Source of the DNA: Patescibacteria group bacterium
Lineage (GTDB): Bacteria; Patescibacteriota; Gracilibacteria; UBA1369
Length of the DNA stretch: 36,533 nt
Assembly: GCA_018825335.1 (NCBI GenBank)
Contig: JAHJEW010000098.1
Span: forward strand, 1-36,533
Direction of reading: 5' to 3'
The notes under the pieces are model-generated. The model saw only the letters and a program-made list of their open reading frames with translations. It was not told the DNA's origin and did no database searches. Positions 1 to 36,533 of the stretch are shown here, in pieces. Position numbers and translations under genes: made by a program. How positions within the stretch are numbered: the stretch's first letter is position 1; every line of letters starts with the position of its first letter.

Positions 1-1542
1 GGCAGCCATCTGGCCGTTGATATAAAGGTGCCTATGGATACCCCCGTTTATGCCATAGCCAATGGTATTGTTGAAAAAGCTTCAATTCAAAGCAGCGGTT
101 TCGGTCATCATATTGTAATTCGACATGATAATGTTCCATCTCTTGAAAATCCGGCGGTCAAAACAACCTATTATTCTTCATATTCGCATCTGGATCAGGT
201 TTTGGTTACTGAAGGAAGCGTTGTTCTTAAAGGACAGCTTATTGCAAAAAGCGGAGCTACCGGTACGGCATCCACTCCGCATATTCATTTTCAGATAGAT
301 AACACGAAAGCTCCATGGCATCCGTACTGGCCTTTTACATTTCAGGAGGCTTATGATGCGGGACTGAATTTTAATTCCGCCGTAGATGCAGGTCTGGGAA
401 AGGAAAAAGCACTTGAAACAACCATCAATTCGATGCTTTATGTACAAAAATATTTAAACGGTACAACTTCAACAAATGATAATTCATCAAATGTAGCACC
501 GGCCGTTTCAACAACCAATAATAGTACGGATCTTCCTCCTGCGGTTGATACGACTGCGGCTTCATCCACTTCAACTGAAAATACCGCAGAAACCGACACG
601 AATACTGCGGATACAAACGTAGTTGCGGAGGAACACCTGTCGAAGCCCGCGGTAAAATTTGAAATAACCCATCCGGATATTTTTACGGTTGGAAACGCTG
701 AATCCATTTTGGCAAAGGCGATTGATGAAGATGGCAATGTTGTTAAAGATTACAAGCCGGCTGATTATCTTTTCGTAAAGGTGATTATGGGCGGCGCATC
801 GGTACCAAAAACGGTTGCTGCAAAGGATTTTGTAAACGGTACCGTTTCTTTTGATATTACGCCGACTTCTTCTACGGGACTGCAAATCGAGGTAAAGGAC
901 GCGAATAGTATTTCCGGCCAGTCACATTTGATGAAAAGTGTGATGTTCAATGATGTTGATACAAATGCATCGTATTATGACGCCGTAAGTTTCCTTAAGG
1001 AAAATGGTGTCATAACTGGTTATCCTGACGGATCTTTCAGGCCCGAAGCCGTGGTAAGCAGGGTTGAATCTTTGAAATTTATTTTAAGCGGAATAAATTC
1101 AGAGCTTATATCGGCCAAAAAATTACCTTTTCCCGATACTGCGGCCAAAGAGTGGTATTCGGATTATGTCGTAACCGCCTATAATCGTGCCATTGTGGGT
1201 GGATATCCGGACAATACATTTAAACCTGCAAATACCGTTAACCGCGCGGAATTCCTGAAGATGCTGCTTAACGCTATGGAAATAAATGTCGATAAGAGTG
1301 TTTCGAGGGATGTTTATTCGGATGTGCCGAGGGATGCGTGGTTTGCGCCATATGTTCAATATGCCAAGGACAAGAATCTGATTTCACATAGCGGCGGGTC
1401 GTTTAAACCAAATGAAGGCATGACAAGATCCGAAGTTGCCGACCTGATTTACAGAGTAATTGTTTTAAAGATTTCCGGCAGTCAAAAGTATTCCTCCGGT
1501 CTGAAGGTTTCCGGAAGTGAGGTTAGTGCGTACTTTAGCTGA
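1..1542 (+). CDS. M23-family (LytM) peptidase domain with C-terminal SLH domains, 5' end truncated by window edge
   Basis: The frame is open from base 1 (GSHLAVDIKVPMDTPVYAIANGIVEKA...), matching M23 peptidase. The C-terminal half has SLH-type repeats (YYDAVSFLKENGVITGYPDGSFRPEAVVSRVESLKFIL; VVTAYNRAIVGGYPDNTFKPANTVNRAEFLKMLL). Confidence 0.85.
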   Translation, partial: GSHLAVDIKVPMDTPVYAIANGIVEKASIQSSGFGHHIVIRHDNVPSLENPAVKTTYYSSYSHLDQVLVTEGSVVLKGQLIAKSGATGTASTPHIHFQIDNTKAPWHPYWPFTFQEAYDAGLNFNSAVDAGLGKEKALETTINSMLYVQKYLNGTTSTNDNSSNVAPAVSTTNNSTDLPPAVDTTAASSTSTENTAETDTNTADTNVVAEEHLSKPAVKFEITHPDIFTVGNAESILAKAIDEDGNVVKDYKPADYLFVKVIMGGASVPKTVAAKDFVNGTVSFDITPTSSTGLQIEVKDANSISGQSHLMKSVMFNDVDTNASYYDAVSFLKENGVITGYPDGSFRPEAVVSRVESLKFILSGINSELISAKKLPFPDTAAKEWYSDYVVTAYNRAIVGGYPDNTFKPANTVNRAEFLKMLLNAMEINVDKSVSRDVYSDVPRDAWFAPYVQYAKDKNLISHSGGSFKPNEGMTRSEVADLIYRVIVLKISGSQKYSSGLKVSGSEVSAYFS

Positions 1543-1599
1543 TTTTTGGTTTGATAACGTTGTCCGCAGAGCGAAAATACGCTAGAGTGGGCTTTGCGT

Positions 1600-1676
1600 G
1601 CGCCCGTAGCTCAGCTGGATAGAGCAGTGCCCTTCTAAGGCAAAGGTCGCAGGTTCAAATCCTGCCGGGCGTACCA
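1600..1676 (+). tRNA. tRNA-Arg (anticodon TCT), CCA encoded
   Basis: Cloverleaf by eye: acceptor GCGCCCG/CGGGCGT, D arm GCTCAGCTGGATAGAGC, anticodon loop CTTCTAA, T arm GCAGG-TTCAAAT-CCTGC, encoded CCA. Confidence 0.93.
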
Positions 1677-1739
1677 TTTTTCTTGACTTGATTTTTTGGG
1701 CCAGTTATGTTTTACTATGCTCTGTTTTAATAAAATCTT

Positions 1740-2318
1740 ATGCGTCTTAAAAATGATGAAGAAATAGTAAAGGTTTTTCATCACCATCTCACAGCCCGTT
1801 TAATAAGGGGATGTAAAATTGTTGTGGCAGGGCTTCCATTTTTTCTTGTCGCATGGTTTTTAAGAGACCTATTCACTCCCTCGCAGATGATGAATATTTA
1901 TGTTGTTGTTGGCCTGTTAACAGCTATCCCGCTTATTTATGATTCATTTTTCTATCATATGGATAGACTTATTATTACAAATAACAGAATTTTATTTATT
2001 GACTGGAACGGTGCTTTTACGAGAACTGAGCATGAGGCGGAACTTTCTGATATTCAGAATATTGTCACAAAGGAAATGGGTATTTTCTCCTTATTGAAAA
2101 TTTTTGATTATGGTGATTTTATAGTGGAAACAGCTTCGACTCATAAGTCTATATTTTTCCCCTGCGCTCCCGATCCGGAAGGCATAAAGCATTTTATCTA
2201 TCATCTCAATATAAAACCTAATAGAATAGGTGGTGAAAGTTCAAATATCCAAAATGATCAAACGGGAAAAACAGCGGAAGACGCCTCTTTTGTCGCAGAA
2301 GGACAGCAGCGACGATAA
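1740..2318 (+). CDS. Membrane protein with bacterial PH domain (YdbS/bPH2-like)
   Basis: 192 aa; two hydrophobic segments, then [34 protein letters not shown], typical of bacterial PH-domain proteins. Confidence 0.65.
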
Positions 2319-3276
2319 TGTCCAGTTTGAACAGACTTTAAGGCCCCATTTATTAAAGGATTATATCGGTCAGGAGGAGGTTAAGAAGAATCTTTGCATA
2401 TTTATCGATGCAACCAAAAAACGGGAGGAAAGTCTTGAACATATTTTAATTCACGGTCCCCCCGGCCTTGGGAAAACCACACTTGCCCATATCGTAGCCA
2501 GGGAGATGGGAGTTAACATTAAGGTTACTTCCGGGCCTGCTCTTGAGAAGCAGGGTGATATTGCTTCTATAATCACCAATCTGCGCGACAAAGATATTTT
2601 GTTTATTGATGAAATTCATCGGTTGAAGCCTGTTGTTGAGGAAGTTCTTTATTCCGCGATGGAGGATTATTGTCTTGATTTGATAATCGGCAAAGGACCG
2701 GCTGCAAGAACAATGCGGCTTAAATTGCCACGATTTACGCTTATAGGGGCGACAACAAAAATGAGCATGCTTTCATCACCGCTAAGGGACCGTTTCGGGT
2801 CTTTGATTCATCTTAATTTTTACGATGCCGATAGCATTCGGGAAATAATTGAGCGTTCAGCCAAGATCCTGGACTGTAAGATTGATGGGAATGCGGCGGC
2901 GGTTTTGGCCAAATGTTCGCGTCAAACTCCGCGCATCGCCAACCGTTTGCTCCGGAGGGTGCGTGATTTTGCCGATTACTACGGTAAAACGGTGATAGAC
3001 ACAGGGATTGTTGAAACGGCTCTTAAGGCGCTCGGGGTAGATGAGCTTGGTCTTGATAACGTTGACCGGGAAATATTAAATACAATTATTCTCAAGTTTA
3101 AAGGCGGTCCGGTCGGGCTGAATACTATCGCCGCTTCGATTTCCGAAGAAGAGAACACCGTGGAAGATATTTATGAACCTTTTCTGCTTAAACTGGGTTT
3201 TCTTGAACGTACGCCCCGCGGGAGACAAGTGACTTCCCGTGCTTATGAACATATGGGTCTTAAATGTAATTTTTAA
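2230..3276 (+). CDS. ruvB: Holliday junction branch migration helicase RuvB
   Basis: [19 protein letters not shown], Walker [16 protein letters not shown], Walker [30 protein letters not shown]. Start codon uncertain (GTG 2230 or ATG 2254); overlaps the upstream gene. Confidence 0.92.
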
Positions 3277-3288
3277 TCTTTTTTTGCG

Positions 3289-4611
3289 ATGAGAAAGACA
3301 TATTTAATTTTATCGACCGTTTTTTTAATCTTTTTATGTTTTTTTTCAATTTTCGGATGCGTATCCAATGAAAATGATAATGAGATAAAGGTTGATAATT
3401 ATCCTTTGGACAGAAGAATCGGTAGTATAGTTTCGTTGGGAACCGTCACGTCATCTTCCAGGGGAACGCATCTTTTGAAACTGGATGATGGCGATACAAT
3501 CCTGTTAAAAAGCACATCCATCGACCTGGATGATGAAAAATTCAAGGATAAGGTTGTTGAGGTTAAGGGAGTTTTGACCTACAACACGGGTGACAAGCCT
3601 GTTATGGAGGTTATGAACATTGATATAGTTGATAATCAGGTGGCGGAAACATCCAGCGCTCCCGTATGGAAAACCTGGTCCGGAGAACTTTTCCATATTA
3701 ATTACAGAGATGATTTTACACTTGAGCAAAGCGGAAGTAGCGTTATTTTTTCCAGGCCTGTCGTTAATGAAACCAATGTTGAATCTACCGATGATGGAGC
3801 AAAAATGAATGAAGAGAAGGATATTGTTTCAATTGCAGTTGAGAAAAAGAGTGACGGTGAATCTTTGGCGGATAAATTGGGTGTCAATACGGATGAATCT
3901 TCTCCGGGATTGAGCCTTGGCCTTGTAAAGAGCAAGATAGGCATACAAAATCTTGATGCTTATAAGAAAGGAGAACAAGGGGATTCCACCCTGGTTTACT
4001 ATACCGAGGACGATTCTTATATTTATACGATTTCTTTTGAGGCGGGAGATAAGGATAATCAGCTTGTAAGTGAAAATATTTTTTACGAAATGCTGGCATC
4101 TTTTGAATTGGGGCAGGGATTGAATAACGCTTTGGGAGAGGATTCAACAGAAGCGATTTCTTCGAGGACTCTTGATGTTCAAACTTATTCCGAAAGTGAC
4201 AGCCAATTGAATGATGAGAACTCTACAGATAGCGCTATTGAGATTATTGATACACAAGAGTCCGGGGATTTAATGCAATATGAAAGCGACACTTTTGGAT
4301 TTGTCGTTTCATACCCGAAAAATTGGTATTTTGAAGGGTCAGCCGGTAATGAGACAGGCATACAGAGGCATTATGAATTTGGTAAAGATCCTCTGGATGA
4401 AAGTCCGGCGGTTGTTGGATTGGATTTATTGAGTTCCGTACCGGTTTCCGGGACGAAGGTTTCATACGGTGGCCGCGAATTTACCAAAGTTGTCACAGGA
4501 TCCGTGGAGGAAATATATTTTAAAGGTGAAAACAGAGCTTATCGTTTCAGCGGGAACTTGGGAAATGAATCTTTGCTTATGCAAATGGCTTCAACTTTAA
4601 CGGAAAAGTAG
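3289..4611 (+). CDS. Lipoprotein with PsbP-like domain(s)
   Basis: Signal peptide and lipobox (MRKTYLILSTVFLIFLCFFSIFGC). C-terminal YESDTFGFVVSYPKNWYFEG resembles PsbP-like domains. Confidence 0.6.
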   Translation: MRKTYLILSTVFLIFLCFFSIFGCVSNENDNEIKVDNYPLDRRIGSIVSLGTVTSSSRGTHLLKLDDGDTILLKSTSIDLDDEKFKDKVVEVKGVLTYNTGDKPVMEVMNIDIVDNQVAETSSAPVWKTWSGELFHINYRDDFTLEQSGSSVIFSRPVVNETNVESTDDGAKMNEEKDIVSIAVEKKSDGESLADKLGVNTDESSPGLSLGLVKSKIGIQNLDAYKKGEQGDSTLVYYTEDDSYIYTISFEAGDKDNQLVSENIFYEMLASFELGQGLNNALGEDSTEAISSRTLDVQTYSESDSQLNDENSTDSAIEIIDTQESGDLMQYESDTFGFVVSYPKNWYFEGSAGNETGIQRHYEFGKDPLDESPAVVGLDLLSSVPVSGTKVSYGGREFTKVVTGSVEEIYFKGENRAYRFSGNLGNESLLMQMASTLTEK

Positions 4612-4636
4612 TGTGTTTTTCATTTTTTTGTCTTTA

Positions 4637-4665
4637 TTGACAAGTCGCTATTGGCACTCTATTAT
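4637..4665 (+). promoter_or_regulatory. Sigma-70-type promoter of clpC
   Basis: TTGACA (4637-4642), 17-nt spacer, TATTAT (4660-4665). Confidence 0.75.
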
Positions 4666-4677
4666 TTTGAGTGCTAA
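4651..4677 (+). promoter_or_regulatory. CIRCE element (HrcA operator)
   Basis: TTGGCACTC-N9-GAGTGCTAA differs by one base from the CIRCE consensus TTAGCACTC-N9-GAGTGCTAA and overlaps the -10 box. Confidence 0.9.
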
Positions 4678-4806
4678 TTCGGAAGTTTTACCTCATTATT
4701 ATGCCATATAATAAAGATGGCACCCGTAAAGTCCAAATGAAGGTAACATTCTTCTTAAATCAGCTCCAATATGCTAAAATTCATAGAAACATAACAAAAA
4801 ACTTAA

Positions 4807-7437
4807 ATGTCAGATAATCGATTTGAAAAATTCACAAAGGAAGCAAAACAGGCTCTGGTCGTTGCGCAGGAAAAAGCACGTGACTCCAAGCTCAATTATG
4901 TAGGTACCGAGCATATTCTTATTGGTATTTTATCGCAGGCAAATTCTCTTGGCGCCGCAATTCTCATGAATTTCGGCGTATCCATGGAAAATGTTCATCT
5001 TGTATTAAAGACCGTGGGGCGGATGAGCACTGCTCCCGCGGGAGCCCAGAAAGGATGGGGCGGACTTAGCGGATTTGCAAAAAAAGTCATTGAGCAGGCC
5101 GTTTTGTCGGCTCATGAGTTCAACCATTCATATATTGGGACGGAGCATCTTCTTTATGCCCTTGTTGCACAGGAAAATACCGCTGCGACAGTAATTCTGG
5201 AAAATATGAAGGTAAACCCGTCCGATATTCGCGACCAGATTATTCAGGCTTTCGAAAAAAATAGAGAAACCGCAGCCAGACAGGTAAACAGCGATTCACA
5301 GATGGCTGGAATGAATCCGATTGAGTTCTTTTTAAGCGGACTTCACGGCGTGCTTGTTGGCAATATGCAAAACAACAAAGAGCAATTTAAGGATCCATCC
5401 AAACAGAAAACGGAGCAAAAAGGCGGCGGCGCGCCTCCAAAAACGCCCGCACTTGATTATTTTACTATTGATGTGACCGATCAATGCCGGAAGGGCAAAC
5501 TGGGACCAGTTATTGGAAGAAAAAAAGAGATTGAAAGAATTGTCAGTATTTTATGCAGAAAAACAAAGAACAATCCTGTGCTTATAGGAGAGCCGGGCGT
5601 AGGTAAGACCGCGGTCGTTGAAGGGCTCGCACATGCGATTGTTCTGGAGCAGGTTCCGGACATGATGCTTGATAAACGGATTTTGTCTCTTTCTATGACT
5701 TCGGTTGTTGCCGGAACCAAGTACAGAGGTGAGTTTGAGGAAAGAATCAAGCAGATTATTGATGAGGCGGCTTCCCAGCCGAATGTTATTCTGTTTATTG
5801 ACGAGCTGCACAGCGTAATCGGCGCCGGTAGCGCGGAAGGCAGTCTGGATGCCGCAAATATATTGAAACCGGCTCTTTCTCGCGGTCAGGTGCAGGTAAT
5901 CGGAGCAACTACAACCAATGAATACCGCAAACATATTGAAAGCGATACTGCTCTGGAAAGGCGTTTCCAGCCTGTAATTATCGGGGAGCCGAGTGAAAAA
6001 GAAACTCTGGAAATATTAAGAGGTCTGCGTGAAGGTTTTGAGGAACACCATAATCTCCTTATTTCGGAGGAGGCGATGGAGGTTTCCATAACTTTATCCA
6101 AACGTTATATACATGATCGTTTTTTACCGGATAAAGCAATCGATCTGCTGGATGAAGCCTGCTCGAACAGGCGTATTAAAAGCAAAGGGAACATTGATAA
6201 AGTGCGCAAACTGCAAAAAGAGTTGAGTAAAATCATCAAGAGAAAAGAAGAATCCGTTTCCAGCCAGGATTATGAACATGCCGCCGAGCTTCGCAATCGC
6301 GAGCTGGAGCTTTTAAAAGAAATAGAGGCTACCAAATTGGTGAAAATTCCAAGAGAGCAACGTGAAAATATCGGGCAGGATGATATTGCATACGTCGTTT
6401 CAACCGCTACGGGAATTCCCGTCACGAGGCTTGTTAAAGCGGATATTGCAAGATTAAAGAATCTTGGAACTTTACTTGAAAAACGTGTTGTCGGCCAGGA
6501 TGAAGCGATTAATGCCGTTGCAAAAGCCATTCAGCGATCCCGCGCCGGATTTGCGGATCATAAGCGTCCGATAGGTTCATTTATTTTTATGGGGCCGACC
6601 GGAGTTGGTAAAACCGAGCTGGTGCGTGCACTGGCGGAAGAAATTTATAACGATAAAGATGCATTGATCAAGATTGATATGAGTGAATTTATGGAAAGGC
6701 ACAATACTTCACGTTTAGTTGGAACCACAGCGGGTTATGTCGGTTATGATGACGGCGGACAATTGACCGAAACTGTAAGAAGGAAACCTTATTCCGTTGT
6801 TTTGTTCGATGAAATAGAAAAGGCTCATCCCGATGTGTTCAATCTGCTTCTTCAAATTCTTGAAGATGGTGAACTTACGGACAGCAAGGGACGAAGAATC
6901 GATTTTAAAAACACGATTATTGTTATGACTTCCAATATCGGAGCGAAGCGGATGACGGAAGGTGCCGCGCCTATCGGATTTAACATTGATTTGAAGGAAA
7001 TTGATAAGGCGGAGCAGGATTTTGAAAGGATACGGGACACCGTACTTGATGATCTTAAAAATCATTTCAGACCCGAATTTTTGAACAGAATCGATAAAGT
7101 GATTGTTTTCCATCCTCTAAAACACGAGCATATTAGGGAAATAGTCAAGATGCATATCGGCTATCTGCAGGATCGTCTCAAGAAGAAGAACATTACGATT
7201 CAACTTACACCCGGCGGCCTGGAAACTTTGGCAAAGCTTAGCTATGATCCTCATTTCGGGGCCAGACCGGTGCGCCGAAAAGTGCAGGAACTTGTGGAGG
7301 ATGAGCTGACGCAGAAATATCTTGATGGCACTTTCAAGGATAATGATACGATAAAAATCGTAAAAGACGGTGAAAGCATCAGACTGCAGAGGGTTGTTCC
7401 GAAAAAGAAAGCTGCCGGCAAGAGTGCTTCCAATTGA
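4807..7437 (+). CDS. clpC: ATP-dependent Clp protease ATP-binding subunit ClpC
   Basis: Clp N-domain repeats (FTKEAKQALVVAQEKA...GTEHILIGIL), two AAA+ modules (GEPGVGKTAVVEGLA; GPTGVGKTELVRALAEEI), UVR-like middle domain. Confidence 0.95.
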   Translation: MSDNRFEKFTKEAKQALVVAQEKARDSKLNYVGTEHILIGILSQANSLGAAILMNFGVSMENVHLVLKTVGRMSTAPAGAQKGWGGLSGFAKKVIEQAVLSAHEFNHSYIGTEHLLYALVAQENTAATVILENMKVNPSDIRDQIIQAFEKNRETAARQVNSDSQMAGMNPIEFFLSGLHGVLVGNMQNNKEQFKDPSKQKTEQKGGGAPPKTPALDYFTIDVTDQCRKGKLGPVIGRKKEIERIVSILCRKTKNNPVLIGEPGVGKTAVVEGLAHAIVLEQVPDMMLDKRILSLSMTSVVAGTKYRGEFEERIKQIIDEAASQPNVILFIDELHSVIGAGSAEGSLDAANILKPALSRGQVQVIGATTTNEYRKHIESDTALERRFQPVIIGEPSEKETLEILRGLREGFEEHHNLLISEEAMEVSITLSKRYIHDRFLPDKAIDLLDEACSNRRIKSKGNIDKVRKLQKELSKIIKRKEESVSSQDYEHAAELRNRELELLKEIEATKLVKIPREQRENIGQDDIAYVVSTATGIPVTRLVKADIARLKNLGTLLEKRVVGQDEAINAVAKAIQRSRAGFADHKRPIGSFIFMGPTGVGKTELVRALAEEIYNDKDALIKIDMSEFMERHNTSRLVGTTAGYVGYDDGGQLTETVRRKPYSVVLFDEIEKAHPDVFNLLLQILEDGELTDSKGRRIDFKNTIIVMTSNIGAKRMTEGAAPIGFNIDLKEIDKAEQDFERIRDTVLDDLKNHFRPEFLNRIDKVIVFHPLKHEHIREIVKMHIGYLQDRLKKKNITIQLTPGGLETLAKLSYDPHFGARPVRRKVQELVEDELTQKYLDGTFKDNDTIKIVKDGESIRLQRVVPKKKAAGKSASN

Positions 7438-7462
7438 CAGAAGCTATTTTCGGCTTTAGTAT
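7434..7462 (+). promoter_or_regulatory. Sigma-70-type promoter of the rpsA-like gene
   Basis: TTGACA (7434-7439, overlapping the clpC stop codon), 17-nt spacer, TAGTAT (7457-7462). Confidence 0.65.
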
Positions 7463-7480
7463 GTGCGGGCTTTATGGCGG

Positions 7481-7498
7481 GGGTCTTAAATAAGACCC
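7481..7498 (+). promoter_or_regulatory. Leader hairpin upstream of rpsA-like gene
   Basis: GGGTCTTA-AA-TAAGACCC inverted repeat between the predicted promoter and the start codon. Confidence 0.6.
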
Positions 7499-7559
7499 GG
7501 CAAGGTTGGCTCCCCTGTAAAGAAATATTATTTAAGAACTTTGCCGCGGCGGCTTTATT

Positions 7560-8852
7560 ATGACGACTGCAAGCGTACATCCAATGGACGCCCTTATCCT
7601 GAAAATGGGTGATTTTCATATGCCTGTGCCCGGAGAACTGGTTGAGGGTCAGGTGGTTGCTGTTTTTAAAAATAAAATTCTTCTGGATATCGGAGGCATG
7701 ACAACGGGCATGATTAGCGGCCGTGAAGCCAAGGATACCGAGGATACATTGAAAAACGTCAATATCGGCGACACTCTTTCAGCCTATGTAATTGAAGGCG
7801 AAAATGATGAAGGATATATTGTTTTGTCCTTAAGAAAGGCCAATCAGGAAAAAACGTGGAAGAAATTTATCGATGCCCATGAGAATTCCGAGGTAATCAA
7901 GGTAAAAGCGAATGAAGCGAATAAAGGCGGTCTATTGCTTGAAATCAACGGTATTAAAGGTTTTATCCCTGTTTCGCAGCTGGCACCAATGCATTATCCG
8001 CGCGTTAACGACGCGGATGCAAACCAGATTCTTGCAAGACTGCAAAAGCTGATCGGAATTGAATTCAGTGTGAAGATTATCAATATTGATAAGGAAAACG
8101 GTAAGCTGATTCTTTCCGAGCGCGCCGCCATGGAGGAACAGCGCAGGGATGCTCTTAAGCAGCTTAATGTCGGAGATACGGTCAAGGGTAGAATCAGCGG
8201 AATTGTTAAATTCGGTATATTTGTGGCTTTTGACGGGCTTGAGGGTCTTGTGCACATTTCCGAAATCGCATGGGGACATGTGAAAAATCCGGCCGATTAC
8301 GGAAAACTCGGGGATGAGGTGGAAGTGCAGGTTATAGGTGTGGACGGGGATAAAATTTCACTTTCAATGAAACGCCTCGTGCCGGATCCGTGGCTTGAGG
8401 CAGCCAAAATGTACAAGATCGGTTCGATTGTGGAGGGTGAAGTCAACCGCATGACGCCTTTTGGTGTGTTTGTTAAGCTTAATGATGAAATAAACGGTCT
8501 GATTCATGTTACTGAAATTTCGGAGGAACCCATTTCTGATCCATCACAGGCTTTGAAGTTGGGTGATGTTGTAAAAGCCAAGGTAATCGCCGTCGAACCG
8601 GATGAACACCGCGTAGGTCTTTCGATAAAAGCTTTGACGGAGAAGAAAAAGTCGGTAAAGAAAAAGAAGGTCGCAAGTGAGGAATCTTCAAAAGAAGAGG
8701 CTGTGGAGGCTAAGAGTGATGTGCCCCCGGAGACTGCGGGTGAAGTTGTAGAGGCGGCCGCCGCCGAAGAAAAGGAGAAAAAGGTTGTGAAGAAGAAGGC
8801 GGTTCGGAAAAAGGCTAAAGCTAAGGCTAAATCAGTAAAAACTGAAGAGTAG
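7560..8852 (+). CDS. rpsA: 30S ribosomal protein S1 / multi-S1-domain RNA-binding protein
   Basis: Four S1 domains (GELVEGQVVAVFKNKILLDIGG; GDTVKGRISGIVKFGIFVAFDGLEGLVHISEIAWGHV; GSIVEGEVNRMTPFGVFVKLNDEINGLIHVTEIS) and a Lys/Glu/Ala-rich tail. Confidence 0.9.
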   Translation: MTTASVHPMDALILKMGDFHMPVPGELVEGQVVAVFKNKILLDIGGMTTGMISGREAKDTEDTLKNVNIGDTLSAYVIEGENDEGYIVLSLRKANQEKTWKKFIDAHENSEVIKVKANEANKGGLLLEINGIKGFIPVSQLAPMHYPRVNDADANQILARLQKLIGIEFSVKIINIDKENGKLILSERAAMEEQRRDALKQLNVGDTVKGRISGIVKFGIFVAFDGLEGLVHISEIAWGHVKNPADYGKLGDEVEVQVIGVDGDKISLSMKRLVPDPWLEAAKMYKIGSIVEGEVNRMTPFGVFVKLNDEINGLIHVTEISEEPISDPSQALKLGDVVKAKVIAVEPDEHRVGLSIKALTEKKKSVKKKKVASEESSKEEAVEAKSDVPPETAGEVVEAAAAEEKEKKVVKKKAVRKKAKAKAKSVKTEE

Positions 8853-8856
8853 TGGT

Positions 8857-11526
8857 TTATGTTGTTGATTGCGGTTCTTCCGTAGTTTGCGGCTGGACTT
8901 TTGCAATTCCCTCTTTAAGGAGGTTGCCGAATTCCGCGTAGTTTGTAAGGTGGACGCCGTAGTCGGTTTTACTTGTGCCTACAAGATCGGGGCGGAGTTT
9001 GCCGGGAGTATTTTGGTCCTGGAAGACCTGATGGGTTTGAATTACTTCGTCCGGGCCTTCCGGTGTACCGGCCTGTTTTTTGATCCAGTCATTAAGTGCT
9101 GTCCATTTTTGGATGAGTTCATTTTCAAAATCTTCCGCGCTTTTGAGATTACTGTGCTTTTCGGCCCACGTTGCGCCCCATTTCTTTGAATATGATGAGT
9201 AAGCGAGCGGAGGAAGAGTTGAAGCAATGACTTTCATGCCTGCGGCTTTTGCCATTTTGTAGATTTTGGTCAGGTTTTCCTGTGTTTTTTCAATGGATAA
9301 GGGGTTCTGAGGGTCGCGACCAAACAGGTCGTTGCTGCCGCCGATAATAACCAGTGTGGCGCCGCGACAATCGTGAGATTTGGTCATTTTTTCAAAGGTA
9401 TGAACCATGGTGGAGGTAAGCTGACCGACAGATGGCTCTTTTTTTTGCGCTTCGGTTGCGTTTGGTCCAAGTTCAGGGTGAACGTGGGTAACGTCCATTC
9501 CTTTAAGCTGCGGGACGAAACCGTGGGAAAGCGAGTCCCCTATTACGAAAACTTTGCCGGTAGGTTTGATTTCTATTTGCTCCTGCGGGGTTTCGGATGC
9601 GGGGGCGGGTTCCGGCGGTTGTGGCTGTGATTCGGATTGGTATGATGGTGCGTAGGAAGGCGCCGGGGCGTAGGAGGTTTGTTGAGCTGGCGCGGCGGAG
9701 GGGCCGTAGCTACCGGATGGAGCTTGTGGCGCAGCTTCTTCCGTTGGGGCAGCGGAGGGTCTGCCGGCTGCCGCTATTTCGGTAGGGGCGATGTATGGCC
9801 GCGGGCCGCTTTGCGGGTGTTTTCTCTGGTATTCGCTGATTTCTTCCCTGGCCCAGTCGGGCACTTGGTACCTGCACTCCGGCCCGCGGGCTTGAGCGCT
9901 GAAAAGCGCTTTTCTAATATCTGCATAATCCGGGTTTGAAAGAACCTCGCTTAATTTGACGGGATTGCCGTCAATTATTGTGTCACCAATAAGGTCCGTT
10001 CCCTGCGCATAATCGTACCAACCGGGTTCGTGGGCGTGATCCCCAACTCCCTGAACAAAATCCCCAGACTGCGCCTTTCTATTTAATGATTCTTGTGAAT
10101 CCCGGCCTGGAGACGCGTGTATTCCTCCTCCAAAAATTATTTTTGTTGGATTGGGCGTATCCGGCATAAAGACGGTTTTGCGATGTCCAATTGTAAAATC
10201 GTCCGGCTTGATTCCGTTTTCCTGTAGCCAATTGAAGTACATTTCGCTTTCGGCGCGCGCGTAGGGCGCGGACTGCATTGCAGTTCCGTCTACGATGGTT
10301 TTGTCGCCTTGCTTTATTTCAAATGGTAATGCTCCTCCGGGATAATTTGCAGCTTTATCCTGTATTCGCGTGCCGTACCAGAACGGGGCTTTTTTGACGT
10401 TTGGATCGTTGTACAGGTGTCCGTAAAACTCGGAAGTTGGTAGATTGCCACCAAGGATATCGGCTATAGTCTGTGACATTTCGCCGTCCATTGATACGAT
10501 TGTTTCGTCGCCCGGAACCCCGAATCGGACCATGCCGTATAGCGGAATTTTGACCTCTTTGCCATTTACGGTGGTTGTATAGATTTTCGGCTTCATGCTG
10601 TCCGGAGAAAATGCTCCGGCAAGAGCCTGGCTTAGTATTAACCTCCTTTTTTCTTCGGGTGTTTGGCATTGTCTAAGAGCTTCATTGAACTGTGAACCGG
10701 TCATTGCCAGATCCGGATTTCTGCTTGGCCAATTGAGGCCGTAATCAGGAGTTTCTCCCGTCTTCTCCAGGTCACTGATTACTTCTTCGATCTTCTTTGG
10801 CCCTCCAATCGTGGAAAGCGCAACGTTTTTTGTCAGGCTTGCGCCGGTAAGTTTTTCCGCGTGCTCGATGATTTTTTTAACTGTTTCCGGGTCGTCCAAT
10901 TCTTTGGAATGATCCGCGCCCGGCGTTTCGTTTTGCATTATTAGTACAACCGGCTCGCCGTTTTTGCGCATCTGCTCAACGTATTCCAGCATTTTGGCGT
11001 TTTCGGGGTTGCTATCATCGGATGCGCTGCCGGGGGCGCGTTTCAGGACGATTACTTTTGGCTGTTTTTTTTGACCTTTTTCGTCCAGATATTTTTTATC
11101 GGCAAGGTCGGGCATGTTGATCTGGACTTCACTTTTTAGGCCTTTACCCTCAAGTCCCGGAACAGCGTCGAGTTTGTAGAACTGGCATTTTTCACCTTTC
11201 TTTTCGAATTGCTGTTCGATTTTCTGTTCGTATTTGCTTAACTCCTGTTCTTTTTTTCTTTTTTCTTCGGCTTTGCGCTTTTCTTCCTCGATTCTTTTTT
11301 GTTCTTCGGCACGGCGTTTGGCGGCCTGCGCCTGGCGTTGTTTTTCGGCGGCCAGGTTTTCCGCGTCAATCGGGACACCTGTCTGCCCCGGTTTTTCTTT
11401 GTCTTCAGGCTTTTCCTTTGTTTCCGGCTTCTCGGCACCACCGAAGTCCGGGATTTTGCCGTAGTGACAAAAGCTTCCAGACAGCAGGAAATTCTTTCGG
11501 CTGAGTTTTGGACAAGATAATTTCAT
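8857..11526 (-). CDS. Large protein with C-terminal SGNH/GDSL-hydrolase-like domain
   Basis: 889 aa; C-terminal block I KVFVIGDSLSHGF, block III VIIGGSNDLFG, DYGVH near the end. N-terminal KR/E-rich coiled coil; Pro/Ala/Ser linker before the SGNH domain; central part unassigned. Confidence 0.75.
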   Translation of the reverse strand: MKLSCPKLSRKNFLLSGSFCHYGKIPDFGGAEKPETKEKPEDKEKPGQTGVPIDAENLAAEKQRQAQAAKRRAEEQKRIEEEKRKAEEKRKKEQELSKYEQKIEQQFEKKGEKCQFYKLDAVPGLEGKGLKSEVQINMPDLADKKYLDEKGQKKQPKVIVLKRAPGSASDDSNPENAKMLEYVEQMRKNGEPVVLIMQNETPGADHSKELDDPETVKKIIEHAEKLTGASLTKNVALSTIGGPKKIEEVISDLEKTGETPDYGLNWPSRNPDLAMTGSQFNEALRQCQTPEEKRRLILSQALAGAFSPDSMKPKIYTTTVNGKEVKIPLYGMVRFGVPGDETIVSMDGEMSQTIADILGGNLPTSEFYGHLYNDPNVKKAPFWYGTRIQDKAANYPGGALPFEIKQGDKTIVDGTAMQSAPYARAESEMYFNWLQENGIKPDDFTIGHRKTVFMPDTPNPTKIIFGGGIHASPGRDSQESLNRKAQSGDFVQGVGDHAHEPGWYDYAQGTDLIGDTIIDGNPVKLSEVLSNPDYADIRKALFSAQARGPECRYQVPDWAREEISEYQRKHPQSGPRPYIAPTEIAAAGRPSAAPTEEAAPQAPSGSYGPSAAPAQQTSYAPAPSYAPSYQSESQPQPPEPAPASETPQEQIEIKPTGKVFVIGDSLSHGFVPQLKGMDVTHVHPELGPNATEAQKKEPSVGQLTSTMVHTFEKMTKSHDCRGATLVIIGGSNDLFGRDPQNPLSIEKTQENLTKIYKMAKAAGMKVIASTLPPLAYSSYSKKWGATWAEKHSNLKSAEDFENELIQKWTALNDWIKKQAGTPEGPDEVIQTHQVFQDQNTPGKLRPDLVGTSKTDYGVHLTNYAEFGNLLKEGIAKVQPQTTEEPQSTT

Positions 11527-11623
11527 ATTAATTTTTGGCGCAGTTAATCTAAATATTTTAGCATGAAATGGGCTTTTTTTGAAGTTGCATTGAATATCTT
11601 TCTAAAAATTGTAGAGTGGCTGT

Positions 11624-14524
11624 ATGAGCGAAATTCTGGAAAATCTTAATCCGGAGCAAAAGGAAGCCGTGTCGCAGACGGAGGGGCCGATGCTGATTGT
11701 TGCCGGAGCTGGAACCGGTAAAACCCGCGTAATTACGGCAAGGATTTTGCATCTTTTGATCGACAAAAAAGTGCCATCGTCCCAGATTCTGGCGCTTACA
11801 TTTACGGAAAAAGCCACCAACGAGATGCTTGAAAGGGTGGATCAGGGAATGCCGCTTTCTTACGAGGAAGTTACGATAAAGACTTTTCACGGGTTTTGCG
11901 ACATGATTTTGCGTGAAAAGGGTATGGAGATCGGGATCGATCCGGGTTTTAGGCTGCTAAATCAGGCGGATCAATGGCTTCTTATTAAGCGAAATCTTTT
12001 TGCTCTTGATCTGAATCATTATCGGCCGCTGGGCAATCCGGGCAAGTTCATTCATGTTCTTTTGAGCCATTTCAGCCGGCTTAAGGATGAGGATATTAAG
12101 CCCGATGATTATATTCGTTTTGCAGGTCAGATGCTTGATAAAGCCGGCGACGACGCAGAAAAAGAAAATGCCGGTAAAATGCTGGAGGTTGCCAATGCTT
12201 ACGCCGCTTATCAGAACCTGCTTATTGAGAGTAACGGGCTGGATTTTGGCGATTTGCAGTTCTATGCGCTCCGTCTTCTGGAAAAAAGGCCATCTGTTTT
12301 GCGGGAGCTTCGTGAACGTTACAAGTACATTCTTGTAGATGAATTTCAGGATACGAATTTTGCGCAGAATAAACTGGTTATGCTGCTTGCGAGGGAGCAT
12401 ACGAATATAACGGTTGTCGGTGATGACGATCAGTCTATCTATAAGTGGCGCGGCGCTTCTTTAAGCAATATTTTGACGTTTGAAAAAGAGTTTCCGCAGG
12501 CGAAACGTGTTGTTCTGACGCAGAATTACAGGTCGAATCAGGGCATTCTGGACAGCGCTTATCAATCCATACAAAACAATAATCCGGACAGGCTTGAGCA
12601 CAGGGCCTCAATTAGTAAGAGGCTGGTGTCCAGAGTTTTGAGTGAGGGGGCGGATGAGAATCCAGTTGAGGTAAGGCATTTTTCTGATTCGCAGGATGAG
12701 GTGAAATGTGTTTTGGACACGATTAGCGGGTTGGCCAAAGATGGCGTCGCGTACAGCGAAATGGCTATTCTTGTTCGAACCAACGCGCACGCGACGGCTT
12801 TTGTGGACGCGCTTAAAGACGCAGGGATTCCTTTTACGGTGCGTGATACGCAGGGCTTACTACGGTTTGAGGAAATTAAGGATCTTGTTGCGCTGCTGCG
12901 TTTTTTGGTGAGGCCACAGGATGATATTGCTTTTTTCAGGCTGCTCGGTCTGCCGATTTTCGGGATTCCCATGGCTACGGTTCTGCAAATTGTCAATGAG
13001 GCCAGAAATGCGCATTTTACGCCAATATTCTATTATTTGAGAGATCGAATCGTTAACGGGACGCAAAGCAGTTTGCCCGGTCTGGAAGAAACTTCCGGTC
13101 TTGAAAGCGTAATAAGGCTTTGTGACAATCTTCTGAATTTCAGCCGCGACCACGGCGCTTTTCGGGTTATTGGTGAATTCCTGGACGAATCGGGTTACGT
13201 TAAGGCTTTAACAGCGAATGACAGTTTTGAAAACGAGGAGAAGATTCAGCATATTGCACAGTTTTTGGAGCTGGCGCGGGATCTGGAGGCGGACGGTGGG
13301 GATAATTCATTGAGGGTTTTTCTGGATTATATTGATTCTTTACAGGAGGCTCTGGGAACGATCGCGGCGGCTACAACGCCGGAGAATGATGCGGTTTCGA
13401 TGCTGACCGTTCACTCCGCCAAGGGTCTGGAATTCGATTATGTTTTCGTCCCCTGCCTTGTGAAAGAGCGTTTTCCGAGCAGGCCAAAGCGCGATCCCAT
13501 TGAGATTCCGGCAGCTTTGCTTCCTGAAGATATTCCCGAAAAAGAGATGCATTTGCAGGAGGAGCGCAGGCTTTTTTATGTGGCCGCGACGAGAGCCAGG
13601 AAGCGCCTGTTTTTAAGCTATAGCGATTCTTACGAGGGAAACAAGAAATGGAAGATATCGCCTTTTTTGGCGGAGCTTGATGATTTGGCATGTGTCAGAT
13701 GGACGGATTCTCTTCGTGATGCAGTTTCCGGAGATTTGGAAAAGGATGATGCGATAAAGGATGAAAGAGCTTTTGATCGCTGCTCAATGATGCCGGATGT
13801 GAAGATTTATCAATTAAGCTACAGCAAACTGGACACTTTTAATACGTGTCCGCTGAAGTATAAATTCCGATATCATTATAAAATTCCATCCCCTTCCGCC
13901 CATGCGGCAAATTTCGGGTCGAGCGTGCACAATACCGTAAATAAATTTTACGAGGAGGTTATGGCGGGCGCTCCGCCCAATTCCGGGCGGCTGAAAGAGC
14001 TTTTTGAGTCTAACTGGATTGGCATCGGCTATGAAAGCAGAGGGCATGAACTTGCCAGGAAAAAACATGGAATCGAGGTCATGGAAAAGTTTTTCGAAAA
14101 AGAAAAACAGCACGGGTTTAAAGCGCCGGCCATGCTGGAAAAGCCTTTCCGGCTTAGAATCGGCGACGTGATTTTTATGGGGCGTATCGACCGCATAGAT
14201 AAGCTTCCCGATGGTACCTACGAGGTTATTGATTATAAAACCGGCAAAGCCAAATCGGCCAATGATGTTAAGAAGGATCTTCAGCTTTCGCTGTACGCGC
14301 TGGCGTGCAGCGATATTTTCAAGATTCCGGTTTCAGCGTTAAGTCTTTATTTTCTTGAAGATGCGGTGAAGGTTTCCACCACCAGGCCGGAAGAAAATTT
14401 TGATGCCATCAGGGAGGACATATTGCAAAAGGTTAAGTCGCTGCGCGAATCCGATCTGGCACCCACACCCGGTTTCCATTGCGGTTTCTGCGAGTTTGGC
14501 ATTCTCTGCCATCGTGCGATTTAG
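11624..14524 (+). CDS. UvrD/PcrA-type superfamily 1 helicase fused to PD-(D/E)XK (RecB/AddB-like) nuclease with Cys cluster
   Basis: LNPEQKEAVSQTEGPMLIVAGAGTGKTRVIT, VDEFQDTN, GDDDQSIYKWRGA, LTVHSAKGLEFDYVFVP. C-terminal nuclease IDRIDKLPDGTYEVIDYKTGK with Cys residues in FNTCPLKYKFRY and HCGFCEFGILC. Confidence 0.92.
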   Translation: MSEILENLNPEQKEAVSQTEGPMLIVAGAGTGKTRVITARILHLLIDKKVPSSQILALTFTEKATNEMLERVDQGMPLSYEEVTIKTFHGFCDMILREKGMEIGIDPGFRLLNQADQWLLIKRNLFALDLNHYRPLGNPGKFIHVLLSHFSRLKDEDIKPDDYIRFAGQMLDKAGDDAEKENAGKMLEVANAYAAYQNLLIESNGLDFGDLQFYALRLLEKRPSVLRELRERYKYILVDEFQDTNFAQNKLVMLLAREHTNITVVGDDDQSIYKWRGASLSNILTFEKEFPQAKRVVLTQNYRSNQGILDSAYQSIQNNNPDRLEHRASISKRLVSRVLSEGADENPVEVRHFSDSQDEVKCVLDTISGLAKDGVAYSEMAILVRTNAHATAFVDALKDAGIPFTVRDTQGLLRFEEIKDLVALLRFLVRPQDDIAFFRLLGLPIFGIPMATVLQIVNEARNAHFTPIFYYLRDRIVNGTQSSLPGLEETSGLESVIRLCDNLLNFSRDHGAFRVIGEFLDESGYVKALTANDSFENEEKIQHIAQFLELARDLEADGGDNSLRVFLDYIDSLQEALGTIAAATTPENDAVSMLTVHSAKGLEFDYVFVPCLVKERFPSRPKRDPIEIPAALLPEDIPEKEMHLQEERRLFYVAATRARKRLFLSYSDSYEGNKKWKISPFLAELDDLACVRWTDSLRDAVSGDLEKDDAIKDERAFDRCSMMPDVKIYQLSYSKLDTFNTCPLKYKFRYHYKIPSPSAHAANFGSSVHNTVNKFYEEVMAGAPPNSGRLKELFESNWIGIGYESRGHELARKKHGIEVMEKFFEKEKQHGFKAPAMLEKPFRLRIGDVIFMGRIDRIDKLPDGTYEVIDYKTGKAKSANDVKKDLQLSLYALACSDIFKIPVSALSLYFLEDAVKVSTTRPEENFDAIREDILQKVKSLRESDLAPTPGFHCGFCEFGILCHRAI

Positions 14525-14526
14525 CA

Positions 14527-14555
14527 TTGACGGTGAGCATACGCTCACCTATACT
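14527..14555 (+). promoter_or_regulatory. Promoter of rmuC with palindromic operator filling the spacer
   Basis: TTGACG (14527-14532)-N17-TATACT (14550-14555). 14532-14549 is the inverted repeat GGTGAGC-ATAC-GCTCACC. Confidence 0.7.
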
Positions 14556-14584
14556 ACCTTCAAATAATATCTTAAAATTCAGGT

Positions 14585-15688
14585 ATGGATCTACTTCTTA
14601 CAATTCTCGGTTTTGCGCTTCTGGCTGCGATTTTCTATATGATTCATCTGATGCGCGCCGGCAGGACGCCAAAAGATGACACTTCCCAGAAGTTAATGCT
14701 GGATGTTGTCGAAAATCTTAGAAAATCTATTGTTGAAAACGATGCCAGAAGCCAAAAAAGCATACAGGAGAGGTTCGACTCCATTACGGAGTCAATGAAC
14801 AAGCAGCAGCACAGATCTTTCGAGACGATTCAGAAACAGTTCGGACAAAGCGCGAAAATTATTGAAGAAGTAACAAAAAAACTGACAAAGCTGGATGAGA
14901 CCAATAAGCAGGTTGTCGGGTTTGCTGAACAAATGAAAAGTCTGGAAAATATTTTAAAGAATCCAAAGCACAGGGGCATTTTGGGCGAGTATTTTCTTGA
15001 ATCGATGTTAAGCTCGATTTTGCCTCCCGGGATGTATCAGATGCAATATAAGTTTTTGAACGGTGAAATTGTTGACGCGGTGATTTTCCTTAAGGATCAG
15101 CTCATTCCCATTGATTCCAAGTTTTCCCTGGAAAAGTTTAACGCGATAATGCAGGAGACTGATGCTGAAAAGCGTGAACGGCTTGAAAAAGATTTTAGAA
15201 GTGATGTTAAGAAACGCATTGATGAGACGTCGAAATACGTGAGGCCGGAGGAAAAAACGATGGAATTTGCGTTTATGTACATTCCGGCGGAGGGTGTTTA
15301 TCACAATCTGCTCGGGAATACGGTTGGTGCCACGGTCAACTCGCAGAATTTGATAGAGTATGCTTTCGCGAAGAGGGTGATTATTGTTTCGCCTTCCTCT
15401 TTTGTGGCTTATTTGCAGACTGTTCTGCAGGGACTGAATCAGATGAAAATGGAGGAGGGATTTAAGGAAATACAAAAAAACGTGATTCAACTTGCCAATC
15501 ATTTGAAATCGCACCAGGAAAAATTGCAAAAAATGGGCGGCCATCTTGCAACCACGGTTTCAATGTACAACCAGTCGTTTAAGGAGTTTAAAAAGATCGA
15601 CAAAGATGTGTATCGAATTACCGATGGCCGCGCGGGCGGAGATGTTAAGGAAGTTTTGTCTTTGGATAAGCCAATGGAAGAGGCTTGA
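14585..15688 (+). CDS. rmuC: DNA recombination protein RmuC
   Basis: N-terminal TM segment, coiled coil, RmuC core (GILGEYFLESMLSSILPPGMYQMQYKF...LIPIDSKFSLEKFNAI...FAFMYIPAEGVYHNLL). Confidence 0.9.
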   Translation: MDLLLTILGFALLAAIFYMIHLMRAGRTPKDDTSQKLMLDVVENLRKSIVENDARSQKSIQERFDSITESMNKQQHRSFETIQKQFGQSAKIIEEVTKKLTKLDETNKQVVGFAEQMKSLENILKNPKHRGILGEYFLESMLSSILPPGMYQMQYKFLNGEIVDAVIFLKDQLIPIDSKFSLEKFNAIMQETDAEKRERLEKDFRSDVKKRIDETSKYVRPEEKTMEFAFMYIPAEGVYHNLLGNTVGATVNSQNLIEYAFAKRVIIVSPSSFVAYLQTVLQGLNQMKMEEGFKEIQKNVIQLANHLKSHQEKLQKMGGHLATTVSMYNQSFKEFKKIDKDVYRITDGRAGGDVKEVLSLDKPMEEA

Positions 15689-15770
15689 TTTTCCTTCTTC
15701 TTTGTTGACTTTTGATATTTTTTTCCATAAACTGCATACGCTTTTTTAGCGTATAATAGACAAATTCATC

Positions 15771-17882
15771 GTGCCCAGAAAATCGGTTCCTAAAAAAAAG
15801 ACCACGACCGCTATAAAAAGATCCACTGCCAAAAAAGTGGATTCTTCAGCCAGGAAATCGTCCACTAAGAAAGATAACGTAAAGAAGACGCCGCCAAAGA
15901 AGATTACTGTAAAGAAGGAGACCGTGAGTCCGGAAGCTCCAACCGATGCGGAACTTTTCGGGCAGTTGGATGAAAAACCGCAGGACAAAGCGCAGTATTA
16001 CGACGAGCTGATCTCCAAGGAAATGGAACGGGAAATTATTAAGAGTCAGCGCAAACAGACCGCAGGCAAAGACACCGGAAAGAAGAAAAAAGAGGTTGTG
16101 GCCGCAAAGGGACCTATCACCGACCGGACGGTTGAACTTCCGGAGGTAATCAGCGTAAAGGAGTTTTCGGAGAAGACCGGTATAGGGCCGGCAAAGGTGA
16201 TCGGGGAATTGATGAAGAATGGGATTCTGGCCAATATAAACCAACAGATCGATTTTGACACCGCGCATATTATTGCATCCGATCTTGGTGTTTCTGTAAA
16301 GAAGAAACAGATAGAGGCGTCCGCCGAAGATGTGTTTAAGGGCAATCTTCAGGCTCTTTTGAAGGAGGAGGATCCGGCCAATCTGCATGAAAGGCCGCCG
16401 ATTGTGGTTGTTATGGGGCATGTTGACCACGGGAAGACTTCCCTCCTTGATTATATCCGCGAATCCAGTGTTGTAGCCGGTGAGTCCGGTGGTATAACGC
16501 AGCATATCGGGGCTTATCAGGTTGAAAAAAATAACAGAAAAATAACTTTTTTAGATACACCGGGACATGAAGCTTTTACAGCCATGAGAGCGCGCGGCGC
16601 CAAAGTTACGGACATAGCAATTCTTGTGGTTGCCGCGGATGAAGGTGTTAAACCGCAGACAATAGAGGCGATTCAGCACGCGCAGGAGGCCGGCGTTCCG
16701 ATCATTGTTGCAATTAATAAGATTGATAAAGAAGGTGCCGACCCGGACAGGGTAAAGGGCGAGCTTGGTGAATACAACCTGATCCCGGAAGAGTGGGGCG
16801 GCAAAACGATTATGGTATCCGTTTCGGCTAAGAACGGTCAGGGGATGCAGCAGCTTCTGGATATGATTTTACTTGTGGCGGATATGGAGAATTTAAAAGC
16901 AAATCCGGGAAGGGCGGCGGTCGGGACTGTGATTGAAGCCCATTTGGACAAGAGTCTGGGACCGATAGCAACGGTGGTTGTGAACAGCGGCACTCTGCAC
17001 ATAATGGACAATATCGTGGTTGGTAGCACTTATGGCAGGGTAAAAGTAATGAAGGATTATACCGGTAAAAACATACGTAAAGCGGAGCCTTCGATGCCTG
17101 TTTTAATAGCCGGACTTGAGAGAGCGCCGCAAAGCGGTGATATTTTTCAGGTTGTGGCGGACGAAAAAATTGCGCGCACGCAGGCGCAAAGCGTACACAC
17201 GCTGCGGGAAGCCGAAATGCTGGCCCGGCGCGGCGTCGGTGAGATTATTTCCCAGATCAGTTCCGGCCAGTTAAAGCAGCTGAAGCTTGTTTTGAAGGCC
17301 GATGCAAAAGGGTCTTTGGAAGCCATCAAAGAGTCGATTGCAGACATAAAAAATGAGGATGTGGGCGTCAAGATAATTCTTTCCGGAGTAGGTAACATCA
17401 CCGAGTCCGATGTGATGATGGCAGCGGCCGCCGGTGGGATTGTGATGGGTTTTCACACGGTTGTTAATCCGCAGGTAAAACGCGTGGCCGAACGGGAAAA
17501 CGTGGAGGTTTTATCGTATACGATTATTTATAAATTGCTGGAAGATATACGTAAAATTTTAACGGGTATGCTTGAGCCGGAAGTTGTGGAGATTATTCTG
17601 GGCAGGGCCCAGGTCAAGCAGATTTTCCTGACAAAAAAGAAAGATATGATTGTTGGATGCAAAGTAATCTCCGGCCATATAGAGAAAGTAAAAGTGCGAA
17701 TTTTCCGCGATGATAAATTAATCGGTGAAGGAAAAATCAATTCACTTAAGAAGGTTGATGAGAGCGTTCATGAGGTTGCGGAATATCAGGATTGCGGAAT
17801 CATGTTTTCCGGAGATTTTCCGCTTGAGGAAGGCGATATTCTGGAGGCGTACAAAATGGAAAAACGTGTCCGCACTCTTTAA
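15771..17882 (+). CDS. infB: Translation initiation factor IF-2
   Basis: GTG start; [75 protein letters not shown]. Confidence 0.97.
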
Positions 17883-17900
17883 ACTTTGGTACTAAATTTA

Positions 17901-18296
17901 ATGGAAAAAATTAAACGTATTAAACTTCCGACACACAAGGATGAGCGAGGCCAGCTTAGCGTGGTGGAGTTTGATAGTTACGTGGACTGGGTTCCAAAAC
18001 GGATTTATTACGTGACCGATGTAAAGATGGATCGAGGGGGGCATGCGGTGCGCGGTGAGAAGAAAATATATATTTGTGTACAGGGCGCAATCACCGCAAG
18101 GCTTCATGACGGCGTAAGATGGAATCAGTATATGCTTCATGGCCCGGATGACGCGCTGATTATGAACGAAATGTGCTGGAGAGAATTTTCGAATTTTTCG
18201 CAGGGCGCGGTATTGCTGGCGATTTCCAGCACGAACTATGACAAAGACAAGTATATATTTGACATGGATCAGTTTTTACGCGAGAGTAAGGGCTAA
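17901..18296 (+). CDS. FdtA/QdtA-like cupin (dTDP-sugar 3,4-ketoisomerase family)
   Basis: DERGQLSVVEF...PKRIYYVTDVKMDRGGHAVRGEKKIYICVQGAITARLHDG...MLHGPDDALIMNEMCWREFSNFSQGAVLLAISSTNYDKDKYI. Confidence 0.8.
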   Translation: MEKIKRIKLPTHKDERGQLSVVEFDSYVDWVPKRIYYVTDVKMDRGGHAVRGEKKIYICVQGAITARLHDGVRWNQYMLHGPDDALIMNEMCWREFSNFSQGAVLLAISSTNYDKDKYIFDMDQFLRESKG

Positions 18297-18322
18297 AATG
18301 ATTATTTCACTTTGGTTTAGAT

Positions 18323-19390
18323 ATGCGGCAACATGCAAATTTAAAGAATGAAAATGGAAGGAAGGTGCTTGTAACAGGTGGTGCCGGATTTATCGGATCC
18401 AACTATGTGCATTATCATCATGAAAAATATCCGAACGACAGGATTTATGTTCTGGATAAGCTGACCTACGCTGGAAATTTGAACAACATTAAGAGTTTGC
18501 TTGACGTTAATGAGGTTGTTTTCGTGGAGGGCGATATTGCCGACCTGAAGTTTGTAAATGGCCTGTTTAAGCGGGAAATGTTTGACGTTGTCATAAACTT
18601 TGCGGCGGAGACGCACGTGGACAGGAGCATTATTGATCCGCATATTTTTGTGCAGACAAATGTGATCGGCACGCATAATCTTCTTCTCGCGTCGCGGGAT
18701 AATGCGGTAAAGAGGTATCATCAAATTTCAACCGACGAGGTGTACGGAGATCTGGGTAGCGGAAGCAAAGATTATTTCACGGAATCCACCCCCATCAATC
18801 CGAACTGCCCTTACGCCGCTTCCAAAGCGGGTGCGGACCTTCTTGTGATGTCTTATTTCGAGACTTACGGAATGCCGGTAACCATAAGCCGGTGCTCAAA
18901 TAATTACGGCCCGTACCAGTTTCCGGAAAAACTGATTCCGTTCTTTTTCAACCTGGCGCAGCAGGGTAGGCCGCTGCCGATTTACGGAGACGGGCAGAAT
19001 GTTCGCGACTGGCTATATGTGGTGGATCATTGCCGCGCGATAGATATGATTGTGCAGAGCGGTAAATACGGTGAGATTTATAACATCGGAGGGCATAATG
19101 AATTTACCAACTTGGAAATAACGAGATGCATTTTAAGATTTTTGGGGAAGAGTGAGGATTTGATAACTTTTGTGGAGGATAGAAGGGCGCACGACAGAAG
19201 GTATGCAATGGATCCGTCGAAGATTGAGCGCGAGCTTGGGTGGGCGCCGAGCGTGACTTTTGAAGAAGGGATAAAGAAAACTTTTGAATGGTACGGGCAA
19301 AACAGCGCATGGGTTTCAGATATTGTTGGGCGCCTGGAGATTCCGCAATTCAAGGTCTGGAGCAAAACGCCACAGGCCACAACAAGATAA
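18323..19390 (+). CDS. rmlB: dTDP-glucose 4,6-dehydratase
   Basis: VTGGAGFIGSNYVHY, FAAETHVDRSI, STDEVYGDLG, YAASKAGADLLV, NNYGPYQFPEKLIPFF. Confidence 0.93.
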   Translation: MRQHANLKNENGRKVLVTGGAGFIGSNYVHYHHEKYPNDRIYVLDKLTYAGNLNNIKSLLDVNEVVFVEGDIADLKFVNGLFKREMFDVVINFAAETHVDRSIIDPHIFVQTNVIGTHNLLLASRDNAVKRYHQISTDEVYGDLGSGSKDYFTESTPINPNCPYAASKAGADLLVMSYFETYGMPVTISRCSNNYGPYQFPEKLIPFFFNLAQQGRPLPIYGDGQNVRDWLYVVDHCRAIDMIVQSGKYGEIYNIGGHNEFTNLEITRCILRFLGKSEDLITFVEDRRAHDRRYAMDPSKIERELGWAPSVTFEEGIKKTFEWYGQNSAWVSDIVGRLEIPQFKVWSKTPQATTR

Positions 19391-19401
19391 ACCAAACAAA
19401 T

Positions 19402-21126
19402 ATGAAATATTCAAAACTTTTCGGGAAGACAAGGCTTAAAGCGCCGCACGACGCCCAGTCGGTGAATGCCGGGCTTCTTTCGCAGGCCGGGTTTATAGAC
19501 AAGGTGGCCGCCGGCATTTACAGCTTTTTGCCTTTGGGGCTGCGGGTTTTACATAAGATCAACGCGATCATAAGGGACGAGATGGACAAGGCCGGCGGCC
19601 AGGAGATACTGATGCCGGCGCTGCACCCGCAGGAGCTTTGGGAAATCACCGGGCGCACCAGGACCATGGACGATGTTTTGTACAGAACCAGGGGCGCCGG
19701 CAACAAGGACTTTATTTTTGGGGCCAGCCACGAGGAGGCCGTTACTCCGCTTGCGGCAAAATTTGTGCAGTCGTATAAGGATCTCCCCTTCTCCGTTTAT
19801 CAGATTCAGACGAAGTTTCGCGATGAGCCGCGCGCAAAATCGGGGCTTTTGCGCGGGCGCGAGTTCGGGATGAAAGACATGTACAGCTTTCATCGTGACG
19901 AAAAGGATTTGGATGAATACTACGAAAAAATCAAGCGGACCTATCTGAACGTTTATGAACGCTGCGGCATGAAGGCTTACATTGTTGAAGCGAGTGGCGG
20001 AGCTTTCAGCGACAAATTTTCGCACGAATATTCAATCGTAACTCCGGCGGGCGAGGATAGTATCATCATCGATACAAAAACGGGACATGCACAGAATACG
20101 GAAATTGCCACGGGGAAGATTAAAAACCCATCCGACAATGAAGAAAGAGAACTGCCAATGAAGGAGGTGAAAATCGAAAGAGGGCTGACCGTGGAGGAGA
20201 ACGCGAAGGCTCACAAGGTGGAACCGTGGAGAATTTTGAAATCCGTTGTTTACAAAGTAGACGGCGCCCCGCCAGGGCGGGATCTGCGACGCGGCGAAGG
20301 TTTTTTGGGAGTTGCCATACGCGGGGATCTTTCTATTAACGAGCACAAACTGGAAAAATATCTTGGAAAACCGGTGAAGGCGGCGAGCGCGGAAGAATTA
20401 TCGGAGCTGAAGCTGGTGAGGGGATTTATTTCGCCCGTGGATCAGCCGAATTTAAGGTTTATTGCTGATCACAGCATTAAGAATGTTAAGAATTTTGTGA
20501 CCGGCGCGAACAGGTTGAACCATGATCTTGTGAATGTGAATGAGGGGCGTGATTTTATTATTGATGACTTTACGGATCTTGTTTTGCTGGATGAGAACGC
20601 GCTGGACGGCGGGGATGGACATAAAGTGGAAAAGGCCGTTGAGGCGGGGAATATTTTTAAACTGGGTACAAAGTATTCCACTGCTTTCGGGCTTATGTAT
20701 ACGGATGAGGAGGGCAAGCAACACCCGGTTGTCATGGGATGTTACGGGATTGGCAACACGCGGCTTGTGGGTACGATTGTTGAGGCCAGCCACGATGAAA
20801 ACGGCATTATCTGGCCAAAATCCGTGGCGCCTTATTTGGTGCATCTGGTTTCGCTCGGCAACGATGATAATGTTTTGGCGGGCGCGGAAAAGCTTTATGG
20901 AGAACTAAATGAAAAAGGCGTTGAGGTTCTTTATGATGATCGAAATGAAAGCGCGGGAAAGAAATTGAAGGACGCCGATCTTATTGGTATTCCGCTGCGG
21001 CTGGTTTTGAGCGCGCGAACTTTGAAGGAGGACGCAGTTGAGTGGAAGGTGCGCGGCGAAAAAGAGGTCCGCATGGTGGGACTCGGCGACATTGTGGATA
21101 AAGTGGCTGAATTTGCGAAGAGTTAA
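19402..21126 (+). CDS. proS: Prolyl-tRNA synthetase
   Basis: SQAGFIDKVAAGIYSFLPLGLRVLHKI, GASHEEAVTPLAA, TKFRDEPRAKSGLLRGREFGMKDMYSFH, GCYGIGNTRLVGTIVE. The track start at 19288 overlaps rmlB; ATG 19402 preferred. Confidence 0.95.
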   Translation: MKYSKLFGKTRLKAPHDAQSVNAGLLSQAGFIDKVAAGIYSFLPLGLRVLHKINAIIRDEMDKAGGQEILMPALHPQELWEITGRTRTMDDVLYRTRGAGNKDFIFGASHEEAVTPLAAKFVQSYKDLPFSVYQIQTKFRDEPRAKSGLLRGREFGMKDMYSFHRDEKDLDEYYEKIKRTYLNVYERCGMKAYIVEASGGAFSDKFSHEYSIVTPAGEDSIIIDTKTGHAQNTEIATGKIKNPSDNEERELPMKEVKIERGLTVEENAKAHKVEPWRILKSVVYKVDGAPPGRDLRRGEGFLGVAIRGDLSINEHKLEKYLGKPVKAASAEELSELKLVRGFISPVDQPNLRFIADHSIKNVKNFVTGANRLNHDLVNVNEGRDFIIDDFTDLVLLDENALDGGDGHKVEKAVEAGNIFKLGTKYSTAFGLMYTDEEGKQHPVVMGCYGIGNTRLVGTIVEASHDENGIIWPKSVAPYLVHLVSLGNDDNVLAGAEKLYGELNEKGVEVLYDDRNESAGKKLKDADLIGIPLRLVLSARTLKEDAVEWKVRGEKEVRMVGLGDIVDKVAEFAKS

Positions 21127-21184
21127 GTTTGTCGTGAGAATACGGGCGATGTGGTCAATTGGTATTTTCTTACTTTTTCAATAG

Positions 21185-22045
21185 ATGCGTGTACTTATTC
21201 TGGGCAAAAACGGCATGCTGGGACACGACATGGAAAAGGTTTTTGTTGATACCGATGTGATTGCGCTAAGTTTTCTGGATCTGGATATTACGGATAAGGA
21301 AGCGGTTTTTGAAAAACTTATGACCATTGCGCCGGATATTTTGATCAACTGTACGGGTTACACGGATGTGGATGGCGCGGAAAAGGACGAAGAGAAGGCC
21401 AATGAGGTTAACGGATACGGCGTCGGGGTTCTTGCGCGGGCCTGCCGTGAGATTGACGCGACGCTGGTGCACTTCAGCAGCGATTATGTTTTTCACGGCG
21501 ATAAAAAAAGAGGATATAACGAGGATGACAGCATTAATCCCATAAACGCCTACGGGCGCAGCAAGGCTCTGGGCGAACAGCTGATTTTGGACGAAATGGA
21601 GTCCATAGGCGCGGACACGCCCAAGGAGGGCAAGTTTTTTATTATCCGGACGTCCTGGCTTTACGGCCTGCACGGAAAGAATTTTGTCGAAACCATGCTG
21701 GAGCTGGGAAACCGCGAGGAGCCCCTTAGGGTCGTGGATGACCAGTTTGGTAAACCTACATATACCCTGGATTTGTGCGAACAGGTAAAATGGCTTGCCT
21801 TAAGCCATGAATACCCTTCAGGGATTTATCATGTCACAAACGAGGGCGCGACCACGTGGTTCCGGTTCGCGAAGAAGATTTTTGAGCTTTCAAAAGTGCG
21901 CGGCCGCGTGATACCATGCACAACCGATGAATTTAAACGGCCGGCGCGAAGGCCAAAGTTCTCGGCATTAACAAATAATATGCTGCCAAAACTTAGACCG
22001 TGGGAAGAAGCGCTGGCGGATTATCTTAGATCAAGAAAAACTTAA
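21185..22045 (+). CDS. rmlD: dTDP-4-dehydrorhamnose reductase-like protein
   Basis: LILGKNGMLGHDM, NCTGYTDVDGAEKDEEKANEVNGYGVGVLARAC, FSSDYVFHGDKKRGYNEDD, AYGRSKALGEQ, RTSWLYG. Confidence 0.9.
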   Translation: MRVLILGKNGMLGHDMEKVFVDTDVIALSFLDLDITDKEAVFEKLMTIAPDILINCTGYTDVDGAEKDEEKANEVNGYGVGVLARACREIDATLVHFSSDYVFHGDKKRGYNEDDSINPINAYGRSKALGEQLILDEMESIGADTPKEGKFFIIRTSWLYGLHGKNFVETMLELGNREEPLRVVDDQFGKPTYTLDLCEQVKWLALSHEYPSGIYHVTNEGATTWFRFAKKIFELSKVRGRVIPCTTDEFKRPARRPKFSALTNNMLPKLRPWEEALADYLRSRKT

Positions 22046-22054
22046 CGTTTTTTT

Positions 22055-22804
22055 ATGGATAAAAGTGCCGGAAAGGCCGCAGTAAAGGGTATTGTTCTGG
22101 CGGGAGGAAACGGGCGCAGACTGGAGCCGCTCACCAGCGTTACCAACAAGCATCTTCTGGCGGTTTATGACAAGCCGATGATTTATTATCCTCTTGGAAC
22201 GCTTTTGAATGCGGGGGTTAAAGATATTTTGATTATTACGGGGCGCGATCACGCCGGGAGGTTTCTGAAACTTCTGGGGTCCGGCGGTGATCTTGGGTGC
22301 CGTTTTTCTTTTGCTGTTCAGGACGAAGCCGGGGGGATCGCGCAGGCGCTGGCCCTTGCGGAAAATTTCGTCGGCAAAGACAACTGCGCCGTTATTTTGG
22401 GCGACAATATTTTCGAGGATGATTTTGGCGGTGTAATCGGGGATTTCCGGGATCGGAAGGGCGCGCGCATTTTCATTAAAGACGTACCGGATCCGCATCG
22501 TTTCGGGGTCGCGGAGCTGAATGGAGAGAAGGTTATCAATATTGAGGAAAAGCCATCGAATCCAAAAAGTTCATACGCGGTGACCGGTTTGTATCTTTAT
22601 GACAACGATGTTTTTAGTGTGATTAAGGATATAGAGCCATCCGGCAGAGGCGAAATGGAAATTACCGACGTCAATAATCATTATATTCAAAAAGGGCTTA
22701 TGCGGGCGCACTTTGTTAAGAGAGAATGGACGGACGCGGGGACGTTTGAGAGTTTGTATAACGCCAACAGGATTGCCAGAAATATTGAATTGGCGAAGTC
22801 ATGA
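22055..22804 (+). CDS. rmlA: Glucose-1-phosphate thymidylyltransferase-like nucleotidyltransferase (short form)
   Basis: GIVLAGGNGRRLEPLTSVTNKHLLAVYDKPMIYYPLGTLLNAGVKDILIIT, ILGDNIFEDDFGG, ITDVNNHYIQKG. Confidence 0.87.
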   Translation: MDKSAGKAAVKGIVLAGGNGRRLEPLTSVTNKHLLAVYDKPMIYYPLGTLLNAGVKDILIITGRDHAGRFLKLLGSGGDLGCRFSFAVQDEAGGIAQALALAENFVGKDNCAVILGDNIFEDDFGGVIGDFRDRKGARIFIKDVPDPHRFGVAELNGEKVINIEEKPSNPKSSYAVTGLYLYDNDVFSVIKDIEPSGRGEMEITDVNNHYIQKGLMRAHFVKREWTDAGTFESLYNANRIARNIELAKS

Positions 22805-23805
22805 GTGAAGTTTATAACCCAGACGGCCGGATTCTTGTTGTGGGATCGCTCGCATACGACCATGTTATGCGGCACGCCGGCAGTTTTAAGGATGCGATTT
22901 TGCCGGGCAATTACAATGTTTCGCTGCCCGCCGCAGGTCGTCAGGTCTTTTTTGGCGGATGCGGCGGCAATATTGCTTATAGTTTGAGTCTGTTTGGCGA
23001 GCGGCCGGTTATTATTACGGCCGCCGGAAAGGATTTTGACGATTATGAAAAACGGCTTTCGTCGCTTGGCGTGGACATTTCTTTTGTGACGCGTTCGCGA
23101 CATCTGCCTACGGCCTCCGCCTTTATTGTGACCGACAAGAATGAAAATCAGGTTACGATTTTCGATCCGGGCGCCATGCACGGGGAGGATTGCGCGGTTT
23201 CAATCGGCGATGTTTTGTCGGCGAAACGCGACGCGTCGCAAGACGCGGAGCGCGGCGGGGTTTCCCGCGCTATTATTTCCCCCGACAAACCGTCGAACAT
23301 GCTTAAGTTCGCGCGGGAATGTCGCGAACACGGGATTCCGTATATTTTTGATCCCGCCCAGCAGATTGGCCTTTTTGAGGATGATGAGTTGCTTACCGCT
23401 ATTTCGGGTGCGGAAATTCTCATCGTTAACGAGTATGAAGCGGGGCTTCTGGAAAGTAAGCTGGGTCTTGTGCGCGCGAAGATTGCTACCATGGCGGGGA
23501 TTTATATAGAAACGCACGGGGCGCGCGGCGCGGCGGTGCAGGTTAATTTGGCTGGCAGGGCGTGCGAAATGCTTCACATTGCGGCCGTGGCGCCGACGCG
23601 GCTCATCGATCCGACCGGCTGCGGCGACGCTTTCCGCGCGGGTGTTCTTGTCGGCCTGCAAAGAGGCTTCGGCATTGAGAAAGCCTGCCGCGTCGGCGCG
23701 CTTTTGGCTACATATAGCCTTGAATGCGCAGGAACACAGTCCCACTCTTTTACATTGGCCCGATTCGCCGATCGCTTCAAAGAAAGTTTCGGAGAAAGTT
23801 TTTAG
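22801..23805 (+). CDS. PfkB-family carbohydrate/nucleoside kinase
   Basis: GGCGGNIAYSLSLFGERPVIITAAGKDFDDYEKRL and C-terminal DPTGCGDAFRAGVLVGL; ATGA overlap with upstream gene. Confidence 0.88.
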   Translation: MSEVYNPDGRILVVGSLAYDHVMRHAGSFKDAILPGNYNVSLPAAGRQVFFGGCGGNIAYSLSLFGERPVIITAAGKDFDDYEKRLSSLGVDISFVTRSRHLPTASAFIVTDKNENQVTIFDPGAMHGEDCAVSIGDVLSAKRDASQDAERGGVSRAIISPDKPSNMLKFARECREHGIPYIFDPAQQIGLFEDDELLTAISGAEILIVNEYEAGLLESKLGLVRAKIATMAGIYIETHGARGAAVQVNLAGRACEMLHIAAVAPTRLIDPTGCGDAFRAGVLVGLQRGFGIEKACRVGALLATYSLECAGTQSHSFTLARFADRFKESFGESF

Positions 23806-23823
23806 GTTATAATTGTCCCACTT

Positions 23824-23831
23824 GCTATAAT
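23824..23831 (+). promoter_or_regulatory. Candidate extended -10 promoter of the VKOR gene
   Basis: TG-C-TATAAT about 40 bp upstream of ATG 23871; no clear -35 box. Confidence 0.4.
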
Positions 23832-23870
23832 GCGTGGTGGATATTATCAAAAATTAACAAAAATATTTTT

Positions 23871-24386
23871 ATGGTTCGACAAAAAGTAAATAAACTTCTC
23901 ACCGCAATCGCGGCGCTTTGCTTTGTTGCAATGGGCGTGACGATTTACCTTACCTACATGCATTTTAAGCCGGAAGCGGCCGAATTCTGTAATTTCAGCG
24001 AAGCGTGGAACTGCGATGTCGTCAACAAAAGCGCCTGGTCGGTTGTTGATCTCGGCTTCGTACAGATTCCGGTTGCGATCCTGGGTTTTCTTACGTATTT
24101 AACCTTTTTTGTTGTGTCGATTCTGATCGTAAAAAAAGTGAACTGGCGTAAGATTTGGGGTAGGCTGAACGAAAAGCTGATTTTGAATTTGATGAAGTAT
24201 CTGAGCATAATCGGGTTTGTTTTTAGTCTTTATCTAAGCTATATAGAAGCTTTTGTGCTGCAGACGTTCTGCCTTTTCTGCGTGATTCAGCAGGTGATTA
24301 TTCTTGCGATCATGATTTTGTTTTTTGTGATTCTGGCCGCGATCAAATCGGACATGAATAAGACCCGCGCGTGCGAGTTTTGTTGA
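23871..24386 (+). CDS. Vitamin K epoxide reductase (VKOR) family disulfide-forming membrane protein
   Basis: Four hydrophobic segments; ~150-aa VKOR arrangement with AEFCNFSEAWNCDVVNKSAWSVV and CxxC FCLFC; extra C-terminal CEFC. Confidence 0.9.
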   Translation: MVRQKVNKLLTAIAALCFVAMGVTIYLTYMHFKPEAAEFCNFSEAWNCDVVNKSAWSVVDLGFVQIPVAILGFLTYLTFFVVSILIVKKVNWRKIWGRLNEKLILNLMKYLSIIGFVFSLYLSYIEAFVLQTFCLFCVIQQVIILAIMILFFVILAAIKSDMNKTRACEFC

Positions 24387-24403
24387 TTTTATAATACGGT
24401 TTT

Positions 24404-25120
24404 ATGGACGGATTTTACGCGGATTTGCGGTTCCCGACTGTGGTGGTGACGGCGCTGGTCGATTCGATCAATCCTTGCGCGATCGGGGTTTTGATTCTGC
24501 TGATTTCCACGCTTCTGGCGCTATTTGAGAACAAGAAACGGCTTTTGTTCGTGGGCATTGTTTATGTGGCTGCTGTTTATATCACTTATTTACTTGCCGG
24601 ATTGGGTCTTCTTCTTTTCATTCAGCGGCTTTCCATTCATCTGGAGCAGTCTCTGGGGCTTCTTGTGGGGTGCCTGGTTATTTTTCTGGGTCTTATAGAA
24701 GTCAAGGACGCTTTCTGGCCCAATAAAAAAAAAGGGCCGATTTTGGGGATCAATCCCCGTTACGCGGAAAGAATTAAGGTGATGGCGCATAAGGCGACGG
24801 TTCCCGGTGTAATTGCTCTTGGAATGTTTGTGGCGGCGGTGGAGCTGCCATGCACGGGAGGTCCTTATCTGGCCATTACTACGATTTTGTCACGGAATTT
24901 CGATATGAAGACCTTTTTTTATTTGCTGCTGTATAATTTTATTTTTGTGCTGCCGCTGATTGTAATTGTCGGGCTGGCTTATCTGGGGACGAGCGTGGCG
25001 AGTCTAAAGAAGTGGAAAGAGATGAACAAAAAGTGGATGAGGTTTGGTGCCGGCCTTTTAATGATTGCGCTGGGGATTTTGCTGATGCTGTTGGCGGAGG
25101 ATGTGATCGCGCTGTATTAG
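24404..25120 (+). CDS. CcdA/DsbD-transmembrane-like thiol-disulfide transporter
   Basis: Polytopic membrane protein with DSINPCAIGVLILLISTLL and VAAVELPCTGGPYLAI cysteine motifs. Confidence 0.85.
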   Translation: MDGFYADLRFPTVVVTALVDSINPCAIGVLILLISTLLALFENKKRLLFVGIVYVAAVYITYLLAGLGLLLFIQRLSIHLEQSLGLLVGCLVIFLGLIEVKDAFWPNKKKGPILGINPRYAERIKVMAHKATVPGVIALGMFVAAVELPCTGGPYLAITTILSRNFDMKTFFYLLLYNFIFVLPLIVIVGLAYLGTSVASLKKWKEMNKKWMRFGAGLLMIALGILLMLLAEDVIALY

Positions 25121-25190
25121 GTTTTTTTTTGGTTGTTTTTTAGAAATATTTTAAGTGGAGATTAGATATTTTTCACAACAGTTTGGTAAT

Positions 25191-25224
25191 ATCTTGTCAC
25201 CAGAAAATTCTTGTCACCAAAAAA
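25191..25224. repeat. Two tandem 17-bp copies (WTCTTGTCACCARAAAA)
   Basis: atcttgtcaccagaaaa / ttcttgtcaccaaaaaa, adjacent. Confidence 0.6.
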
Positions 25225-25265
25225 AAAGTAACATATATTTTGTAGCCCATAAAAAGGACAACAAC

Positions 25266-25625
25266 ATGATAAAAGATTTACAAAAACCCGCCACCAAGGG
25301 TGATTTAATGCTTACCAAAAAAGAACTGCGTAAGGAGATGAGTGATTTGAGTAAAGGGCTGCGCGGGGAGATGACCGACATGCGCGGGGAGATTGGAAAT
25401 ATTAAAGTGGACATTCTGGATATCAGGGGAGAGTTGCGGGATATTAGGGCTAATATGTATACAAAGGCGGACCACATGAAGTTTATGGAATGGATGGATG
25501 AGGCGATGACGGAATTGCGGGACACGCGGGATGAAAGGAGGCTATCGGAGTCGCATATGCTGCGCATGGATGACACGCTTGGCGATCATGAAAAGCGGAT
25601 TGTCAGGCTGGAGAAGGCGGCGTAG
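25266..25625 (+). CDS. Small coiled-coil protein of unknown function
   Basis: MIKDLQKPATKGDLMLTKKELRKEMSDLSKGLRGEMTDMRGEIGNIKVDILDIRGELRDIRANM, heptad-like charged repeats. Confidence 0.6.
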   Translation: MIKDLQKPATKGDLMLTKKELRKEMSDLSKGLRGEMTDMRGEIGNIKVDILDIRGELRDIRANMYTKADHMKFMEWMDEAMTELRDTRDERRLSESHMLRMDDTLGDHEKRIVRLEKAA

Positions 25626-25673
25626 GGGGCATGGCGAAAATAGGCATTTTGTTTGTGCCCGGATATTTTAAAA

Positions 25674-25699
25674 AGCGCACTTCGTTTTGCTGCGTGCGT
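25674..25699. repeat. 26-bp repeat copy 1 (AGCGCACTTCGTTTTGCTGCGTGCGT), left of island 1
   Basis: 22/26 identity by eye to 32221-32246. Confidence 0.5.
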
Positions 25700-25712
25700 G
25701 GTTGAAAGAGGA

Positions 25713-25728
25713 AAAACTCACTTACGAA
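25713..25728 (+). repeat. Left arm of perfect 16-bp inverted repeat flanking GC-rich island 1
   Basis: AAAACTCACTTACGAA; exact reverse complement at 26938-26953. Confidence 0.9.
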
Positions 25729-25739
25729 TGGTGAGGGTG

Positions 25740-25772
25740 GCGGACCTGGTTCTTTGTGGGAACCAGGTCCGC
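25740..25772 (-). terminator. Hairpin downstream of the island 1 lipoprotein gene
   Basis: Perfect 13-bp stem GCGGACCTGGTTC-tttgtgg-GAACCAGGTCCGC; no T-tract. Confidence 0.5.
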
Positions 25773-25828
25773 TCCTCGGTTGTGGCGCTCGACCCCCGGT
25801 TTTTAGGCCGGGGGGAGCGCAGGGGGGG

Positions 25829-26659
25829 TCAGTTGGTCCCGAGGGGGATCACGCTGACCGTTGCTGCGCCGCCGCCGAAGGCGACGGCGCAGCCCGACGC
25901 CGACCCGAAGTCGGCGTAGGTGGGGGCTCCGGCCGCCCCCGAGAAGGTGGCATGGCCGGTGTCCCAGGACACCGCGCCAACCACCGCACCGACGACCTTG
26001 ACGGTCTCGGCGCACTTTCCGGCGGCGAACACCACGGATGCGACCGTGGTGTTCGCCGTGGTGGACATCTTTAGGGTTTGGCACCCCCAAAGTCCACTGG
26101 TTGCCCCGTCGGCGTAGGCGTCGCTGACGGCGAGGTAGGCATTGGGATCGTTCGAGGCCGGGGGGCCGTTGAACGAGCACAGTTGGTAGTTGGTGACAGT
26201 GCCACCCGTGCTACCGCCGGTGCCGCCAGTGCCGGTGCTGCCCGTGTTGCAGGCGAACTGCGCCGTGGTGTGCTCGCACACCATCTCGCAGATGCCCGTC
26301 GAGGTCTCGAAGACCTCGCAACCGACGCCCGGGGCGCCCTGGGCGCCCGCGGCACCCGGCGGGAGCTTGATGCTCTCGCCGTTTTCGCATGCCACGACGA
26401 TGGTTCCATCGTCGAGCTGCGTTGCCGTGGACACCACACAGGTGCCCTTGGCGACGTCGGTGCTGGACAGGACGTCGCCGTCCTCGTCCCTGCACACGCG
26501 CATCGAATTGCCATTCTCGTCCTGCTCGTACGAGCAGGACGAGAAGTCGTCGCCGCAGCCCGCGAGGGCCGCAACGACGAGCAGGAGGGTGGTGATGAGG
26601 GCCGCCTTGGCGGCCCTCGCCTTTTTTGCCCCGCAGGGGGGGCGGGTGGCATTCGCCAT
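25829..26659 (-). CDS. GC-rich lipoprotein of unknown function (island 1)
   Basis: Start ATG at 26659 behind SD AAGGAG; MANATRPPCGAKKARAAKAALITTLLLVVAALAGC lipobox, then a Cys-containing region and Gly/Thr linker (GSTGTGGTGGSTGGT). The track start at 26956 lies in the inverted repeat and lacks an SD. Confidence 0.75.
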   Translation of the reverse strand: MANATRPPCGAKKARAAKAALITTLLLVVAALAGCGDDFSSCSYEQDENGNSMRVCRDEDGDVLSSTDVAKGTCVVSTATQLDDGTIVVACENGESIKLPPGAAGAQGAPGVGCEVFETSTGICEMVCEHTTAQFACNTGSTGTGGTGGSTGGTVTNYQLCSFNGPPASNDPNAYLAVSDAYADGATSGLWGCQTLKMSTTANTTVASVVFAAGKCAETVKVVGAVVGAVSWDTGHATFSGAAGAPTYADFGSASGCAVAFGGGAATVSVIPLGTN

Positions 26660-26937
26660 TGTCTCAATCTCCTTCCCCTGGGAGGGGGAACACCGCGCAC
26701 TATGCGCAGTGGCGCCCCTCCGTTCGGGGCACGCAGCTACCAGGGATGATCGGGTCGGACGGCTGCTAGAGCGCGTCGGGTCCGGATCCGTGGCAGGTGT
26801 GTGCCCCGAGGAGGGAAAGGGTTTGGGAGTGTGGCTTATCGCCACAAAAAAGGGAAATTGTGTTTGCTTTCGCAAACTTCGCTGCCAGTTTTTATTAGCG
26901 TGCTGGCGCACGCGGGATCTCGCTTGCGCAAAATCTG

Positions 26938-26953
26938 TTCGTAAGTGAGTTTT
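26938..26953 (-). repeat. Right arm of perfect 16-bp inverted repeat flanking island 1
   Basis: TTCGTAAGTGAGTTTT. Confidence 0.9.
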
Positions 26954-27314
26954 CAAAGGTCAATGCGCCCGAAGGATTTGACTCCGAAAGGGCGACTTTT
27001 CTTATTTATCCACGTTTTGCTGCTCATAAAAAATGGTAAAGCTTTATGGGACGCGGCATAGGCCGTGGCCCGATAAAACCTTATTGATCCGTTTTTTTGA
27101 GCATGTGAGTAAACAAGGAGAGGAATGTATCATATTCCCCTATTTCTGTCAAGCCACATCATTGTTGGATGATGAGCCGGGCAGCTGCCTGTTTAAATGC
27201 GAGGCAGGCGGGAATATTACAATGATTTTTGAGGATAAGTCAAAATATTGTTTTAGGTTTGTCAAAAGGTTTTTGCAGGTAGGGATCGTTTGCCAAAATT
27301 TTTTGCATGGGAAA

Positions 27315-27341
27315 GGGCCGCTTCATGTTATGAAGCGGCCC
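27315..27341. terminator. Strong hairpin, possible terminator, at the left side of island 2
   Basis: Perfect 12-bp stem GGGCCGCTTCAT-gtt-ATGAAGCGGCCC. Confidence 0.45.
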
Positions 27342-27427
27342 ATCGGCGCACCTTGTTGTCCCGAATTAACGGGGCGTTAAGGGCGCCATTCCCGATCTTT
27401 TTTGCTTTGGCTTACCTCCTTTCCGGC

Positions 27428-27455
27428 GGGCGAGGGAGCTTTCACTCCCCCGCCC
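27428..27455 (-). terminator. Hairpin downstream of the Cys-rich gene
   Basis: GGGCGAGGGAG-ctttca-CTCCCCCGCCC. The single mismatch becomes a G-U wobble in the minus-strand RNA; no T-tract. Confidence 0.4.
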
Positions 27456-27531
27456 CATGCTCACGGTTGCCGTCCGCGTGGTCTTTTTTCTCACAGCTGG
27501 CTGGGCTGTAAGTCACCCGGTAGCGGTAGTG

Positions 27532-30500
27532 CTACCAGGTGATACGGATGGCGTAGTACGTGCATCCGTTCAGTGAGACGGTGTACGTGGTGTTGACCAC
27601 GTTTACCGTCGCGGGGGTGTACCCGCTCCCCTGCACCTCGAGGGTGCTGCCGCCCCAGGTGGGGGGCAGGGAGTAGGGCGAGCACCGCCGCTCCACGGAC
27701 ACCGGTGCCACCGACGAGGTGAACACCAAGAGTCCGTTGTTCTCCCAGGCCATTGCCCGGTCGCCGGCGGCGTAGGTGCCGCTGACGTTTCCGGACGAGC
27801 AGTTCCAGTCATCGGAAGTGCTCGCCGCGGGGTCGATCGTCGTTCCTCCGGAGAAGAACTTGACCGACTTGTAGCAAGAGTCACCGATAATGGTGACGCC
27901 CGCCGGGCCCTGCGGCTGCTGTTGCAGCGCGCAGATGCCCCCGACGCAGGTCTCACCTACGAGGCATGCGTTGCCGCACGCTCCGCAGTTGGCCTCGTCG
28001 CTCGCGAGGTCGGCGCAGGCGCCCCCGCAATTGGTGTACCCTTGCGAGCACGCCGTTTTGCAGGCGCCCTGGTCGCAGACCAGGCCTTGCCCACAGACCG
28101 CGCAGGCGGGTCCGCAGGCCAATGGATCTTGCATGATGCTTTCGCACCATAGATCCAGGTCGCAGTCCAGCGTGCCTTGGGAGCACGACAGGACACACGA
28201 CCCGCCCGAGCAGACTTGGTCGTTGACGCATGCGTTGCCGCACGCGCCGCAGTTCTGCTCGTCGCTCGACAGGTAGACGCAACTGCCGGAGCAGTTGGTC
28301 TGGTTTAGACCGCACGTGCTCTTGCACGCGCCGTCCGTGCACACCTGCCCTTGCGGACAGATGGCGCAACCCGGACCGCAGGCGGTCGGGTCACTCAGGA
28401 TATGCTCGCAGACGAAGTCTGCATCGCAGTCCTGTTCGCCTTGCTTGCACGACACCACGCAGGTGCCGCCCGAGCAAAGCTGGTCTCCGATGCATGCGTT
28501 TCCGCATGCACCACAGTTGTCCTCGTCCGAGGACACGTAGACGCAACTGCCGGAGCAGTTGGTCTGGTTCGGACCGCACGTGCTCTTGCACGCGCCGTCC
28601 GTGCACACCTGCCCTTGCGGACAGATGGCGCAACCCGGACCGCAGGCGGTCGGGTCGCTTTGGATCTGCTCGCAGACATTGTCTGTGTCGCAGTCCATCA
28701 TCTGCTCCGGACACGAGAGCACGCAGCTCCCGCCGGAACAGATCTGGTCTCCGACGCATGCGTTGCCGCACGCGCCGCAGTTGTCCTCGTCGGAGGACAG
28801 GTAGACGCAACTGTTGGAACAGTTGGTCTGCCCTGTGGCGCACACTGACTTGCAGGCGCCACTCGAGCACACCTGCCCCTGCGGGCAGATGGCGCAACCC
28901 GGACCGCAGGCGGTCGGGTCGCTTTGGATCTGCTCGCAGACATTGTCTGTGTCGCAGTCCATCATCTGCTCCGGACACGAGAGCACGCAGCTCCCGCCGG
29001 AACAGACCTGATCTCCGACGCATACGTTGCCGCACGCGCCGCAGTTCAGGGGGTCGCTGCCCAAGTGTACGCATGCGAGTCCGCATACGCTTAGCCCTTG
29101 AGAGCAACCATAGGTGCAGGTGCCGTTGTCGCACACCTGCCCCGGTCCGCACACATTGCAGCCGAGGCCGCAATGTAGCGGATCCGACCAGATGTAGTCA
29201 CACACTTGGTCGTTGCCGCAGTCGAGCGTGCCGGTGCTGCAATGCAGCTGGCACGTCCCGCCGAGGCACTGCTGGTCGCCGACACATTGAGTGCCGCACG
29301 ACCCGCAATTGGCTTCGTCGGTCTTGAAGTCGACGCAGCCGCCATTGCACAGCGACATGCCTTGTGAGCAGTTCGCCACGCATTGGCTCTTCTGGCAGAC
29401 CTGTCCCTGCGCGCAAACGGCGCAGAGAGGTCCGCAGTGCGACGACGTCGAAGTGATGTCGTCGCACAGGTTGTCCGCGTCGCAATCGGCCTGCCCCGTG
29501 GGACAGGCGAGCGCGCAGACGCTGGCCAGACACTGCTGGTCGCCCGGGCATACCGTGCCGCAGGCTCCGCAGTTGGCCTCGTCGGAGATTGTGTTTACAC
29601 ACTGACCTCCGCACTCCGTCTGCCCTTGCGAACAGACGGTCTTGCAGGCACCGAGGTCGCAGACCTCATTGACTGCGCAGTCCGTACAGGACGGCCCGCA
29701 GAACGCTGGATCCTGCATGATGTCATCGCAGATCCAGTCGTTGTCGCAATCCTTGGTGCCTTGCGGGCAGAAGAGCCCGCAGATTCCAAGGCTGCACTCC
29801 TGCTGGCCCGTGCACGCGGTGGTGCAGGAGCCGCAGGCCACCTCGGACGACTGCGTGTTGACGCAGCCGTTGAGGTTGGCGCAGTACTGGAAACCGCTTA
29901 CGCAGTTATCCAGGCATGTGCCGTTTTGACACACCTGCGTGCCGGAGCATTGGGCGCACAGAGGCCCGCAATGCGACCCGGACGAGGTAGTGTCGATGCA
30001 CTGGCCGTTCTTGTTACAGTCGGCCGTGCCCTGCGCGCAGCTGACGGGCTCACAGAACCCGCCAACGCACGCCTCCGTGATAGCGCATTTGCTACCACAA
30101 CCTCCGCAGTTGAGCTTGTCGCTCATGACTGCGGCACAGAAGTCCTGGCCGCCGCTCTGGCAGACCATTTCTCCTTCTGCGCAGTCCAGCACGCAGGCGC
30201 TGAACGCGCACGTCTCCCCTCCGGCGCAGGCGTTTCCGCATGCGCCGCAGTGGAGGGGGTCAGTGGCGAGATCCGCGCATGCGTTGCCGCACGCCGTCTC
30301 GCCCGACTTACAGTTCGAGTAGCAGGTGCCTCCCGAGCAAAACTCATTGAGGCCGCATGCGTTTCCGCACTGGCCGCAATGAGCGGGACTGCTAAGGAGG
30401 TTTGCGCAACCTCCATTACAGTCCACTGTCCCCGAGGGACAGTTGTCCGCGCACTCGCCCGAGGCGCAGACCTGCCCATCCGCGCACGGATCACAGTCCG

Positions 30501-30807
30501 TGCCGCAGTGGGCGACATTGGACCAGATGTCTACGCAGGACTCTGATCCGTCGCACACGGCGGTGCCGAGGGCGCAGTTCGCGCCGCCCGATCCGCCGGT
30601 GCCGCCGGCAGCGTTTCCGCCACCGCCGGTCTGGGACCCGCCGTTTCCGGTGGAGCCCCCGGTGGCCGTTGAGCCACCACCACATGGGGGGCGACTGCCA
30701 TCGAGGCATGCAACCTCCCCGGGAGCGACCTCCGCCTGGGGGTCGCTCCAACATCCCGCCGTCAGCGCGAAAATCGCGCAGGCGGCGGCCACTTTTTGCC
30801 ATTTCAT
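27532..30807 (-). CDS. Large cysteine-rich repeat lipoprotein (~20 Cys modules) with C-terminal non-repeat domain
   Basis: SD AAAGGAG before ATG 30807; MKWQKVAAACAIFALTAGC lipobox; Gly/Ser/Thr-rich linker; ~20 modules of CxxGxxxC...CGACGNAC..C..G.C type. Confidence 0.85.
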   Translation of the reverse strand: MKWQKVAAACAIFALTAGCWSDPQAEVAPGEVACLDGSRPPCGGGSTATGGSTGNGGSQTGGGGNAAGGTGGSGGANCALGTAVCDGSESCVDIWSNVAHCGTDCDPCADGQVCASGECADNCPSGTVDCNGGCANLLSSPAHCGQCGNACGLNEFCSGGTCYSNCKSGETACGNACADLATDPLHCGACGNACAGGETCAFSACVLDCAEGEMVCQSGGQDFCAAVMSDKLNCGGCGSKCAITEACVGGFCEPVSCAQGTADCNKNGQCIDTTSSGSHCGPLCAQCSGTQVCQNGTCLDNCVSGFQYCANLNGCVNTQSSEVACGSCTTACTGQQECSLGICGLFCPQGTKDCDNDWICDDIMQDPAFCGPSCTDCAVNEVCDLGACKTVCSQGQTECGGQCVNTISDEANCGACGTVCPGDQQCLASVCALACPTGQADCDADNLCDDITSTSSHCGPLCAVCAQGQVCQKSQCVANCSQGMSLCNGGCVDFKTDEANCGSCGTQCVGDQQCLGGTCQLHCSTGTLDCGNDQVCDYIWSDPLHCGLGCNVCGPGQVCDNGTCTYGCSQGLSVCGLACVHLGSDPLNCGACGNVCVGDQVCSGGSCVLSCPEQMMDCDTDNVCEQIQSDPTACGPGCAICPQGQVCSSGACKSVCATGQTNCSNSCVYLSSDEDNCGACGNACVGDQICSGGSCVLSCPEQMMDCDTDNVCEQIQSDPTACGPGCAICPQGQVCTDGACKSTCGPNQTNCSGSCVYVSSDEDNCGACGNACIGDQLCSGGTCVVSCKQGEQDCDADFVCEHILSDPTACGPGCAICPQGQVCTDGACKSTCGLNQTNCSGSCVYLSSDEQNCGACGNACVNDQVCSGGSCVLSCSQGTLDCDLDLWCESIMQDPLACGPACAVCGQGLVCDQGACKTACSQGYTNCGGACADLASDEANCGACGNACLVGETCVGGICALQQQPQGPAGVTIIGDSCYKSVKFFSGGTTIDPAASTSDDWNCSSGNVSGTYAAGDRAMAWENNGLLVFTSSVAPVSVERRCSPYSLPPTWGGSTLEVQGSGYTPATVNVVNTTYTVSLNGCTYYAIRITW
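27925..30576 (-). repeat. Array of alternating ~43- and ~45-aa Cys modules (88-aa super-repeat); ~264-bp near-identical DNA repeats in the central part
   Basis: GGCGGTCGGGTC junctions at 28381, 28645 and 28909 are exactly 264 bp apart, with long near-identical stretches around them. Confidence 0.85.
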
Positions 30808-30881
30808 GGCATTCTCCTTTCGTTGTGGCACAGGGGGCGGCCCGGCGAAATCCGGATATCGCCCCCCTTAGCCGCCTGCAC

Positions 30882-31970
30882 TCAGATGCGCAAGCCCACC
30901 ATGATGGGCTTGAACTGGGGCTCGATGCCCCAACTCTTGTCCTGGCCGTCGTAGCCAGGCACCCTGTTATACGGCGTGGCGTTGACCACACCGCAAACCC
31001 CTCCCCCGATGGAGAGGTTCGGAGCCGGGTGGAACAGGACGTTCGCACACGGCTCGACCACGAACACGTAGTTCGTGGCCTGGTTCGCGAACTCGACCGT
31101 CTTGGTCGAGCTCTGAGAAAGGAACGTGTCCGGGTAGGACACGACCTCGAGACCGAGCTGGGCTCCGAGGTTTCCCTCGAGCCAGCTCAGGGGGGCCCAC
31201 GAAACGTAGGGTCCCGCGGTGAAGGAGAACTTCTCCTCCACCGAGTCTGCGTTTACTGGCTGGTTTCCGTCGAACGTCCACACGTTGGTGTGGACGTAGT
31301 TCATCGTCGCGCCCAGCTGGGCGAAGCGGTGAAGGCGGACGAGGATGTCCGCCCCGACTCCGACCGGCACGTTGGTCGCGTGCTGGTCGTTGAGCCCCAG
31401 AAGGGGGCTCATGAGGAACTGCGCCCGCTGCGACAGCGGGCTCCAGCCCTTGAGCTGGCGACCGTAGTCGTCCAGCTTCTTGTCGACGTCCTTGAGGACG
31501 TCGACCTTGGCTTCCGCGACCTCCTCGTGGGTCGCGATCTCCGCCGGAGGCGGAGGAGCCGGCAGGACCGTGAGGTCCCACGCGGCCACCAGCTCGTTCC
31601 CGTACCTGACAGTCAGGTTCGGAAACGTTCCGGCCTGCGCCGTCCAGGCGATGCCGAACTGGGCCACACCATGGAGGTGTGGCTCGTCGGTGTAGGACTT
31701 GCAGCCCAACACCTCCTCGCCCAGGCCCTGCGGCCTGATGAGGTTCTCCTCCGTCCAGGTGGAGCACTCCAACTGGGCGATGAAGAGCACGGAGAGGCGC
31801 TTCCCCTCCGTGGCCACGGCCTTGCGGCCGCTCCTAGAGTCAATCCCCTCCAAGGAGGGGACAAAGAAGGGCACGTCGGCCTTTGCCGACGCCGCAGGTT
31901 GACCTTTTGCCCATCCCGCGACCATCAAGGTCGCGGCGACGAGCGCCCAACTCGTGAAGCGTCGCATCAT
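30882..31970 (-). CDS. Exported beta-barrel-like protein of unknown function (island 2)
   Basis: Signal peptide MMRRFTSWALVAATLMVAGWAKGQPAASA; alternating hydrophobic/aromatic strands (GPYVSWAPLSWLEGNLGAQLGLEVVSYP; PIMVGLRI C-terminus); SD-like AGGAAAGGA upstream. Confidence 0.6.
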   Translation of the reverse strand: MMRRFTSWALVAATLMVAGWAKGQPAASAKADVPFFVPSLEGIDSRSGRKAVATEGKRLSVLFIAQLECSTWTEENLIRPQGLGEEVLGCKSYTDEPHLHGVAQFGIAWTAQAGTFPNLTVRYGNELVAAWDLTVLPAPPPPAEIATHEEVAEAKVDVLKDVDKKLDDYGRQLKGWSPLSQRAQFLMSPLLGLNDQHATNVPVGVGADILVRLHRFAQLGATMNYVHTNVWTFDGNQPVNADSVEEKFSFTAGPYVSWAPLSWLEGNLGAQLGLEVVSYPDTFLSQSSTKTVEFANQATNYVFVVEPCANVLFHPAPNLSIGGGVCGVVNATPYNRVPGYDGQDKSWGIEPQFKPIMVGLRI

Positions 31971-32157
31971 TGCTTAGCTTCCTTTCCTCTTGCTGGTCGC
32001 GGTTTCGGGCCCGGAGGGGCCATAACGCACCATGCGTTATAGTCCCCACCGCGCCGCGGGACTCACTCCATCTTTTTGTATCGGCCAATAAAAAAAATCG
32101 GCATACTCAAAAAAACGGGGCGAGTCCCACGGCAAAAAAAATATGATTCTAAAATAT

Positions 32158-32183
32158 AGCGCACTTTGCTCCGCTTCGTGCGT
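32158..32183. repeat. 26-bp repeat copy 2
   Basis: AGCGCACTTTGCTCCGCTTCGTGCGT. Confidence 0.65.
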
Positions 32184-32220
32184 GGGGCGTTTTTCGCTTC
32201 TCTCACTTCGTTCGCTCCAC

Positions 32221-32246
32221 AGCGCACTTCGCTCCGCTTCGTGCGT
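32221..32246. repeat. 26-bp repeat copy 3
   Basis: AGCGCACTTCGCTCCGCTTCGTGCGT; 25/26 identity to copy 2. Confidence 0.65.
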
Positions 32247-32542
32247 AGTAAGCCAAATTGTTAAAGATCGCCAACTCCACCTTCTATCGCAGTGGCCGGT
32301 CGTCAAAGCATGCCTTTCCGCCCTCCGCTGGTGCGGATGGCTCCAAGTGCACTGATTTTGGCCCAATTTCCACTAGACAGGCAGGATTAAAGAATTGGAT
32401 GAGAGTTTAACTATATTGCGGACTTTTGTCAACCTTTTTACCGCTTTGCAGCGGTTTTGGAAAGATCGGCAAAAGCCGCAATCAGTAAACGTTAAATTTA
32501 ATGCTTCTTTTGGGCTTCCATTACAGGGCCGGCGGCGTAATA

Positions 32543-33706
32543 ATGGCATCGGACATTATCACTAACAGCAAAGAAATGAAAAAACGGCCGCGGATTGTTA
32601 TTTGCGGGAACTACGGAGCCACGAATCTTGGCGACGAAGCGATTCTGGACGGGATTCTTTCGCTGGTCAGAAGATCCATCCCAAACGCGGACATTACGGT
32701 TTTAGGCGCCAATCCGGCCGAGACGGCGGATCTTCACGGAGTAAAGAGCCTTTTTTTGCTTCCGGCGGGGGCGCGTTCGCTTTGGCGCGGGGTTTCGGGC
32801 GGCACTATTTGGCGCACTCTGGACGCAATTCGCAAGGCTGATTTGTTTATTCTTGGCGGCGGAGGGCTTTTTACGGATGAGAAGTTTATGGCTGTTTTGA
32901 TCTGGTCACTGCAGGCGCGGATCGCGCGGCTTTTTAAAGTGCCGATTTTCTGCCTGGGGCAGAGCGTAGGGCCTCTTCGGACTTTTTTCGGGCGGATGAT
33001 GACGGCGGGGGTTTTTAAACATTCTGCGGAAATTACCGTGCGCGATGAAGCTTCCCGGGATTTGCTTGTTCGTCTTGGGATCGATGACGCGCTTGTGCTG
33101 GCCGATCCGGCGTTTGTCCTTGCCGCGCCCGAGCCGCTGCCCGAGCGCACAGAGCCTTACGTGGTTTTGTCGGTGCGTCCGTGGAAAATTATGGGCGGCG
33201 AGAGCTTTCGGGATAAGCTTTTGTGTCAGGTTTTAGCGAAATTCGTTGATCGTCTCTGGATGGAGAATGGCCTAAAGACCATTATGGTGCCTTTTCAGGT
33301 CATGGTCGATAACGACGCGAACGAGCTGGAGCGCATTTATGATCTTCTGGAAGACAAAAAGGCCGCGGAGATTTTCTCCTACAGCAGCGATTACAAGAAG
33401 GTTATGGAGCTTATAGCGCGTTCAACGGCCGTGGTTGGGATGAGGCTTCACTCTCTCATTTTCGCGTCGATTTGCCACACGCCGTTTCTGGCGCTATCGT
33501 ACAGCGAAAAAGTGCGAAGTTTTTGCGCGCAGGTCGGCATGGAGGACTTTATTCTTGGTCTTGATGAAGTGGACCTTGCTGCGCTTATGGTCAGGTTTGA
33601 ACGAATTTTGTCTGAACGGGATGCGCTGGTTTTGCGGCTGGACAACAGGGTTTTGCATTTGCGGGCAATGGCGCTTGAGCATGAGGGGATTTTAGAGAAG
33701 TTTTAA
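32543..33706 (+). CDS. csaB: Polysaccharide pyruvyl transferase CsaB
   Basis: IVICGNYGATNLGDEAILDGILSLVRR, LFILGGGGLFTD, FCLGQSVGPLRTFFGR, ITVRDEASRDLLVRLGI, GMRLHSLIFASICHTPFLALSYSEKVRSFCAQVGM. Start uncertain (track ATG 32501). Confidence 0.87.
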   Translation: MASDIITNSKEMKKRPRIVICGNYGATNLGDEAILDGILSLVRRSIPNADITVLGANPAETADLHGVKSLFLLPAGARSLWRGVSGGTIWRTLDAIRKADLFILGGGGLFTDEKFMAVLIWSLQARIARLFKVPIFCLGQSVGPLRTFFGRMMTAGVFKHSAEITVRDEASRDLLVRLGIDDALVLADPAFVLAAPEPLPERTEPYVVLSVRPWKIMGGESFRDKLLCQVLAKFVDRLWMENGLKTIMVPFQVMVDNDANELERIYDLLEDKKAAEIFSYSSDYKKVMELIARSTAVVGMRLHSLIFASICHTPFLALSYSEKVRSFCAQVGMEDFILGLDEVDLAALMVRFERILSERDALVLRLDNRVLHLRAMALEHEGILEKF

Positions 33707-33760
33707 TAGGTTTTTATTTTTTGATAATAATGTTCCGTTACAATGTCGGTACATTTTTGG

Positions 33761-33816
33761 TTGATTAATTTATTATATAAGTTTACTATACTATATGAAA
33801 GTATTACTAAGTAAAC
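33761..33816 (+). promoter_or_regulatory. Toxin-antitoxin promoter with overlapping inverted-repeat operator
   Basis: TTGATT (33761)-N17-TACTAT (33784). The inverted repeat GTTTACtATAC...GTATtactaaGTAAAC spans 33781-33816. Confidence 0.55.
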
Positions 33817-33821
33817 CTTCA

Positions 33822-34082
33822 ATGGCTACAATTTCTTTTAAGGCCGACGATAGTTTTAAGAAAAAACTTGATGCTCTTGCGGAGAAAAAGGGCATTAATA
33901 CTTCCGCTTTTATCAAGCTGATTCTTACTAAAGAGGTCGGCTGTGAGCTTGCAGAGATGACTGAAAACGGGTTAACGGTTGCGGAGGAGCTGGAAATTTT
34001 GGACTCTGTGAAAAACGACAAGGTTCTTGGACCTTTCTCAAATACCAATGATCTATTGAATGCTTTGAAAGATTCAAAATGA
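33822..34082 (+). CDS. RelB/DinJ-like ribbon-helix-helix antitoxin
   Basis: MATISFKADDSFKKKLDALAEKKGINTSAFIKLILTKEV; overlaps downstream toxin by ATGA. ATG 33822 preferred over 33795, which falls inside the operator. Confidence 0.78.
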   Translation: MATISFKADDSFKKKLDALAEKKGINTSAFIKLILTKEVGCELAEMTENGLTVAEELEILDSVKNDKVLGPFSNTNDLLNALKDSK

Positions 34083-34336
34083 GGATTTTTTTCACGTCGG
34101 GCTTTCAGAAAAAATTTATTAAGCTGCCACTGAATATTCAGGAGCAATTTGGCGTCAGAATTGATCTTTTTATAGAGGACTCATCGCATCCATCCCTAAA
34201 GGTTCATCCACTGAAGGGAAATCTGGCGGGACTAAGGGCTTTTTCGGTTAGCGGTGATTGTCGTGTAATTTATCGTTTATTGGATCGCGATAGTATTGAG
34301 CTAATAAGCATTGGCACACATAGTCAGATTTATTGA
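34079..34336 (+). CDS. RelE/YafQ/ParE-superfamily toxin
   Basis: MRIFFTSGFQKKFIKLPLNIQEQ...HPSLKVHPLKGNLAGLRAFSVSGDCRVIYRLLDRDSIELISIGTHSQIY. Confidence 0.8.
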   Translation: MRIFFTSGFQKKFIKLPLNIQEQFGVRIDLFIEDSSHPSLKVHPLKGNLAGLRAFSVSGDCRVIYRLLDRDSIELISIGTHSQIY

Positions 34337-34540
34337 TAGGTTTTAATGGCCCGGGCCAAGTACACCAATGGTGGCAAGCCATAAAACGGTTGTCGTTCGG
34401 CGAATTTTCAGTTTTGATTTCGTTTGACTTTTGCGCCCTATTCTTGTAATGCTATCTATCCGTCACTATTGTGGCGACGATTTTTCGCGGGTCGAAGGGT
34501 CGTTGCCCGGTGGCAGCGATCTTTGATAGCCCGCATTTTG

Positions 34541-34558
34541 GGGCCGCCAAGGCGGCCC
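34541..34558 (+). promoter_or_regulatory. Hairpin immediately upstream of SD of the island 3 lipoprotein
   Basis: GGGCCGCC-AA-GGCGGCCC, three bases before GGAGG (34562-34566). Confidence 0.55.
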
Positions 34559-34570
34559 ATTGGAGGTAGT

Positions 34571-35131
34571 ATGTTTCGTTTTTCCCATTTGTTTCGGGTC
34601 GCGTTGGCGACCCTTGCCCTGTGCCTTCTGGGCACAGGGTGCGCGGACGCCACGCCGGTCGCGAAGGCGCCGGCGGTCGCGCCGCCGACGCCCCCCGTGA
34701 AGACGGAGGGCAGGCCTGCATTACCACCCGCCCCCGCGGTCGTGCTGGCGCAGGTCAAGTCATCACCGGGCAACATGCCCGATGACATATACTCGGACAC
34801 GCTGATCCGGGTGGTGGCGTGGGCAGCTGTCGGCCCGCAGAACCTGCAGGTCGATGCGGTCACCGACCTGCCGTTGGGCGGCACAATCGTGCTGCTCAGC
34901 GAGGATCCGAACGTCGTCCTCACAACGGACGACGTCAAGCTGGCGGAGGGGCCGATGCGCCTCCGCCAGACCCAGAGCGGGGTTCAGGCGATCCTGAACC
35001 CCACCGAGGCGGAGCTGAAGAAGCTCCGCGGTGGCGAGCGGTTGCCGCTCGTCTTCCTTTTGGGAGACACCCTCTCCCCCATGGGGGAGAAGAAGTTCCC
35101 CCTCCACGTGGGGCTTGCGCGGCTGGACTGA
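34571..35131 (+). CDS. GC-rich lipoprotein of unknown function (island 3)
   Basis: SD GGAGG before ATG 34571; MFRFSHLFRVALATLALCLLGTGC lipobox; Pro/Ala-rich linker. Confidence 0.75.
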   Translation: MFRFSHLFRVALATLALCLLGTGCADATPVAKAPAVAPPTPPVKTEGRPALPPAPAVVLAQVKSSPGNMPDDIYSDTLIRVVAWAAVGPQNLQVDAVTDLPLGGTIVLLSEDPNVVLTTDDVKLAEGPMRLRQTQSGVQAILNPTEAELKKLRGGERLPLVFLLGDTLSPMGEKKFPLHVGLARLD

Positions 35132-35161
35132 GAAGTCCGGCCGCCGCCCCGCGACTGGAAA

Positions 35162-35189
35162 GGGGCGGCGTGCTTACGCACGCCGCCCC
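35162..35189 (+). terminator. Hairpin downstream of island 3 lipoprotein
   Basis: Perfect 12-bp stem GGGGCGGCGTGC-ttac-GCACGCCGCCCC; no T-tract. Confidence 0.5.
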
Positions 35190-35229
35190 CATGATTGCGA
35201 TTCATCACACAAAAAAAATGCGGGCTATC

Positions 35230-35892
35230 TTATCCAAACATTTCCGTTTGTCTGCTTAAGCGTGCAACCGGCTCGTACGTCCTGCGGTGAATTTCGCATA
35301 TCCCGTGCTCTTTTATGCCTTTCTGGTGCCTTTTTGTGCCGTACCCCATATTTTCATCGAAACCATAAAGTGGGAATTTTTTTGCGTATTTTTTCATTAT
35401 TTTGTCTCTTTCTACTTTTGCAATTATTGACGCGCAGGCTACTATTTTTACTTTTTCATCGCCCTTAATTACGCTCACATACGGGATTGGCATGTTGAAT
35501 TTGTCGCGACCGTCAATTATGAGCAGGTCGGGGGGCCGACGGGATTTGTCTTTTTTCAATGCTTCAAGCGCACGGGTGAATGCGCGGTTTGTGGCTTTTA
35601 TCAGCCCCAATTCATCAATCTCTTCGTGCGTGGCCGATCCAACACCAAAAAATACCTTTGTTTTTAATTTTCTGTAAATTTCCTCGCGTTTTTCCGCCGT
35701 CAGAGCTTTCGAATTTTTCAGTCCTTTAATGCGCAGATCTTTTCCCCTGAAAACGACCACCGCGGCCACTACCGGCCCCGCCCAAGGACCGCGGCCAGCC
35801 TCGTCCATCCCGCAAAAGACACGGCTCCCACCGATGTCCGGCCGCTTTACAATCGCTTCCTCCAGCACCTTTTTTATCGACAAAAAAGCCAT
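35230..35892 (-). CDS. rnhB: Ribonuclease HII
   Basis: VFCGMDEAGRGPWAGPVVAAVV, LIIDGRDKFNMPIP, ACASIIAKVERDKIM, YGFDENMGYGTKRHQKGI. Confidence 0.93.
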   Translation of the reverse strand: MAFLSIKKVLEEAIVKRPDIGGSRVFCGMDEAGRGPWAGPVVAAVVVFRGKDLRIKGLKNSKALTAEKREEIYRKLKTKVFFGVGSATHEEIDELGLIKATNRAFTRALEALKKDKSRRPPDLLIIDGRDKFNMPIPYVSVIKGDEKVKIVACASIIAKVERDKIMKKYAKKFPLYGFDENMGYGTKRHQKGIKEHGICEIHRRTYEPVARLSRQTEMFG

Positions 35893-35913
35893 AGGTTCAT
35901 ACTATGGCTTTTT
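35883..35913 (-). terminator. Intrinsic-terminator-like hairpin between rplS and rnhB, overlapping the annotated rnhB start
   Basis: Perfect 12-bp stem AAAAAGCCATAG-loop-CTATGGCTTTTT with a U-rich 3' arm in minus-strand RNA. Confidence 0.65.
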
Positions 35914-35953
35914 GAGGGTTGGTACTAGATTGATATGCGCTGAGGACTGTGTT

Positions 35954-36499
35954 CTACTCTTCTTTCGCCGGTTCTTCGGGGGCCTTTGCGGGAGCTTCTT
36001 CAGCGGCTGCGACGGGTGCTTCTTCCACAGTCGCACCGCCCGCCTCTGCGGTTACCACCTCTTCTGCTTCTGATCCGGCCTCCTCTACAGCTTCCTCTTC
36101 CTCGTGCATGCCTTTCTTTTTCCTATGTGTCTCATCTTTTTCTGTAAGTCCGAGTTTGGCGCTTAATCGCTTGGACATTCCCGACGCGCCTCTGATGAAA
36201 TTAAGCTTTGCCCTGCGAATGCCGAATGTTTTCTTAACTTCTATTTTTGCAATGAGCGGTGAATTGACGGGGAAAATCTTTTCCACAGCAATCCCCTGCA
36301 CCACCTTGCGCACAGTGAACGTTTTACTTGCCACGTGCCCGGAGTTCAATCCTACAACCATACCTTCAAAAACCTGGATTCTTTCTTTTTCCCCCTCCTT
36401 GATTTTCTGATGTACGCGCACCTGGTATCCCGGTCTTAAAACCGGCATTTTCTTGTTTATAAACTTTTTTTCGATTTCCTGAATCAGTAAATTAGACAT
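35954..36499 (-). CDS. rplS: 50S ribosomal protein L19 with long acidic C-terminal extension
   Basis: VLRPGYQVRVHQKIKEGEKERIQVFEGMVVGL...TFTVRKVVQGIAVEKIFPVNSPLIAKIEV...RRAKLNFIRG, then a Glu/Ala-rich tail. ATG 36499 preferred over TTG 36520. Confidence 0.93.
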   Translation of the reverse strand: MSNLLIQEIEKKFINKKMPVLRPGYQVRVHQKIKEGEKERIQVFEGMVVGLNSGHVASKTFTVRKVVQGIAVEKIFPVNSPLIAKIEVKKTFGIRRAKLNFIRGASGMSKRLSAKLGLTEKDETHRKKKGMHEEEEAVEEAGSEAEEVVTAEAGGATVEEAPVAAAEEAPAKAPEEPAKEE

Positions 36500-36533
36500 G
36501 TTTTTTTTGATTAAAGCCAAGCCATATTATGGA

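Follow-up and report, generated by a model that had tools for sequence, protein, structure and literature searches.

GC islands are routinely taken as foreign DNA, and three of them lying close together in one bacterial contig raise the question of whether they have been acquired from elsewhere or are native to their host, and what accounts for their composition. The window analysed here, i.e., the whole stretch of 36,533 nucleotides, belongs to a Candidatus Peregrinibacteria MAG (1.15 Mb in 134 contigs, 96% complete, ∼46% GC). Sliding GC together with a two-state segmentation, which was run blind over ∼1.06 Mb of the host genome, has placed the islands at 25730-26815 (island 1, 68.7% GC), 27423-32060 (island 2, 64.9% GC) and 34486-35190 (island 3, 67.8% GC).

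The islands and their conserved locus

Island 1 contains the coding region of a 276-aa lipoprotein (25829-26659, minus strand; lipobox LAGC). Two coding regions have been found on the same strand in island 2, one for a 1091-aa Cys-rich lipoprotein with 13 STIG1 repeat stretches (27532-30807) and one for a 362-aa protein composed of a signal peptide, a beta domain, a coiled coil and an OmpA-like 8-strand barrel (30882-31970), while island 3 encodes a 186-aa lipoprotein on the plus strand (34571-35131). Between islands 2 and 3 lie a csaB-like polysaccharide pyruvyl transferase gene (32576-33706, plus strand; PF04230), which is a conserved neighbour, and a bystander pair of RHH antitoxin and YafQ/ParE-type toxin (33795-34336, plus strand); island 3 is followed by the conserved neighbour rnhB (35230-35892, minus strand) and then by rplS (35954-36499). 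The names of these neighbours, the abruptness of the three islands and the completeness of their four genes, each with an SD-like sequence, a signal peptide and a downstream hairpin, had been given in an initial annotation of the window and have all been confirmed, as has the lipobox in three of the four proteins (those of islands 1 and 3 and the STIG1 protein), the 362-aa protein having a plain signal peptide. Two features had been overlooked: islands 1 and 3 are enclosed by perfect inverted repeats of 15-16 nt, and the coding regions are dense in hairpins.

Elsewhere in the genome, the segmentation has revealed three further islands, L043 10102-10663, L118 1103-1803 and L080 1-673, the last of which is interrupted by the contig end. 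The islands of L080, L118 and L043 are likewise GC-rich and hairpin-dense, and their coding content comprises one TM protein, one lipoprotein and a pair of tiny ORFs that overlap each other. Two of them are adjoined by genes or remnants that by eye resemble HNH endonucleases (L118 2124-3227, for which no Pfam match has been found, and L043 ∼10860-11300). The L118 island is also adjoined by an SLH-domain surface protein (L118 31-999). The cell-wall anchor for SLH domains is the product of csaB-type enzymes, and the position of this protein is thus consistent with a surface-layer theme.

The same annotation had read the locus as a hotspot of repeated acquisition of export-directed genes. Their clustering beside csaB-rnhB-rplS has been borne out, but recent repeated capture has not, as like genes occupy the same locus in other Peregrinibacteria genomes. 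A scan based on a csaB alignment has yielded 29 loci, mostly from Candidatus Peregrinibacteria or Gracilibacteria, and GC-rich secreted genes of like kind stand beside csaB in L182, L184, L185, L186, L191, L195 and L196. The locus, with an OmpA-like protein, a Cys-rich lipoprotein, further lipoproteins, csaB, rnhB and rplS, carries GC-rich islands in no fewer than seven additional genomes from independent assemblies. The island proteins of L191 match those of L195 with 57% and 71-74% identity, the core neighbours with 57-80%, and the island genes retain a GC3 of 0.56-0.75 vs 0.31-0.45 for core genes. Since the island proteins are about as diverged as their core neighbours with GC3 still high, both recent horizontal capture and an assembly artefact are poor explanations, and the former has been rejected. 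The latter, a chimera in which a GC-rich myxobacterium has been joined to a Peregrinibacteria contig during assembly or binning, might be suggested by the abrupt GC steps and the MAG origin; it is refuted by the synteny in independent assemblies, and with island genes that also fold unlike GC-rich myxobacterial genes its probability is negligible. A phage or plasmid origin has been rejected as well, as island 1 DNA has given no match among phages and P0003 none among plasmids, and no shared integrase-type site with direct repeats has been seen at the junctions. L195 itself is labelled as a Deltaproteobacteria bacterium of ∼3.4 Mb; as its csaB locus is typical of Peregrinibacteria, the bin is probably mixed or mislabelled.

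The Myxococcota flavour ascribed earlier to the island proteins is supported by their modules. The STIG1 protein (P0002) belongs to the Stig1 repeat family (PF04885, 4e-53, 178 bits vs a cut-off of 24.1, over the 13 stretches), and its sole plasmid match is to Sandaracinus (35%). The Cys-rich slot varies by genome, being filled by STIG1 in the window, DUF4215 in L196 and MopE in L185. Large Cys-rich extracellular proteins with a weak likeness to Myxococcus Cys-rich repeats have been described for Peribacteria (PMC4736985), and agree with the island proteins in lineage and protein type; the passages of that paper retrieved by term search are silent on GC islands, RNA structure and closing repeats. 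For the 362-aa protein, the predicted model places an 8-strand barrel of OmpA/OmpX type at the C-terminus, with a pLDDT of about 80 in most barrel blocks within a model that is weak as a whole (pLDDT 60); Foldseek has matched the barrel to OmpA, Ail and NspA with a probability of 1.00 and a TMt of about 0.6. A barrel protein of this kind, with signal peptide and coiled coil, is kept in all seven of the relatives L182, L184, L185, L186, L191, L195 and L196. Omp85/BamA (PF01103) has been found in 0 of 21 genomes, comprising the host and its relatives, with controls positive in 7 of 14. If the predicted fold is right, the standard BAM machine could therefore not insert the barrel in the cell's own envelope, and the protein might act in the outer membrane of a partner cell or insert via another route.

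Hairpin-dense coding regions

Compared with synonymous shuffles, in which protein and codon usage are kept, the host's island genes have been found to gain 11-21 kcal/mol of stability per 120 nt, at z -5 to -22. For island 1, which has a GC3 of 0.87, the sense-strand dMFE is -13.4 kcal per 120 nt with z from -7 to -14; the STIG1 gene reaches z -22 and the 362-aa gene z -12, and dMFE is -11.0 for island 3. The mean excess per 120 nt amounts to -15.0 kcal in the host's islands and -5.0 in the relatives vs -1.1 (sd 1.2) in 22 core CDS, corresponding to p 1.4e-7 overall and 3.7e-6 for the relatives alone. Dinucleotide shuffles of pieces of islands 1, 2 and 3 have given z -7.9, -7.2 and -8.4, respectively, vs -0.09 for csaB, which is unstructured. 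In a genome scan corrected for composition, the islands deviate by -3.5 sd on average and the remaining windows with GC>0.58 by -0.2. Furthermore, folding is normal (z -3.5 to +1.6) in 16 Sandaracinus genes of high GC content, among which is a relative of the Cys-rich protein. GC-richness or codon usage alone has thus been rejected as the cause of the structure by both kinds of shuffle and by the Sandaracinus controls. Conversely, the island 3-type genes of L182 and L186 are GC-rich yet show z about 0 against synonymous shuffles; GC and folding are therefore partly separable, and structure explains the GC content only in part.

The strand on which the structure resides bears on its cause. In the relatives, nearly all of the excess helical pairs belong to the sense strand and ∼17% of pairs are G.U, which points to selection acting at the RNA level. 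In the host's own genome, sense and antisense strands are similarly structured, stems are near-perfect Watson-Crick and G.U pairs are depleted, and a cause at the DNA level is possible there. The palindromes could accordingly be a DNA-level trait, for instance hairpins made perfect through template-switch repair or retained for a single-stranded DNA stage, with RNA folding as a by-product; against the mostly sense-strand, G.U-containing excess of the relatives and the sense bias that the host's own STIG1 and L118 genes display as well, we consider this quite improbable. When L191 is compared with L195, individual coding-region base pairs show no more than weak conservation (z 2-3), which has led us to discard exact conservation of pairs, and it seems to be overall foldedness that is kept. 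The islands resemble in this respect the genome-scale ordered RNA structure (GORS) of RNA viruses, in which coding RNA likewise folds far beyond synonymous or dinucleotide shuffles through overall foldedness instead of fixed pairs, and the island coding regions are indeed more stable than shuffled controls along their length. Unlike GORS, the predicted folding here is restricted to a small number of bacterial chromosomal genes for surface proteins. An Rfam search has given no match within the islands.

Complementary arms round the single-gene units

Islands 1 and 3 are flanked by perfect inverted repeats of 16 and 15 nt. In island 1 (minus strand), the 5' arm AAAACTCACTTACGAA at 26938-26953 is complementary in 16/16 positions to the 3' arm TTCGTAAGTGAGTTTT at 25713-25728, forming a candidate closing stem; an extra T and CC follow, giving the U-tract UUUUUCC. 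The 5' arm overlaps the conserved 5' motif GACCTTTGAAAACTCACT (26944-26961, minus strand), with a cross-genus consensus of about GAYCWTTGAAAACTCRC. In island 3 (plus strand), the 5' arm GATAGCCCGCATTTT at 34525-34539 matches the 3' arm AAAATGCGGGCTATC at 35215-35229 in 15/15 positions, the latter abutting the rnhB stop codon. Inverted repeats of at least 15 nt with a spacing of 0.3-7 kb are few genome-wide, and three of them surround DNA of 67% GC, namely islands 1 and 3 and that of L043; one of the two longest among them, a 27-nt repeat (L048), is the processing stem round the 16S rRNA. The L118 island has an 18-nt pair of arms with one G.U, and arms have also been identified round small lipoprotein units of L182, L184, L185, L186, L191 and L196, amounting in total to 10 single-gene units in 7 genomes with complementary arms of 14-22 nt. 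By comparison, random 14-mers have found a partner of at least 13/14 in 2 of 3000 trials, and a 14-nt chance repeat has occurred in one of eight control genes. Round most STIG1/OmpA-like operons a closing stem is absent or weak, and for the two-gene island 2 the candidate arms at 27393-27415 and 32248-32270 (both minus strand) are not significant (p about 0.08). A motif model trained on these units has detected no additional unit with a partner in the host genome.

The arms combine a common outer with a unit-specific inner part. Most units share the outer motif GAAAACTCRC; the 5' arm starts with GAAAAC in 7 of 10, usually in a longer context near the consensus, with a GATA variant in island 3 and L182 and a deviating L118. 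The inner positions are paired in 6.0/6 cases in true pairs vs 3.1/6 in swapped arms (permutation p<1e-5). Beyond the 3' arm, most units have a tract rich in pyrimidines or U. A clean U-tract is lacking at the arms of island 3 and L182, and the arms of different genera have a motif in common; insertion into the loop of an existing terminator has therefore been rejected. In full-length folds the arms pair in all 10 units, as expected from such long complementarity.

An outer motif common to units with unrelated cargo, the presence of units at other genomic places (L043, L118) and the Myxococcota-style modules would agree with a different origin, close to that proposed in the initial annotation, in which small mobile cassettes with secreted-protein genes would be bounded by the arms as terminal inverted repeats and the GC content would stem from foreign donors. 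The enclosed lipoproteins are, indeed, mostly non-homologous between genera, and an exchange of cargo among the units is therefore possible. However, the four units of the host possess four distinct inner arms, each perfectly matching itself, inspection of flanks and ORFs has disclosed no target-site duplication and no transposase inside, and the locus is constant across many genera, while foreign GC-rich genes such as those of Sandaracinus are not hairpin-dense. Furthermore, the motif extends beyond the arm on the 5' side only and the U-rich tract follows on the 3' side only, a polarity more in keeping with a transcription unit than with a transposon. Taken together, mobile cassettes appear unlikely.

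A proposed reading: folded messages of native surface-protein genes

We rather favour the reading, which we hold to be fairly probable, that the islands are native Peregrinibacteria transcription units for surface proteins whose mRNAs are selected to fold, those of single genes being clamped end to end. The hairpin excess, the sense bias in the relatives, the unit-specific arm complementarity and the conservation of the locus are shown by the sequences. Synonymous codon choice would fill the coding regions with local hairpins, with high GC going along. In the single-gene lipoprotein units, the 5' and 3' arms, both of which would lie inside the mRNA, would pair into a stem that closes the whole transcript ahead of a U-rich 3' end. 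Stem and hairpins may hinder nucleases and slow ribosomes, and the outcome could be long-lived, slowly translated messages suiting the export of large disulfide-rich proteins. The benefit is probably nuclease resistance, slow translation for export, or both.

Partial precedents are known for the closing stem. In the icaR mRNA of Staphylococcus aureus, the 5' and 3' ends pair into a double-stranded region (PMC3868564), and the island units also have complementary ends, which would pair likewise. In icaR, a short motif pairs with the Shine-Dalgarno region, whereas the arms described here comprise 14-22 nt, lie outside the gene, surround many unrelated genes and show matched changes. Processing stems of precursor rRNA are similarly formed by long inverted repeats round highly structured RNA, as with the 27-nt stem of the host's own 16S; the RNA enclosed by the arms of the islands differs from these in being protein-coding. 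Among the open-access papers searched, the combination of folded surface-protein mRNAs with closing stems has not been found for bacteria. One may tentatively, and with some doubt, postulate a new class of bacterial mRNA, in which a hairpin-saturated coding region is joined to a motif-bearing end-to-end stem, reserved for the surface proteins of a lineage that is ultrasmall and probably depends on a host, with messages that might be unusually long-lived or even exported. The family-wide island considered here is better tied to RNA folding than to foreign DNA, and RNA folding would be a second cause for sharp GC steps; in this way, a streamlined cell may control how long the mRNAs of its surface proteins last or how fast they are translated.

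Repeats have also been noticed in DNA of lower GC content. L095 64-800, a low-GC intergenic repeat region, folds strongly (z to -7) and contains an 18-nt inverted repeat; neither a long ORF nor a match in Rfam has been found there. In the window, the short quasi-palindrome AGCGCACTTCGCTCCGCTTCGTGCGT recurs at 25674, 32158 and 32221, in AT-rich intergenic DNA close to the islands.
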